Below are positions 1-64,000 of a stretch of 64,000 bases of DNA, in pieces (the first letter of the stretch is position 1; each line of letters opens with the position of its first letter). The translations under genes were made by a program, and so were the position numbers. The notes beneath the pieces were generated by a model. That model did no database searches and had not been told where the DNA came from. It worked only from the letters and a program-made list of their open reading frames with translations. Where the stretch lies: NCBI RefSeq assembly GCF_900128525.1, contig NZ_FQTQ01000048.1, forward strand, positions 1-64,000, read 5' to 3'. Source of the stretch: a methanotrophic endosymbiont of Bathymodiolus puteoserpentis (Logatchev). GTDB lineage: Bacteria > Pseudomonadota > Gammaproteobacteria > Methylococcales > Methylomonadaceae.

Positions 1-124
1 ATTTAAAGCCGCATTAAATGATTCGTTTAGAGAAAAAGTGATGTTTTTAGATTGAAATTTATATGCGGTTGCCCTGTGCTAGGGGGCAGGTATTAACACA
101 GCGCTAGATAAATGTTATCTGAAC

Positions 125-1282
125 TTAATCAGCTTGACGTCTTAAGAAAGCGGGGATATCTAAATAATCCATATCTGAACTATTTTTAGGCTGCACACCA
201 AAACGCGTTTCTCTGCCATCAGCCGCCTGTTTACGAGCAACAGATGGCGTATCTAAACTTGAATAATCATTACCTGCAGTAGCAATGCTTGGAGAGACTA
301 ATTTCACAGGAGCACTCGCTACCTTTTCACCACCCATACCTGTTGCAACCACAGTTACTTTAATTTCATCATCTAAATTCTCATCGATTGCAGTACCAAT
401 CTTAATGATGGCCTCATCCGATGCAAAACTGTGGACAATATTACCTACCTCATCAAACTCAGCAATCCCCATATCAGCCGCTGTAATATTCACTAAGATA
501 CCACGCGCACCTTGCAAATTGATATCCTCTAATAAAGGACAAGAAATTGCCTTCTCAGCAGCTACTCTTGCTCTATTTTCCCCGCTAGCAATGCCTGTTC
601 CCATAATCGCCGCACCCATGCCTGACATGACTGTTTTAACATCAGCAAAATCAACATTAATCATACCGGGATGGGTAATAAGCTCAGTAATTCCTTGTAC
701 TGCATCAAGCAAAACATCATTAGCGGCAGAAAATGCTTTCATCATAGAAACATTTGCACCCAAAACTGGCAATAACTTTTGATTAGGAATAATAATTAAC
801 GAATCAACATATTTCTCTAGTTCAACGATACCTAGCTCAGCCACCGATTTTTTCTTCTTACCTTCAAAATCGAACGGTTTAGTCACTACAGCAACGGTTA
901 AGATATTCATTTCTTTAGCAACTTCCGCAATAACGGGAATAGCACCAGTCCCCGTACCCCCTCCCATTCCTGCCGTCAAAAACAACATATTCGCGCCTTC
1001 CAATACATCGCGAATAACATCTTTATTTTCTTCCGCTGCTTCTCTACCGATTTCTGGGTTTGTCCCCGCCCCTAAACCTCTCGTTAATTCAGCACCTAAC
1101 TGAATAACACTATCCACTTCTAGGCGACGCAATGCTTGTGCATCTGTATTTGCACAAATAAATTCAACCCCATCAAAGTGGCTGTTCACCATGTGATTAA
1201 CGGCATTACCACCACCACCACCGACACCAATCACCTTAATAACTGCATTTTCCAAACCTAAATCCATTAATTCATATTTCAT
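125..1282 (-). CDS. ftsZ: Cell division protein FtsZ
   Basis: Tubulin-like GTPase that polymerises into the cytokinetic ring under the inner membrane. The product is about 385 residues. The N-terminal GGGGGNAVNHM loop and the tubulin signature GGGTGTG bind GTP, followed by the T7-type loop NVDFADVKT. The extreme C-terminus, DIPAFLRRQAD, is the conserved tail that binds FtsA and ZipA. I place the start at the internal ATG giving MKYELMDLG, because a purine-rich AGGCAGG precedes it and family members begin close to the AVIKVIGVGG strand. An upstream ATG would add eight residues without a good ribosome site. It is the last gene of the dcw cluster; lpxC, which usually follows, is not inside the window. 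Confidence 0.98.
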   Translation of the reverse strand: MKYELMDLGLENAVIKVIGVGGGGGNAVNHMVNSHFDGVEFICANTDAQALRRLEVDSVIQLGAELTRGLGAGTNPEIGREAAEENKDVIRDVLEGANMLFLTAGMGGGTGTGAIPVIAEVAKEMNILTVAVVTKPFDFEGKKKKSVAELGIVELEKYVDSLIIIPNQKLLPVLGANVSMMKAFSAANDVLLDAVQGITELITHPGMINVDFADVKTVMSGMGAAIMGTGIASGENRARVAAEKAISCPLLEDINLQGARGILVNITAADMGIAEFDEVGNIVHSFASDEAIIKIGTAIDENLDDEIKVTVVATGMGGEKVASAPVKLVSPSIATAGNDYSSLDTPSVARKQAADGRETRFGVQPKNSSDMDYLDIPAFLRRQAD

Positions 1283-1316
1283 GACGCCTGCCTCATTCCT
1301 GCCCAATAAACATTAT

Positions 1317-2543
1317 TTAAAAATTATTTTGAAACCAACTTTTCATTCTTGAAAAGATCCCCTCGTTCGTCTCCAATAACTGCTCGTTACTTAGAAAGTG
1401 ATCTCTCCCATATATCAACAATCCAACACCTGTTGAGTAAATTGGATTTTGCACAACATCAGTTAAGCCTGAGATATGCTGTGGAAAACCTAATCGTACT
1501 GGCATATGAAAAATCTCCTCAGCCAACTCAACAAGCCCTGTTACCTTAGAACTACCACCCGTCAAAACAATACCAGCGGCAATTAAACTTTCATAACCAC
1601 TACGGCGTAATTCTGCTTGCACTAATAGCATTAGCTCTTCATAACGCGGCTCGATAATTTCCGCTAAATTCTGTTTTGAAATTTGACGTGATGGCCGGTC
1701 ACCAATACTTGGCACATCAATCATTTCATTCACATCTGCCAATTGCGTTAAAGCACAAGCATGTAACATCTTAATTTCTTCAGCATTCTGCGTAGGCGTA
1801 CGTAAAGCGACAGCCACATCATTAGTGACCTGATCTCCGGCAATAGGAATCACTGCCGTATGCTTAATCGCACCATGCGAAAAAATAGCAATATCTGTTG
1901 TGCCACCCCCTATATCGATAAGGCAAACACCTAACTCTTTTTCGTCTTCAGTTAAGACCGAAGAGCAAGAAGCTAGTTGTTCTAAAACAATATCATCAAC
2001 ATCCAATTCGCAACGCCGTATGCACTTAATAATATTCTGTGCCGCGCTCACACTGCCAGTTACCATATGCACTTTTGCTTCTAGCCGTATACCTGACATA
2101 CCGATAGGCTCTTTAATTCCTTCTTGCATATCGATAATAAATTCTTGCGGTAATATATGCAGTATTTTTTGATCGGCAGGAATAGCAACAGCACGCGCCG
2201 AGTCAATAACACGGTTAATATCATATTGCGATACCTCCTTATCTCTAATCGCTACAATTCCGTGTGAATTTAAACTTTTAATATGACTTCCTGCAATTCC
2301 TGCATAAACAGACGTAATCTCACAGCCAGCCATTAATTCAGCTTCCTCTACCGCCCGCTGAATAGAATTAACTGTCGACTCTAGATTAATCACTACACCT
2401 TTTTTTAATCCACGCGAAGGTGTAGAGCCAATACCAATCACCTCCACCTCGCCGCCATCATTTATTTCACCAACGATAGCTGCAACTTTAGATGTACCGA
2501 TATCCAAGCCTACAATTAAATTACGATCTGTTTTTTTTGCCAT
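1317..2543 (-). CDS. ftsA: Cell division protein FtsA
   Basis: Actin-like ATPase that tethers FtsZ filaments to the inner membrane and recruits later divisome proteins. At 408 residues it has normal family length. Visible are the phosphate-1 motif GLDIGTSKVAAIVGE near residue 13, the phosphate-2 motif CLIDIGGGTTDIAIF near 207 and the adenosine motif GIVLTGGSSK near 325. The C-terminal segment SRMKSWFQNNF looks like the amphipathic membrane-targeting helix. It lies between ftsQ and ftsZ, as in other gammaproteobacteria. Confidence 0.98.
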   Translation of the reverse strand: MAKKTDRNLIVGLDIGTSKVAAIVGEINDGGEVEVIGIGSTPSRGLKKGVVINLESTVNSIQRAVEEAELMAGCEITSVYAGIAGSHIKSLNSHGIVAIRDKEVSQYDINRVIDSARAVAIPADQKILHILPQEFIIDMQEGIKEPIGMSGIRLEAKVHMVTGSVSAAQNIIKCIRRCELDVDDIVLEQLASCSSVLTEDEKELGVCLIDIGGGTTDIAIFSHGAIKHTAVIPIAGDQVTNDVAVALRTPTQNAEEIKMLHACALTQLADVNEMIDVPSIGDRPSRQISKQNLAEIIEPRYEELMLLVQAELRRSGYESLIAAGIVLTGGSSKVTGLVELAEEIFHMPVRLGFPQHISGLTDVVQNPIYSTGVGLLIYGRDHFLSNEQLLETNEGIFSRMKSWFQNNF

Positions 2544-2612
2544 TACTTTTGCCTTTCATGCTACTTTTAAGAGCCAGATTGCCCCTACCCTTTAAATCTT
2601 AACTCTCAGTAA

Positions 2613-3329
2613 CTACCAATTTATTTGTTCATTTGTTCGCCACCGTACAGCATAACCATTTGGGTAGCGCATATCCACATAAGCAATCTTATCCACTAAT
2701 TCATTCCCTAATACAACAAAAGCTTTAAGCAGCAATGTTAATTTATTTAATGGTTCAAACCTACCTAACTGTACGGTCATACCATTTCCCATCGCCAACA
2801 ACCATGACTGCCTATTGCTCACCCTAAACTCTGTTAAACGCAAACCTTGATCCATAAGATTAACTCTCAAGCCATACATAATTTCCAACAATTGTTGCCG
2901 CTGCTCGGCGGGCCCATATAGCACTGGTAAAAACTTAAATTCATCTATATTTAATGGTTTAAAAACTTCTCCATGAATATTTAATAAACTGTCTTCTTGC
3001 CAACGTACTACAGGTCTCTGCTCGTACAGCCTTAGCTTAACACCATCTGGCCATATTCGTTGTACCTGGACCTTTTCTGCCCATGGCAAGCTCATCACCG
3101 CTTGCTGTATTTCTTGTAAGTCAATGGCAAAATAGCCATCACGGATCAAGGGCATTATCTTGCTTTGTATGCCTTCTTTACTAATGTATTGAAACTCCCC
3201 CTCAACCCCGACGTGCCTTATCGGCCATGTTTCTCTTATCACCTCCTGTAATAATGGCCAAGCTAGTATGCTGACTACGACTATTAATACTCCCACAGCG
3301 GTTCTTATCTGTGCTCGCTGAATGATCAT
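2613..3329 (-). CDS. ftsQ: Cell division protein FtsQ
   Basis: Bitopic inner-membrane protein linking early and late divisome proteins through FtsB and FtsL. A short cytoplasmic tail precedes one membrane segment (GVLIVVVSILAWPLL). A POTRA-like domain follows (HVGVEGEFQYISKEGI through LPWAEKVQVQRIWPDGVKLRLYEQRPVVRW), then the beta domain. The start is ambiguous. The ATG chosen makes an ATGA overlap with the ddl stop, while another ATG nine codons upstream (3356) is equally open and neither has a strong ribosome site. The length, about 238 residues, is slightly short for the family. Confidence 0.93.
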   Translation of the reverse strand: MIIQRAQIRTAVGVLIVVVSILAWPLLQEVIRETWPIRHVGVEGEFQYISKEGIQSKIMPLIRDGYFAIDLQEIQQAVMSLPWAEKVQVQRIWPDGVKLRLYEQRPVVRWQEDSLLNIHGEVFKPLNIDEFKFLPVLYGPAEQRQQLLEIMYGLRVNLMDQGLRLTEFRVSNRQSWLLAMGNGMTVQLGRFEPLNKLTLLLKAFVVLGNELVDKIAYVDMRYPNGYAVRWRTNEQINW

Positions 3330-4258
3330 TGAAAACTCGTTTCTAGAATACGCCACACTAACTGTTCAAAACTCAATCCAGCAGCTTTTGCAGCCATGGG
3401 TACCAAGCTATGATCAGTCATACCAGGAACCGTATTTACTTCAATTAATTGAGCCTGTCCCCGCTCATCAATAAATATATCCACACGACCCCAGCCCGTC
3501 ACCCCTAATACAGCACAAGCTTCCAAGGACAAGCGAACCAGTTCAGCCTCAAGCGCATCGCTTAACCCTGCCGGACAATGGTACCGTGTTGTATCAGCTC
3601 GATACTTGGCATCAAAATCATAAAAAGTATTAGGTGTTTCCAAGCGTATAATAGGTAATCCTTCGCCATTTAAAACAGCAACCGTATATTCTTCACCTTT
3701 AACCCAAGTTTCAGCATAAACATCACATTGATATTGATCAGCCAACTGCCAGGCATCAAGCAGTTCTTGCTTAGTTTCCGCCCGACTCATCCCTAAACTA
3801 GACCCTTCCTGAGCTGGCTTAACAATAACAGGAAAACCTAACTCAGCTATACAGCGCTCTATATCATGCTCGTTTTGCAATAAAACCGATGGTGGTGTCG
3901 GTAAGCCCGCCCCCTGCCAACACAACTTAGTACGTAACTTATCCATACTTAAAGCAGAAGCCAAAACACCACTACCTGTATAAGGTAAAGCTAAAGTATC
4001 TAGTACTGCTTGCAATACACCATCTTCACCACCACGCCCGTGTATAACATTGAATACGCGATCAAATAAAGCATCACCCAAAGCCTCTAACACATTGGTT
4101 TTGACATCAATAACATAAGCATCTACTTTATTATCTAATAAAGCCTGATACACTGCATTGCCACTGTTTAAAGAAATTTCTCTCTCTGCAGCGGTACCGC
4201 CTATCAATACCGCAACACGACCAAAATCTTTGGCATCTTTTGTAAAGACAGGCTTCAT
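3326..4258 (-). CDS. ddl: D-alanine--D-alanine ligase
   Basis: ATP-grasp ligase joining two D-alanines in the cytoplasm for the peptidoglycan pentapeptide. Recognisable segments are VAVLIGGTAAEREISL at the N-terminus, HGRGGEDG, TGSGVLASALSMDK, the ATP-binding PVIVKPAQEGSSLG and the metal/ligand-binding EVNTVPGMTDHSLVP near the C-terminus. The start is set at the ATG (MKPVFTKD) that overlaps the murB stop as ATGA. The reading frame extends eight codons further upstream, but that would run deeper into murB. It is the DdlB-type enzyme of the dcw cluster. Confidence 0.97.
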   Translation of the reverse strand: MKPVFTKDAKDFGRVAVLIGGTAAEREISLNSGNAVYQALLDNKVDAYVIDVKTNVLEALGDALFDRVFNVIHGRGGEDGVLQAVLDTLALPYTGSGVLASALSMDKLRTKLCWQGAGLPTPPSVLLQNEHDIERCIAELGFPVIVKPAQEGSSLGMSRAETKQELLDAWQLADQYQCDVYAETWVKGEEYTVAVLNGEGLPIIRLETPNTFYDFDAKYRADTTRYHCPAGLSDALEAELVRLSLEACAVLGVTGWGRVDIFIDERGQAQLIEVNTVPGMTDHSLVPMAAKAAGLSFEQLVWRILETSFQ

Positions 4259-5151
4259 GCCAATGGTTCTCCTATTATGCAAACTTCTGTCTGCAGCTCA
4301 ATTCCTTGCTTTCTTAAAACTTCGCTTTGCACATGATTAATTAACTGCTCTATATCTAACGCTGTTGCTTTTCCTGTGTTAACAATAAAATTGGCATGTT
4401 TTTCCGAAACAACTGCGCCGCCAATAGCATACGATTTTAAACCACTCGACTCTATCAATCGTGCCGCAAAATCATGTTCAGGATTTTTAAATACAGAACC
4501 GCAAGTCGGCAGGTTTGTTGGCTGAGTCGCAGCTCTCTGCGCCAATAATTTCTTTATCTTATCTTGTCCAGCTAAATCAATATCAGCGCTTAACTTTAAA
4601 ATAGTAGATAAAAAACATGCCCCCGCCCCCCCTTTTACCGCACGATAACTAACCTCAAATTCATTAGCACAGCGCGAACTTATAGTACCCCCTTGAGACA
4701 TCATTTCAACACTTTCAACCAAGTTCCACGTTTCCGCGCCAAAAGCCCCCGCATTCATTTTCAGTGCTCCCCCCATCGTACCAGGGATGCCTGCCAAAAA
4801 TTCAGCACCCGATAAACCATGTTCAGAACAAAAGCGCGCTACATGCGCACAAGGTACGCCACATTCAATATAAACACGCCCATCATCTAGCAAGTGCATT
4901 TGCTTTACCTTGCCCTTGGTATTAATAACGGTACCCTTGATACCACCATCACGAATCAGCACATTACTTCCCAAGCCCAACCAAAACACAGGTTCATCAT
5001 CAGCTAAACTGGCTAAAAACAATTGCAAATCATGCTTATCAACTGGTATATATAACCGTTCTGCTTCGCCCCCCACACGCCAGCTAGTATATTTCGCTAA
5101 CGGCTCATGCTGCAATAACCTCCCTTTAAATGAATGATTTAGCGGAATCAT
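4255..5151 (-). CDS. murB: UDP-N-acetylmuramate dehydrogenase (UDP-N-acetylenolpyruvoylglucosamine reductase)
   Basis: FAD enzyme that reduces UDP-GlcNAc-enolpyruvate to UDP-MurNAc with NADPH, the second committed step of peptidoglycan synthesis. The FAD domain shows [10 protein letters not shown] near residue 22, [13 protein letters not shown] near 58 and [16 protein letters not shown] near 120. The catalytic serine region is [10 protein letters not shown] near 220. At 298 residues it resembles the shorter type II enzymes rather than E. coli MurB (about 340). The start overlaps the murC stop by ATGA, implying translational coupling. Confidence 0.97.
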
Positions 5152-6584
5152 CGTACTAACAGATCAGCCAGTTGTCGCGGTAATTCAGTAGCAATATGGC
5201 CAACATTCCCTGCCCCCATAGTCAGTAAAACATCATTAGGCTGAATAATACCCACCAAAATACTCGCTAAATCTTCAATTTTTTCCACAAATACCGGATC
5301 AACTTGTCCCCTGATACGAATAGCTCGAGTTAGTGCTCGACCATCTGCACCCGTTATTGACTCTTCACCTGCTGCATATACTTCTAATAAAATAAGCACA
5401 TCTGCACTCGATAGGGTATTAACAAAATCTTCAAATAAATCTCTCGTCCGAGAATAACGGTGTGGCTGAAACACGACCACTGAACGCCTGCCAGGCCAAG
5501 CTTGCCTTAACGCTTCTAAAGTTGCTGACACCTCTCTAGGGTGATGTCCATAATCATCAACTAAAGTAACCGCCCCTTCCGCGAGTGCTACCTCACCCTT
5601 TAACTCAAAACGACGACCGACCCCTTTAAAAGACCCTAAACTTTCAATAATTGCACTATCATTTACATTTAATTCAGTTGCTACGGTAATTGCAGCAACA
5701 GCATTTAACATATTATGCCAACCTGGCATATTTAGAGTAACCGTTAAATCTTTATGCTCATCCCAACGCTTAACAGTAAAAGTCGTACACATTCCTTGTT
5801 GTTTAACATCAAAGATATAAGCATCAGCATCTGCACATACGCCATAAGTTCGCACAGGCTTAGATAGCTGCGGTAAAATTTCACGCACACCTTCATCATC
5901 TATACACAGAACGGCTAAGCCATAAAAAGGGATATGATATAAAAACTCAATGAAAGTCTCTTTTAATCGCTTAAAACTACCCTCATAAGTTTCCATATGA
6001 TCTTGATCAATATTCGTAATCACTCCGATTATCGGCTGTAAATGTAAAAAAGAGGCATCACTTTCATCTGCTTCGGCCACTAAATACTGGCCTTCACCTA
6101 ACTGAGCATTCGTGCCCGCACTATTTAAACGACCACCGATCACAAAAGTAGGATCTAAATCAGCTTCTGCCAAAATACTGGCTACTAAACTGGTTGTCGT
6201 TGTTTTACCGTGCGTACCTGCCACCGCAATACCAAAACGAAAGCGCATCAATTCAGCGAGCATTTCAGCACGCGGAATCACCGGAATACGGTTTTCGTAA
6301 GCATATTTTACTTCTACATTTTTCTTATCCACAGCCGTTGAAGTCACCAGTACATCGACATCAGCAACATTTTTCGTATCATGCCCAATGAACACAGTAA
6401 CCCCAGCCGCGCTTAAATGCTGAGTCACAGAGCTTTCTTTTATATCTGAACCCGATACTTCGTAGCCCAGGTTCGATAAAACTTCAGCAATACCACTCAT
6501 ACCCGTCCCACCGACACCGACAAAGTGGACTTTGCGCATATTTTTTAAGCGCTCCTGAATAACCTGATTAATTGAATTATTCAT
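5148..6584 (-). CDS. murC: UDP-N-acetylmuramate--L-alanine ligase
   Basis: ATP-dependent Mur ligase adding L-alanine to UDP-MurNAc. The nucleotide fold [17 protein letters not shown] begins near residue 18. The ATP loop is [12 protein letters not shown], and [11 protein letters not shown] is the typical MurC domain-3 motif. The start is the ATG giving [13 protein letters not shown]: it has a strong AGGAG ribosome site and overlaps the murG stop as ATGA. The frame stays open 33 codons further, which is probably read-through inside murG. The product is about 478 residues, normal for the family. Confidence 0.98.
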
Positions 6585-7633
6585 GCTCCTGCCTCTATGC
6601 ACTGCTCTGCAACTAACTCGGTTGCATTCATCTTTGCGCTTTGCCTTGCTGCTTTTGCCATTGCTTCTAACCGTGTTGAGCAATATATAATTTGTTCTGC
6701 CAAAAATGCCCCTGTTAACTGTTGTTGCGCAAGCAAAATTCCTGCGCCTGAATCTGCTAAATACTGTGCGTTAGCCGTTTGATGGTCATCTATCGCATAA
6801 GGGTAAGGCACTAAAATACTAGGCACGCCTAATGCGGCCACCTCACTTACCGTCATAGCTCCCGCACGGCAAACCACCAAGTCAGCCCATGTATAGGCAT
6901 CCAATACATCATCAATAAATTCAGTAACTTGTGCCTTTAGCAATTTTTCTTGATACGCTTGCACGACTGCCTGATACATTGCCGTTCCAGTTTGATGCCT
7001 GACCTCTACAGGCCTATTTAACAATGCCAGAGCCTCAGGCACCACCTCATTTAAACGTTGCGCACCCAAACTACCGCCGATAACTAAAATATGCAATACA
7101 TCAGAATGACACTGCTTTTTACTATGCTGTTGAGTTAATGCTTTGCGCAAGGGGTTGCCGGTAAAAATAGCCGACTTTGCCGTAGCAAAACTATCAGGAA
7201 AAGCTTGCAATACCTTATTGGCTATACCCGACAATAATCGATTCGTCGTACCAGGAACTCGATTTTGCTCATGAATCACTAAAGGAATACCCATCAATTT
7301 AGCCATTAAACCACCAGGTCCAGCGACAAACCCACCCATCCCTAACACGACATCGGGTTTTCTTATTTGTAAAATCTTTCTCGCTTCCAAACAAGATTTT
7401 ATAAGCATTAATGGCATCTTAAATAGAGCTAAAAAACCTTTACCCCGTACCCCATTAACCGTTAGCCAATCAATTTCAATATTATTTGCCGGCACAATAC
7501 GGTGTTCCATACCTCTATGCGTTCCAATCCAGCTCACTTGCCAATCTTGAGTCTCCAAATACTGCGCCACCGCGAGAGCAGGAAAGACATGCCCACCCGT
7601 CCCACCAGCCATAATAACGATACGCTTACTCAT
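6581..7633 (-). CDS. murG: Undecaprenyl-PP-MurNAc-pentapeptide GlcNAc transferase
   Basis: Membrane-associated GT28 glycosyltransferase that converts lipid I to lipid II on the cytoplasmic face. The acceptor-side glycine loop [15 protein letters not shown] is at the N-terminus. [34 protein letters not shown] and [25 protein letters not shown] follow, the last forming the UDP-GlcNAc site. The start is the ATG of [11 protein letters not shown], preceded by AAGG, which overlaps the ftsW stop by eight bases. The length of about 350 is typical. Confidence 0.98.
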
Positions 7634-8795
7634 GACTAGACGCCTTATTTTTCTGTAAAGCAATCATGTCGCTATTCACTCTATAGAGCAGTGCCATTGC
7701 AACACACATAACAATCATGCTGCCGCCACCATAACTCATAAAAGGTAATGTCAGGCCTTTAGTAGGCAACACCCCCATATTAACGCCCATATTGACAAAA
7801 GATTGAAAAGCAAACCAAATACCTAAGCCATAAGCAATAAATGCGGAAAATTTTTCATTTAATTGCTCGGCCATTGCAGCAATGACAAAGGCACGCCATA
7901 CTAGCAGAGCAAATAAAACAATCACACTAACAACACCTAGCAGCCCTGTTTCTTCAGCAATCACTGAAAATAAAAAATCCGTATGTGCTTCGGGCAAATA
8001 AAAGAGTTTTTGTACGCCACTCCCCAATCCCACCCCTGTCCATTCACCACGACCAAAAGAAATCAAAGCTTGCACTAATTGAAAACTTTTACCAAAGGGG
8101 TCTTCCCATGGGTGCAAAAAGCTAGTCACCCTTGCCAAACGATAATCCGAAGAAACAACAGCTAAAACGCCTACGCCAATAATACCCAAAATTAAAACAA
8201 CAAATTGCTGTAAGCGCGCACCACTCAAAAACATCATCCCCATAGCAATAGTAACAATCACGACAGCAGAACCCATATCTGGTTCGAATAACAATAAAAC
8301 ACAAGCACTAGACAGTAATAATAACGGTCGAATTAAGCCATAGACTGATTCACGTACAAAATCATGATGTCGCGTCACAAACCCTGCCATATAAATAACC
8401 ACAATAAGTTTCATAATTTCTGAAACTTGCACTCTTATTCCAAATAATGATAACCAGCGCGTACTGCCATTCACCTTTATACCGGCACCAGGAATCAGCA
8501 CTATGGCTAATAAAACTAAGCCGATAAAAAACAAGATCGGTCCTGTTCTTTCCCAGAAACTCATAGGCACCAAGTAAATACAACAACCGACCACTAAGCC
8601 CACAATAATATGTATCAATTGCCGAACTGGGTAATGCAATAAATTTCCCGTTAGCTTCGCCCCTAAATGCAAAGACGCGGAAGACACCATAAGGTAACCA
8701 AAAACAACCAGCGTCACACAAGCAAAAACTAATGTTTTATCAAAATAAACATTTTTATTTAGTTTTGCTAATTGCTCGCTAATACTAATATTCAT
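7626..8795 (-). CDS. ftsW: Peptidoglycan glycosyltransferase FtsW
   Basis: Polytopic SEDS protein that polymerises lipid II into septal glycan together with FtsI. About ten hydrophobic segments fill the 389 residues, with a short cytoplasmic N-terminus. Family landmarks include STRWLSLFGIRVQVSEIMKL, the loop HTDFLFSVIAEETGLLG and the C-terminal GLTLPFMSYGGGS. It overlaps murD (ATGA at its start) and murG, consistent with a tightly coupled operon. Confidence 0.97.
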   Translation of the reverse strand: MNISISEQLAKLNKNVYFDKTLVFACVTLVVFGYLMVSSASLHLGAKLTGNLLHYPVRQLIHIIVGLVVGCCIYLVPMSFWERTGPILFFIGLVLLAIVLIPGAGIKVNGSTRWLSLFGIRVQVSEIMKLIVVIYMAGFVTRHHDFVRESVYGLIRPLLLLSSACVLLLFEPDMGSAVVIVTIAMGMMFLSGARLQQFVVLILGIIGVGVLAVVSSDYRLARVTSFLHPWEDPFGKSFQLVQALISFGRGEWTGVGLGSGVQKLFYLPEAHTDFLFSVIAEETGLLGVVSVIVLFALLVWRAFVIAAMAEQLNEKFSAFIAYGLGIWFAFQSFVNMGVNMGVLPTKGLTLPFMSYGGGSMIVMCVAMALLYRVNSDMIALQKNKASSHE

Positions 8796-10165
8796 TGACC
8801 TAAAGCCTTTACCTTAGAGATAAAAACCATCCCTCTTTCTTGGTAATTAGAAAATTGATCCAAACTCGCACAAGCAGGCGATAACAGTACAGTATCGCCT
8901 GCTTGGGAAATTTTCGCCGCTTTCTTAACTGCTTTTTTCAATGTGCCAACGTCATACACAGGAACACTATCATTCACTACTTGTCTAATCAGGGCACCAT
9001 CTTTACCGATTAGCAGCAAAGCCTTAACGTTTTCTTTTAATATAGGTACTAATTCACTCATATCTGCGCCCTTTGCATCACCACCAGCAATTAGAACAAC
9101 ATCTGCATTTTTAAAGCCTTGCAAAGCCGCTACACACGCGCCTACATTAGTCGCTTTAGAGTCATTAACCCAGCTCACTCCACCAATATTAGCGACAAAC
9201 TGCATACGATGCTTTAAGCCCTTATAATGGCGCAAAGCTTCACACATCGCCTCTTCCGACAACCCAAGTACACCACCCAATGCTAATGCCGCTAAAGCAT
9301 TAGACTGGTTATGTAACCCTGCTACCAATAACTCATTGACCGCCAATATAGGCCTGCCATACAAGGCTAAAAATTTACCTTCAGAAGTATTAATAACAGT
9401 ATAATCAGCCTCTTTCTCTAGGCCAAAAGTTAATACTTTTCTACCTGCCTCATACATCGCGATAACTACTGGATCATCAGCATTTAAAAGCATTACACCA
9501 CTACCACTGTAGACTTTACGCTTTTGCTCTGCATAAGCCGCTATACTCGTATATCTATCCAAATGATCAGCTGAAATATTAAGTACCGTGGCTGCCACCG
9601 CATTTAACTGACTTGTTCGCTCTAGCTGAAAACTAGATAACTCCAGCACATAAATCTCTACTTCATCAGCCAGCAAGTCGAGTGCTGGCGTACCTAAATT
9701 ACCACCCACTGCCGTACGTTTCCCAGCAGTTTTAGCCATCGCACCTAGCATAGTCGTAACCGTGCTTTTGCCATTAGATCCTGTAATGGCGACAACGGGC
9801 TTATCTACTGCACAAGCAAACAAATCTATATCACTTAAAGAATAAACACCTCGCGCTAGCGCTAATTTAATTAAAGGCTCATCCATAGAAACCCCAGGAC
9901 TGACAATAATATGCGTAGCCAATGCAAACACTGCGGCATCAAAACCACCAGTAAATACTGGAATATCAGGCATATCTACTAATAACTTGTCATTAAAAGG
10001 CGGTTTATCCCGACTATCAACAATGGCAAACTGGATACCTAGCTGACGTAAATAATACGCCACTGATAGACCCGTCTTACCTAAGCCAACGACCAAAACT
10101 TTAGCCGTTTCCTTATTGAGAGAGAACTGTTTATCTAATGTTTTTAACAGCACATCATTATTCAT
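8792..10165 (-). CDS. murD: UDP-N-acetylmuramoyl-L-alanine--D-glutamate ligase
   Basis: Cytoplasmic Mur ligase adding D-glutamate to UDP-MurNAc-L-Ala. It shows the N-terminal Rossmann-like VLVVGLGKTGLSVAYYL, the ATP loop AITGSNGKSTVTTMLG, ELSSFQLERT, and the domain-3 segments VNDSKATNVGA and LLSPACASLDQFSNYQERG. The length of 457 matches the family. Only three bases separate it from mraY, and its stop overlaps the ftsW start. Confidence 0.98.
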   Translation of the reverse strand: MNNDVLLKTLDKQFSLNKETAKVLVVGLGKTGLSVAYYLRQLGIQFAIVDSRDKPPFNDKLLVDMPDIPVFTGGFDAAVFALATHIIVSPGVSMDEPLIKLALARGVYSLSDIDLFACAVDKPVVAITGSNGKSTVTTMLGAMAKTAGKRTAVGGNLGTPALDLLADEVEIYVLELSSFQLERTSQLNAVAATVLNISADHLDRYTSIAAYAEQKRKVYSGSGVMLLNADDPVVIAMYEAGRKVLTFGLEKEADYTVINTSEGKFLALYGRPILAVNELLVAGLHNQSNALAALALGGVLGLSEEAMCEALRHYKGLKHRMQFVANIGGVSWVNDSKATNVGACVAALQGFKNADVVLIAGGDAKGADMSELVPILKENVKALLLIGKDGALIRQVVNDSVPVYDVGTLKKAVKKAAKISQAGDTVLLSPACASLDQFSNYQERGMVFISKVKALGQ

Positions 10166-10168
10166 CTG

Positions 10169-11251
10169 CTATCTCAATTTTAGGGTAGATAACCCAATTA
10201 AGACTAAAATAACGGTAATAATCCAAAATCTGACAATTATATGTGGCTCTGGCCAGCCTTTTAACTCAAAATGATGATGTATAGGTGCCATTCTAAAAAC
10301 TCGTTTTCCCGTCAACTTAAATGAAGCAACCTGCATAATGACGGAAACTGTTTCCATAACAAACACCCCGCCCATAATCATCAAAACAATTTCTTGACGC
10401 ACTAAAACAGCAACAACACCTAAAGCGGCACCTAAGGCTAAAGCGCCAACATCACCCATAAAAACCATTGCAGGATAAGCGTTAAACCATAAAAAGCCCA
10501 AACCTGCACCAACTAATGCCGCACAAAAAATAACCAGCTCACCCGCTTTAGGAATATAAGGAATAACTAAATATTCAGCGAACATGACATGCCCAGTTAA
10601 ATACGCAAAAATTGCTAATGCCCCAGCAACCATAACGGTTGGCATAATGGCCAAGCCATCTAAGCCATCCGTCAAATTCACGGCATTACTGGTACCAACA
10701 ATAACAAAATAAGTCAGAAGCACATAAGTCCAACCCATATCAATGACGACTTCTTTAAAAAAAGGCACGATAAATTGAGTTTCCGCGGGCACTAATGCAC
10801 TTTTATATAAAAATATGGCTGCAGTTAAAGCGATGATCGACTGCCACAAATATTTAGCTCGTGCTGACAAGCCATCACTGTTCCCTAATTTAACTTTTTT
10901 ATAATCATCAATAAAACCCACTATGCCATAAGCCATTGTGACCAATAACGCCACCCAAACATAACTATTCTCTAAGTTCCCCCAAAGTAAAGTACTAACA
11001 GCAATCCCCACTAAAATCAAAGTCCCTCCCATAGTAGGTGTACCTGCCTTCTGGTAATGACTTTCAGGCCCACTTTGACGAATGCTTTGACCAATATTCT
11101 CATTACTTAAGCGACGAATCATGCTCGGCCCCACTAAGAAAGAAATCATTAAGGCTGTTAGCGCGCTCAAAATACCGCGTAAAGTTAGGTATTGAAACAC
11201 CTTAAAACTAGGCTCAAACTGAGCTAAGTACTCAAATAAATACAGTAGCAT
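10169..11251 (-). CDS. mraY: Phospho-N-acetylmuramoyl-pentapeptide-transferase
   Basis: Ten-helix inner-membrane enzyme that transfers phospho-MurNAc-pentapeptide to undecaprenyl phosphate, making lipid I. Diagnostic motifs are GTPTMGG near residue 70, the aspartate pair in GFIDDYKKV near 115, [13 protein letters not shown] near 190, the Asp-containing [12 protein letters not shown] near 265 and the terminal [14 protein letters not shown]. The length of 360 is the same as in E. coli. It is two bases from murF. Confidence 0.98.
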
Positions 11252-11253
11252 GC

Positions 11254-12618
11254 TTATTTTTCCACCTTATTAACTAGTGCGTTAACCACATTTTCCATTC
11301 TTTGCACCCTTGACCCTTTCACTAATAGCACAACCTTAGGGTTAATTGCTTGCTGTACTGCCGTAATCAAATCTTCTTGCTGCGTAAAAAACTCGGCACC
11401 AACACCAAAAGCTTTTACTGTGCTTTTAGCCAGTGCCCCCGTCACAAATAAGCGCATTACACCTGCCTGTTTAATTTTCTGCCCCATTTCACTATGTAAT
11501 TGTTCAGCACCCGCACCCAGTTCACCAAATGCACCCAAAGCAAGCCATAACTCACCTTCACAGTTTTTCAGCACTGCCAAAGCAACCGTTAATGAATCAG
11601 GGTTAGCATTATAAGTATCATTAATCACTCTATATCCAAGTCCAGTTACACTTAACTGTAAGCGACCTTTTACCGCCTTAACTTGCTTTAACCCTTCTTG
11701 AATCTGTTTGACTTCAATACCTAGCGCCAAGCATGCGCTACTTGCAGCCAAAGCATTTTTAACATTATGCTCGCCCGCTAACGCCAAACGTATCGGCACT
11801 CGCTTACCTTCACTAAGCAAATCAAACTGCGTACAAAACTGCTCACCAGCAAAGCCCGTGACAATATTTTCTGCCGTCACATCAGCATTTGCATTCAAGC
11901 CAAACGAAAGCACTTTACGTTGCCCAGCAAGCGCAAGCCACTGTGTAAAAAAAGTATCATCCGCATTTAAAACCGCAATACCTTGATCAGTTAATGACTC
12001 AATTATTTCCGCTTTTGCCAGTGCTATTCCTTCAATGCTACCAAAACCCTCAATATGTGCTGCCCCAACATTAGTAATAACAACAACATCAGGTTGCGCA
12101 TAAGCACTCGTATAAGCAATTTCACCTGCATGATTTGCACCCATCTCTATCACGGCAAACTCATCTTCTGCTTGCAACCGTAATAAAGTTAAGGGTACGC
12201 CTATAGCATTATTAAAATTACCTTGGGTAAATAAAACCCGATAATTCACCGCTAAAACAGCGGCAACCATCTCTTTTACTGTGGTTTTACCATTACTTCC
12301 AGTAATGCCGCATACTTTTACTTGCACTTTAGCTCTAACCGCTCCAGCTAGCTGAGCTAAAGCTAATCGCGTATCCTTTACGATAATTTGTGGCTTATCG
12401 CTAGTCACTTGCTTGGCAACTAATAATGCTAATGCACCCTTCTTTTCTGCTTGAGCAATAAAGTCATGGCCATCAAACTGCTCACCTTTAATGGCAATAT
12501 ACAAATCACCCTCAGCCAAAATACGCGTATCAATACAAACACCTGAAACCGTTGCATCAGTGCCAACTAACTTCCCTTGTACAGCTTCCGCAATTTCTTG
12601 CAAAGTCATTAAAATCAT
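11254..12618 (-). CDS. murF: UDP-N-acetylmuramoyl-tripeptide--D-alanyl-D-alanine ligase
   Basis: Final cytoplasmic Mur ligase; it adds the D-Ala-D-Ala dipeptide made by Ddl. The ATP loop [19 protein letters not shown] is near residue 105, followed by [14 protein letters not shown] and [10 protein letters not shown]. Domain 3 carries [10 protein letters not shown] and a C-terminal [12 protein letters not shown]. The first ATG forms an ATGA overlap with the murE stop and is preferred; an ATG three codons later ([10 protein letters not shown]) is the alternative. Confidence 0.98.
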
Positions 12619-14075
12619 AAAGCCAATAATTCCTGAGTAATTTCACGGTCACTAAATGGCAGTTGCACACCTTTTATCTCTTGGTAATTTTCATGGCCTT
12701 TGCCAGCGATTAAAACTATATCCCTATCTGAACTCATTAAAATACTGTGCTGTATAGCGCTTTTTCTATCATTAATTACACAAACTTTTTCCATTGAAAT
12801 ATCTGCAATAATCTCATCAATAATTGTTTGTCCCTCTTCAAATCGCGGGTTATCATCAGTAATAATTACTCGATCAGCAAGGGTTTCAGCAATACGCCCC
12901 ATTTGTGCACGCTTACCCTTATCTCGATCACCACCACAACCAAAAACCACGGTCAGCTGAGCGACACAATGCCGTCTTAAAGTCATTAATACTTTTTCTA
13001 ATGCATCTGGTGTATGTGCATAATCAACAACTACCATAGGCTTACCAGTATCCGCAGTAAAACATTCCATACGCCCAATAATTGGTTTAATGGTCTGCAT
13101 AGACTGCAAACACTCGCCTAATGGTTTACCCATTGCCAACAAAACAGCCAGTACTGACAAGCAATTTTGCAAATTAAAATCGCCTAATAAAGCAATCTTA
13201 AGTTTATGCTGCTCAGCCTGCCAAAATACATCACATTCAATACCTAGTAACGAATATTGAATATTTCTTACTTGAATGCTCGTATCTTTGTTATGCACTT
13301 TATCTTGCATGCTGTAAGTAAATACCGGCACTTGCTCTGAAATAGCCGCTAAAACACGCTCCGCATAAGTATCATCCAAATTGACCACGGCATACTGCAA
13401 ATCAGGCCATTGAACCAAACGTAATTTAGCTTGGAAATAAGCTTCCAAACTGCCGTGATAATCTAAATGATCACGGCTCAAGTTATTAAACACTGCGCCG
13501 CTAAAGTAAATAGCATTAACGCGGCCCTGCTCTAAGCCATGTGATGAGACCTCCATCGCAACATGCTTTATATTTTGCTCGACAAACTCAGCGTATATTT
13601 TTTGCAACATTAACGCATCGGGCGTAGTGTTACAGGTTCTTTGTAAATTTGGATAAATACCCCAGCCGAGTGTGCCAATAACACCGCAGTTATCAAGTAC
13701 TTGTGCTAAAAACTGACTACAGGAGGTTTTACCATTCGTCCCTGTAATACCTACAACATGCAACTGCCTAGTAGGCCAGCCATAATATCTAGCCGCCAAA
13801 TCACCCAATTTATCGGCTAACTGCTCAACAGCAACTAAACTTAAACCAATGACAGGCTTAGCCAATAATTCCCCGTCATTTGCCGGATCATAAATAATAG
13901 CAACCGCGCCCTGCTGCTGAACTTGATGCGCAAATTGCATCCCGTGCAGCTGAGTCCCAGCTAAAGCAAAAAAAACACCGCCTACGCTGACCTCACGGCT
14001 ATCCAAAGCAAGATGCGTGACCTCTACGTCCTGCTGCACATCCGCAACGCCTGCTAATAACTCTGCTAACTGCAT
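12615..14075 (-). CDS. murE: UDP-N-acetylmuramoyl-L-alanyl-D-glutamate--2,6-diaminopimelate ligase
   Basis: Mur ligase adding the third stem residue. The N-terminal uridine domain includes LDSREVSVGGVFFAL. The ATP loop is GITGTNGKTSCSQFL, and NNLSRDHLDYHGS follows. The segment DDNPRFEEGQ contains the DNPR signature that marks meso-diaminopimelate specificity rather than lysine. The length of 486 is normal. Four bases separate it from ftsI. Confidence 0.98.
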   Translation of the reverse strand: MQLAELLAGVADVQQDVEVTHLALDSREVSVGGVFFALAGTQLHGMQFAHQVQQQGAVAIIYDPANDGELLAKPVIGLSLVAVEQLADKLGDLAARYYGWPTRQLHVVGITGTNGKTSCSQFLAQVLDNCGVIGTLGWGIYPNLQRTCNTTPDALMLQKIYAEFVEQNIKHVAMEVSSHGLEQGRVNAIYFSGAVFNNLSRDHLDYHGSLEAYFQAKLRLVQWPDLQYAVVNLDDTYAERVLAAISEQVPVFTYSMQDKVHNKDTSIQVRNIQYSLLGIECDVFWQAEQHKLKIALLGDFNLQNCLSVLAVLLAMGKPLGECLQSMQTIKPIIGRMECFTADTGKPMVVVDYAHTPDALEKVLMTLRRHCVAQLTVVFGCGGDRDKGKRAQMGRIAETLADRVIITDDNPRFEEGQTIIDEIIADISMEKVCVINDRKSAIQHSILMSSDRDIVLIAGKGHENYQEIKGVQLPFSDREITQELLAL

Positions 14076-14079
14076 ACCA

Positions 14080-15837
14080 CTACTTGCTTAATAATACCGA
14101 CATGGTTTGCTCTTCATCAGGAGCAATACCTAAAACTCTTAGCGCGCCACCCATTACTTTGGCAAAAATAGGTGCTGCTACTAAGCCACCATAATAAGCA
14201 CCTTGAGGTGAATCAACCATGACAGCAATGACCAATTTAGGGTCACTCGCTGGCGCCATACCAACAAACACCGACAAATAATCATTACCATACCCCCCCT
14301 GACGACTCACTTTCTTTACCGTTCCCGTTTTACCGGCTACACGGTATCCATCTACTTTTGCCTTAGTAGCTGTACCGCCTTTCTGGACAACTTGCTCAAT
14401 CATTGTTCTGACTTTTATTGCCGTTTCAGGTGATAAAACCTGCGTAGCGTATTCATCCTTTTCACGCTTAAGCAAACTCACAGAATGCAACACCCCATCA
14501 TCTGCTAACGCAGTATACGCTCGCGCTAACTGCAGGGTAGACATAGAAACTCTGTAACCAAATGACAAAGTAGCCTGCTCAAAATCACTCCACCCAGAAT
14601 ACTCTGGTAAGGCACCACTCGCTTCGCCAGGAAAATTAACTCTAGGCGAGACACCAAAGCCAAGGTCATGATAGAAGCGCCAGAAATAACTAGGTGGCAT
14701 AGATAAAGCAATTTTACTAGCCGCAACATTACTTGATTTTTTTAACACCGCAGTCAAATCCATAGTGCCATGTTTATGGCCGTCTCTAACCCACCTCCCC
14801 TTAATTTTAAAATCTCGCGTATCAAATAATTGATTCGGTTTAATAAACCCGCCCTCTAATGCTGCTGCCACCACCAAAGGTTTCATCGTTGAACCCGGCT
14901 CAAAAACATCAGTTATTGCTCTATTTCTATAACGCGACACCTTTAAATTTTTACGCATATTAGGATTAAAAGACGGCTGATTAACAACCGCTAAAACATT
15001 CCCCGTTTCAGCCTCTAGCATCACCAAAGAAGCTGACTTTGCCCTATGCCTTACGACACCAGCCTTTAATTCTTTATAGGCTAAATATTGCAAGCGTTCA
15101 TCAATACTTAACTGTAAATCTTGTCCATTAACAGGCTCTTTAATACCTTCCAAATTTTGCCCTTCAATAATACGCCGCTTACCATCACGTATAACTCGCT
15201 TACTGCCAGCAACACCTTTTAAACTAGAGTTATACATTAACTCTAAACCCTCTTGGCCTTTATCATCTATATTAGTGAAGCCTACCAGATGAGCTGCGAC
15301 CTCTCCAGCAGGATAAAAGCGTTTAAACTCTCGAATAAAACCTACCCCTGGTAAACCCAAAGTCTTAATCTCTGCCGCTACGCTAGGCTCAATATGCCTT
15401 TTTAAATAGACAAATTGCTTATTTGTTGACGCATCAAAAGCCTTCAATAATTTACGTAATGACATCCCCAAGAGTTTCGCCGCTTGCTTAAACCGGATAT
15501 CAGTTAAATTACTACAAATCGATTTGGGGTCTTCGCTTTCAGCCTCAGCCTCACGGCAATATTGAGGGTTCACCCAAATTGAAGCCACTGGGGCGCTAAC
15601 AGCAAGACTTTTACCATTACGATCCTGAATTTGCCCTCTATAAGCCGCAATTTTGACCGTACTAACCTGTCGACTTCGCCCTTCCTTCTGCAGAAACTGC
15701 GTCTCCATCACTTGTAATTGTATTGCTTTCAGAATAAGCACACACACACCAAGAAACATAAAAACAAGTACCAGTTTTCTTCTGCCAGAAAATTCGACTA
15801 TTTTACTAATATTCTTTTTCTTTTTAAGAGCTAACAT
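14080..15837 (-). CDS. ftsI: Peptidoglycan D,D-transpeptidase FtsI (PBP3)
   Basis: Class B penicillin-binding protein that cross-links septal peptidoglycan with FtsW. A basic cytoplasmic tail precedes a single membrane anchor (KLVLVFMFLGVCVLILKAI) and the pedestal domain (YRGQIQDRNGKSLAVSAP). The transpeptidase motifs are the nucleophile box GSTMKP, KKSSNVAAS (SxN) and AGKTGTVKK (KTG). The length of 585 fits. It sits two bases from ftsL. Confidence 0.98.
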   Translation of the reverse strand: MLALKKKKNISKIVEFSGRRKLVLVFMFLGVCVLILKAIQLQVMETQFLQKEGRSRQVSTVKIAAYRGQIQDRNGKSLAVSAPVASIWVNPQYCREAEAESEDPKSICSNLTDIRFKQAAKLLGMSLRKLLKAFDASTNKQFVYLKRHIEPSVAAEIKTLGLPGVGFIREFKRFYPAGEVAAHLVGFTNIDDKGQEGLELMYNSSLKGVAGSKRVIRDGKRRIIEGQNLEGIKEPVNGQDLQLSIDERLQYLAYKELKAGVVRHRAKSASLVMLEAETGNVLAVVNQPSFNPNMRKNLKVSRYRNRAITDVFEPGSTMKPLVVAAALEGGFIKPNQLFDTRDFKIKGRWVRDGHKHGTMDLTAVLKKSSNVAASKIALSMPPSYFWRFYHDLGFGVSPRVNFPGEASGALPEYSGWSDFEQATLSFGYRVSMSTLQLARAYTALADDGVLHSVSLLKREKDEYATQVLSPETAIKVRTMIEQVVQKGGTATKAKVDGYRVAGKTGTVKKVSRQGGYGNDYLSVFVGMAPASDPKLVIAVMVDSPQGAYYGGLVAAPIFAKVMGGALRVLGIAPDEEQTMSVLLSK

Positions 15838-15839
15838 AA

Positions 15840-16103
15840 CTAAAGCTTTATATAAACGATAGATTTTCGCTCTAGCTCCACTAAACCCATTGTTTTTCTA
15901 GCAATTTTCTCAACTCGATTATGCTCTGCCAACATCCGTTCTTCGAGTGTTAATCGTCCCCATAATACCTCTAATCGATCCAGCTCTTGCTCAGCTTTTT
16001 GTATTTCAATAAAAACGAGCCGAGAATTATACTTAGCATAAATAACTGCCAAGCCTGAGCTGAGCAGTATTATTAACAAGATTACAACACACAGGCGCTC
16101 CAT
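15840..16103 (-). CDS. ftsL: Cell division protein FtsL
   Basis: Small bitopic divisome protein of the FtsQLB complex. Residues 5-22 (CVVILLIILLSSGLAVIY) form the membrane anchor. The periplasmic part, about 60 residues, is charged and heptad-like (EIQKAEQELDRLEVLWGRL), as expected for the FtsL-FtsB coiled coil. Assignment rests on this architecture plus its position between rsmH and ftsI, because FtsL sequences diverge strongly. Confidence 0.93.
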   Translation of the reverse strand: MERLCVVILLIILLSSGLAVIYAKYNSRLVFIEIQKAEQELDRLEVLWGRLTLEERMLAEHNRVEKIARKTMGLVELERKSIVYIKL

Positions 16104-16111
16104 AATCAGTA

Positions 16112-17035
16112 TTATTTACGCTCTGCAACACGCATAATAGCACTGCGCGCCCTAGTATTCCGCGCCAACTCTTCTGCCTCTGCCTTAATAGCTTTGCCAC
16201 ATTTTATTAGCCTTATCGCTGCCAACTCATCAGCCTGCATAGGTAGCTTAACTGGGTTATATTTCCCGCGCGACTCGTCGCGAATAAAACGCTTAACAAT
16301 CCTGTCTTCTAACGAATGAAAAGATATTACAACGAGCCTTCCACCACTCGCTAAAACATTGACGGCCTGTCCTAATACAGCACTTATTTCGTCAAGCTCA
16401 TGATTTACCGCTATTCTTACCGCTTGAAAGCTACGTGTAGCTGGATGCTTATGCTTTTCTCTAAACGGGATTACTGCAACCAACAAGTCAACAAACTGCT
16501 TAGTTGTTACCAGTGGTGCCTCTAGCCTCTGAGCTACGATAGCAGCAGCAATTCGCCTAGCAAAACGCTCTTCACCATAGTCATAAAGCACACGCACCAA
16601 ATCTTGCTCCGAAACACTCGCCAACCATTCAGCCGCCGACAACCCAGAACTACAGTCCATGCGCATATCTAAAGGACCATCCTGCATAAAGCTAAAGCCA
16701 CGTTCAGCATTATCTAACTGCGGTGAAGAAACTCCAAAATCCATAAGAATTCCGTCAACCTTACCCATCCACCCACGTTTCTCTACAACATTTTGTAACC
16801 GTGAAAAACAACAGTGCTCTAACTCAAAACGCGGATCTTTAAATAACTCCTGCGCAGTATCAGAATTGATTGCATCCAAGTCTCTATCTAATGCCAGCAA
16901 CTTCCCCTCGGGACCTAATTGCTGTAGTAGGCCTTTACTATGCCCACCTCGGCCAAAAGTACAATCGATATAAATCCCACTAGGTTTAATTGTTAGTTCA
17001 CGCAAAGCTTCACTATATAACACCGGTAAATGCAT
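16112..17035 (-). CDS. rsmH: 16S rRNA (cytosine(1402)-N4)-methyltransferase
   Basis: SAM-dependent methyltransferase modifying the ribosomal P-site base C1402 (formerly MraW). The N-terminus MHLPVLYSEAL is diagnostic. DCTFGRGGHS binds SAM, followed by DGILMDFGVSSPQLD, and the C-terminal half carries RSFQAVRIAVNHEL and VISFHSLEDRIVKRF. The length of 307 is typical. It is the second gene of the dcw cluster, eleven bases after mraZ. Confidence 0.98.
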   Translation of the reverse strand: MHLPVLYSEALRELTIKPSGIYIDCTFGRGGHSKGLLQQLGPEGKLLALDRDLDAINSDTAQELFKDPRFELEHCCFSRLQNVVEKRGWMGKVDGILMDFGVSSPQLDNAERGFSFMQDGPLDMRMDCSSGLSAAEWLASVSEQDLVRVLYDYGEERFARRIAAAIVAQRLEAPLVTTKQFVDLLVAVIPFREKHKHPATRSFQAVRIAVNHELDEISAVLGQAVNVLASGGRLVVISFHSLEDRIVKRFIRDESRGKYNPVKLPMQADELAAIRLIKCGKAIKAEAEELARNTRARSAIMRVAERK

Positions 17036-17046
17036 GATTTTCTCAA

Positions 17047-17514
17047 TTAAAAAGATAAATTACTTACTTCACTCAAATCATCATCTTGGTCGCCACTCAT
17101 CCACTCATCTTCTTTGGCATTCCAAGATACTTCATTCCATATTTCAAACTTATTCAACTGACCGACTAAAATCAGTTTTTTTTCCATTCTTGCAAATTTC
17201 CTTAACTTTTCTGGCAATAAAATCCGGCCTTGAGCATCCATTTCAGCCTCTGTTGCATACCCAATAACAAAACGGCGCAATTTTCCAGCCATTTTATCCA
17301 AAGTAGGTAATTTACTAATTGTTAGTTCTAATTTATCCCATTCAGGTAAAGGGTAAAGCCATAAGCATCCAGGCTCACCAACACAGCGTTCATTTACAGC
17401 AACAGTTACAACTAACTGCCGCTCACAGCAGTCTTGCAACTCATCTCGATACCGAGTGGGAATCGCACAACGACCCTTTGCATCTAAATTAATTGCTGTG
17501 ACACCTCGAAACAC
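17047..17514 (-). CDS. mraZ: Transcriptional regulator MraZ
   Basis: DNA-binding AbrB-fold protein that represses the dcw promoter in the bacteria studied. Two tandem MraZ domains are visible: NLDAKGRCAIPTRYRD near residue 8 and MDAQGRILLPEKLRKFA near 85, each with the D-x-(K/Q)-GR core, followed by LVGQLNKFEIWN. I choose a GTG start giving (V/M)FRGVTAINL, because family members begin MFRG and a purine-rich AGGGGGCAGG lies just upstream. An in-frame ATG 11 codons earlier lies between operator boxes. The gene is first in the dcw operon and probably autoregulated through the boxes in its leader. Confidence 0.96.
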   Translation of the reverse strand: MFRGVTAINLDAKGRCAIPTRYRDELQDCCERQLVVTVAVNERCVGEPGCLWLYPLPEWDKLELTISKLPTLDKMAGKLRRFVIGYATEAEMDAQGRILLPEKLRKFARMEKKLILVGQLNKFEIWNEVSWNAKEDEWMSGDQDDDLSEVSNLSF

Positions 17515-17530
17515 CCTGCCCCCTTGAAAT

Positions 17531-17576
17531 AACCACAGCTTTCCCAAAAAAACTACTTTTCACCACTTTTCACCAC
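17531..17576 (-). promoter_or_regulatory. MraZ operator boxes, 10-bp phased
   Basis: On the minus strand the hexamer GTGGTG occurs twice (17571-17576 and 17561-17566). Related hexamers follow at exactly 10-bp steps: GTAGTT (17551-17556), TGGGAA (17541-17546) and GTGGTT (17531-17536). MraZ proteins are known to bind short TGG-containing direct repeats spaced one helical turn apart upstream of mraZ. The array begins just downstream of the predicted transcription start, so bound MraZ would block initiation or early elongation. The strong pair is clear; the three weaker boxes are inference. Confidence 0.75.
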
Positions 17577-17584
17577 TGAGGATA

Positions 17585-17613
17585 ACTATAGTTTTCTAGC
17601 ATTCGTTAGTCAA
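17585..17613 (-). promoter_or_regulatory. Sigma-70 promoter of the dcw cluster
   Basis: Minus-strand TTGACT (17608-17613) and TATAGT (17585-17590) are separated by exactly 17 bases, close to the consensus sigma-70 promoter. Transcription would start near 17578, leaving a leader of about 65 bases that contains the MraZ boxes and the ribosome site of mraZ. Confidence 0.8.
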
Positions 17614-17835
17614 GGCTGTTTAAAAATAAAGCTTACCTTCCTCAATATTTCTTAAATATCACTGTGTTACGACTCATACCTATATTTTTTTATAAAAAAA
17701 ATAACAATAACTATCAAGTGCTTAAAAAAAACTATTAATGTAATTTATAATATATAAAATATAATACTTTCCTTATACTCCATTACATAAAAACATCCAC
17801 CCCTGCCTGCATTACCGACAAAAATTACAGACAAT
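17614..17835. other. AT-rich intergenic spacer
   Basis: Very AT-rich DNA between the dcw promoter and the terminator of the upstream small-peptide gene, with long A and T runs around 17690-17770. I see no open frame, RNA gene or clear repeat. The A/T tracts might form an UP element or a bent region upstream of the dcw promoter, but that is only a guess. Confidence 0.5.
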
Positions 17836-17880
17836 AAAAAAGCCCATAAAATGCGTCACACAAACACACTTTATGAGCTT
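17836..17880 (-). terminator. Intrinsic terminator of the HvfA-like gene
   Basis: Arms at 17840-17850 and 17870-17880 pair with one mismatch (AAGCNCATAAA type). On the minus strand the second arm runs straight into TTTTTTATT. It lies about 75 bases beyond the stop of the small Cys-rich protein gene, so it probably ends that transcript and insulates the dcw promoter. Confidence 0.7.
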
Positions 17881-17956
17881 CAAATTACATCGCCAGATAT
17901 TATCCTAGCAATACTCAGGTAATTCGCAATATAAATGTTGCGAACAGCTTTACACC

Positions 17957-18325
17957 TTATTGCATACTACTTCCACATTTTCCTTCGCCGCATTTTCCTT
18001 CCATCGCTTTTGCATCAGATTTTTTCTGCCCTGGCATTGGCTTATTACCTGCACATTTACCTTCCGCTGTTTTCTCCAAAGCACCTGGAGGCGTCATACT
18101 GGCTCCACATTTTCCTTCTCCACAAGCACCTGCTTTCATTTTCATATTGCCTTGCTTAGACTTACCAGCTTCTGCAACCTGCATATAACCATCTGCTAAT
18201 TCAGTCAACGTAAATGGATTACTTTCAGCACCAACAAACTCCTCTGCTTGCACCGCTGTTACAGCCAAACCTGAAAATAATGTCGTGCCTACTGCAATTG
18301 CTAAAGGTGATTTTTTTATACTCAT
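17957..18325 (-). CDS. HvfA-like secreted EGKCG-repeat peptide, putative RiPP metallophore precursor
   Basis: A 122-residue protein with a clear Sec signal (MSIKKSPLAIAVGTTLFSGLAVTAVQA region, cleavage likely after QAEE or AQA). The conserved-looking leader NPFTLTELADGYMQVAE follows, then a low-complexity Gly/Lys/Cys tail. The tail contains the pentapeptide EGKCG three times, two of them joined as EGKCGEGKCG, plus variants EGKCA and GACGEGKCG. This matches the architecture of HvfA-family precursors, in which an MNIO enzyme (HvfB) and partner HvfC convert EGKCG cysteines to oxazolone-thioamides that bind copper. No MNIO, HvfC or DoxX-like gene is adjacent. The gene lies 35 bases after mgtE with a good GAGGA ribosome site and may be cotranscribed with it. 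Modification and metal binding are inferred from family similarity only. Confidence 0.8.
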   Translation of the reverse strand: MSIKKSPLAIAVGTTLFSGLAVTAVQAEEFVGAESNPFTLTELADGYMQVAEAGKSKQGNMKMKAGACGEGKCGASMTPPGALEKTAEGKCAGNKPMPGQKKSDAKAMEGKCGEGKCGSSMQ

Positions 18326-18360
18326 TTTTATTTCCTCAATATAGTTTTTTAAAGACAGGT

Positions 18361-19713
18361 TTAAGCTAACAAGAAAATTGTCGCCAATCCTAAAAAGGAC
18401 ATAAAACCAATCACATCAGTAACGGTAGTTAATAACACACCACCCGCTAATGCAGGGTCTATGCCTCTTTTTTGTAAGAACAAAGGAATCATAACCCCCG
18501 CAAAAGCTGCACAAGTTAAATTAATAATCATTGCCCCACCTAGCATCATGCCTAACGGCATATCCGAGAACCAGGCCGCCGCAATCAAAGCAACAACTGT
18601 AGACCAAACAATACCATTTAATGCACCAACAGCTAACTCCTTAAACAAAAAGGACATCGCGTTTGCTGAACTAATTTGATGCAATGCCAAGCCACGAATG
18701 ACTAGTGTCAAGGTTTGACTACCGGCGATCCCTCCCATACTCGCAACCACCGGCATCAGCACGGCTAAAGCAACAATTTCATCAATTGTCGCCTCAAACA
18801 AACCAATAACCCATGATGCCAAAAATGCGGTAAATAAATTTACTCCCAACCAGACAGCTCGACGCCTAGCACTAACAATCACAGGGGAGAATAAATCATG
18901 CTCCTCATCTAATCCGGCCGAGCTCAAAATAGCATGATCTGCTTCCTCACGAATAACATCAACTACATCATCAACAGTAATTCGACCTACCAAGATACCC
19001 TCTTCATCGACTACCGCAGCCGATAAAATATCCCTATGTTCAAAAATAGTAGCCACTTCAGAGACCGGCATATTCAAGGGAATTGCTGCAATAGAAGTAT
19101 CTATTACTTTAGACACAACCATAAGTGGGTCACTAGTCAAAATGGTAGCTGCAGGTAATATACCTTGGTAATGATTCCCTCGATCAACAACAAACAAGCT
19201 ATCCATATTTCCTGTCATTTTCTTTTGCACGCGCAATAAGCGCAATACAGCATCTATGGTAACATCCGCTCTTACTGTCAAAACATCCAGCGTCATTAAG
19301 CCACCTGCGGTATGCCCATCATAGGCAAGCGCGGCTTCTAGACGACTATCTTTCTTTTTCCTTAAGACTCTGTCTCTAACTTCAGCAGAAAAATCACCCA
19401 CTAAATCAGCTAAATCTCTTGGTGTTAATTCATTTGCAGCAACCACTAAGTCCTGAACAGAAGTATGCTCAATAAGACCCGTTCGCACTTCTCCTTGAAG
19501 AGCCACGAGTATCTGCCCCTTAACTTCGGGCGCAACAATGCTCCATAACCGATACCTATACTCTGTAGGTAATGACCTAAGTAATAAAGCAATTTCAGCC
19601 GGATACAAACTTAACAAATGATTACGCGCATCATAAAGTGCACCATCATCTAAGTCCTTCATAATCTGTTCTAAATGTATATCAGAATGATCTTGCGGTC
19701 TATTTACTTGCAT
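18361..19713 (-). CDS. mgtE: Magnesium transporter MgtE
   Basis: Inner-membrane divalent-cation channel of the MgtE/SLC41 family. Order: an N-terminal superhelical domain (LYDARNHLLSLYPAEIALLLRSLP to about residue 125), two CBS domains (about 130-255, including HTAGGLMT and VGRITVDDVVDVIRE), then about five membrane helices. The pore helix reads VASMGGIAGSQT, where many members have GGNAGSQ. The length of 450 is normal. It lies 42 bases after rapZ and just before the HvfA-like gene. Confidence 0.95.
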   Translation of the reverse strand: MQVNRPQDHSDIHLEQIMKDLDDGALYDARNHLLSLYPAEIALLLRSLPTEYRYRLWSIVAPEVKGQILVALQGEVRTGLIEHTSVQDLVVAANELTPRDLADLVGDFSAEVRDRVLRKKKDSRLEAALAYDGHTAGGLMTLDVLTVRADVTIDAVLRLLRVQKKMTGNMDSLFVVDRGNHYQGILPAATILTSDPLMVVSKVIDTSIAAIPLNMPVSEVATIFEHRDILSAAVVDEEGILVGRITVDDVVDVIREEADHAILSSAGLDEEHDLFSPVIVSARRRAVWLGVNLFTAFLASWVIGLFEATIDEIVALAVLMPVVASMGGIAGSQTLTLVIRGLALHQISSANAMSFLFKELAVGALNGIVWSTVVALIAAAWFSDMPLGMMLGGAMIINLTCAAFAGVMIPLFLQKRGIDPALAGGVLLTTVTDVIGFMSFLGLATIFLLA

Positions 19714-19755
19714 ATCTATCCTTTTCGTTTTCTGACTAGCTGCTAGGACATCTTC

Positions 19756-20613
19756 TTACGATAACTCTCGATGCCTGATAATGACATTGGATCCCTTGCT
19801 CTGAAAGTATCGGGCAAGACTATCCACTAAAAATACCGAGCGATGCTGCCCACCGGTACAACCGACAGCAACCGTTAAATAACTACGATTTTCCTTTTCA
19901 AAGCGTGGAATCCAGCGCTCTAAAAGACCTGAAATATCTTGAAAAAACTCTGTAACTATTGATTCTGAATTTAAGAAATCTATTACCGGCTGATCTTTAC
20001 CAGTGAACCCTCGAAGCTTTGGATTCCAATACGGGTTAGGTAAGCAGCGCGCATCAAAGACAAAATCAGCATCCAAAGGCAAACCATGTTTAAAACCAAA
20101 GGATTGCATTTGTATAGAAATTTTTTGCTGCGAACCTTCTTGCACATACCCTCTGATCAGCTCTCTCAATTGATGATAATGCGTACGACTCGTATCAACC
20201 ACTAAATCAGCGCATTTTGCAACAGACTTAAGCATTTCCTTCTCAATTTTAATCGCCTCTTTCAAAGGCAAATTTAAATCAGTTAGTGGGTGCCGTCGCC
20301 TTGTTTCACTATAACGCTTAAGTAAGACTTCAGCTTCTGCCTGCATATAAATCACATCACAATAAATACCTTGCGCTCTTATTAAAGCCAACTTTTCTGC
20401 AAAAGCATATAAGCTTTCACTGTGGTTCCGCGCATCAATCCCAATGGCGGTTTTGTTATATGTTTTAGGATCTTGCTTCATCACATTAGTGACAAAATCA
20501 TCGAGTAGCGTAATCGGCAAATTATCTATACAGTAAAACCCGCAATCCTCAAGCGTATCTAAAGCAATACTTTTCCCTGAGCCAGACAAGCCAGTTAAAA
20601 TCAATAGTTTCAT
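19756..20613 (-). CDS. rapZ: RNase adapter protein RapZ (YvcJ family nucleotide-binding protein)
   Basis: P-loop protein which, in E. coli, senses GlcN6P and directs RNase E to the small RNA GlmZ, controlling GlmS and so amino-sugar supply. The Walker A motif GLSGSGKSIAL is at the N-terminus. The C-terminal domain shows FGFKHGLPLDADFVFDARCLPNPYW and the signature VGCTGGQHRSVFLV. I use the ATG beginning MKLLILTGLSG; an upstream in-frame GTG would add six residues. It follows hpf directly: ptsN, which sits between them in E. coli, is absent, and so is npr. Confidence 0.95.
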   Translation of the reverse strand: MKLLILTGLSGSGKSIALDTLEDCGFYCIDNLPITLLDDFVTNVMKQDPKTYNKTAIGIDARNHSESLYAFAEKLALIRAQGIYCDVIYMQAEAEVLLKRYSETRRRHPLTDLNLPLKEAIKIEKEMLKSVAKCADLVVDTSRTHYHQLRELIRGYVQEGSQQKISIQMQSFGFKHGLPLDADFVFDARCLPNPYWNPKLRGFTGKDQPVIDFLNSESIVTEFFQDISGLLERWIPRFEKENRSYLTVAVGCTGGQHRSVFLVDSLARYFQSKGSNVIIRHRELS

Positions 20614-20736
20614 AGTCTCAATAGGGAACACTACCCTTCAGGCAAAAAAATAACCTTACTATATTCTTATTTAAACTCAACTCTGTATGCATGGCTTTGC
20701 TATTTACTAATATTAAAGCCACGCATACAGCACAAA

Positions 20737-21030
20737 TTAACCGCGGCGTGCTTGAATTTTTTCTTTATGTTTAATAATTTGACGGTCTAATTTATCAACC
20801 ATATTATCAATAGCTGTATACATATTGTCTTGAACATCATCAGCAAATAATGTTGCACCACTAATTTGCACTGTCGCTTCTGCTTTTTGTTCTAATTTTT
20901 CTACTGTCAAAATAACATGCACATCAGTTACATTATCAAAATGACGTTTCAATTTACCAATTTTTTCTTCTACGTGTTGCTTCATTGCTTCTGTTACTTC
21001 AACATGATGACCCGTTATGCTAACTTGCAT
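20737..21030 (-). CDS. hpf: Ribosome hibernation-promoting factor, short form
   Basis: Small protein that binds the 30S subunit and helps form inactive 100S ribosomes in stationary phase. At 97 residues it is a short HPF without the long-HPF dimerisation domain. It starts MQVSITGHHVEVTEAMK and includes HFDNVTDVHVILTVEK and AIDNMVDKLDRQI, all typical. An AGGAG ribosome site precedes the ATG. A minus-strand TATAAT lies in the rpoN-hpf gap, but its -35 partner is poor, so a separate promoter is only possible. Confidence 0.96.
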   Translation of the reverse strand: MQVSITGHHVEVTEAMKQHVEEKIGKLKRHFDNVTDVHVILTVEKLEQKAEATVQISGATLFADDVQDNMYTAIDNMVDKLDRQIIKHKEKIQARRG

Positions 21031-21079
21031 ATGTTTAACTCCTAATAGTGCTCAAAAAAACAGTCATTATACTACTTTC

Positions 21080-22531
21080 TTAAAAAAGTCGCTTTCTTTG
21101 ACTGGATGATGGAATAGATATTGCTTCGCGGTACTTAGCAATCGTTCGCCTTGCAACATTAATCCCCTTTTCTTTCAATAAATCCGCAATTTTACTGTCG
21201 CTTAATGGCTTTGCTGGATTCTCCGTACTAACTAACTCCTCGATAAACGCTCTAATGGCCGTGGCCGAGCATTCTCCTCCCGCAGATGTCGAAACATGAC
21301 TGGAAAAAAAATACTTAAACTCAATAACACCATTAGGTAAATGCATATACTTCTGCGTGGTGACACGAGAAATAGTGGACTCATGTAACTCTAGCTCTTC
21401 TGCAATATCCCTTAGCACCATAGGTTTCATGGCAATTGCCCCATGCTCAAGAAACTCTATTTGCTTAGCAATAATACTTCGCCCAACACGCAGTAAAGTA
21501 TCATTTCGGCTATGTAAACTTTTAATAAACCACTTTGCTTCCTGTAAGTGCTCTTTCATACTGACATTATCTTTACTGTTATCTGCCCGCTTAATCATAC
21601 CCGAATAAAAGGGGTTAACACGTAATTTAGGTGCAATATCCGGGTTTAATTCAACCCGCCATTCTCCGCCAACCTTAAACACAAATAAATCAGGTATAAT
21701 ATATTCAGACTCACTCTGTTCAATAGATCGTCCAGGCTGCGGATCTAGCGAGCGTACCAGAGCAATAATTTCTGCTAATTTAGCCTCCGAAACAGCCAGC
21801 TTGCGCATTAACTTAACTTGGTCTTGTGCTGCCAGTATATCCAAAAATCGCTCAACCAATTCTAAAGCCAATACTTTAAAAGGCGTAGAATCTGGCAGTT
21901 GAACTAACTGTAAACGCAAACAATCCTGCAAATTTTCCGCTGCCACTCCCGCAGGATCAAACCGCTGCACTCGATGCAAAACAGCATACAACTCATCTGC
22001 TTCTAGATCCTCCAACTGCTCAACTAAACCCTGATAAATATCATCTGGCGTAGCGTTTAAATAACCATCGCCACTAATTGAATCAATAATCGCCATAGCG
22101 ATAGCTCTATCCCTTTCAGTAAAGGGAAGCATCTCCATTTGCCATAATAAATGATCCTGTAAGCTATCCGCCTTACTGCGCTGCACCTCAAAATCAGGTA
22201 TATCTCCAGCCGGCTCGGCTGCAGTACCCATTTGCACTGGCTCAAAAACATCTTCCCAAGAACTATCGGTAGGCAACTCATCGGGCACATCCGTTTGCGA
22301 GCCTTCACTACTCAGCTGATCCGTTCTGTCTACTGAATTTTCAACGACTTTTTGCTCATTTAAAGACGAAGCATCATCTTCAATAACCTCCAGCATCATA
22401 TTGGAATCCAATGCTTGCTGGATTTCTTGTTGTAAATCGAGCGTTGATAGCTGCAGCAACTTGATCGCCTGCTGTAACTGGGGGGTCATAGACAACTGCT
22501 GACCCATACGGAGCTGCAAAGACTGTTTCAT
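21080..22531 (-). CDS. rpoN: RNA polymerase sigma-54 factor
   Basis: Alternative sigma factor for -24/-12 promoters that needs AAA+ enhancer-binding proteins. Region I is MKQSLQLRMGQQLSMTPQLQQAI at the N-terminus, with the acidic region II following (about residues 50-110). The core-binding domain spans about 115-300, then a helix-turn-helix (LELHESTISRVTTQKYM). The C-terminal RpoN box ARRTIAKYRE recognises the -24 element. The length of 483 fits. Position between lptB and hpf is conserved in gammaproteobacteria. Confidence 0.98.
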   Translation of the reverse strand: MKQSLQLRMGQQLSMTPQLQQAIKLLQLSTLDLQQEIQQALDSNMMLEVIEDDASSLNEQKVVENSVDRTDQLSSEGSQTDVPDELPTDSSWEDVFEPVQMGTAAEPAGDIPDFEVQRSKADSLQDHLLWQMEMLPFTERDRAIAMAIIDSISGDGYLNATPDDIYQGLVEQLEDLEADELYAVLHRVQRFDPAGVAAENLQDCLRLQLVQLPDSTPFKVLALELVERFLDILAAQDQVKLMRKLAVSEAKLAEIIALVRSLDPQPGRSIEQSESEYIIPDLFVFKVGGEWRVELNPDIAPKLRVNPFYSGMIKRADNSKDNVSMKEHLQEAKWFIKSLHSRNDTLLRVGRSIIAKQIEFLEHGAIAMKPMVLRDIAEELELHESTISRVTTQKYMHLPNGVIEFKYFFSSHVSTSAGGECSATAIRAFIEELVSTENPAKPLSDSKIADLLKEKGINVARRTIAKYREAISIPSSSQRKRLF

Positions 22532-22581
22532 TCCGTTAGCTTACCTTATTATCAAACAAAGAAAACACCATAAATCATTCC

Positions 22582-23307
22582 TTAAAGACTAAAATTCTCA
22601 CCCAAATAGACACGTCGCACCTCTTCATTGGCAACAATGTCAGCAGAAGAGCCTTCGGCAATTACCTGCCCTGCATTTAAAATATAAGCCCGATCACAAA
22701 TGCCTAGTGTCTCACGCACATTATGCTCGGTAATTAAAACACCAATATTTCTATCTTTTAAATGGGCAATGATTTTCTGAATTTCAATAACTGAAATAGG
22801 GTCAACGCCAGCAAAAGGCTCATCCAACAAAATAAACTCAGGATCTGTTGCTAATGCTCTGGCAATTTCAACTCTTCGGCGCTCACCACCGGACAAACTC
22901 ATCCCTATATTATGGCGAATGTGGGTAATACTAAATTCTGCTAATAATTCATCAATAATGAGTTCTATTTTTTCCTTGCTCAGTTCTTTTCTTAATTCCA
23001 GTACGGCACGCAGGTTATCCTCAACACTTAACTTACGAAAGACAGAAGCCTCCTGCGGCAAATATCCTATCCCCATCTTAGCGCGTATATGCATCGGGTA
23101 TTGAGTAATATCTATATCATTATAAAAAATATACCCTGAATCTGCACGCACCAAGCCAACCACCATATAAAAGCTCGTGGTTTTCCCCGCACCATTTGGC
23201 CCTAATAAACCAACAATCTCATGGCTACCTACATGCAAAGACACATCATGAACCACAGTACGCTTGCCATAAGTCTTGCCAATATGTTTTGCTGACAAAA
23301 TCGCCAT
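22582..23307 (-). CDS. lptB: LPS export ABC transporter ATP-binding protein LptB
   Basis: Cytoplasmic ATPase that powers LPS extraction by LptFG. Walker A is [13 protein letters not shown], the Q-loop region is [19 protein letters not shown], the ABC signature is [15 protein letters not shown] and Walker B is [13 protein letters not shown] with the switch histidine in [10 protein letters not shown]. At 241 residues it is E. coli sized. LptFG genes are not in the window. Confidence 0.98.
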
Positions 23308-23313
23308 AATTAC

Positions 23314-23823
23314 TTATTTAGAGTCACTTTTAGGCTGTAAAATCACATGCACACGCTTACTTGATGAGCCCACTTGCCCGGCCTTAACTACCTCACTAGC
23401 ACGATCATATTCTATTCTTTCACTAGCCGTACTATTTCCACCCTGCCAAATCACTGCTTTTTGCATCATTATCAATAATTCAGTTTCTGGATAATATTCG
23501 ATAATCAGGGAGTTACCATGCACATCTTCTTTACCCGCTTCAGGGGTTTGTTGAAATTTTACCGGCGTTCCCGTCGCAATCATTTTTTTAATTTCCCTAT
23601 CCTGTAAATAAACAACGACCTTATCGGCATCTAAGCGCATAGTTCCCTGAACAATAACAACCTTACCAGTATAAGTGCTCAAACCTTTTCTATCATCATA
23701 AAACCCCGAATCCGATTCAATAGTAACTGGCTGCTTAGTATCGCTTTCTAGCGCATACACGTGCATACAAAAAGTCATCATCAATGCAAAAAATATTTTC
23801 AATATTCCTTTATTCATATACAT
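23314..23823 (-). CDS. lptA: LPS transport periplasmic protein LptA
   Basis: Periplasmic beta-jellyroll that bridges LptC and LptD and carries LPS across the periplasm. After a hydrophobic signal (ILKIFFALMMTFCMHVYA), the OstA-like domain shows PVTIESDSGFYDDRKGLSTYTGKV and MRLDADKVVVY. The product is about 169 residues. I choose the second ATG (MYMNKG), which has AAAGG at proper distance; the frame begins five codons upstream. It overlaps the end of lptC. Confidence 0.95.
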   Translation of the reverse strand: MYMNKGILKIFFALMMTFCMHVYALESDTKQPVTIESDSGFYDDRKGLSTYTGKVVIVQGTMRLDADKVVVYLQDREIKKMIATGTPVKFQQTPEAGKEDVHGNSLIIEYYPETELLIMMQKAVIWQGGNSTASERIEYDRASEVVKAGQVGSSSKRVHVILQPKSDSK

Positions 23824-24379
23824 GCTTACCTTTAACACTTGCTAATAATTCAATGGATAAAGGATCCTGATAAATCAACCTCATCCCTACCCCCGACATT
23901 CTATTAGCCTCACTCACTAGCTCAGCCCAATCATCTGTTTCTGCATAATTCCGTTTTGGTTCTATACGTAAATTTGTTGTTTTAATACTCACTTCACGCA
24001 CCGACTCTGCTGCCGTACGATCAATCGTTACCTGTCCTTGTAGAAATATCTTCTCACCACCCGAAACAATAACACCTGTCTGCGCACGAATAATCCAAGG
24101 AGGTAAAAGTCCTTGATATAACGTCATTACTGGCTTAGTCAACGCCGTTTCATCATTATCACTGTAATGTGCAGCATAATCAGCATCTAATTTTTCTTTT
24201 GCAACGCCTAATTCACTCATCTGCGTTTTACTATAATTTAGCGCAAAATAATCTACACCATGTACAGTTTTCGCTAAAATTTTTTGAGTCTCGTTATCAC
24301 CACTACGATTAGCCGCCCACATCGAAACCAAGAAAATCAAGAACAAAAAAATAGCACCTTTATATTGCTGCAACAACAT
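23810..24379 (-). CDS. lptC: LPS export protein LptC
   Basis: Single-pass inner-membrane protein of the LptB2FGC complex. An N-terminal anchor (GAIFLFLIFLVSMWAA) precedes a beta-jellyroll domain (PWIIRAQTGVIVSGGEKIFLQGQVTIDR). The length is 189. The start ATG forms a TGATG junction with the kdsC stop; the preceding TTG is a less likely start. Sequence conservation in LptC is low, but the gene order kdsC-lptC-lptA-lptB supports the call. Confidence 0.94.
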   Translation of the reverse strand: MLLQQYKGAIFLFLIFLVSMWAANRSGDNETQKILAKTVHGVDYFALNYSKTQMSELGVAKEKLDADYAAHYSDNDETALTKPVMTLYQGLLPPWIIRAQTGVIVSGGEKIFLQGQVTIDRTAAESVREVSIKTTNLRIEPKRNYAETDDWAELVSEANRMSGVGMRLIYQDPLSIELLASVKGKHVYE

Positions 24380-24906
24380 CAACTTGTTTTATATGACTCA
24401 ACCAGTGCCATCAACTTATCTTGTGCTTGCAAGATAAAATCACATACTTCACGTACCGCACCCAGCCCACCAACTTGCCGCGTCTGCCAATCTACATAAG
24501 GCAAAATTTGTTCATTAGCATCTTGCACAGCAATAGCTAAACCAACCCGCGTTAATACTGGCAAATCAATTAAATCATCCCCCACATACGCCACTTGTTC
24601 AAGGGCGCAGCCTGTTTGCAACAAAATATCTTGCAGTGCAACCCCCTTATCTAATTGCTCGAGATAAACCAAATCAATACCTAGCATCTCCATACGTAAA
24701 GCAACAGGCTTAGAGCCTCGGCCAGAAATTATTGCCACCTTAATACCTGATTTTTGCAATAACTTAATACCCAAACCATCACGCACATTAAAAGATTTAT
24801 ACTCTTTACCTTGCTGATCAAAATAAAGTTTACCATCCGTTAACACGCCATCAACATCCAAAATCAATACTTTGATTTTTTTTGCTTTTTCCGTTCTATC
24901 TTGCAT
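24379..24906 (-). CDS. kdsC: 3-deoxy-D-manno-octulosonate 8-phosphate phosphatase KdsC
   Basis: HAD phosphatase making free Kdo for lipid A-core. Motif I is LILDVDGVLTDGKLYF, motif II is IISGRGS and motif IV is YVGDDLIDLPVL. The product is a compact C0-type HAD of about 175 residues. I select the ATG (MQDRTEK) preceded by AGGAA; six more codons are open upstream, overlapping kdsD. It is coupled to lptC by TGATG. Confidence 0.96.
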   Translation of the reverse strand: MQDRTEKAKKIKVLILDVDGVLTDGKLYFDQQGKEYKSFNVRDGLGIKLLQKSGIKVAIISGRGSKPVALRMEMLGIDLVYLEQLDKGVALQDILLQTGCALEQVAYVGDDLIDLPVLTRVGLAIAVQDANEQILPYVDWQTRQVGGLGAVREVCDFILQAQDKLMALVESYKTS

Positions 24907-24907
24907 A

Positions 24908-25879
24908 TCAAACGATTCCTGCATAAATTAAATCGTGCATATTAAGCGCACCTACAACTTTATTTTCGTTATTCACAACGATTAAAGCATTAATTTTCTT
25001 TTCTTCCATTATCTGCATTGCCTCAGCCGCCAAAATATCTGGCCGTACTACCTGGCAGTTTTCGGTCATTACATCAGCCACCTGCGCGGTATTAATATCG
25101 AGCGATTTTGCCAATAAACGACGTAAATCACCATCCGTAAAAATACCCAACAAATAACCCTGCGCATCTATAACAGCCGTCATACCTAACTTTTTAGCCG
25201 TCATCTCTACTAATGCATCCATAACCCCCACACCACCTAAAACAATAGGCAATTGATCCCCCGCATGCATAATATCGCTAACTAAAACCAACAAACGCCT
25301 CCCTAAACTCCCGCCAGGGTGAGATAGAGCAAATTCATCGCGTGTGAATCCCTGCAAGGTCATCAAACTTACCGCAAGCGCATCACCCATAACAAGTGCA
25401 GCCGTTGTGCTCGCAGTAGGAGCTAGACCTAAAGAGCAGGCTTCTTTTTCTACCGCATTACTAATATGCGCAGAAGAAAATTTAGCTAAAGTAGAGTCTG
25501 ATCTCCCAGTCATAGCTATCATCGGCACAGCAAGGCGTTTAATCAAGGGTAATAAGGTCACAATCTCAGTCGTTTCACCTGAATTAGACAAGACCAATAC
25601 GACATCTTGCCGAGTAATCATACCTAAATCACCATGACTCGCCTCACCAGGATGCACAAAAAAAGCCGGTGTTCCTGTGCTCGCCAAAGTTGCCGCAATC
25701 TTTCCTGCAATATGCCCCGACTTGCCCATCCCTGTGACAACAACCCTACCTCGACAAGCCGCAATTAAATGACAAGCTTGAATAAAATTTTCATCAATTT
25801 TTGCGCTTAGCGCATTAACTGCCTGCGCTTCTATATTAATAACTTCGCAGGCCGTGGCCATCAACTGCTTATCATCCAT
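24908..25879 (-). CDS. kdsD: D-arabinose 5-phosphate isomerase KdsD
   Basis: Converts ribulose 5-phosphate to arabinose 5-phosphate, the first step of Kdo synthesis. An SIS domain (residues about 40-175) shows VVVTGMGKSGHIAGKIAATLASTG, HPGEASHGDLG and LVLSNSGETTE. Two CBS domains follow (about 205-323, including GIFTDGDLRRLL). The length of 323 matches KdsD/GutQ proteins, and the neighbouring kdsC supports KdsD over GutQ. Confidence 0.97.
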   Translation of the reverse strand: MDDKQLMATACEVINIEAQAVNALSAKIDENFIQACHLIAACRGRVVVTGMGKSGHIAGKIAATLASTGTPAFFVHPGEASHGDLGMITRQDVVLVLSNSGETTEIVTLLPLIKRLAVPMIAMTGRSDSTLAKFSSAHISNAVEKEACSLGLAPTASTTAALVMGDALAVSLMTLQGFTRDEFALSHPGGSLGRRLLVLVSDIMHAGDQLPIVLGGVGVMDALVEMTAKKLGMTAVIDAQGYLLGIFTDGDLRRLLAKSLDINTAQVADVMTENCQVVRPDILAAEAMQIMEEKKINALIVVNNENKVVGALNMHDLIYAGIV

Positions 25880-25890
25880 ATCTACTTACC

Positions 25891-26856
25891 TTATAAAGCA
25901 GTGCTTTGAAAAATAGTCCACTGATAAAACAAATAAGCTGACAATAGTGCCGAACCTTCCCAGCGGTTAATATTACCCGCCTTAGAAAACCCTAGTCCTA
26001 AAATAAATAACACGCCTGTCATGCCCAACAAAACAGGAAAATCACGGCTAATAACCGTTGCATCCACAGGACCTGGGGCTATCAAAGCCGGCAAAGAATA
26101 CACAGCTAATAGATTATAAACATTAGAGCCAATGACATTACCAACTGCTAAATCATCTTCACCTTTTAATACACTACTAATAGATGCCGCTAGTTCAGGC
26201 AAACTCGTACCAAGAGCAACAATAGTCAAACCAATCACCAAATCACTCACCCCCATCGTTTGAGCAATATTTACCGCGGCCCAAACTAACACTTTTGAGC
26301 TAAGCAATAACCCAATCAACCCTACTGCGAAATATATCCAAGCCTTGCGATTAGGCATTGACTCAGGAATTTCAGCTTCCATTTCCTGAGCTAAAACATC
26401 TTTCTCTCGGCCAGCTAAAGCGCTACTAACCAACCAAAATAGAAATAAAGCCAACGCAACCAACATTATTATGCCGTCAACAAAACTTAAGCCATCTAAA
26501 GCCAATACATAACACAAAATACTAATAAGCATTAAAGCAGGCAGTTCGCGTTTTAATAAACCTGAATGAAAAGCCAACGGAGATATTAATGCTGTACATC
26601 CTAATATTAAGCCAATGTTTGCAATATTAGAACCAATAGCATTACCAATCGCTAAGCCTGGATTACCCTGAACAGAAGCCAAGAGTGCCACTAAAACCTC
26701 AGGCGCCGAAGTCCCCAGGCCAACAATGGTTAAACCAACCAATAAGGGTGAAACGCCGAAATTACGCGCAATCGACGAAGTCCCATCAACAAACCAATTT
26801 GCTGCAAAAACCAAAGCAACTAAACCTATGGCTAAAACAATAAAATCAATTAACAT
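25891..26856 (-). CDS. yrbG: Calcium/sodium antiporter, YrbG family
   Basis: Inner-membrane K+-independent Na+/Ca2+ exchanger family protein, 321 residues with about ten helices. Two inverted alpha repeats carry the ion-binding signature: GLTIVGLGTSAPEVLVAL near residue 42 with GNAIGSNIANIGLILG, and GLTIVALGTSLPELAASI near 205 with GNVIGSNVYNLLAV. It heads the yrbG-kdsD-kdsC-lpt-rpoN run, divergent from mlaF as in E. coli. The physiological ion is inferred from the family. Confidence 0.95.
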   Translation of the reverse strand: MLIDFIVLAIGLVALVFAANWFVDGTSSIARNFGVSPLLVGLTIVGLGTSAPEVLVALLASVQGNPGLAIGNAIGSNIANIGLILGCTALISPLAFHSGLLKRELPALMLISILCYVLALDGLSFVDGIIMLVALALFLFWLVSSALAGREKDVLAQEMEAEIPESMPNRKAWIYFAVGLIGLLLSSKVLVWAAVNIAQTMGVSDLVIGLTIVALGTSLPELAASISSVLKGEDDLAVGNVIGSNVYNLLAVYSLPALIAPGPVDATVISRDFPVLLGMTGVLFILGLGFSKAGNINRWEGSALLSAYLFYQWTIFQSTAL

Positions 26857-27399
26857 AATTATTTTGGTGTAAAAATTGCTTATTGTGCCATAAAAGATCG
26901 ACCATAACCGTACACCTACTTATAAAACAGCAAATTTAAATTTATAATGCGACAAAAAACGCCTCACTCCACGTTATTACTTCAGCAGATAAAGACCATG
27001 GCGATACTAAGAACCAAGCTGCTTATTTACAATGCTATCCACCAAAGCAGGCAAGCACGTATCCCGCAGGTTTCAATGACACTTGTAATAATGGCAGACA
27101 CGCGCACACCTACCTGAGGCAATCATTCAGCCCCCCTTTTTTAGAAAACACCAAAATACCTCGTCATTCCTGTATACTTTTAGTAACAACTAATAGCAAC
27201 AAACAGATTCCCAACTTAGGGTTGGTGATATTTTTATGAAACAGTGAGCAGCTACCTATGTGCATAAATAAAGCTAACCTTGAATGCTGCAGTCTAATAG
27301 ACGTAACATCATTCACACACTACAAAACTAAAGGCTCTCGAAATAATGGGTCTATCCATTAAATAAATTTATCCAACAGACAAGATTTAAGTTTAAATT
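26857..27399. other. Long intergenic region left of the IS element
   Basis: 543 bases between the yrbG start and the insertion sequence. It must contain the yrbG promoter and the distal part of the original yrbG/mlaF spacer. The only ATG frame of note (26947-27117, 56 codons) has no recognisable product or ribosome site. I see no tRNA, strong hairpin or repeat. The last nine bases are the left copy of the IS target duplication. Confidence 0.5.
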
Positions 27400-28622
27400 C
27401 TCTGTACACGACAAAAAATTATCAAGTACTCTGTTCACTATAAAAGCCCTTGTTCTCCGAGCTAGGGCGCAGTAAAGAAATCAACTTCTTCCTCAATTTC
27501 TTGGACTGAGAAAACGTATTAAATAATTCGGAACGAATACAATCTAAACCATACCTAAAGATACTTTGTGCGGGTCGTTGGTGTGTTTTTGTTTTGATGG
27601 GTAATACAGAATTATTTTTCCACTCACCGACTTTATGAGACCAACAAAACGCAATCACAGGTAAAACCAATAATTTCTTGATACGAAGATAACCCACAAC
27701 GCGTGTCTCTTCAAGATTAAACCCTCGCCCTTTTAAACACCCAAATAAAGTTTCAATTTCCCAGCGTAAACCATACACTTCAATTGCATTCTGGTGGAAG
27801 CTTGAGGTAGCCACTATCAATAACTGACCATCACTCAAACGAAGACCGCTAAGATATACGGGGCATACACCTAATAATCTTGAATCAGTTAAAGTGAGTG
27901 TTTCACCCACTTTCAGCGATTGAAACAAGCGATCGACTCGGATTTTCTCCCCCCGGCTATTAAATGTATAGCTATTGTTACGAATCCGAATAGTGAAAGG
28001 AATTTCTTCCTGAATCAGCCACCCTATCCATTTGTCGCCAATAAATTCACGGTCAGCCAACAATCCTTTTATATGGTTTTGCCCAAACTGACCGATAAAT
28101 CGTTTCATTAACGCGATACGTTCTCGCCAGTTAGAATTGCCTCGTTTATTCAAGGGCAACCAATACACAGGAATAGCCGCTCCTTTGTAAACAACAGCAA
28201 GAACCAATAAATTGATATTGATTTTCCCCCACTTCCAGTTGGTTCGATCCAGTGAGAGATAGAAGTCATTTTCTGTAAAGCCAAAAAGTTTCATGACAAA
28301 GCTGGCCACTTCATTGTAATCTAGCCAATGGTGACTAAAAAATCGTTGTATCCGCCTATAGCGCGACGCAATTAATGCCCGACTGGGAAAAAATAAAGCA
28401 AGCTGAGTCAGATTCACCGTACCTACAGTCATTAATGCGATTAGCATTCCCACAAAACAATTCATTCTTGCCTTGTTCCAATGGAAATGCTCGTTTAATA
28501 TAGTCGTTAGTTCGTTGATTTGTAATTGTCCGCTATTCATGTTTTGCCAAAACAAAAATAGGATATTTGATTACATTTCAACGAACTATGCCACCTTTTT
28601 AGATTTTTTGTCGTGTACAGAG
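27400..28622 (-). mobile_element. IS4-family insertion sequence, complete, with 9-bp target duplication
   Basis: Perfect 20-bp terminal inverted repeats, CTCTGTACACGACAAAAAAT at 27400-27419 and its complement at 28603-28622, enclose 1223 bp with one transposase gene. The element is bracketed by a perfect 9-bp direct repeat GTTTAAATT (27391-27399 and 28623-28631). The exact repeats and intact gene indicate a recent, probably still competent insertion. Family assignment comes from the YREK motif of the transposase; a 9-bp duplication suits IS4-type elements. Confidence 0.95.
27422..28555 (-). CDS. IS4-family DDE transposase
   Basis: Cut-and-paste transposase of 377 residues occupying nearly the whole element. 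The catalytic acids are visible as LSLDRTNWKWG (first Asp, near residue 101), LLADREFIG (second Asp, near 165) and the glutamate in YGLRWEIETLFGCLK. That last segment matches the IS4 signature Y-(2)-R-(3)-E-(6)-K exactly. The frame is uninterrupted. No passenger gene is present. Confidence 0.95.
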   Translation of the reverse strand: MFWQNMNSGQLQINELTTILNEHFHWNKARMNCFVGMLIALMTVGTVNLTQLALFFPSRALIASRYRRIQRFFSHHWLDYNEVASFVMKLFGFTENDFYLSLDRTNWKWGKININLLVLAVVYKGAAIPVYWLPLNKRGNSNWRERIALMKRFIGQFGQNHIKGLLADREFIGDKWIGWLIQEEIPFTIRIRNNSYTFNSRGEKIRVDRLFQSLKVGETLTLTDSRLLGVCPVYLSGLRLSDGQLLIVATSSFHQNAIEVYGLRWEIETLFGCLKGRGFNLEETRVVGYLRIKKLLVLPVIAFCWSHKVGEWKNNSVLPIKTKTHQRPAQSIFRYGLDCIRSELFNTFSQSKKLRKKLISLLRPSSENKGFYSEQST

Positions 28623-28698
28623 GTTTAAATTATAGTGTGCAGATTTTGATAAAGCTACCTTGGCTCTGAAAAAACGCCTGTAAACTCAGGCTTTCAAT

Positions 28699-28704
28699 TA
28701 TAAT
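28699..28704 (+). promoter_or_regulatory. Possible -10 element for mla operon
   Basis: A perfect TATAAT lies 37 bases upstream of the mlaF ATG, in the 118 bases left between the IS element and mlaF. I cannot identify a good -35 at 16-18 bases upstream. If active it would keep the mla operon expressed despite the insertion. Confidence 0.35.
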
Positions 28705-28740
28705 ACTTACTTTTTTGCGCAACAGATAAAAAATTTTCTT

Positions 28741-29535
28741 ATGATTTCCATACGTAACTTAACTTTCTCGCGTGGCAACAGAAAAATTTTTGATAATATC
28801 TCACTCGATATTATGCCGCATAAAATCACCGCCATTATGGGGCCCAGTGGCACAGGAAAAACCACCTTACTAAAACTAATCAGCGGACAAATAAAACCCG
28901 ATAGTGGCAGTATCTTTGTCGACCAACAAAACGTCACCACTCTTTCGCGCAGCAAACTCTTCACCTTGCGCAAAAAAATGGGTATGCTCTTCCAAAGTGG
29001 CGCATTACTTACCGATATGTCTGTATACGATAATATTGCCTTTCCTATTCGTGAACATACTCACTTACCTGAATCTATGATTCGCACCGTGGTACTCATG
29101 AAATTAAATGCCGTTGGCTTACGTGGAGCACGCGACTTAATGCCCAGTGAGTTATCCGGCGGCATGGCAAGGCGTGTCGCGATGGCGAGAGCTTTAGCGC
29201 TCGACCCCAATATGATCATGTATGACGAGCCCTTTACTGGGCAAGATCCAATTTCATTAGGTGTTTTAGTAAAACTTATTCAAACGCTCAATCAAACACT
29301 AGGCTTAACCAGCATTATTGTCTCTCACGACGTACAAGAAACTGCCGCCATTGCTGATTATATTTACCTCTTATCCGCAGGAAAGATTGCCGGTCAAGGC
29401 ACACCCGAAGCACTTAATACGTCAGAATCCGCATGGGTTCAGCAATTTATGCAAGCCAAAGCTGATGGCCCAGTGCCTTTTCATTACCCTGCACATGACT
29501 TCACCAGTGACCTACTCGCTAATAAAAAGCAATGA
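28741..29535 (+). CDS. mlaF: Phospholipid transport ATP-binding protein MlaF
   Basis: ATPase of the Mla system, which moves glycerophospholipids between the inner membrane and periplasmic carriers and maintains outer-membrane asymmetry. Walker A GPSGTGKTTLLKL is near residue 34, the signature LSGGMARRVAMARAL near 137, and Walker B NMIMYDEPFTGQDP near 157, with H-loop IVSHDV. The length of 264 fits. There is no obvious Shine-Dalgarno. It overlaps mlaE by ATGA. Confidence 0.97.
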   Translation: MISIRNLTFSRGNRKIFDNISLDIMPHKITAIMGPSGTGKTTLLKLISGQIKPDSGSIFVDQQNVTTLSRSKLFTLRKKMGMLFQSGALLTDMSVYDNIAFPIREHTHLPESMIRTVVLMKLNAVGLRGARDLMPSELSGGMARRVAMARALALDPNMIMYDEPFTGQDPISLGVLVKLIQTLNQTLGLTSIIVSHDVQETAAIADYIYLLSAGKIAGQGTPEALNTSESAWVQQFMQAKADGPVPFHYPAHDFTSDLLANKKQ

Positions 29536-30311
29536 ATATATTCCAAGTACTAGGTCAATCCACCTTAAAATCACTAGCTAAACTAGGCCGTGGCAGCCTA
29601 TTTTTTATATCCATTTTAAGTGGTTTAGGCTATGTATTAAAACGCCCTAACTTACTAATGAAGCAACTCTATAGTGTTGGCGTACTAACGTTCTGGTTAA
29701 TTTGCATCGCCGGTCTTTTTGTCGGCATGGTGCTTGGACTACAAGGCGTATATACTTTATCTACCTTTGGTGCTGATTCGTCATTAGGTATTATGGTCGC
29801 AGCCTCTTTAGTTAGAGAGCTAGGCCCCGTGGTCAGTGCCTTACTCTTTGCCGGTCGAGCAGGCTCTGCTTTAACCGCTGAAGTTGGATTAATGAAAGCA
29901 ACCGAACAACTTTCAGGCATGGAAATGATGGCTGTTGATCCGCTTAAATACATTATTGCCCCACGCTTTTTTGCCGGATTTATTTCCTTGCCATTGCTAG
30001 CCGCTTTATTTAGCGCTATTGGTGTTATAGGCGGACATTTAGCGGGCGTAGAATTATTAAACGTCGATGCTGGCGCTTACTGGTCACAAATGCAAAGCTC
30101 CATCGACTTTTATGATGATATTATCAACGGCATCATAAAAAGTATTATTTTTGCTTGGCTAGTGTCTTGGATTGCTTTATTTGAAGGCTACGATGCCCTG
30201 CCTACATCAGCAGGCATTAGTCGTGCAACGACACGCACTGTCGTTAACTCTGCATTTGCTATCCTTCTATTTGACTTTTTATTAACCGCCCTTATGTTTG
30301 GAGCTAACTAA
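29532..30311 (+). CDS. mlaE: Phospholipid ABC transporter permease MlaE
   Basis: Inner-membrane permease of the MlaFEDB complex, 259 residues with about five to six hydrophobic helices. Family motifs include GLQGVYTLSTFGADSSLG, ELGPVVSALLFAGRAGSALTAE and the C-terminal GISRATTRTVVNS. It begins inside the mlaF stop (ATGA) and is followed two bases later by mlaD. Confidence 0.97.
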   Translation: MNIFQVLGQSTLKSLAKLGRGSLFFISILSGLGYVLKRPNLLMKQLYSVGVLTFWLICIAGLFVGMVLGLQGVYTLSTFGADSSLGIMVAASLVRELGPVVSALLFAGRAGSALTAEVGLMKATEQLSGMEMMAVDPLKYIIAPRFFAGFISLPLLAALFSAIGVIGGHLAGVELLNVDAGAYWSQMQSSIDFYDDIINGIIKSIIFAWLVSWIALFEGYDALPTSAGISRATTRTVVNSAFAILLFDFLLTALMFGAN

Positions 30312-30313
30312 TC

Positions 30314-30778
30314 ATGCAGTACAGATCCCTAGAGATTTTAGTCGGATTTTTTGTCAGTATCGCTATTGCTGCTTTATTTTTTCTTGCCTTACAAGTCAGT
30401 AACTTTAGCGCACTAAAAGACCATGGCAGCTATGCCGTAAAAGCACATTTTGATGATGTTGGCGGTCTAAAGACAAAAGCACTCGTCTCTATGGCAGGTG
30501 TGCCTATCGGCCGTGTCACTGAGATTAATTTCGATGCTCAAAATTATGATGCCTTGGTCACTATGCGCATAGACTCGCGCTATAACACCTTACCAACTGA
30601 TACCTCAGCAAGCATACTGACCTCGGGTTTATTAGGTGACAAATATATAGGCTTAACAGCCGGTGGACTTGATGAATTTTTAAAAAATGGCGACACCATT
30701 GACCTAACTCAATCAGCATTAGTACTGGAACGACTTATCAGCCAATTCCTATTTAACTCATCAGATAAGTCTGAATAA
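30314..30778 (+). CDS. mlaD: Phospholipid-binding protein MlaD (MCE domain)
   Basis: Membrane-anchored MCE protein whose hexameric ring forms the periplasmic lipid channel above MlaE. Residues 6-25 form the anchor. The MCE domain (about 38-115) shows HFDDVGGLKTKALVSMAGVPIGRV and SGLLGDKYIGLTAGG. The length is 154. It is followed four bases later directly by the STAS gene mlaB, so the usual mlaC is missing at this point. Confidence 0.96.
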   Translation: MQYRSLEILVGFFVSIAIAALFFLALQVSNFSALKDHGSYAVKAHFDDVGGLKTKALVSMAGVPIGRVTEINFDAQNYDALVTMRIDSRYNTLPTDTSASILTSGLLGDKYIGLTAGGLDEFLKNGDTIDLTQSALVLERLISQFLFNSSDKSE

Positions 30779-30782
30779 AATC

Positions 30783-31091
30783 ATGCAAAACATACAAATC
30801 ACCCGCCCGAAGCCGGAGTGTTACTTGCTTAAAGGAGATCTAATTTTTAGCACTATTAATAAGACTGTGTTAAGAACCCTAGACCTTAAACAATCCCCTT
30901 CTAGCATCACTATCAACTTACAACAGGTTGGTGAAATTGATAGCGCTGGTCTTGCTTTACTTATAGAATGGATAAAATTTGCCCAAGCACATCAAAAAAA
31001 ACTGTACTTTGACAATATCCCAGCACAGCTAACAGCCCTAGCAAAACTGAGTTACATCTCAGAAACCGACTTATTTACAACTAAAGCATAA
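30783..31091 (+). CDS. mlaB: STAS-domain protein MlaB
   Basis: Cytoplasmic STAS protein that binds and activates MlaF. The 102 residues form a single domain, with the conserved segment INLQQVGEIDSAGLALLIEW near residue 45. The match to generic STAS anti-sigma antagonists is also possible, but position at the end of mlaFED and before murA is the standard MlaB location. Sequence similarity in this family is weak. Confidence 0.88.
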   Translation: MQNIQITRPKPECYLLKGDLIFSTINKTVLRTLDLKQSPSSITINLQQVGEIDSAGLALLIEWIKFAQAHQKKLYFDNIPAQLTALAKLSYISETDLFTTKA

Positions 31092-32366
<1,275 letters not shown>

Positions 32367-32380
32367 ACGGGACTTTATTT

Positions 32381-32998
32381 ATGTTAACTATTGCTGTTTC
32401 CAAGGGCAGAATATACGATGAAGCACTACCTTTACTGGCAGAAGCAAACATCATTCCCATAGACGACCCAAAAACGAGCCGTAAACTCATTTTGAGAACC
32501 AATCACCCTGACGTGCAGTTAGTCATTATTCGCGCTACTGACGTGCCTACTTTTGTAGAATATGGTGCTGCTGATTTAGGCATTGCCGGTAAAGACGTCT
32601 TAATCGAACATGATTCAGATAATTTATATGAACCACTAGACTTAAATATTGCCTGCTGTAAATTAATGACCGCAGCACGCAAAGAAGCTCCTGAAATTAC
32701 TGGTCGCGTTCGAGTGGCGACTAAATACGTTAAGACAGCAGAACGCTATTTTGCCAGCAAAGGCATACAGGCAGAAATCATCAAGCTTTATGGCGCGATG
32801 GAACTTGCACCGATTGTTGGTTTGGCTGACTGCATTGTCGATGTCGTCGACACGGGCAACACCCTCAGGGCAAATGGCTTGGAACCGCGCGAATTGATTA
32901 TGAATATTAGCTCACGCCTTGTAGTTAATAAAGCCTCAATGAAAATGAAACATCAAGTAATTCAGCCTTTACTTGATCAATTTGAAAAGACATTATGA
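32381..32998 (+). CDS. hisG: ATP phosphoribosyltransferase, short form
   Basis: First enzyme of histidine biosynthesis, condensing ATP and PRPP. At 205 residues it is the short HisG, which lacks the C-terminal regulatory domain and in known organisms works in complex with HisZ. Motifs include [26 protein letters not shown] and the PRPP loop [15 protein letters not shown]. hisZ is not within this window and must be elsewhere if this enzyme is regulated in the usual way. Confidence 0.97.
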
Positions 32999-33011
32999 AC
33001 GATAAAAGCAT

Positions 33012-34313
33012 ATGACTAAATCCATCACACGCTTAAATAGCACCGACTCAAATTTTCAGGCACAACTAAAACATCTATTGGCTTGGGAAGAAAGCGCTGA
33101 TCATGACGTTCATCAGCGAGTTTTAGATATTATTGATAATGTACGCAAAAATGGCAACCAAGCCGTCATTGATTACACGAATCAATTTGATCATTGCTCA
33201 GTCACTGATGCAGCACAACTCGAAATTTCTCAAGCACAATTAAAAGCAGCTTGGGATAATTTACCAGCGGATAAAACAGAAGCACTAGAAATTGCCGCAG
33301 CACGCGTGCGTGCTTATGCAAAAAAACAAAAAACAGAATCTTGGCAGTATACTGAAGCAGATGGCACGATTTTAGGCCAAAAAGTAACGCCTTTAGACCG
33401 CGCTGGACTCTATGTTCCAGGTGGTAAAGCAGCTTATCCTTCATCAGTATTAATGAACGCTATTCCTGCTAAAGTTGCAGGTGTTCGGGAATTAATTATG
33501 GTGGTACCTACGCCCCAAGGCGTAACTAATGAGCTTGTTTTAGCCGCTGCGTATTTAGCGGGTGTAGACCGTGCTTTTGCCATTGGTGGTGCGCAAGCTG
33601 TTGCAGCATTAGCTTATGGCACAGAAACGATTCCAGCAGTAGAAAAAATCGTTGGCCCTGGCAATATCTACGTTGCGACTGCAAAAAAATTAGTATTTGG
33701 TCAAGTTGGTATTGACATGATCGCCGGCCCCTCAGAAATTCTTATTATTTGTGATGGTAAAACAAACCCTGATTGGATTGCTATGGATTTATTCTCCCAA
33801 GCAGAACATGATGAGGATGCTCAAGCTATTTTGCTTTCAGACGACGCTGATTTTCTTGATGCTGTTGCCCAAAGCATAGACAGACTACTGCCAGAAATGG
33901 AGCGCGCTGAAATCATTAAAGCTTCGCTATCAGGTCGTGGCGCATTAATTAAAGTGGCATCATTAGAAGAAGCCGCTCAAGTTTCTAATACGATTGCACC
34001 TGAGCATTTAGAACTATCAGTAGAAAATCCTACTACTTTATGTGAGCATATTAATAATGCTGGGGCTATTTTTATGGGACGCTACACTGCTGAAGCATTA
34101 GGCGATTATTGTGCTGGACCAAATCACGTGCTCCCTACCTCTGGAACAGCGCGCTTTTCTTCACCCTTAGGTGTTTATGACTTTCAGAAGCGCTCTAGCC
34201 TAATTTTTTGCTCAGCGGAAGGCGCCAATACTTTAGGCAAAACCGCGTCCGTTCTAGCACGCGGTGAAAGTTTAACTGCCCATGCCCGTTCTGCGGAATA
34301 TCGTTTAAAATAA
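33012..34313 (+). CDS. hisD: Histidinol dehydrogenase
   Basis: Zinc- and NAD-dependent enzyme catalysing the last two oxidations of histidine synthesis. Recognisable are [48 protein letters not shown], the zinc/catalytic [13 protein letters not shown], and [13 protein letters not shown] with [15 protein letters not shown]. The length of 433 is normal. It follows hisG closely (13 bases). Confidence 0.98.
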
Positions 34314-34416
34314 TGGTTTCCATGTTATGAGAGGGCAGCGGATAACGCATAGAACGAACTAAAGTCCGCCATTACCAAAAAACTAAGTTCCATTCTACTA
34401 ACCAAGAGAAATTAAT

Positions 34417-34746
34417 ATGACAGATCTACCAGAAAAAACCTGTAGCATAGAGCGCCTAGTCACTCACCCTAAATTAGTCGAAGCAGCATTAAGTGGCAGA
34501 AAAACCCAACAACGTCGTGATGGCGTTTATGCTTATCCAAATGAAACCTTCACTTTAGAAGGGCAAAAATTTATTGTGACTGATCTGACGCGTGAAACAA
34601 TTGGCGACATGACCGATGCCGAAGCTCAAGCTGAAGGCTACCCAAGCCTAGCTATGTACCGTGATTTAATATTAAGAATGCATGCCGGCATGGAATGGGA
34701 TGAATCTGCTCCAGTTTGGGTACACCACTTCAAACGTGTCGATTAA
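34417..34746 (+). CDS. ASCH-domain protein
   Basis: A 109-residue soluble protein resembling ASCH-domain proteins, a PUA-like fold found in RNA-binding proteins and in YqfB-type N4-acetylcytidine amidohydrolases. Features that fit are LVEAALSGRKTQQRRDG near residue 20, the strand FTLEGQKFIVTDLTRETIGDM and the ending PVWVHHFKRV. The Lys/Thr of GRKT and the glutamate in the TRETIGDM helix are in plausible active-site positions, but I cannot assign an activity. It sits between hisD and hisC with its own AGAGAAATT ribosome site and may be cotranscribed. Confidence 0.8.
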   Translation: MTDLPEKTCSIERLVTHPKLVEAALSGRKTQQRRDGVYAYPNETFTLEGQKFIVTDLTRETIGDMTDAEAQAEGYPSLAMYRDLILRMHAGMEWDESAPVWVHHFKRVD

Positions 34747-34766
34747 CCTAGATAATAAGCATATAC

Positions 34767-35855
34767 ATGACCGAGCAAGAACTCATTACTTCTGTTATTC
34801 GTCCTGAAATAAGAGCTTTAACGGCTTATAAAGTCGCTGATGCTTCAGGCTTTATTAAATTAGATGCAATGGAAAACCCTTACACATGGCCTGAAGAAAT
34901 TAAAGTCGAATGGCTCAAGGCACTGCATGACGCTGAAATTAACCGTTACCCTGACCCTGAAGCAAAATCTTTGTGCCGTATTCTCAAAGAATATAATCAA
35001 ATTCCAGCAGACAGTGACCTTTTATTAGGTAATGGATCGGATGAAATCATTCAGCTATTACTGATGGCATTACCTGCCAATTCGACGGTAATGGCACCAG
35101 AGCCTAGCTTTGTCATGTACAAGCAAATCGCACAATGTTTAGGGTTAAATTACCAAGGCGTGCCTCTACTCGCAGATAATTTTGAACTGGATTTAGACGC
35201 AACTTTAGCAACTATTAAAAAGCAGCAACCGGAAATTATCTTTCTCGCTTATCCAAACAACCCTACTGGAAATTTATTTGATAACGAAGCCATTGAGCAG
35301 ATTATTCAACAGAGCAAAGGCTTAGTTATTATTGATGAGGCTTACGCGCCTTTTACCGATTTTAGTTTTATTCAACAACTAAAAAAATATACTAATTTAC
35401 TCGTGATGCGTACGGTATCTAAACTTGGTTTAGCCGGTTTACGCCTAGGTTTTATTGCTGGTAATCCCGCTATTATTCGTGAACTAAACAAAGTAAGATT
35501 ACCCTACAATATTAATATACTGACCCAAGTCAGCGTAGAGTTTGCTTTAAAGCACCCAGAGATGTTTGCCGAGCAAACTAACACTATTTGCACTGAACGT
35601 GCACGTATGTTTCTCCAGTTAAGCGTAATAAAAGAAGTCACACCCTGTCCAAGTGCAGCAAATTTTATTCTTTTCCGAACACCTACAGATAGCGCAACAG
35701 AAATTTTCCAGCGATTAAAAGAACAAGGGATTTTAATTAAAAATTTAGCCCCGCAAAAAGGCTTACTAAATGATTGTTTGCGCGTCACCATTGGTAAACC
35801 TGAAGAAAATAATGCATTCATAAAAGCACTAAAAACTGCATTACAAGCCTGCTAA
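34767..35855 (+). CDS. hisC: Histidinol-phosphate aminotransferase
   Basis: PLP enzyme of fold type I converting imidazole acetol phosphate to histidinol phosphate. N-terminal DAMENPYTWPE, LLGNGSDEIIQLL near residue 85, LAYPNNPTGN near 165, VIIDEAYAPF and the PLP-lysine segment MRTVSKLGLAGLRLGF (Lys near 216) are all present. The length of 362 is normal. It completes a hisG-hisD-(ASCH)-hisC run. Confidence 0.97.
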   Translation: MTEQELITSVIRPEIRALTAYKVADASGFIKLDAMENPYTWPEEIKVEWLKALHDAEINRYPDPEAKSLCRILKEYNQIPADSDLLLGNGSDEIIQLLLMALPANSTVMAPEPSFVMYKQIAQCLGLNYQGVPLLADNFELDLDATLATIKKQQPEIIFLAYPNNPTGNLFDNEAIEQIIQQSKGLVIIDEAYAPFTDFSFIQQLKKYTNLLVMRTVSKLGLAGLRLGFIAGNPAIIRELNKVRLPYNINILTQVSVEFALKHPEMFAEQTNTICTERARMFLQLSVIKEVTPCPSAANFILFRTPTDSATEIFQRLKEQGILIKNLAPQKGLLNDCLRVTIGKPEENNAFIKALKTALQAC

Positions 35856-35931
35856 TAATTAAAAGTTTAATAGAATGGGCTTCAAAAGCAAGTGACTCTA
35901 AGGTACTATTGAACAAATAAAAATGATAAAA

Positions 35932-35943
35932 GTGTGTACACAC
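35932..35943. promoter_or_regulatory. 12-bp palindrome upstream of petA
   Basis: GTGTGTACACAC is a perfect palindrome ending 19 bases before the petA ATG, just ahead of the GAGGAG ribosome site. It could be an operator or a small RNA hairpin in the petABC leader. No regulator can be named from sequence alone. Confidence 0.35.
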
Positions 35944-35962
35944 ACAACGAGGAGCGTAATAT

Positions 35963-36559
35963 ATGAGCGATCAAGGCGTCGATAGATCCAAACGCCAATT
36001 TCTGACAACAGCTTTAACCGTCGTCGGTGCTGTTGGTACAGGTTACATTGCAGTACCTTTTCTGTCACAAATGCAACCTAGCACCAAGGCAAAAGCGGCT
36101 GGAGCACCTGTAGAAATTGATATTAGTAAAATGGAAACTGGACAACTTATCCGTGCTGCATGGCGAGGTAAACCTGTCTGGGTTCTTAACAGAACACCTG
36201 AAGTATTAGAAATTCTGGCAACCGAGACCGATAAGCTAGCAGATCCTAACTCACTAGAATCCAACCAACCTGAATCTAGTAATAATGAATTTCGCTCCAT
36301 TAAACCTGAAATTTTTATTGCTGTTGGTCTGTGTACTCACTTGGGCTGTTCACCAACCTTCCGTCCAGAAATCGCACCGAATGATTTAGGAGAAGACTGG
36401 AAAGGCGGCTTCTTTTGCCCTTGTCATGGCTCTGGCTTCGATCTAGCTGGCCGCGTATTCAGAGGCGTCCCTGCACCGACTAACTTAGATGTGCCACCCC
36501 ACCACTATCTTTCAGAGACACGGATTTTAATTGGTGATGAATCAGGAGCTGATGCATGA
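35963..36559 (+). CDS. petA: Ubiquinol-cytochrome c reductase Rieske iron-sulfur subunit
   Basis: Rieske [2Fe-2S] protein of the cytochrome bc1 complex; it takes an electron from quinol and passes it to cytochrome c1. The cluster ligands are in CTHLGC near residue 118 and CPCHGSG near 151. An N-terminal anchor with a Tat-like motif (SKRQFLTT) precedes the hydrophobic stretch AVGTGYIAVPF; lysine replaces the first arginine of the usual twin pair. The gene has a strong GAGGAG ribosome site and overlaps petB by ATGA. Confidence 0.97.
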   Translation: MSDQGVDRSKRQFLTTALTVVGAVGTGYIAVPFLSQMQPSTKAKAAGAPVEIDISKMETGQLIRAAWRGKPVWVLNRTPEVLEILATETDKLADPNSLESNQPESSNNEFRSIKPEIFIAVGLCTHLGCSPTFRPEIAPNDLGEDWKGGFFCPCHGSGFDLAGRVFRGVPAPTNLDVPPHHYLSETRILIGDESGADA

Positions 36560-37950
36560 AAACTCATCTAGAAAATTGTGGCAATTGGTTTCTTGACCGT
36601 TTCCCACTCACTAAACTGTGGAATGACCACATGGCGCAATATTACGCGCCAAAAAACTTTAACTTCTGGTACTTTTTTGGATCCCTAGCATTACTTGTGT
36701 TAGTTAACCAGTTCGTTACCGGTATTTTACTGACCATGAACTATAAGCCTGATGCTGGCTTGGCTTTTGATTCTGTCGAATATATTATGCGCGAGGTCCC
36801 CTGGGGCTGGCTGGTGCGCTATATGCACTCCACCGGTGCTTCCGCCTTCTTTCTAGTCGTTTATTTACATATGTTCCGAGGACTTATCTACGGTTCATTC
36901 AAGCAACCTAGAGAGCTCATTTGGATCTTCGGTATGCTCTTATTTGTTGCCTTAATGGCAGAAGCATTTATGGGCTATTTACTACCTTGGGGACAGATGT
37001 CTTACTGGGGCGCGCAGGTTATTATCTCGCTATTTAGCGCGATTCCTGTTATTGGCGATGACCTATCCTTATGGGTTCGCGGAGATTATGTTATTTCCGA
37101 TGCAACGTTAAACCGTTTCTTTGCCTTCCACGTTATTGCTATTCCCATTATTTTACTCATGTTAGTTTTCTTACACATTGTTGCCTTGCATGAAGTGGGC
37201 TCCAATAATCCAGATGGCATTGAAATCAAAGCATCAAAAGACCCTTGGGGACATCCGGTTGACGGCATTCCCTTTCACCCCTATTACACGGTCAAAGATA
37301 TAGTCGGGGTTTCTGTCTTTATCTTCTTTTTTGCTACAGTACTATTCTACATGCCTGAAATGGGTGGCTACTTCCTAGAACATGCCAACTTTATTCCTGC
37401 AGATCCATTAGCGACACCTGAGCATATTGCACCCGTTTGGTATTTCACGCCATTTTATGCAATCTTAAGAGCGATTCCTGATAAGTTTGCTGGAGTTATC
37501 GCTATGGGAGGCGCGATTGTCGTTTTATTCTTATTACCTTGGTTAGATCGTAGTCCCGTTAAATCAATTCGTTACCGCGGCGGTATCTATAAAAAAGCAC
37601 TTTTAATGTTTGTTATTAGCTTTTTAGGTTTAGGCTATTTAGGTATGCAAGCACCTACAGCAGGCGCAACTATCATGGCACGTATTTTTACGGCTATGTA
37701 CTTTGGTTTCTTTTTACTAATGCCTATTTATACGCGCTGGGAAAAAACCAAACCTGTACCGAAACAATTAACAGAACAACCGACAATCGAAGACCGCATT
37801 CCTGGCTGGAAAGCAACTTTTTGTGAAATGGTTAAAGAAGTTCCGATCGAAAAGGATGGGACAACTGTTATGCGTAAACGACCTGACACATCAGGCATTA
37901 TTAATGTGTTGATGCGTACTGCTAAAAACCTAAAAGCGAGTTTAGACTAA
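36556..37950 (+). CDS. petB: Cytochrome b of the bc1 complex
   Basis: Membrane subunit holding both b hemes and the two quinone sites. About eight helices are visible. Heme histidines lie in RYMHSTGASAFFLVVYLHMFRG and in FFAFHVIAIPIILLMLVFLHIVALHE. GYLLPWGQMSYWGAQV and the quinol-site segment APVWYFTPFYAILRAIPDK are typical; the family PEWY motif reads PVWY here. At 464 residues it carries a C-terminal extension of roughly 50 polar residues. It joins petC by TAATG. Confidence 0.97.
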   Translation: MKTHLENCGNWFLDRFPLTKLWNDHMAQYYAPKNFNFWYFFGSLALLVLVNQFVTGILLTMNYKPDAGLAFDSVEYIMREVPWGWLVRYMHSTGASAFFLVVYLHMFRGLIYGSFKQPRELIWIFGMLLFVALMAEAFMGYLLPWGQMSYWGAQVIISLFSAIPVIGDDLSLWVRGDYVISDATLNRFFAFHVIAIPIILLMLVFLHIVALHEVGSNNPDGIEIKASKDPWGHPVDGIPFHPYYTVKDIVGVSVFIFFFATVLFYMPEMGGYFLEHANFIPADPLATPEHIAPVWYFTPFYAILRAIPDKFAGVIAMGGAIVVLFLLPWLDRSPVKSIRYRGGIYKKALLMFVISFLGLGYLGMQAPTAGATIMARIFTAMYFGFFLLMPIYTRWEKTKPVPKQLTEQPTIEDRIPGWKATFCEMVKEVPIEKDGTTVMRKRPDTSGIINVLMRTAKNLKASLD

Positions 37951-38672
37951 TGAAAAAATTACTCCAAATCTGTCTATTACTCTTGGTTCCTCTTGGTGCT
38001 TTTGCTTCAGCAGGAATAGAGCTAGAAGATGCTGATATTGACTTAACTGACCACCAATCATTAGAAAATGGCGCACACCTATATGTGCAATATTGCTTAG
38101 GTTGTCATTCGACGAAATATATTCGTTACCTCAATCTAGCCGATGATTTCAATATTGATCAACAAGAAATTTTAAAGAAAGTGGCACCCGAAGGCGCTGG
38201 CATTTATGACAAAATGCTCACTGCAATGAATGGCCATGATGCTAAAAAGTGGTTTGGTACTACACCGCCTGATTTATCGCTTATTGCTCGCTCAAGAGGT
38301 GAAGATTGGTTAGTTAGCTATTTAAAAGGTTTTTACCAAGATACTAGCAAACAAAGAGGCGTAAATAACACTGTTTTCCCTGATGTTGCTATGCCTAATC
38401 CACTTTGGCAGCTTCAAGGCGTACAAAAAGCGATCATTAAAACCATTGATGGTCGTGAAGTCATTACTGGTCTCGTCATTACAGAGCCCGGCACTATGAC
38501 AGCCAAGCAATTTGATAAAGCAGTTAATGATATTGTTGCTTTCCTTGTGTATGCTGGCGAGCCCGCACAAGTACAGCGACGAAGCATGGGTAAATATGTT
38601 TTATTATTTATCTTAATGTTTGGTGTCATTGCCTATTTATTGAAAAAAGAATACTGGAAGGACGTACACTAA
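37950..38672 (+). CDS. petC: Cytochrome c1 of the bc1 complex
   Basis: Periplasmic heme c subunit receiving electrons from the Rieske protein. A signal peptide (LLQICLLLLVPLGAFASAG) is followed by the heme site CLGCH near residue 51. The axial methionine is probably in DVAMPNPLW near 150, and a C-terminal anchor (YVLLFILMFGVIAYLLKKEYW) holds it in the membrane. The length of 240 is typical. It is the last gene before a strong terminator. Confidence 0.97.
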   Translation: MKKLLQICLLLLVPLGAFASAGIELEDADIDLTDHQSLENGAHLYVQYCLGCHSTKYIRYLNLADDFNIDQQEILKKVAPEGAGIYDKMLTAMNGHDAKKWFGTTPPDLSLIARSRGEDWLVSYLKGFYQDTSKQRGVNNTVFPDVAMPNPLWQLQGVQKAIIKTIDGREVITGLVITEPGTMTAKQFDKAVNDIVAFLVYAGEPAQVQRRSMGKYVLLFILMFGVIAYLLKKEYWKDVH

Positions 38673-38693
38673 CCCGCCTCCTTTTGCAGATAC

Positions 38694-38731
38694 AAAAAAA
38701 GCGCTACTTCTTACGAACTAGCGCTTTTTTT
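38694..38731. terminator. Strong bidirectional intrinsic terminator after petC
   Basis: A perfect 13-bp stem (AAAAAAAGCGCTA at 38694-38706 with its complement at 38719-38731) encloses a 12-base loop. The A and T tracts flank the GCGCTA core, so it can terminate transcription on either strand. It closes the petABC operon. Confidence 0.9.
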
Positions 38732-38763
38732 ATCTCCACTATTAATAAAATAAATAGCTTATT

Positions 38764-39090
38764 ATGAAAAAATACCTACTGATTAGCCTATTAACCTGCC
38801 TATTATTCATTCCAACGCTGCATGCGAAAACTCCCGCCATAGCAGATAAAGCACGTTACGATCCAATGTTTGTCCCCATCGACATATTGTTATTTCGCCC
38901 GCTCAGTTTAGCAACGACAATCGCAGGTTCTGCACTCTTTATCGCAGTGTCACCCTTTACAGCATTAAGCTCCATTGCGCCACCACATGATGCTTTTGAG
39001 CGTGTTGGTGATATATTTGTAGTTTTACCCGCTACCTATACATTTATGCGCCCTATTGGTGATAAACGCTTTACACGCAATTATGATTGA
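38764..39090 (+). CDS. Small exported membrane protein of unknown function
   Basis: I do not recognise a named family. The 108 residues begin with a clear signal peptide (KKYLLISLLTCLLFIPTLHA). A short loop follows, RYDPMFVPIDILLFRPLSLAT, then one hydrophobic helix (IAGSALFIAVSPFTALSSIA) and a polar tail ending FMRPIGDKRFTRNYD. The composition suggests a small envelope protein. It stands alone between the petC terminator and a 200-base gap, so context gives no role. Coding character (signal, helix, good codon structure) is convincing. Confidence 0.75.
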   Translation: MKKYLLISLLTCLLFIPTLHAKTPAIADKARYDPMFVPIDILLFRPLSLATTIAGSALFIAVSPFTALSSIAPPHDAFERVGDIFVVLPATYTFMRPIGDKRFTRNYD

Positions 39091-39290
39091 ATGCAGAGCC
39101 ATAAAATACGCTTGCAAAGCCCCTAGGACAGTTTGTACGCCACTTAACGAACCGAGAGATAAGCCAGCTTGATATTTATACTCTTTTAAGGTGTATTAAC
39201 TTTTACGTTACCTAGACTCTGAAACCTAGCTAACATTAACTCAATGATATACTATAAAAAATAGCAATAAATAGTGACACGGTGGCACAA

Positions 39291-41630
39291 ATGTTCAAAA
39301 CCCTATTAATCTCAGTACCTCTCTTAGGGAGCATGATGACGATAAATGCAACAGAACTTGATGTCACTTTAGCCGCTGCGCTGGTCAAAAAAGGAACTAA
39401 TTTTCACCCTCGAACCAGCCACCTTACCGCAGACGGCCGACCGCAATACACTAACCGCCTGATTTTAGAAGATTCACCTTATTTGCTCCAACATGCTAAT
39501 AACCCTGTTAACTGGTATGCATGGGGGGCAGAAGCCTTTGCGGCAGCCAAACGTGAACATAAACCTATTTTTTTATCGATTGGTTATTCCACTTGTCACT
39601 GGTGCCATGTTATGGAGCATGAGAGCTTTGATAATATCGCTGTGGCTAAATTAATGAACCAATACTTTATTAATATCAAAGTAGATCGTGAACAACGCCC
39701 TGATATTGATGAGACTTATATGACTGCCGTTAGTTTAATGACAGGCCGTGGTGGTTGGCCTATGTCGAGTTTTATTACTCCAGAAGGCAAAACATTTTGG
39801 GGTGGAACCTATATTCCTCCCGAACAATTTAAGCAATTACTGATAGATGTTCACGGTGTATGGCAAAACCAACACGATAAAGTTGAACAGCAAGCAGAGC
39901 AAGTTGCAGCTGCTGTCGCCAAGGTAAATAAAGCTAAAAATAAAAGTGCTCAGATCAATGCTTTGCTAATCAAGCAAGCAACGCAAGTAATATTAACGAA
40001 CTTTGACCCTATTCATGGTGGCTTTTCACCCGCACCGAAATTTCCCAATGAATCAGAATTATTTTTATTATTAGACCAAACGAAACGCACAGGCAATAAA
40101 ACATTATTACATGCCGTAGAGGTTACTCTAAATGCAATGGCACAAGGGGGTATTTATGATCAAGTAGGCGGTGGTTTTCACCGGTATTCCACTGATAATC
40201 AATGGTTAGTGCCACACTTTGAAAAGATGCTCTACAACCAAGCTCACCTGTCCAGAGTTTATTTACAAGCCTATGAATTAACCCAAAATCCATTTTATGC
40301 ACGCATAGCTCGGCAAACATTAGATTATGTCCTACGAGAAATGACCGCCGAGAAAGGCGGTTTTTATTCTGCTAGCGATGCAGATAGTGACGGAAAAGAA
40401 GGTAGTTTTTATATCTGGACACCGACAGAAATTAAAACCACTTTAACGCCTGATGATGCAAGTTTAGCCATCTCTTTATTTGGTGTAACAAAAACAGGCA
40501 ATTTTGAAGGTAAAAATATTCTTTATTTACCACAAAGTTTAGCTACTTATGCTGACAATCATCAACTAGAAACAGCTGACTTGCTCAATAAAATAGATGC
40601 TATTTTAGACACATTACGTAAGGCACGAGCACAACGTGTTCCACCTTTTCGAGATGATAAAATTATCACAGCATGGAATGGCATGATGATAAGTAGCTTA
40701 GTGGAAGCGAGCCAGCTATTAAATGAGCCTCGTTACCTAAATGCTGCCAAGAAAAATGCTAATTTTCTCTGGCAAAGCAATCGTACTAGAGATGACAACT
40801 TATGGCGAGTACATTTAGAGGGTAACTCATCAATAAAGGCTGTCCAAGAAGATTATGCTTATCTTGCAGAAGGTTTAATTGCTTTATATGATGCAACCCA
40901 AAATTCACTCTATTTAAGCCGTGCAGAGGCCTTAACAAACACAATGATCACTCAATTTTGGGATAATGATGATGGTGGTTTTTTTATGGGCGCACCGAGT
41001 ACTCTTTCCACCATGGCAAGATCAAAACAAAGTTCTGACGGCGCTATTCCTTCAGGCAATTCTGTCGCGCTTAATGTCTTGGCAATGCTAAGCCGGCGTA
41101 AGGCTAGTCTTGACTACGAAACTAAAGCTAAACAAACGCTATCCACCTTTTCTGAGCAAATCACAGCCTATCCTAGCGCTTATAGTTATATGTTATTAGG
41201 TGCCAATAAAGTATTAGCGGGTGAAACCAGCACCCAACAATATGCAGCAAAAGGAGCTGTCTCTATTCATGCCCGCATTGAAACTAAAGGCCAGCAAGAC
41301 AAGCTTGTGTTAGCTATTAAAATACATGATGGCTGGCATATTAATGCGAATAATCCCTTAGATAAAGAGTTAGTCCCAACTACGTTGAAGCTTACTGATA
41401 CTAATACCTCGCAACTGCAACCGATAATTTATCCCAAGGCAATAGAAAAAAAGCTGGGCTTTAGTCAACAACCGTTAGCTTTGTATGAAGGAGATATTGA
41501 AATAACAGCACCGATTACAAAAATAGCGGGTAGCAAAAAAAACATACTACCTGTTGAATTAAGTCTGCAAGCGTGTAACCATCTGGTCTGTTTAGCACCT
41601 GAAGTGATCACTTTTAAGCTAATGAAATAA
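39291..41630 (+). CDS. Exported DUF255 thioredoxin-like protein with C-terminal DsbD-alpha-like domain
   Basis: A large protein of about 779 residues. After a signal-like N-terminus ([20 protein letters not shown]), a thioredoxin-fold DUF255 domain spans about 50-210 with [15 protein letters not shown] and the redox-like motif [15 protein letters not shown] long (alpha/alpha) barrel-like region of the YyaL/SSP411 type follows (about 220-630; [32 protein letters not shown]). The last 120 residues resemble the periplasmic N-terminal domain of DsbD ([12 protein letters not shown], with a Cys pair in [12 protein letters not shown]). This adds an export signal and a disulfide-relay-like domain to a family usually near 680 residues. 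An upstream GTG three codons earlier is an alternative start. Confidence 0.85.
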
Positions 41631-41683
41631 ATTTTACAATTCAACCTACTAATAAGGGACATTGAAAACATATAGCAGAAAGT

Positions 41684-41742
41684 TTGTGGGAGGGACTTTT
41701 ATCCGCGCCTTTATATAAGTCGTAAGAAAAGGCTCCACTCAC
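41684..41742. repeat. REP-like palindromic element, degenerate copy A
   Basis: It begins TTGTGGGAGGGACTTTTATC and ends GGCTCCACTCAC, a decayed stem-loop similar in order and sequence to the well-kept element at 51463-51522. Both share the central TTTATA-AAGTCG block. It directly abuts the selD remnant. Confidence 0.55.
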
Positions 41743-41848
41743 TGAAAGTCTTACACTAATACAGTTTGTGACACTGTAGAACTAAACTCAGTCACCTCGC
41801 CAATGGTATAAAACTGCTGATGAAAGCTATCATCAAGTTCGACATAGC
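41742..41848 (-). pseudogene. Remnant of the 3' end of selD
   Basis: Bases 41751-41848 align without gaps to the terminal 98 bases of the intact selD gene (44821-44918), with only seven differences, including the same stop codon. Similarity continues a few bases past the stop. The rest of the gene is absent; similarity ends sharply at 41848. The fragment is in the same orientation as selD, 3070 bp away. It is therefore a scar of a duplicated or imported selD lost by recombination. Confidence 0.85.
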
Positions 41849-42008
41849 TAAATACTCTGCTCTAATGGGCATGTAAGATGAGGTATTTAAACAAACAAAC
41901 TTCGAACGAACACTTTTGAGGGTTCTTCCACAGTCCTCTTAGTTTATGCTCCGAATGCCATTCTAAGCAATTTGGCTTATTAGAGAACGTTGGATAAGGT
42001 CTTTCGTC
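41849..42008. other. Non-coding spacer in repeat island
   Basis: About 160 bases with no open frame or recognisable site between the selD remnant and the next REP-like hairpin. I see nothing further in it. Confidence 0.4.
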
Positions 42009-42041
42009 GTAGGCCGGAAAAGACGAAGCCACCTTCCGGCA
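42009..42041. repeat. REP-like hairpin resembling enterobacterial REP
   Basis: Starts GTAGGCCGGA and ends CCTTCCGGCA. GCCGGAA pairs with TTCCGGC around a short GC-rich loop, giving the same outline as the enterobacterial REP palindrome (GTAGGCCGGATAAG...CCGGCA). It lies 65 bases beyond the rluF stop and might stabilise or end that transcript. Relationship to true REPs is by eye. Confidence 0.6.
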
Positions 42042-42106
42042 ATAACCATCTTTAACTTAAGTTCTCTCATGCCGAATGACTCACCCCGTAATCTATATGA
42101 TGTCGT

Positions 42107-42853
42107 CTATTCCAGCGCCTGAATCAATTCAGACAGCTCTTGTTCGGCTAGTTTACGCCACTGCCCCACGGATAGGCCGTTTAAGTTGATACGCATGATT
42201 CGAACGCGTTCAAGTTTTTCCACAGAGTAGTGATAGTGTTTACACATACGCCGAATCTGTCGGTTAAGCCCCTGAACCAGAGTGATTCTGAAAACAGTTT
42301 CAGATTCTTTAACAACTTTACATTCTTTTGTGACGATACCGAACATGGGAACTCCACCGCTAATACCGGCAATAAAGTCGTCGGTTATTTCTTTATCCAC
42401 GGTAACTAGGTATTCCTTTTCATGATGGTTGTTAGCACCCAGAATTTTATCTACCAGATCGCATTTATTGGTTAGAAATATCAACCCTTGCGAATCTTTG
42501 TCTAGTCTCCCCACAGGATATATTCTGGAATCGTGGCCAACGAAATCAACTATATTGCGTTTATCCGTTTTAGCGGCGGTACACACAACGCCAACGGGTT
42601 TATTCAACGCTATAAAAATCACCTTGTCAGTGGCTAGTGGTTCAATAGCCCGACCATTTACGGTGACCATATCACCGGAAGATACTTTATCGCCCAGCAT
42701 TGCCAGTTTGCCACCAATGAAGACAACACCCTTTTTGACATAGATATCTGCTGCCCTTCGAGAGCAGATACCACTTTCACAGATATATTTATTGATACGC
42801 ATTAGTGAGACAGAAGAATCTTTTTTCTCGGTAGGATTTGAAGAGGCGAACAT
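42107..42853 (-). CDS. rluF: 23S rRNA pseudouridine(2604) synthase RluF
   Basis: RsuA-family pseudouridine synthase. The N-terminal S4 domain ([21 protein letters not shown]) is followed by the catalytic domain with LNKPVGVVC and the catalytic aspartate in [24 protein letters not shown]-like [18 protein letters not shown] and [13 protein letters not shown] closely match RluF rather than RsuA or RluB/E. E. coli RluF modifies 23S U2604 and, on tRNA-Tyr, U35. I use the ATG giving [14 protein letters not shown]; the frame runs to 42916, and an ATG at 42802 is also possible. It lacks the long basic C-terminal tail of E. coli RluF. It stands alone between repeats and may be a transferred gene. Confidence 0.9.
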
Positions 42854-42930
42854 TACACCCATGCTGACAGCAGCGTTGGGTTCTATTAGAACTGGGTCCG
42901 ATCGACACTCTATCAATCAACCGTAACCAA

Positions 42931-43204
42931 AGGGGTCAGACTCTAATACCGCTTACTTAAGGGCATATTAATCAATAAATTCAATAAGATACAAATAAAA
43001 AGGAAATCTTGAAATTTTCTTGAAAGGCACTAAAATCAACATTTTACAATTAACCTAATGAAATAATAACGGGCTTACTCGCTGTAAGTTGTTGACTATT
43101 TATTCCATATCAAAATAAATTAATTATTACTCGCCATTTGATGGTCGCAAATCATTGATTATTAATGGATTTTACTTAAGTAAGCAGTATTAGAGTCTGC
43201 CCCT
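42931..43204. repeat. MITE-like element, copy 1, with ~30-bp terminal inverted repeats
   Basis: The left end begins AGGGGTCAGACTCTAA. The right end is its reverse complement over about 30 bases with one substitution and one missing base (43176-43204). The 274-bp interior is AT-rich and has no reading frame. Small size, matched ends and a second adjacent copy point to a non-autonomous mobile or palindromic repeat element. No clear target duplication is visible. Confidence 0.7.
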
Positions 43205-43210
43205 AACGTT

Positions 43211-43468
43211 GCTTGATTAAGGGTATATTAATCAACAAATTCAACAAGATACAAATAAAAAGGCAATCTTGAAAGGCCTAAAACCAACATTTTACAATTA
43301 ACCTAATGAAATAATAACGGGTTTACTCGCTGTAAGTTGTTGACTATTTATTCCATATCAAAATAAATAAATTAATTATTACTCGCCATTTTATAGTCTC
43401 AGACCATTGATTATTAATGGATTTTCCTTAAGTAAGCAGTATTAGAGTTAGAGTCAGAGTCAGACTCG
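43211..43468. repeat. MITE-like element, copy 2, left end decayed
   Basis: It repeats the interior of copy 1 at a 260-bp offset with scattered substitutions and small indels (for example about 15 bases missing near 43270). The right terminal repeat is kept up to ATTAGAG and then degenerates into AGAGTC steps. The left terminal repeat survives only as GCTTGATTAA. Direct tandem orientation suggests duplication or recombination between two insertions. Confidence 0.7.
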
Positions 43469-43567
43469 ATTGATATTGCCTTTTTTCTTAAATAGTTCGG
43501 AACGCCTATCTCCACCGCGCAATTTTGGCTCAACTTGCCTAACTCGTAAGCCGTATACGTAGGCTGG

Positions 43568-43731
43568 AATAGCGTAGCGTTTTCCGGCATACAAATAGAG
43601 AGTGCACTTAGGAATGCACATAAATAAAACCAAAAACTTTAGATTATGAAGCACTGCCAGTCCTCAAAGGACTGGCAGTGCTTGCGGATATTATTGAATT
43701 TAATCTACCATAGCGGAAAACGCTACGCTAT
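43568..43731. repeat. Large nested inverted repeat with central perfect hairpin
   Basis: AATAGCGTAGCGTTTTCCG (43568-43586) is repeated in exact inverse at 43713-43731, a 19-bp pair 126 bases apart. Near the middle, 43649-43664 and 43668-43683 form a perfect 16-bp stem with a 3-base loop. The outer left arm lies in a REP-like sequence (GTAGGCTGGAATAG...TTTTCCGGCA). On the minus strand the structure lies immediately beyond the transglutaminase stop and could act as terminator or mRNA stabiliser. Confidence 0.75.
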
Positions 43732-43737
43732 TTCACC

Positions 43738-44745
43738 CTAAAGCTGCTTAAACTCCACCGAATAGCGAAAGCTTTCTGGATCAAAATAATCCAGTGCTTT
43801 ACCACCTACTTCTGCATAGGGGTACATTAAATAATTAATAGGCTTAGATTCTTGTGTTGGATTTAGTGTGATACCTCGACCGCCACGTTCGAGTGTCATC
43901 CTATAAGCATCAACACCACCAAAAAAGTATTCTCTAAGCTCTTTTATATCGGCTAATTCTAGTTTATCTACCAGCATTTTCTTTCTAACATCAGCGGGAT
44001 CAACAGCAACCCATCCTGTTCCGGGTAAGTAAAACTCTGCCCAGCAGTGATACCAACCGGTAATATCTTGTTCTACTTTTTTACCTAATCTAAGACCAAA
44101 TACTTCTCTTGCTGGTACACCAACATTTCTGGCTAAAGCGACATAGACCGAACTAATATCTGCACACTTGCCACTGCGTTTGCTTAATGTCACTTCGACA
44201 ACACCAAGACCGCAGCCTTTTACATTAGGATCTCTTGAAGTATTTTCAACGACCCAATCATAAACAGCACGGGATTTTTCAAGTATGCCTGTTTTATCTT
44301 TTTGTATGCCTTGAGCAATTTCTGCTACCTGCCCATCGGTTGGTATCCACCAATCTGGCTGCAAATATTTTTGTATCTCAATCGGAACTGGCGCGCCGGT
44401 ATCAATTAATTTTCTGGTTTGGCGCTCTTGGGTGCTGACTTTAAAGCCAAGCTCCATGTTTTTTTCTTGAATTTCTTTCGGCCATTCAGCAAAGAAGTAT
44501 AAAGCTCCGCTTTTAGGTTCCTTATAAACGCCAGAATTTATAAAATTCCCTTTAGTTACTATATTTTCAATAAGTTGATACTCTCCTGAAACAGGGTAAG
44601 GTAGCCATATTTTTGCTGATTGGGGTGTTTCTGGAACTTTTAAATCCACTTTAATAGTGATAAGCCCTTGCTTTTCATCAGCAAGACTAGATTCTGCTAC
44701 TAATAAAGACAGGCAAAAGGACAGAAGAATAGTTTTCAATTTCAT
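43738..44745 (-). CDS. Exported transglutaminase-like cysteine protease-fold protein
   Basis: 335 residues with a Sec signal (LKTILLSFCLSLLVAESSLA). A beta-rich N-terminal region is followed by a transglutaminase-like core. The catalytic cysteine is in SGKCADISSVYVALAR near residue 190, the histidine in GWYHCWAEFYLPGTGW near 233 and the aspartate in VAVDPAD near 250. Bacterial members act as peptidases or cross-linkers in the periplasm; the substrate is unknown here. No partner gene is adjacent. The stop is 7 bases from the inverted-repeat structure. Confidence 0.87.
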   Translation of the reverse strand: MKLKTILLSFCLSLLVAESSLADEKQGLITIKVDLKVPETPQSAKIWLPYPVSGEYQLIENIVTKGNFINSGVYKEPKSGALYFFAEWPKEIQEKNMELGFKVSTQERQTRKLIDTGAPVPIEIQKYLQPDWWIPTDGQVAEIAQGIQKDKTGILEKSRAVYDWVVENTSRDPNVKGCGLGVVEVTLSKRSGKCADISSVYVALARNVGVPAREVFGLRLGKKVEQDITGWYHCWAEFYLPGTGWVAVDPADVRKKMLVDKLELADIKELREYFFGGVDAYRMTLERGGRGITLNPTQESKPINYLMYPYAEVGGKALDYFDPESFRYSVEFKQL

Positions 44746-44779
44746 GGATAATTTTATAAATTAAATAGTTCTAAGATAA

Positions 44780-44810
44780 GGGAGTGCCTTCAAAGCGGGA
44801 AGCCCCTCCC
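44780..44810. repeat. REP-like hairpin downstream of selD
   Basis: GGGAGTGCCTT and AAGCCCCTCCC form an 11-bp stem with two mismatches around nine bases. The right arm and the following CACTAAAGGTC match the right part of the degenerate element next to the selD remnant. It lies ten bases past the selD stop and probably shares ancestry with the other REP-like copies. Confidence 0.5.
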
Positions 44811-44820
44811 ACTAAAGGTC

Positions 44821-47007
44821 TTACACTAATACAATTTGCGACACAGTAGAACCAAACTCAGTCACTTCGCCAATGGTATAAAACTGCTGATGAAAACTCT
44901 CATCAAGTTCGACATAGCGTGCAGCAGGTATTCCCGCTAATAAACCCCCTGAGGTTTGCGGATCAAACAACAACTTGAACCGAGGGTTTTGCATTATTGC
45001 ATCTTCCCACTCAATCACCATCAGTGCTTGGCGATTTTGATTATAAAGACTGCTTTTAATATTCTGTACTACTAGCGCTTCTGCCCCAGCTAGTACTGGA
45101 ATAGCACTTAAATCTAAAGTTGCAGCACAACCTGACGCCTGACATAGCTCATATAAATGTCCAAGTAAACCAAAGCCTGTAACATCAGTACAGGCTTGAA
45201 CATTAAGCTCACTCAATAATTTGGCCGCCTGATCATTTGCTTGCAACATGGAATCAATCGCTTGATTAAAAACCTTGCCATCACACTGTGCTTGCATGGC
45301 CGCAGCCAGTATAACCCCAGTTCCTAATGGCTTGGATAACACCAACCTATCCCCCGGCATTAAGCCTTGTTTATGAAATAAAGGGACTTGCTGCGCAATA
45401 CCATTAACAACTAGACCCACCGAAAGTTCACTAGCCTCAGAAGTATGCCCCCCTAAAAAACGACATTGCAGCGCCTCTAATTGTATAAAAATACCTTGCA
45501 TTAACATTTTTAGCTGTCTTTTTTGTATTTTTTGACCAGCATAAGGTAAGGTGATTAAGACTTGCGCTGATTCTGGCTTGAGATTCATTGCATACAAATC
45601 ACTTAAGGCATGACTCACTGCAATTTGACCAAATAACCAAGGATCTTGAATGGGTGTTTTAAGCGCATCGACACTTTGATAAACAAGCTCAGCATGGTGC
45701 GTAATTAGCACCGCATCTTGCGGCTGATAATGTCCTGCACCTAAGACCTCATTAAGGACTTGCTGTAAGACATCAGCACCTATTTTTGCCCCACAGCCAC
45801 TACAACGCTTTAAGGGATTATGTTGTTCCGACTGCTCTTCCCTGTTAATTAGCTGTGAATTTATATTTGTTTCTTTAGCCATAGGTAAAGAAGGTAATTG
45901 ATGAAACTTATCCATAAATTTTTGATCAATCGAATCTTTCCAGCGCCACACCCAGTCACCAGAAAAGCTTACTAGATATTTTGAACCTGTTGCTTTCTTT
46001 TCACCTAATGCCAATAAACTTAAAAAACCATCCTGCGGTTTATAATTTATTAACTTTTGGTTCAACAATACAGCCTGTAGGTTATGAAATAATACAGGCG
46101 CTTGCCTTACTGCATAAACACCTGCTTTTGGGCGTGGATTAGCGACCATATTAACAATATCACCTGCGCCAAATACGTCATCATACTGTAAGGATTGTAG
46201 TGTTTGTCGTACTTTCATAAAACCTGCATCATCGCATTCTAGCTGACTTGCTTGTAACCAAGAAGCCCCTGCTGCTTGAGTACACCAAATAATTTCATCA
46301 GATAAAATAGGTTCGCCCTGCTGGCAATAAATTAGCCCTTGACTGAGTTTAGTAACCCGCGTTGAGGTGTGTAGCGTAATTTTATATTTTTTTAATTGCC
46401 TTTTTACCTGACTAATCACTTGGCGGTTATATCCGGGTAAAATATCTTCTGCGCCGGTTATCAAATGATACTGTAGCGATGCATCCGTTTTTTGCAGCTT
46501 ACAAGCGCAAGCCATGATAACTTCAACACTCCCCGCGCCACCACCGACAACGGCTAGCGATTTTATTTTATGCTGTTTAACTTGCTCTTGAATCAAGTTC
46601 CAGCGTGTATAAAAGTCGCTAATGGGTTTTACTGGCGTACTATATTCATGCGTACCTTCAATCTGTTGATTGGGGGTTGAGCCGATATCAATAGACACAA
46701 TATCAAACTCGATAGCTGGACGATTTGCGAGTGTTAGGGTTTTCGCTGCAACATCAATCGCAATCACTTTATCCTGAATAAAACGAATATTTGCCCATAG
46801 CGCTAATTTCACCAGATCAATATGCGTTTGTTCAAAGCTATAATGCCCAGCAATTAAACCAGGCAACATCCCTGAATAAGGTGTCATCATCTGCGGACTG
46901 ATTAAGGTAATGCGTACACCTGGCAATGGATTCATAGCCCATTGGCGTAAAACAAGTGCATGGCTATGCCCACCACCTACTAAAACCAAATCCTTAAATA
47001 TAGTCAT
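44821..47007 (-). CDS. selD: Selenide, water dikinase fused to an N-terminal NADH dehydrogenase-like domain
   Basis: Makes selenophosphate, the selenium donor for selenouridine and selenocysteine. The first about 370 residues are a pyridine-nucleotide-disulfide oxidoreductase/NDH-2-like domain (LVGGGHSHALVLRQW, VVGGGAGSVEV, GAGDIVN). The SelD domain starts near 385 with RCSGCGAK, where the cysteine corresponds to the catalytic Cys17 of E. coli SelD, and ends with DVTGFGLLGHLYELCQ and FDPQTSGGLLAGI. The 728-residue fusion is a known arrangement. It overlaps mnmH by ATGA. selA, selB and selC are not in the window, so the visible use of selenium is tRNA 2-selenouridine. Confidence 0.96.
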   Translation of the reverse strand: MTIFKDLVLVGGGHSHALVLRQWAMNPLPGVRITLISPQMMTPYSGMLPGLIAGHYSFEQTHIDLVKLALWANIRFIQDKVIAIDVAAKTLTLANRPAIEFDIVSIDIGSTPNQQIEGTHEYSTPVKPISDFYTRWNLIQEQVKQHKIKSLAVVGGGAGSVEVIMACACKLQKTDASLQYHLITGAEDILPGYNRQVISQVKRQLKKYKITLHTSTRVTKLSQGLIYCQQGEPILSDEIIWCTQAAGASWLQASQLECDDAGFMKVRQTLQSLQYDDVFGAGDIVNMVANPRPKAGVYAVRQAPVLFHNLQAVLLNQKLINYKPQDGFLSLLALGEKKATGSKYLVSFSGDWVWRWKDSIDQKFMDKFHQLPSLPMAKETNINSQLINREEQSEQHNPLKRCSGCGAKIGADVLQQVLNEVLGAGHYQPQDAVLITHHAELVYQSVDALKTPIQDPWLFGQIAVSHALSDLYAMNLKPESAQVLITLPYAGQKIQKRQLKMLMQGIFIQLEALQCRFLGGHTSEASELSVGLVVNGIAQQVPLFHKQGLMPGDRLVLSKPLGTGVILAAAMQAQCDGKVFNQAIDSMLQANDQAAKLLSELNVQACTDVTGFGLLGHLYELCQASGCAATLDLSAIPVLAGAEALVVQNIKSSLYNQNRQALMVIEWEDAIMQNPRFKLLFDPQTSGGLLAGIPAARYVELDESFHQQFYTIGEVTEFGSTVSQIVLV

Positions 47008-48128
47008 GGTTTCATATTCTTTAAATGCTCATCAACCCACGCCAAAATTTCAGACTCTGTCCCGCTAAATATTACCTTACTCTGCTTATTTTTTAACTGA
47101 TACTGATACATAGGGTCATAGTACTCCTCAAGTAATAACACAATACTTTCGTCAAACAAATGACTTTGCCCCGTGATAAATAAATGCTTTAAAGCTATAG
47201 TAAATAAAGCATGCATTTTTTGATAACGGATACCGCCTAGTCGTTTTTTGATACGTTGCAAACAATTAAACAAAAAAGCACTAAATTTTTCTTCGGCAAG
47301 TTCTTGAAATTCCTGCTGATATAGCAGCCAATTATTCGCAAAGTAATCTTCCCGAATGATCGCTATACGTTCCTCCAGCGCACGCTCAAGGAATATATAA
47401 GGTGCTTGCGTCATTTTTTTATGAAAATTGTCAGGCAAAATACAACGCCCTATGCGTTTACTTTCATCTTCCAATAGTAATCCTGCATTGGGTAAGTGAT
47501 GCCGATATTTAAGACAAGCTATAGATAATTCATTTTCCCAATTAATCTGAGTAGGTTGAAAATCATGCACATCACTGCCAAAAGCAGAACCGCGATGATT
47601 AGCCAACCCCTCCAAATCAACATAATAATTGGTTTTCTTTAATACATGGGTTTTTCCTGATCCTGTTAGCCCACTTAAAATAACAAAAGGGAGTTGTTGT
47701 GCGCTCAGCTCCAATTGTTCAATTAAGTAAGTCCGCATAGCTTTATATCCGCCCTTAATAAGCGGGTAGTTAATGCTCTGTTCTTGCAACCAAGCCTGAG
47801 TTGTACGTGAACGTAAGCCGCCACGAAAACAATACAAATAACCGTCTGGGTGGGACTTTACAAATTCCCTCCATTGTTCCAATTTTTGTTTACGCAGTTC
47901 AGGGTTGACTAGCTCTAGAGCTAAAGCAATAGCCGTATCTTGCCCCTCGTTTTTATAACACGTACCAATGGCTTCTCGTTGCGGGTTATCTAACAAGGGA
48001 ATATTCTGGCTATGAGAAAAAGCGCCTCGGTCAAACTCAACAGGGGCTCTGACATCCAGTAACGGTATATCATCTAAAAATAATTTTTGATAATCTAAAG
48101 TGTCCTGTCTAATCATTGTAGTACTCAT
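47004..48128 (-). CDS. mnmH: tRNA 2-selenouridine synthase
   Basis: Replaces sulfur of 2-thiouridine at tRNA wobble position 34 with selenium, via a geranylated intermediate, using selenophosphate from SelD. The N-terminal rhodanese domain (about 5-130) has LLDVRAPVEFDRGAF and the active cysteine in YCFRGGLRSRTTQ. The C-terminal P-loop domain has LSGLTGSGKTHVL near 155 and LLEDESKRIGRCILP. The product is about 374 residues from the ATG chosen; an upstream TTG would add six. Also called SelU or YbbB. Confidence 0.96.
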   Translation of the reverse strand: MSTTMIRQDTLDYQKLFLDDIPLLDVRAPVEFDRGAFSHSQNIPLLDNPQREAIGTCYKNEGQDTAIALALELVNPELRKQKLEQWREFVKSHPDGYLYCFRGGLRSRTTQAWLQEQSINYPLIKGGYKAMRTYLIEQLELSAQQLPFVILSGLTGSGKTHVLKKTNYYVDLEGLANHRGSAFGSDVHDFQPTQINWENELSIACLKYRHHLPNAGLLLEDESKRIGRCILPDNFHKKMTQAPYIFLERALEERIAIIREDYFANNWLLYQQEFQELAEEKFSAFLFNCLQRIKKRLGGIRYQKMHALFTIALKHLFITGQSHLFDESIVLLLEEYYDPMYQYQLKNKQSKVIFSGTESEILAWVDEHLKNMKP

Positions 48129-48176
48129 TATTTTTAATATTTCCAAGGAGCATGCTTTAATTTTATAGGCCGATAT

Positions 48177-48920
48177 TTAGTCCGCCAATTTAGAAGCAAT
48201 AAAACTCAGCTGCTCTACCTGATTAAAGTCTAAAAACCGTAACGTAATATCTTGCTGATCACAAACGACAGCCGCCATAACTTCTTCTGATAAAGAAATC
48301 GCATCAATACGCCATAGATCAGCAGAACCACAACTCTCTGGCACACGTAAAAAACCATTTAAATCAACAGGATTAATCACACACTGATTTAAACCCAGAG
48401 TAATGCCTTTGCCATCTGCTTTAACAAAGGCTTCTTTTCTTACCCAAAATTGATAAAAAGCACGCCCCTGCTCTGCCTTATCTAAACTATGCCAGTAATC
48501 GGCTTCCTCAAGAGCAAAACATTTCTTGACCAATCCCGCCCAAGTAGCGCGTGGCTTATAATATTCAATATCAATACCTAGTTGGCATTGCTGCGCGACG
48601 GCTATCGCTAGGCTATTACCTGAATGCGACATATTAAAACTTAACTCAGGGTAATCGGCTAAAAATGGCTTACCAAATTCTGTTTGCAAAAATTTTAATT
48701 GTCCTGCGAATTCGTTAATATAGTTCGCCAATGTTTCCCTTAACAAACCATGGGCAACAATATAATTATCTCTTACTTGGGGAAATTTAAACCTTTCAAT
48801 AACGGCTAGTTCATTAGCATCTAATAAGCTTAAGTAATGCGCGTGCCGGTGATAAAAACTAGATACCGATGTCGTCGTGTAAACATCAAGCTGAGCTTTA
48901 TTAATCAACCGTTTGCACAC
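48177..48920 (-). CDS. Sfp-type 4'-phosphopantetheinyl transferase
   Basis: Transfers the phosphopantetheine arm of CoA to carrier proteins of fatty-acid, polyketide or peptide synthases. Magnesium/CoA motifs are present: LSFNMSHSGNSLAIAV, GIDIEYYKP and FWVRKEAFVKADGKG. The length (about 247) fits Sfp/AcpT/HetI-type enzymes. No ATG suits the N-terminus except one deep in ggt (48956). I propose the GTG preceded by GAGGG, but a TTG at 48908 is also possible; all overlap the ggt stop. No carrier or synthase gene is nearby, so the substrate is unknown. Confidence 0.9.
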   Translation of the reverse strand: MCKRLINKAQLDVYTTTSVSSFYHRHAHYLSLLDANELAVIERFKFPQVRDNYIVAHGLLRETLANYINEFAGQLKFLQTEFGKPFLADYPELSFNMSHSGNSLAIAVAQQCQLGIDIEYYKPRATWAGLVKKCFALEEADYWHSLDKAEQGRAFYQFWVRKEAFVKADGKGITLGLNQCVINPVDLNGFLRVPESCGSADLWRIDAISLSEEVMAAVVCDQQDITLRFLDFNQVEQLSFIASKLAD

Positions 48921-50619
48921 TGGCAAAGCCCTCGCCGCGTGGATCACTAGCTGCAAATAACTCTTTATTCTCTTTATCTAATTGCACAGCCTGCATATTC
49001 CCATAATTATATGTCTGTATTAGTTGATGGCCTAGGGCTTGCAACCCTTGTACTTCATCGTCAGTTAAGCCATTTTTCTCATATAAAATCTGATCAGGAA
49101 TATATTGATGATGAAAGCGTTTAACATGTACCCATGATTTAGGGTCATTACCTGCAGCAAAATCCAGTGCCGCTAATAGCACCATAGAAATAATACGACT
49201 ACCGCCCGGTGTACCTAAAACGGCTATGCGTTTATTATCCTCTAAAAAAGTCGGTGTCATACTGGATAACATGCGTTTTTCTGGGGCAATAGCATTGGCA
49301 GCTCCACCGACCAAGCCATAGCCATTAGCCGAATTCTTAGCGCTGGCAAAATCATCCATTTCATTATTTAATAGCACACCAGTTCCTGATGCCACTAAAC
49401 CTGCACCAAACGGAAAGTTAACACTTAACGTTGCTGAAACTCGATTACCTTCAGCATCAATAATCGAAAAATGAGTGGTATTGCGCCCGCCAAGCTGCTC
49501 TTCTGTTTGTCCTGTTAAATAATCACTAGGCAAAGCCTTATCTGCACGCAGTGTACTGGCTAAACCTTGCGCATAATCTTTATTCAGCAAGCGCTTCACA
49601 GGCACATCAATAAAATCTGTATCACCTAAATATAAAGCGCGATCATGATAAGCGCGGCGTAATGCTTCAACAATTAAATGTTTACGCGTTATGCTATCAA
49701 CTGAGTCTAAATCGATATTTTCCAATATATTTAAAGCTTCTATTAAAACGATACCACCCGATGACGGTAAAGCAGCACTGGTGATTTTTGTACCTTTATA
49801 ACTCCCCGTAACCGGTTCGCGTTCGACGACTTGATACTTTTGCAAGTCTGCTAACGACCAAATACCACCTCCTTTTTGTACGGCAGATACCAATTTATCA
49901 GCAATAGTCCCCGCATAAAATCCAGCATGTCCTTTATCGGCTAACTGCTTTAAAGTGCCGGCTAAATCAGTTTGTACCAATAAGCTGCCTTTCGCAGGGA
50001 TTTTACCTTGTTGTAAAAAAATAGCGGCCGTTTCAGCGTCTTTATTTAAAATCGTTTTACGAAAGCCTAAAAGCTTCTGATGCCGCTTGCCAATATTAAA
50101 GCCTTGCTCTGCATAACGAATAGCGGGCTGTAAACTTTCAGCTAGACTCAATTTTCCATAGTTTTTAGATAAATACACTAAACCAGCCGGCATTCCAGGA
50201 ATGCCGGCAGCTAAAGCACTATTTAACGATAGACCTGTAACCGCGTTACCTTGCGCATCCAGAAACATATTTTTATCTGCCGCTAAGGGTGCTTTTTCAC
50301 GCCCATCCAACATAATATCTAGGCCATCACTTTCTCTATGCAATAACCAGAATCCACCACCCCCCAAGCCAGATCCTGAAGGCTCGACCACGGCTAAAGC
50401 AGCGCTTACCGCTACCGCCGCATCATAAACATTGCCGCCCTTATTTAAAATTTCAAATCCTGCTTGTGTTGCTAAGGGATGCGCGGAAGCAATCGCTACT
50501 TGACCTGGTTGTTTTACGCTACAGCCTGTTATACTTAAAACAATAACAAGCAGCGTTAAGCTGACTAATAGACTAACACCCTTACTACTCTTTTTCTGAC
50601 TCAATACATTTACTCTCAT
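48901..50619 (-). CDS. ggt: Gamma-glutamyltransferase (glutathione hydrolase)
   Basis: Ntn-hydrolase that cleaves gamma-glutamyl bonds of glutathione and transfers the group to water or amino acids. It is made as one chain and self-cleaves before the catalytic threonine, here in GGRNTTHFSIID near residue 380. VEPSGSGLGGGGFW and the oxyanion segment MLSSMTPTFLE are also typical. The N-terminus has a hydrophobic signal ending in the lipobox-like SITGC, so it is probably a lipoprotein. The start is the ATG with AAAGG seven bases upstream; two codons further is another. The start codon overlaps that of the divergent HAD gene. Confidence 0.95.
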   Translation of the reverse strand: MRVNVLSQKKSSKGVSLLVSLTLLVIVLSITGCSVKQPGQVAIASAHPLATQAGFEILNKGGNVYDAAVAVSAALAVVEPSGSGLGGGGFWLLHRESDGLDIMLDGREKAPLAADKNMFLDAQGNAVTGLSLNSALAAGIPGMPAGLVYLSKNYGKLSLAESLQPAIRYAEQGFNIGKRHQKLLGFRKTILNKDAETAAIFLQQGKIPAKGSLLVQTDLAGTLKQLADKGHAGFYAGTIADKLVSAVQKGGGIWSLADLQKYQVVEREPVTGSYKGTKITSAALPSSGGIVLIEALNILENIDLDSVDSITRKHLIVEALRRAYHDRALYLGDTDFIDVPVKRLLNKDYAQGLASTLRADKALPSDYLTGQTEEQLGGRNTTHFSIIDAEGNRVSATLSVNFPFGAGLVASGTGVLLNNEMDDFASAKNSANGYGLVGGAANAIAPEKRMLSSMTPTFLEDNKRIAVLGTPGGSRIISMVLLAALDFAAGNDPKSWVHVKRFHHQYIPDQILYEKNGLTDDEVQGLQALGHQLIQTYNYGNMQAVQLDKENKELFAASDPRGEGFASVQTVD

Positions 50620-51451
50620 GAACATACCTTTGACTAATATTAATGCGCTGATTGTCGATATGGATGGCGTATTATGGCACGGTGAGCAGGCTATTGCAGG
50701 CTTAAGCGATTTCTTTCAGCTATTACGTGAGCAAGATATGCCTTTTATTCTAGCAACCAATAATGCCAGTCATACCGCTGAGCAATATGTTAAAAAATTA
50801 GCGCGTATGGGCGTTAGCATTAAACAGGAAGAAATACTGACCTCGGGCATGGCTACCGCCTTGTATCTTGCTCAACATAAAGACCCAGCGAATACGCATA
50901 TTTTCGTGTTAGGAGAACAAGGGGCGAGCCAGCCACTATTAGAGCAAGGGTTTACTCTAACCGGTATTTACCAATTAAATAGTCCAGAAACACCTAATCA
51001 AGGCGCGGATATTGTCGTTTGTGGCAAAGATGAAACGATTACTTGGGATAAACTGTCTACTGCAACGCTGAATTTACAAGCAGGCGCAGAATTTATTGCC
51101 ACCAATGCAGATACAACACTACCGACTGAGCGAGGCTTAGTGCAAGGTAATGGAGCAATTCTCGCCGCACTACATGCAGCGACAGGACGCACACCGACGG
51201 TTATCGGCAAGCCTGAACCGATTATGTACCAACAAGCACTCGCTTTATTAGGCTCTACGCCAGAAAACACTATTGCAATTGGTGATCGTTTAGATACGGA
51301 TATTTTGGGTGCGGTACGCACAGGGATGCGTAGTTTAATGGTTTTAACGGGAACGTCAAAACGTGAAGATTTACAAAATATTGATTTTGCACCGACGTGG
51401 ATTATGCAGGACTTGCAGGCGGTGACAGAGGCTCTACGGGAAAGGAACTAA
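50618..51451 (+). CDS. HAD-IIA family phosphatase (NagD/phosphoglycolate phosphatase-like)
   Basis: 277-residue haloacid dehalogenase-type phosphatase. Motif I is LIVDMDGVLWHG near residue 12, motif II lies in ILATNNASHTAEQYVKKL, motif III is GKPEPIMYQQAL and motif IV is IAIGDRLDTDILGAVRTGM. The C2 cap type places it with NagD, phosphoglycolate and pyridoxal phosphatases; the exact substrate is not evident. No Shine-Dalgarno is visible. The ATG overlaps the divergent ggt start at a CATG, so its promoter must lie within ggt coding sequence. Confidence 0.92.
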   Translation: MNIPLTNINALIVDMDGVLWHGEQAIAGLSDFFQLLREQDMPFILATNNASHTAEQYVKKLARMGVSIKQEEILTSGMATALYLAQHKDPANTHIFVLGEQGASQPLLEQGFTLTGIYQLNSPETPNQGADIVVCGKDETITWDKLSTATLNLQAGAEFIATNADTTLPTERGLVQGNGAILAALHAATGRTPTVIGKPEPIMYQQALALLGSTPENTIAIGDRLDTDILGAVRTGMRSLMVLTGTSKREDLQNIDFAPTWIMQDLQAVTEALRERN

Positions 51452-51462
51452 AAAATAATAAA

Positions 51463-51522
51463 TTGTGGGCGGGGGCTTTAATCCCGATTTTATACAAGTC
51501 GCGGCTAAAGCCTCGCCCACAA
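51463..51522. repeat. REP-like palindrome / bidirectional terminator, best-preserved copy
   Basis: TTGTGGGCGGGGGCTTTA at the left pairs with TAAAGCCTCGCCCACAA at the right, one base bulged, around a 25-base loop. It sits between the converging HAD and rpiA genes, where it may terminate both. Related, decayed copies occur at 41684 and 44780. Confidence 0.7.
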
Positions 51523-51543
51523 AAACAACTATTAACGCAACAA

Positions 51544-52203
51544 TTACAGCGTTTCTACGCCCGATGCTTTGGCAACCAACACGACATCAGCCGGTCGTAA
51601 ACCAAAAATACCCACAGTGACAACACCAGGAATATTATTAACTAAGCGTTCCAATGCTAATGGCTCAGAAATTTCCATATTATGTACATCAATGATTTCA
51701 CAACCATTATCGGTTACATAGTTTTCACGCCAAATAGGCTGGCCACCTAACTTAACAATCTCACGTGCAACAAAGCTACGAGCCATCGGGATAACCTCAA
51801 TAGGTAAAGGAAATTTACCTAGTACTTTAACCGTTTTGCTTTCATCAACAATACAAACAAATTTCTTACTTGCACCTGCAATAATTTTCTCGCGCGTTAA
51901 AGCACCACCGCCCCCTTTAATTAACTGCTTTAATGCGTTAGTTTCATCTGCGCCATCGACATAAACATCTAAGTTTCCTGACTCGCTTAATTCCATGACT
52001 GGAATACCGATTTTTTTCAGTCTCTCAGTGGTAGCAATAGAGCTTGATACTGCGCCTTTAATATCTTTAGTTAAGTCAAAGTCAGCTAGGCAGTCAATAA
52101 AATGATTCACCGTTGAACCTGTGCCTACACCTAAAATAGCAATATCTTTAATATAAGGTAGGGCTGCTTCTGCGGCTTTACGTTTACTTTCGTCTTGTGT
52201 CAT
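51544..52203 (-). CDS. rpiA: Ribose-5-phosphate isomerase A
   Basis: Interconverts ribose 5-phosphate and ribulose 5-phosphate in the pentose phosphate pathway. The 219 residues contain [15 protein letters not shown] near 28, [29 protein letters not shown] near 80 (general-base aspartate and glutamate) and [13 protein letters not shown] near 117. All are characteristic of RpiA. It lies downstream of rpe with a 72-base gap, so the two pentose-phosphate isomerising steps are adjacent. Confidence 0.98.
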
Positions 52204-52275
52204 ATCTTATCTTCCTAAATGATTGAAGCCGTACCGTGATTGAGCTAAAACCGCTAACTCAATCAACAAGTAAAA

Positions 52276-52944
52276 TTAAGCTTTGGCTAATTCTGCACGC
52301 ATTTCGTCTATCACTTTTTTATAATCGGGTTGGCTAAAGATAGCAGACCCAGCAACAAACATATCAGCACCTGCGGCTTTTATTTCACGGATATTATCTA
52401 CTTTAACACCACCGTCAATTTCTAGGCGTATATCATAACCACTGTCATCAATTCTTTTTCTTGCTTCACGCAATTTATCTAATGTGCCAGGAATAAAAGA
52501 TTGGCCACCGAAGCCAGGGTTTACTGACATTAATAAAATAATATCAACTTTATCCATCACATAATCAAGAAAATGTAAGGGTGTGCTTGGGTTAAATACT
52601 AAGCCAGATTTACAACCTAAATCACGCACCATTTGTAATGAACGATCTATATGAGTTGATGCTTCTGGGTGAAAAGTAATCATACTTGCACCTGCTTTTG
52701 CAAAGTCAGGAATAATACGATCCACAGGCTCAATCATTAAATGCACATCAATTGGCGCAGTCACGCCATGTTTTCTAAGCGCATCACAAACCAATGGCCC
52801 AATCGTTAAGTTAGGTACAAAGTGATTATCCATTACATCAAAATGCACAATGTCAGCACCAGAGGCTAAAACATTATCCACTTCCTCACCTAATCTAGCG
52901 AAATCAGCAGAAAGAATAGAAGGTGCAATCCAGTTATCAGCCAT
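52276..52944 (-). CDS. rpe: Ribulose-phosphate 3-epimerase
   Basis: TIM-barrel epimerase between ribulose 5-phosphate and xylulose 5-phosphate. [17 protein letters not shown] at the start, [50 protein letters not shown] and [12 protein letters not shown] cover the metal ligands and both catalytic aspartates. I choose the ATG (MADNWIAPS) behind a strong GAGGAG; five more codons are open upstream. The product is about 222 residues. Confidence 0.98.
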
Positions 52945-52988
52945 ATTATGACTCCTCATTTAATTAAAATTGTTATTATTATACGCTT

Positions 52989-53711
52989 TTATTTATCTTG
53001 GGCTAATGCTGCGGCTAATCGCTTAGCTGGCATATAACCAGGAAAAATCGTACCTTTTGCAGTTACCATCATCGGGGTGCCACGCACACCTAATGCTTCA
53101 CCTAAAGCCATGTGTTTATCAACAGGATTTTTGCACATTTTCACTGGCGGAGGATTTGAGCTTGACTTAGCCGCCGTTAAAGCAGCATTTCTATCATCAG
53201 CACACCAGACAGAGACAGCTTTCTTGTAAGACTCAGAATCTTTACCTGCCCTTGGGTAAAATAAGTACTGTACAGTAATACCTTCAGCCAAATATTGATC
53301 TATTTCAGAATGTAATTTACGACAATAGCCACAGTCTATATCGGTAAAAATAGTAATCGTATACTTTTGCTTTGGCGCCTTAAAGATAATCATTTGATCT
53401 TTTGCTACACCATTAATCAGTGCCGCTCTTGCTTTAGCTAATTTACCTTCTGTCAAATCTTTTTTAGCAACTAAATCAAACATATGCCCTTGAATCAGAT
53501 ATTTGCCATCTTCTGAAACATAAAGAACATCTGCACCAACCATTACCTCATATAGACCTTTTATTTCTGAGTCAGAAATATCATCGACAGTAATTGAAGG
53601 CATGGTTTCTGCTAGTATTTTTTTTAATGCTTCTTTGTCAGCATAAGCCGTTGGAGCGACAAATAATCCAATTAACAATACAGCAATCAAAACTTGTTTT
53701 AAGTTATTCAT
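52989..53711 (-). CDS. dsbC: Thiol:disulfide interchange protein DsbC
   Basis: Periplasmic V-shaped disulfide isomerase. A signal peptide (LKQVLIAVLLIGLFVAPTAYA) is followed by the dimerisation domain (about 22-85), a linker and a thioredoxin-like domain with the active site DIDCGYCRKLH near residue 127. The cis-proline loop is GVRGTPMMV near 205, and a second cysteine pair lies in WCADDRNA and KMCKNP. At 240 residues it is DsbC sized. It follows rseP, where bamA would be in E. coli. Confidence 0.96.
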   Translation of the reverse strand: MNNLKQVLIAVLLIGLFVAPTAYADKEALKKILAETMPSITVDDISDSEIKGLYEVMVGADVLYVSEDGKYLIQGHMFDLVAKKDLTEGKLAKARAALINGVAKDQMIIFKAPKQKYTITIFTDIDCGYCRKLHSEIDQYLAEGITVQYLFYPRAGKDSESYKKAVSVWCADDRNAALTAAKSSSNPPPVKMCKNPVDKHMALGEALGVRGTPMMVTAKGTIFPGYMPAKRLAAALAQDK

Positions 53712-53750
53712 AATAATCCTTTAAGATAATCGAGAGTATATGGGGGTAAT

Positions 53751-55109
53751 TTAAAATAAGCGGCCTATATCCAGAAACACCGCGAGAATCATTAAGCCTA
53801 ATAAAGCTGCCATGCCTATTTGCTGAAAAACTAATTGTACATTTTCCGCAACGGGACTACCTTTAATTGCTTCAATAGCAAACATTAATAAGTGTCCACC
53901 ATCTAAAACAGGAATAGGCAACAAGTTTAAAACACCTAAACTAACACTAACGATGGCTAAAAACTTCAGAAAAGACACCAATCCCATTTCAGCAGATTTC
54001 CCCGCATATTGAGCAATACTAATCGGACCACTTAAATTATCTACCGACGCTTTGCCAACAAACATATAGCCCATCATTTTTAAAGTCGCACCTGAATAAT
54101 ACCAAGTTCGTTTAACTGCAGCATTAAGTGCATCAAGGGGGGATAAAGAATACGTAACCATCATGGAGTCCAACAAGCCAGGCGGTACTTGTACCCCAAC
54201 GCCTATTTTGCCGATTATTTTTTCATTTTCAATAACACTTTCAGGTGCTAAATTCAGCGCAACAACTAAACCATCTCGCTCAACGACTATCGACATAACC
54301 TGCCCTGGATGCTTTTGCACATAAGCCACCCATTCCAACCAGTCTTTAACTTCATGACCATCAACACTTAAAATCAAGTCGCCAGTTTGCAACCCTGCAT
54401 GTTGTGCAACACTATTATCTATAACTTTGCCTACTACGGCAGGTATCGTCGGCTGCCATGCCTTCAAACCCAATTCTTTAAATAAAAGTTCAGGCTTTTG
54501 ACTGATTGCCAAAGGAATAACCAAAATATGGGTTAATAATATTCCATCTTGAGTTTTTACTTGTATAGGCAGACCCTCTTCTGCATCCATCGCTGAAGCA
54601 AATAGAGTTTCCATCGTTTCACGCCAAGTCGGTGTTTTAATACCATTAACCGAAACTATCTCTTCACCTTCAACAAAACCTGCTTGGGCCGCGAGTGTCG
54701 TAGGTGCAACCGTACCAACAACGGGACGCATACCAGTTTCACCCATCATAAAAACGAGCCAATACAGTAATACAGCTAAAACCAAATTGAAGATAGGTCC
54801 GGCAGCAACAATAGCGGAACGCGCCCATAAGGGTTTGCGGCTAAAAGCATACGGTAAATCTTCAGGGGCAACATCCCCTTCGCGCTCATCAACCATTTTG
54901 ACATAACCACCCAACGGAATAGCTGAAAGTACATATTCCGTCGTTGAGCTGTCTTTTTGGTATTTCCAAATGACTTTACCAAAACCTATAGAAAAGCGCA
55001 GTACTTTGACCCCTGTTTTTCGCGCAACCCAAAAATGTCCGAACTCATGAATCGCAACTAATAAACCAATCGCAACAATAAAATAAAATAGGCTATGTAA
55101 GGTTTCCAT
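53751..55109 (-). CDS. rseP: Site-2 zinc metalloprotease RseP
   Basis: Inner-membrane S2P protease that cleaves the anti-sigma factor RseA and leftover signal peptides. The metal site HEFGH is near residue 21 and the second zinc motif lies in LNLLPIPVLDGG near 400. Two periplasmic PDZ domains are between (about 115-205 and 210-300; VVGTVAPTTLAAQAGF, VIDNSVAQHAGLQTGDLILSVDG). The 452 residues carry about four helices. The start overlaps the dxr stop as TAATG. Confidence 0.97.
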   Translation of the reverse strand: METLHSLFYFIVAIGLLVAIHEFGHFWVARKTGVKVLRFSIGFGKVIWKYQKDSSTTEYVLSAIPLGGYVKMVDEREGDVAPEDLPYAFSRKPLWARSAIVAAGPIFNLVLAVLLYWLVFMMGETGMRPVVGTVAPTTLAAQAGFVEGEEIVSVNGIKTPTWRETMETLFASAMDAEEGLPIQVKTQDGILLTHILVIPLAISQKPELLFKELGLKAWQPTIPAVVGKVIDNSVAQHAGLQTGDLILSVDGHEVKDWLEWVAYVQKHPGQVMSIVVERDGLVVALNLAPESVIENEKIIGKIGVGVQVPPGLLDSMMVTYSLSPLDALNAAVKRTWYYSGATLKMMGYMFVGKASVDNLSGPISIAQYAGKSAEMGLVSFLKFLAIVSVSLGVLNLLPIPVLDGGHLLMFAIEAIKGSPVAENVQLVFQQIGMAALLGLMILAVFLDIGRLF

Positions 55110-56293
55110 TAGGCAATTAAACCACGAATAACTTGCTGCGCTTGCTCTCGCGCTTGCTGATCTGCCGCTAGAATATGTTCCAGGGTATCAGCCTTCGTCG
55201 CTGTAAATTTAGCCATACTTTGCTCAATAACCATTGGAATATCAATAAAGCGTATATTCTCGCTTAAGAAAGCTTCAACAGCTATCTCATTAGCAGCATT
55301 TAATACCGTCGGCATAATACCGCCAGCAGTAATAGCCTCTATCGCCAAACGTAAGCATGGGAACCTATGTAAATCAGCTACTTCAAAATCCATCTGTTTA
55401 ACAGAAAATATATCTAAAGGAGCAACACCAGAATCAAAACGATCAGGCCAAGCCATTGCATGAGCAATAGGTATGCGCATATCTGGATTACCCATTTGTG
55501 CCAAAACACTCCCATCAACATAATCCACCATTGAGTGAATAATGCTTTGAGGGTGAATAACGACTTGAATTTGTTCTGGCTGCATATTAAATAACAAACA
55601 GGCCTCAATTAACTCCAGACCTTTATTCATCATAGTTGCAGAATCAACTGAGATTTTTCTCCCCATATCCCATTTAGGGTGCGCTACTGCCTGAGCAACA
55701 GTGACCTTATCTAACTCATCAATTGGGGTTGTTCTAAAGGGACCACCCGAAGCTGTCAATAAAATACGACGCGCTGAAGGTGCATCATGTCCAGCCGTAT
55801 AGCTAGCCGGCATGCATTGAAAAATTGCATTATGCTCACTATCAATAGGCAATAAAACTGCACCCGAATCTTTTATCGCTTGCATAAAAATATCACCAGA
55901 CATAACTAATGATTCTTTATTTGCTAATAAAACGGTTTTACCTGCTTGAGCGGCTGCTAATGCAGATAATAAGCCAGCAGCACCAACAATAGCCGCCATA
56001 ACTGAATCAACATGACCCAAAGTAGCAACAGTAACCAATGCTTCTGAGCCGATCAAAACGGTCATATCAGCAATCACAGTCCCCACTAATTTCGCTTTGA
56101 ATTCAGCTCCTTTTTGCGCATTAACAACAACTGCATATTCAGGTTTAAATTCTAAACATTGCGCATATAAAACATCAATATTGGTATTAGCTGTTAATGC
56201 AACAACACGATATAAATCACTGTGTCGCTTAACGACATCTAAAGTACTAACACCTATAGAACCTGTTGCGCCTAGAATACATATGCTTTTCAT
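55109..56293 (-). CDS. dxr: 1-deoxy-D-xylulose 5-phosphate reductoisomerase
   Basis: Second enzyme of the methylerythritol phosphate isoprenoid pathway, making MEP with [21 protein letters not shown] is the dinucleotide fold, [11 protein letters not shown] and [12 protein letters not shown] hold metal and substrate residues, followed by LTASGGPFR and [23 protein letters not shown]. The product is about 394 residues from the ATG that overlaps the cdsA stop as ATGA; four codons are open upstream. It feeds undecaprenyl phosphate supply with uppS, two genes upstream. Confidence 0.98.
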
Positions 56294-57162
56294 GAATACA
56301 TCCATCTAATAAACCAGACACCTGCATAAAATACAGGAATCGCTGCAATCACGCTATCGAGGCGATCTAACAAACCACCATGCCCAGGTAAAATCATACC
56401 GCTATCTTTAACCCCACGAATACGCTTCGCTGCACTAAAAAATAAATCACCATAAACAGAAACAAGGACAGTAATCACAGAGAGCATTAAAAAGTCGCCA
56501 ATACTCATTGCCGAAAAGTTAAAGTACAAAGTGAACACTAAACCAACAACGACTGATGCAAGCAATGCACCATATAAGCCTTCAAGTGTTTTTCCTGGAC
56601 TAATTTCAATGGCCAATTTTGTTTTACCAAATTTTTTACCAGCAAAATAAGCACCGATATCAGCTGACCAAATTAAAATAAATAAAAACAGGGTCATTGC
56701 TGGTTCTTCAAGCACGATTAAGCGCGACAAAAACAACCAGGCTGAAACCAAAACAAAACCACCGATCCATAATTTTTTACCAACGCCCATTTTAATATCT
56801 AGTAAATCAGCACCAGCTCGCCGAATTTTAAACATGACATAAATCCAAAATACGACAGCGGGAACAACAAGCGCTTCAATGAGCCCTGAATAAGTCCGTA
56901 TTTCTGGCCAGTTACTTAACTGTGCCAGCGCTTCTAATAACTGTGTCCAAAACTGCAATAACACCATAGGTATTAGCATAGCAACCAAGAATAAGCATTT
57001 ACCTAATACTGTTTTTACTTCTGCTAAATTTGCCCACTCCCATGCAGCAATCAATAGCACAACACCCCAAATGATAGCAAAGTAAAGATGCGGTAATTTA
57101 AAAATAGCCAACACCACCAAGGGGGCTAAAACTAAAGCGGTAATAACTCTTTGTAGTAACAT
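56290..57162 (-). CDS. cdsA: Phosphatidate cytidylyltransferase
   Basis: Integral membrane enzyme making CDP-diacylglycerol, precursor of all membrane phospholipids. About eight hydrophobic helices span 290 residues. The C-terminal family signature is clear: [32 protein letters not shown] and [28 protein letters not shown]. It follows uppS and overlaps dxr by ATGA. Confidence 0.97.
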
Positions 57163-57209
57163 TTTTTTTATTATTTTTAAGAAGGTTATAAAAAGGCGCA
57201 GGAATGCAT

Positions 57210-57971
57210 TTAAGTTCCTTTAGACAGTTTTTGTACTTGCTCACTAGTACGACCAAAACGTCGTTCTCGCGTAAGAAAATCGTCTATTGCTTCTTGCATG
57301 GTTGCTGCATTAAAGTCAGGCCATAGCTTAGAGGTGAAATAAAGTTCTGTATAGGCGAGCTGCCATAAAAGGAAGTTACTGATGCGCTGCTCTCCACCTG
57401 TTCTAATAAACAAATCAGGCTCTGGAAGGTCAGAAATAGAAAGACCGCTGGCAATGAGAGTCTCATCTATATCATCAGGAACTAAAGTGCCTTCCTGTAC
57501 TTTTCTCGCTATATTTTGCACAGCTAAAGTCATATCTCTATGACTACCATAATTAGCGGCAATCACGAGCGTTAAACCGGTATTATTTTCTGTCTGCCGT
57601 TCACTATCCACCATCTTCTGCTGCAATTTATCAGAAAATTCAGTGCGGTCACCAATAAAGCGCAGACGTATATTATTTTTATCTAGGCGATTAACTTCTT
57701 TCTGCATAGTACTCATAAACAAATCCATGAGCTTAGCGACTTCCTCTTTGGGTCGCCTCCAATTCTCACTACTAAATGCAAATAAAGTTAACACCTGTAT
57801 TTCTTCCTGTGCGCAAAATTCAACCACTCGCTTAACCGCCTTAACACCGGCAGGGTGTCCCATTACACGTGGCAAATGGCGTTTTTTTGCCCAACGTCCA
57901 TTACCGTCCATAATAATGGCAATATGTTTAGGGTATTGCGATCGGTCGATTGCGCTTGATGCAGGTTGCAT
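57210..57971 (-). CDS. uppS: Undecaprenyl diphosphate synthase
   Basis: Cis-prenyltransferase elongating farnesyl-PP to the C55 carrier lipid used for peptidoglycan and O-antigen. HIAIIMDGNGRWAKKRHLPRVMGH (catalytic aspartate near residue 22), TLFAFSSENWRRPKEEV and the C-terminal RTGGEQRISNFLLWQLAYTELYF are diagnostic. The length of 253 is typical. It lies 18 bases after frr. Confidence 0.98.
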   Translation of the reverse strand: MQPASSAIDRSQYPKHIAIIMDGNGRWAKKRHLPRVMGHPAGVKAVKRVVEFCAQEEIQVLTLFAFSSENWRRPKEEVAKLMDLFMSTMQKEVNRLDKNNIRLRFIGDRTEFSDKLQQKMVDSERQTENNTGLTLVIAANYGSHRDMTLAVQNIARKVQEGTLVPDDIDETLIASGLSISDLPEPDLFIRTGGEQRISNFLLWQLAYTELYFTSKLWPDFNAATMQEAIDDFLTRERRFGRTSEQVQKLSKGT

Positions 57972-57989
57972 TTAATGATGCCTTATAAA

Positions 57990-58547
57990 TTATATAGACA
58001 GTAAATCAGCCTCTTTGTCCTCTAAAAGCTTTTCTACTTGTTTTATGTATTGATCAGTAATTTTCTGAATTTTTTCTTCGCCAGCATGCGCTTCATCTTT
58101 AGAAATCATTTTTTCTTTTAAAGCTTCTTTAATTTCATTATTAGCATCACGACGAATATTACGAATAGAAACACGCCCGTTTTCTGCTTCTGCTTTAACT
58201 ACTTTCACCAAATCTCGACGCCGCTCTTCCGTCAACATGGGCAAAGGGACACGAATAATATTTCCATTAGTCACTGGGTTTAAGCCTAAATCAGACGCCA
58301 TAATCGCCTTCTCTATCGCTTGTATCATACCTCTTTCCCATGGCGTAACCGCCAATGTGCGTGAATCATCAATTGAAACATTCGCTACCTGCGATAAAGG
58401 GGTATCTGCTCCATAATAAGACACAACGACTTGATCAAGCAAACTAGGGTGTGCACGCCCTGTTCTTATTTTAGTAAAACCTTTTTTAAGAGCTTCAATG
58501 CTCTTACCCATTCGGCTAGCTGCATCTTGCTCAATATCATTAATCAT
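57990..58547 (-). CDS. frr: Ribosome recycling factor
   Basis: tRNA-shaped protein that splits post-termination ribosomes with EF-G. At 185 residues it has normal length. [26 protein letters not shown] forms the first helix, [19 protein letters not shown] domain II, and [18 protein letters not shown]-type sequence (here [19 protein letters not shown]) leads into the helical domain. It lies two bases after pyrH. Confidence 0.98.
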
Positions 58548-58549
58548 TA

Positions 58550-59272
58550 TTAGTTTCCTCGCTCTATAAGTGAACCTATCTCTTCACCTTGCATTAAGCG
58601 CATAACTGCGCCGGTTTCAAAAATATTCATCACGCGCATAGGTAAATCATTATCTCGACAAAGCACTAATGCAGTGGTATCCATAACATTCAAACGCTGA
58701 TCAAGTGCTTCATCATAAGTCAGCCGTGAATAAAATTTAGCCTCTGGTACTTTTTCTGGGTCTGCTGAATAAATGCCTTTAACCTTCGTTGCTTTAATCA
58801 TCAGTTCAGCGTTAATCTCAATCGCTCTTAAACTCGCAGCCGAATCGGTCGTAAAAAAAGGGTTTCCTGTACCAGCGGCAAAAATAACGACACGCCCTTT
58901 TTCTAAATGCCTAACCGCACGCCGCCTAATATAGTCTTCACAAACTTGGTTAATTTTCAAGGCCGACATAACACGCACTTGCTGACCTAGAAATTCTAAG
59001 GAATCCTGCATAGCTAAAGCATTAATAACCGTTGCCAGCATACCCATTTGATCCGCCGTAACACGATTCAAGCCTTCGGCAGCTTGTTCTGATCCGCGTA
59101 AAATATTGCCACCACCTATGACCAAACCAACTTGAACGCCCACATCACATAGTTCTTTTATTTCTGTCGCTAAGCGCTTTACGATATCTGAATCGATATT
59201 CCCACCCTTATCGCTCATTAACGCTTCACCACTTAATTTGAGCATAATTCTTTGGCAAATAAGTTTAGTCAT
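58550..59272 (-). CDS. pyrH: UMP kinase
   Basis: Bacterial-type hexameric uridylate kinase phosphorylating UMP to [60 protein letters not shown], and [20 protein letters not shown] are all standard, as is the [20 protein letters not shown] segment. The length of 240 matches E. coli. A 148-base gap with a hairpin separates it from tsf, so its expression may be adjusted relative to tsf. Confidence 0.98.
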
Positions 59273-59370
59273 AAATTCTACCTATCTAAAGTTAATGATA
59301 AAAATGGTGTTATTTAATAAATCACAGATTAATCTGCACTATAAAGTATTCCTTATGCTTTTGCTTTAGA

Positions 59371-59405
59371 TCGATCTTTCAGTGCACAAGAACACTGAAG
59401 ATCGA
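59371..59405. promoter_or_regulatory. Hairpin between tsf and pyrH
   Basis: TCGATCTTTCAGTG (59371-59384) pairs with CACTGAAGATCGA (59393-59405) with one bulged base and an eight-base loop. No T tract follows on the minus strand, so it is more likely an RNA processing or stability element than an intrinsic terminator. Confidence 0.55.
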
Positions 59406-59420
59406 CCTATCGTAGCCGAC

Positions 59421-60296
59421 TTAACCGCGAATTTGCGCCATAACCTCAGAAGCAAAATCACCTTCTGCTTTTTCAATGCCTTCACCTACCTCTAAACGAG
59501 TAAAAGCAAGTACTTTATTATCTTTACCTTTAACAAGTTGACCTACAGTCATCTTGTCATCCTTAATAAACGCTTGGCCTTCAAGGGTAATTTCCGCTAA
59601 GAATTTTTTAATCCGTCCGCCAATCATTTTTTCAATAATATTTGCAGGCTTACCACTTTCTTCTGCTTGAGCAACAAAAATTGCTTTTTCTTTCTCAATG
59701 ACTTCAGGGGCTACATCAGCCTCAGAAACACACGCTGGCTTACTCGCGGCAATATGCATTGCCACATCTTTCGCCAACTCGTCATCTGCTTTTTCTAAAC
59801 TAACCAGCACGCCAATTTTTTCGCCGTGTAAGTAAAACCCAGTACCACCTTCTGTAGTAACTCTTTGGAAACGTCTTAAGGTAATATTCTCGCCTAACTT
59901 AGAAATTAATCCGCGACGTACTTCATCAATTGTTTTACCATCTGCCAATGTCAGCTCGTAAGCCTCTTCAGGAGTAGCAACATCTGACGCTAAAATTGCC
60001 TTAGCAATATCATTTGCAAAGGCTTTAAAAACATCACCTTTAGCAACAAAATCAGTTTCACAGTTAACATCAATAATAACTGCATTTTTCGTATCTTCAC
60101 TTTGTGCAACAGCAATGCGCCCTTCAGCAGCAATACGACCTGATTTTTTATCCGCTTTTGCTAAGCCAGCTTTACGCATATTTTCAATCGCAAGCTCCAT
60201 ATTAGCATCTGCTTCAATTAATGCTCTTCTACATTCCATCATGCCTGAACCCGTTCTTTCACGTAGTTCTTTTACCATTCCAGCTGTAACACTCAT
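59421..60296 (-). CDS. tsf: Translation elongation factor Ts
   Basis: Nucleotide exchange factor for EF-Tu. The N-terminal UBA-like domain (VKELRERTGSGMMECRRAL) and the core with IDVNCETDFVAKGD are diagnostic, as is the later VAMHIAASKP segment and the C-terminal FTRLEVGEGIEK. The length of 291 fits gammaproteobacterial EF-Ts. It follows rpsB after a terminator-like hairpin. Confidence 0.98.
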   Translation of the reverse strand: MSVTAGMVKELRERTGSGMMECRRALIEADANMELAIENMRKAGLAKADKKSGRIAAEGRIAVAQSEDTKNAVIIDVNCETDFVAKGDVFKAFANDIAKAILASDVATPEEAYELTLADGKTIDEVRRGLISKLGENITLRRFQRVTTEGGTGFYLHGEKIGVLVSLEKADDELAKDVAMHIAASKPACVSEADVAPEVIEKEKAIFVAQAEESGKPANIIEKMIGGRIKKFLAEITLEGQAFIKDDKMTVGQLVKGKDNKVLAFTRLEVGEGIEKAEGDFASEVMAQIRG

Positions 60297-60333
60297 GCTT
60301 TTTTACCTTTATATTTTCTTTAATTCTATAAAA

Positions 60334-60353
60334 ACGCCCCCAAATGGAGGCGT
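60334..60353 (-). terminator. Intrinsic terminator/attenuator between rpsB and tsf
   Basis: ACGCCCCC and GGAGGCGT form an 8-bp stem with one mismatch around AAAT. On the minus strand the second arm is followed by TTTTTATAG, giving a standard intrinsic terminator. It probably lowers tsf expression relative to rpsB. Confidence 0.7.
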
Positions 60354-60369
60354 CCATAAATGACCTATA

Positions 60370-60393
60370 ATAATTAGCATGCTTGCTAATTAT
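60370..60393. promoter_or_regulatory. AT-rich perfect hairpin after rpsB
   Basis: ATAATTAGCA and TGCTAATTAT form a perfect 10-bp stem with a four-base loop, 20 bases beyond the rpsB stop and just before the terminator. It could be an mRNA 3'-end stabiliser or a processing site. Confidence 0.5.
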
Positions 60394-60412
60394 CATACAC
60401 AATCATGCGCGC

Positions 60413-61159
60413 TTATTCAGCTGCGCTAGCTGTTTCTTCAACAAATTCATCAGACTTAGCTGACATGTCTAATTGCGCTGCTTTAGCTTCTAAAATCGCC
60501 GTTGCAACCGTTTCAACATACAACTGAACTGCACGAATTGAATCATCATTTCCTGGAATAATATAATCAACATCTTTAGGTGAGTTATTAGTATCAACAA
60601 TACCGATAACTGGAATACCTAATTTTTTAGCTTCGCTAAGCGCGTTTTTTTCGTAGCCTACATCAAGAACAAAAATCGCATCAGGGATACCACGCATATC
60701 TTTAATACCACCTAAGCTACGCTCTAATTTCCCCATTTCACGTTCCATGCCTAACGCTTCTTTTTTGCTGAATCGTTGCTGCATCGTTCCATCGGCCGTC
60801 ATTGCTTCAAGCTCTTTTAAACGATTGATTGATTTTTTAATCGTTTTAAAGTTCGTTAGCATACCACCCAACCAGCGGTGATTTACATAAGGCATACCAC
60901 AACGCATTGCTTGTTCAGCAACGGCTTTACGGGCAGATTTTTTAGTACCAACAAATAAAATATTACCTTTATTTGCAGCCATCTGACCCACATAATTCAT
61001 TGCATCATTAAACAAAGGAAGAGTTTTCTCTAAATTAATGATATGAATTTTACTGCGTGCACCAAAAATATAAGGTGCCATTTGTGGGTTCCAATAACGA
61101 GTTTGGTGTCCAAAGTGAACACCTGCTTCTAGCATTTGACGCATTGATACTGCGGCCAT
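60413..61159 (-). CDS. rpsB: 30S ribosomal protein S2
   Basis: Ribosomal protein of the small subunit. [49 protein letters not shown] and [13 protein letters not shown] are typical, and the C-terminus includes DVGYEKNAL and VDTNNSP. The start is the second ATG (MAAVSM), behind GGAG at a normal distance and matching E. coli MATVSM. The frame extends four codons upstream. The product is about 248 residues. Confidence 0.98.
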
Positions 61160-61323
61160 TCTTTTCTCCAAATAATTCCGGACATTCCGGAAGGGTTACG
61201 CCTCCACCTATCCCGACTAGAAACTAGTTTTATTAAGAACCAGCACCCAACTAACCGTGTCGATAGATGTGAGTATTAAGTAAATGAACTTATCTTTATA
61301 CCATATTTACTTTTTTACAACAA
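61160..61323 (-). promoter_or_regulatory. rpsB promoter and structured leader
   Basis: Minus-strand TTGTTG (61318-61323) and TATAAA (61295-61300) with a 17-base spacer make a plausible sigma-70 promoter. The resulting leader of about 130 bases contains a small TTCCGG/CCGGAA hairpin just upstream of the ribosome site (around 61177-61193). In gammaproteobacteria rpsB-tsf is autoregulated by S2 through its leader, so this leader may do the same; that is inference. Confidence 0.5.
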
Positions 61324-61401
61324 TGCATACTCTGTTAAAATTCATCTTTAAACAAATCCTGTTAACATACCCATATTCCCACAACAAGCAAGCACACAGT
61401 C

Positions 61402-62166
61402 ATGTCAATCACCATAAAAACAGATGCCGAAATTAAAAAAATGCGCATTGCCGGAAAGCTCGCTGCTGAAGTTTTAGAATTCATTGCGCCTTATGTTGTT
61501 CCCGGCGTCACCACTAACAAACTAAATCAGCTTTGTCATGATTATATAATTGATGTGCAAAATGCCATCCCTGCACCACTCAATTACCATAACTTCCCCA
61601 AGTCCATCTGCACCTCTGTCAACTACACGATATGTCACGGCATCCCTAACGAAAAAAAGCTAAAAAAAGGCGATATTATCAATATTGACATCACTGTGAT
61701 TAAAGACGAATATCATGGCGATACAAGCAAAATGTTTTATGTCGGTGAAGTCACTCCCTATGCTAAGCGCCTATGCGTGATTACTCAAGAGTGCCTCATG
61801 CTTGGAATTGAACAAGTAAAACCAGGCTGTACACTTGGCGATATAGGTTATGCCATACAAAAACATGCTGAATCTAATCGTTACTCGGTAGTTCAAGAAT
61901 TTTGCGGTCACGGTATAGGCAAAAAATTTCACGAAGAACCTCAAGTTTTACACTATGGCAAACCAGGTGAAGGTGCCACTTTAAAAGCGGGCATGATAAT
62001 CACTATCGAGCCTATGATTAATATCGGCAAACGCCACATGAAAGTACTTAAAGATGGCTGGACAGCCATTACTAAGGACCGCTCACTCTCAGCACAATGG
62101 GAGCACACCATCCTAGTAACACCGACAGGCTATGAGGTTCTCACTTTACGCCAAGAAGAAATATAA
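61402..62166 (+). CDS. map: Type I methionine aminopeptidase
   Basis: Removes initiator methionine from nascent proteins. The two-metal site is visible: aspartates in INIDITVIKDEYHGDTSK near residues 95-108, histidine in GHGIGKKFHEEP near 170, and glutamates in TIEPMINIG near 203 and QWEHTILVT near 234. The length of 254 is close to E. coli. Divergent from rpsB, as in many gammaproteobacteria, and followed immediately by glnD. Confidence 0.97.
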   Translation: MSITIKTDAEIKKMRIAGKLAAEVLEFIAPYVVPGVTTNKLNQLCHDYIIDVQNAIPAPLNYHNFPKSICTSVNYTICHGIPNEKKLKKGDIINIDITVIKDEYHGDTSKMFYVGEVTPYAKRLCVITQECLMLGIEQVKPGCTLGDIGYAIQKHAESNRYSVVQEFCGHGIGKKFHEEPQVLHYGKPGEGATLKAGMIITIEPMINIGKRHMKVLKDGWTAITKDRSLSAQWEHTILVTPTGYEVLTLRQEEI

Positions 62167-64000
62167 ATGTTAACTCCCCACAACCTTAATAGCGCGCAGC
62201 AAATTAAACAAGCGATACAAAAGCATAATAGTTACCTAAAAAGCATCTTCTCCCCGAAAAAACCAATTCAACCGCTGTTACTAGGAAAATCACTGTTTAT
62301 AGATGGTGTACTACATGCCATATGGAAGCGTTTTATAGTTCAAGCTCCGGAACATTTTGCCTTAATTGCTGTAGGCGGTTACGGTCGACAAGAGATGTTT
62401 CCGTATTCAGATATAGACATTCTTATCTTGTTTGACGACAAGACACCAGAACCAGCGAAGGAACAGCTCAGTGCGCTATGCACCTTCCTTTGGGATACTG
62501 GCTTAAAACTAGGGCTGAGCGTACGCAGCACTACAGAATGTATTCAAGCAGCAACAGTCGACCAAACCATTATGACCAGCCTAATGGAGTCCCGTCACTT
62601 AGCTGGAAACCAAGACCTTAGCAGTGACCTAGACACGCAACTCTCTGAGCAAACTCCTTGGAGCTCAGAAAGGTTTTATAATGCTAAACTTGAAGAGCAG
62701 CAACTCCGGCACCAAAAATTTCATGGTACAGCCTATAATTTAGAGCCCAATGTCAAAGAAGGTCCCGGCGGGTTAAGAGACCTACAAATTATCAGCTGGG
62801 TCTTTAATCACCATTACAAAACAACCGCTCTACGCGAATTAACTCAATACGATTTCCTCCCTCAAAGCGAATATGAAGAGTTATTTTCCGCACAAGAACT
62901 CTTATGGAAAATACGCTTTGCCCTCCACTTACAAACAGGGCGTTGCGAGGATCGGCTGCTTTTTGATCACCAACGCGAAATAGCCTCCTCTTTTGGCTTT
63001 ACCGAACAGCAAAATAATGAAGGCGTAGAGCAGTTTATGCAATACTACTTCAAAACAGTCATGCAGCTAGAACGACTTAATGAAACTTTATTGCAATTTT
63101 TTGACGAACATTGCCTAGCTCACGACGAAAAAACTTATAAGCCTCAAGTCATCAACGAAAAATTTGATAGCATTGCCGGTTACATTGCTGCTAGAAGTGT
63201 TGGCATTTTTGAAGCTCATCCACGCGCATTGCTAGAGATTTTTATATTAATACAAAAAATCCCTTCAATTAAAGGTATTAGAGCAACCACCATTCGCCTT
63301 ATCCGCTGTAACTTACATCTGATTGACGAACATTTTCGCCAAGACCCTCTTGCTCGACAGCTCTTTATAGATATGCTCCGCCAACCTTGCAGGATTAACC
63401 GCGTACTACGCATGATGAACCGCTATGGCATCCTCGCTGCATACCTGCCCAGCTTTAATAATATTGTCGCACGCATGCAATATGACCTATTCCATATTTA
63501 TACAGTGGATGAACACACACTTTTTGTGATCCGTAATTTGCGACGCTTTGCCTTAGAAAAACACAACGAAGAACTGCCCTTTTGTAATAGTATTTTTCTC
63601 TTAATCCCTAAGCCTCATATTTTATATACGGCCGGATTATTTCATGACATAGCCAAAGGTAAAAAAGGCGACCACTCCGAACTAGGCCAAGTCATTGCTA
63701 GACAGTTCTGTATCGATCATAAGATATCAAATCACGACACAAAATTGATTTGCTGGCTGGTGCAAAACCACCTAGTTATGTCGATGACAGCGCAACGAAA
63801 AGATATTAGCGACCCCGAAGTGATTCATGAATTTGCCACCAGAGTAGGCAAAATAGAATACTTAAACTACCTATACTTACTCACCGTTGCTGATATTCGT
63901 GCCACTAATCCCGAACTATGGACTTCATGGAAAGATTCTTTACTAAAAGAACTTTATAGCGCCACCGCCAATGCATTGAGACGCGGTTTAGAAAACCCCG
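62167..64000 (+). CDS. glnD: Bifunctional uridylyltransferase/uridylyl-removing enzyme GlnD, 5' part
   Basis: Senses glutamine and modifies PII proteins, controlling nitrogen assimilation. The frame opens at the ATG directly after the map stop and runs uninterrupted off the right edge, giving about 611 codons. The N-terminal nucleotidyltransferase domain has GGYGRQEMFPYSDIDIL near residue 75 and NVKEGPGGLRDLQ near 200. The HD hydrolase domain has AGLFHDIAKGKKGDHSELG near 490. The C-terminal ACT domains that bind glutamine lie beyond the window. Confidence 0.96.
   Translation, partial: MLTPHNLNSAQQIKQAIQKHNSYLKSIFSPKKPIQPLLLGKSLFIDGVLHAIWKRFIVQAPEHFALIAVGGYGRQEMFPYSDIDILILFDDKTPEPAKEQLSALCTFLWDTGLKLGLSVRSTTECIQAATVDQTIMTSLMESRHLAGNQDLSSDLDTQLSEQTPWSSERFYNAKLEEQQLRHQKFHGTAYNLEPNVKEGPGGLRDLQIISWVFNHHYKTTALRELTQYDFLPQSEYEELFSAQELLWKIRFALHLQTGRCEDRLLFDHQREIASSFGFTEQQNNEGVEQFMQYYFKTVMQLERLNETLLQFFDEHCLAHDEKTYKPQVINEKFDSIAGYIAARSVGIFEAHPRALLEIFILIQKIPSIKGIRATTIRLIRCNLHLIDEHFRQDPLARQLFIDMLRQPCRINRVLRMMNRYGILAAYLPSFNNIVARMQYDLFHIYTVDEHTLFVIRNLRRFALEKHNEELPFCNSIFLLIPKPHILYTAGLFHDIAKGKKGDHSELGQVIARQFCIDHKISNHDTKLICWLVQNHLVMSMTAQRKDISDPEVIHEFATRVGKIEYLNYLYLLTVADIRATNPELWTSWKDSLLKELYSATANALRRGLENP

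Follow-up and report, generated by a model that had tools for sequence, protein, structure and literature searches.

The locus analysed here raises the question of how an apparently secreted peptide with EGKCG repeats could be matured when no modifying enzyme is encoded beside it. The window, i.e. the whole stretch of 64,000 nucleotides examined from a methanotrophic endosymbiont of Bathymodiolus puteoserpentis, contains no MNIO (PF05114), DUF2063 (PF09836) or DoxX gene, because the sole genome matches to the first two are on contig C83 and the sole DoxX match is on contig C190. An earlier note on this DNA was thus correct in calling the gene locally orphan, with no MNIO, HvfC-like or DoxX gene nearby. 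We consider it quite likely that the gene encodes an exported EGKCG (captophorin) RiPP precursor, which would be modified in trans by a solitary HvfBC pair and would bind periplasmic copper. The gene and its parts are located as follows.

17957-18325, minus strand: hvfA-family (EGKCG) precursor, type A, 122 aa, ATG start
18245-18325, minus strand: putative Sec-type signal peptide, residues 1-27, ending AVQA (by inspection of the window and of 16 genus copies)
18173-18220, minus strand: conserved leader motif NPFTLTELADGYMQVA, residues 36-51
17975-18124, minus strand: Cys core, residues 68-117, with AGACG, EGKCG, EGKCA, EGKCG and EGKCG

The signal-leader-repeat layout described in the earlier note is visible by inspection: the protein runs from MSIKK to AVQA, continues with NPFTLTELADGYMQVA and ends in the Cys repeats. 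A residue count likewise bears out EGKCG three times plus variants in this 122-residue ORF, the variants being one EGKCA and one AGACG, with five Cys in total. When the protein's own residues were shuffled 200,000 times, at least one EGKCG appeared in 232 shuffles and three appeared in none. The protein scores 29.8 bits against NF050137 (KCGExKCG_twice, the NCBIfam HvfA-family domain model), above the cut-off of 19.5, and 37.3 bits against the HvfA equivalog NF050188, below its cut-off of 95. By these model scores type A is a member of the wider HvfA family and not an HvfA equivalog, so the family assignment made earlier stands although the equivalog model is missed. Type A has no match in Pfam, where these precursors are without any model.

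Conservation of type A was assessed in a set of 18 genomes of the genus, the endosymbiont's own included, which form part of a larger set of 41. An intact type A gene is found in 16 of the 18, although two of these copies (G009, G015) have four Cys rather than five. The median dN/dS is 0.15 (107 of 120 genus pairs, with dS of 0-2.5, many near saturation), and the gene therefore looks selected as a protein. These observations bear on the idea that type A is what remains of a lost operon and is itself in decay. Decay of such precursors does occur, as in G015, where a broken precursor frame precedes HvfB; nevertheless, the frame is intact in the window, as it is in the other copies of the genus, and the dN/dS value does not fit a gene in decay. 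Loss of type A in the two remaining genomes (G005, G007) was rejected, both having assembly gaps at the place. We thus disfavour a decaying leftover and regard it as very improbable.

The search for MNIO and DUF2063 genes that the earlier note had proposed was carried out over the whole 3.23-Mb genome and returned one PF05114 and one PF09836 match, adjacent to each other on C83. The first is an HvfB of 283 aa (449.9 bits against NF003818, cut-off 360) and the second an HvfC of 251 aa (283.6 bits against NF050145, cut-off 142), in frames that overlap by 20 bases. With both above their cut-offs, a genome lacking the maturation enzyme was rejected, and the suggestion that enzymes might act in trans gains a single HvfB and a single HvfC on another contig. 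The C83 enzyme falls below the cut-offs for the bufferin maturase BufB (NF050167, 281.9 bits, cut-off 310) and the methanobactin enzyme MbnB (TIGR04159, 57.6 bits, cut-off 325); its best solved relative is 3bww. The genes flanking the pair read from their translations as a DAHP synthase, thiG and an asparaginase-like gene, which we take them to be. A small, overlooked precursor beside the enzymes was also considered and rejected, since listing all frames from 20 aa upwards revealed none. The C83 HvfB carries Arg16-Arg17 and Asp251-Phe252. These match the Arg-Arg and Asp-Phe described for enzymes of the EGKCG class at FonB sites 15/16 and 249/250 (PMC13097082), and we count it in that class.

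The earlier note had also proposed a search for further EGKCG peptides, and with the HvfA-family model at E <= 1 these genes were found at three places in the genome, the two in addition to type A being:

contig C62: type B precursor, 244 aa, Met-rich, beside sucCD and hemW
contig C75: type C precursor, 102 aa, lipoprotein-like, in which TGC close to the N-terminus resembles a lipobox by inspection

In the genome search type C scores 15.3 bits, below the cut-off, whereas the whole protein scores 22.0 bits, above it; type C is 43% identical to type A where aligned. A leader of the form N.F...EL..GYM is common to types A, B and C. Three precursors is a lower bound, because the family model misses some: the HvfB-linked precursors of G020, G021 and G032 were detected only by a frame scan.

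In the mechanism that we propose, the endosymbiont, a Methyloprofundus-like methanotroph, would read type A as the last gene behind mgtE. HvfC would recognise the signal peptide and the NPF...GYM leader of the precursor in the cytoplasm, and HvfB would then oxidise up to five Cys of the EGKCG-like motifs to 5-thiooxazoles, with an expected loss of about 20 Da. After Sec export and cleavage of the signal, modified type A would bind copper in the periplasm. The same HvfB-HvfC pair might also serve type B, the Met-rich precursor at sucCD, and the lipoprotein-like type C. Several published results are pertinent to these steps. The earlier note had named an oxazolone-thioamide as the product; this has been superseded by the assignment of a 5-thiooxazole (PMC13097082, PMC13419390). 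FonBC is reported to tolerate Ala at motif positions 3 and 5 (PMC13097082), making GACG and EGKCA plausible substrates, and HvfA without its signal is reported to be poorly modified (PMC13419390). Copper binding is described for 5-thiooxazole peptides and tied to copper detoxification (PMC13097082), is described for such peptides also in PMC12636315, and a lipidated EGKCG peptide was produced from Neisseria dentiae genes (PMC12636315). The endosymbiont genome itself encodes an AMO/PmoA-family protein (PF02461, 423.9 bits), which fits a copper-dependent methanotroph.

Separation of precursors and enzymes is conserved in the genus. Within the 41-genome set, an EGKCG match is present in 32 genomes, MNIO in 37 and DUF2063 in 38. 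Among the 18 genomes of the genus, type B is as widespread as type A (16 genomes) and directly adjoins sucD in 12 of its 16 occurrences, type C is found in seven genomes (8 copies), and MNIO and DUF2063 are each present in 17. The GYM-leader pattern is retained in every genus copy, i.e. 16 of type A, 16 of type B and 8 of type C. Primary HvfB loci of the genus number 17; at 15 of them there is no adjacent precursor, while G004 has an intact one and G015 a broken one. A precursor-profile search (E <= 1, frames of at least 25 aa) of 19 HvfB loci matched only L094, L106, L127 and L138; all 19 include the usual upstream place, and the downstream side ends at the contig end in, e.g., L128, L134 and L140. 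The broken frame of G015 (L138, about 3787-4081, plus strand) is directly upstream of HvfB and has an intact leader. A total of 43 precursors was counted, leaving out a family-model match at a contig end in G003 (C103, L091), where no frame passed the scan.

Two of the matching loci, L106 (G009) and L127 (G002), are second HvfB-HvfC-precursor clusters with EGGCNG/EGGCNA repeats. Neither of their precursors has the GYM leader (0/2), and their HvfB, which is divergent, carries Asp-Cys where the primary enzyme carries Asp-Phe. This suggests that each enzyme is paired with a leader of its own. Weak second DUF2063 matches were seen in G003 (C139, 969-1190) and G008 (C1, 2552006-2552212), at 45.3 and 44.9 bits, and these genomes have one MNIO each.

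The same distribution bears on whether type A might be left unmodified and act as a plain thiol metal sponge, with HvfBC acting on nothing but type B, type C or the two together. Cys-Gly repeats in the free state would be able to bind soft metals, and there are genomes in which a type-A-like gene occurs with no MNIO match: G023, from another genus of the family and listed as 98% complete, has neither MNIO nor DUF2063 matches, and G042, for which completeness is not given, has no MNIO match. Such peptides may therefore exist unmodified, an option that Antoine et al. leave open (PMC12452194) in a survey where 67 of 2583 Buf_EGKCG genomes are without MNIO. On the other hand, the leader pattern is kept in all type A copies, the median dN/dS is low, and MNIO and DUF2063 are maintained in 17 of the 18 genomes even though an adjacent substrate is missing at 15 of the 17 primary loci. 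G013, the sole genus genome without HvfB, looks like an assembly gap, because the neighbouring genes for DAHP synthase and thiG are absent too; it was accordingly rejected as a genus genome with a precursor and no enzyme. The possibility raised in the earlier note, that the peptide works unmodified, is thus weakened by the retained enzymes and by the one leader motif shared among types A, B and C, and it keeps a small share of probability: we judge it unlikely.

The arrangement outside the genus was compared as well. In the 23 genomes of the 41-genome set that lie outside it there are 25 MNIO matches, 16 of which the tree or the Arg-Arg and Asp-Phe sites place in the HvfB class (the enzyme of G030 has Asp-Leu instead of Asp-Phe). 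All 16 HvfB-class loci have an adjacent precursor, 12 found by frame scan and those of G024, G027, G034 and G039 by profile. The other nine MNIO loci belong to other classes: four were placed by tree, and in the other five neither the Arg-Arg/Asp-Phe residues nor a match to the precursor profile was found. This classification supports a linked state outside the genus. In the HvfB tree the genus loci form a group of modest support (85/78), and the linked relative G024 is its neighbour (94/91). These sequence relationships are most simply read as an older, linked operon that broke up in this genus. Within the genus, a single clade comprises the linked locus of G004, the broken one of G015 and the unlinked one of G017. 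Among the linked precursors compared, that of G004 is the closest to type C, while type B is closest to those of other genera. Since the linked precursor of G004 resembles type C, re-linkage in the G004-G015 branch may be an alternative to break-up.

Relatives of type A are also found outside the genus. At L049, L051, L052, L053 and L157 there is no mgtE in the surrounding DNA that was available; L047, where the sequence begins 164 bases upstream of the relative, is left out of this count. G041, G043, G044 and G045 (L047, L051, L052 and L053) retain the linked operon besides the type-A relative, and G044 has coordinates identical to G019. The G041 relative (L047, 165-2775) lies beside arsenic-resistance-like genes, presumably ACR3, ArsC and ArsR from their translations. 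In G023, the EGKCG gene (L157, 3918-4301, minus strand) is beside a sigma-70-family (ECF-like) gene. In G037, from the same order, a 276-aa protein (L173, 3031-3861, minus strand) has a GYM leader and EGKCG repeats joined to Cu-oxidase_2. It scores 26.4 bits with PF07731 (multicopper oxidase, cupredoxin-like) and 24.3 bits with NF050137, an apparent fusion of a copper-peptide region with a copper-protein fold.

The position of type A next to mgtE is the remaining aspect of the locus that requires explanation. The elements around the gene in the window are:

17839-17881, minus strand: terminator-like hairpin 3' of hvfA (-24.3 kcal/mol, z -7.59, equalled by 0 of 200 shuffles)
18331-18337, minus strand: GAGGAAA, a ribosome-binding-like site in the mgtE-hvfA gap, by inspection
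18361-19713, minus strand: mgtE, upstream of hvfA and probably co-transcribed with it
19756-20631, minus strand: rapZ, upstream neighbour, named from its translation and in the earlier note
20737-21030, minus strand: hpf, upstream neighbour, named from its translation

Other same-strand frames upstream are presumably rpoN and lptB, judging from their translations, and the genes downstream of type A, named from translations or in the earlier note, are taken to be mraZ and rsmH. The end of mgtE is 35 bases from the start codon of type A, and TGAGGAA recurs by inspection in this gap in several genus copies. The link to mgtE pointed out earlier is confirmed and is kept across the genus: wherever type A is present (16 of 16 genomes), the gene follows the mgtE orthologue on the same strand at a distance of 17-70 bases, with no terminator-like site in the gap by the criterion of our script. 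In G010, mgtE is split over two frames. A hairpin followed by a T run is present downstream of type A in 14 of the 16 copies, the window's own among them; of the two without it, L099 has only 210 bases on that side. The terminator scan of the window region found 2 sites against 2.6 expected from shuffles, so that the terminator is unremarkable by that scan alone, whereas the fold of the single hairpin is remarkable. The promoter scan gave 7 sites against 9.6 expected from shuffles. The sole Rfam match in the window is a t44 RNA (RF00127, 68 bits), far from hvfA at 61195-61291 on the minus strand.

The position next to mgtE could mean that type A takes part, with MgtE, in magnesium or general envelope metal handling rather than in copper buffering. 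Short, terminator-free gaps next to an mgtE orthologue in all 16 genomes speak for this. However, the five extra-genus relatives mentioned above are found away from mgtE, no magnesium riboswitch is present in the window at the Rfam gathering threshold, and mraZ, on the other side of type A, is nearly as well kept (14 of 16), so that inherited synteny may explain the link. The thiooxazole peptides reported in PMC13097082 and PMC12636315 bind copper. At mgtE paralogues (5 loci, 34-49% identity), no EGKCG motif was found within the available flanks; a further partial mgtE copy in G014 (71%, L194) is cut off at its downstream end. Conservation of the mgtE link thus does not support the metal function that the earlier note had read into it, and we regard a magnesium-related role as quite improbable.

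Copper binding by a peptide modified in trans, the reading we favour, has precedents in several known systems. The hvfABC(X) oxazolin system of Haemophilus influenzae (PMC13419390) likewise combines an EGKCG-repeat precursor, exported there and predicted to be exported here, with HvfB and HvfC equivalogs. By contrast, type A is not beside the enzymes and DoxX is unlinked here; H. influenzae HvfA, as described there, has three AEGKCGEGKCG units, whereas type A has its five Cys in variant motifs, and one enzyme pair would here serve three precursor genes. Fontiphorin and the other captophorins (fonABC, PMC13097082) share the EGKCG motif class and an HvfB with the Arg-Arg and Asp-Phe sites, but fon is reported as one compact cluster, while the genes of the endosymbiont are dispersed and modification is predicted. 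The lipidated oxazolin NedA of Neisseria dentiae (PMC12636315) resembles the lipoprotein-like type C, although NedA was co-expressed with the NedB and NedC that belong to it and type C is unlinked to the enzymes. Methanobactin (MbnA/MbnB/MbnC) is also a copper peptide of methanotrophs made by an MNIO enzyme and a partner; the MbnB score of the C83 enzyme given above sets the two apart, and methanobactin precursors are described as being without a signal peptide (PMC12452194).

The closest precedent is the Buf_EGKCG/oxazolin precursors of PMC12452194. There, this kind of peptide, stand-alone precursors, several precursors per MNIO-PME1 pair and the idea of modification in trans are already in print, as is the general arrangement. 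The present case differs from those in extending over a whole genus, where the precursors sit at fixed places, type A stays next to mgtE, and one linked copy is broken. Neither the scattering at constant positions throughout a genus nor the pairing with mgtE was found in the open-licence literature that was searched.

More tentatively, and with somewhat less than even confidence, we suggest that hvfABC came apart in this genus and that HvfBC might have become a stand-alone, multi-substrate maturase. Copper peptides would then be supplied from three separately controlled places, types A and B being free in the periplasm and type C lipid-anchored, and type A on the mgtE transcript could constitute a standing copper buffer for the heavy demand of particulate methane monooxygenase.

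Whether one MNIO-PME1 pair acts on several related precursors, or others stay unmodified, was left undecided by Antoine et al. (PMC12452194). The genus is a clean case for that question, having one primary enzyme pair and two to three precursors at fixed places in most genomes; relatives with a linked operon serve for comparison, and in one genome the linked copy is broken. Stand-alone precursors of this type escape genome mining that is confined to enzyme neighbourhoods. The arrangement also bears on how gammaproteobacterial methanotrophs, with their high need for copper, hold free copper in check.
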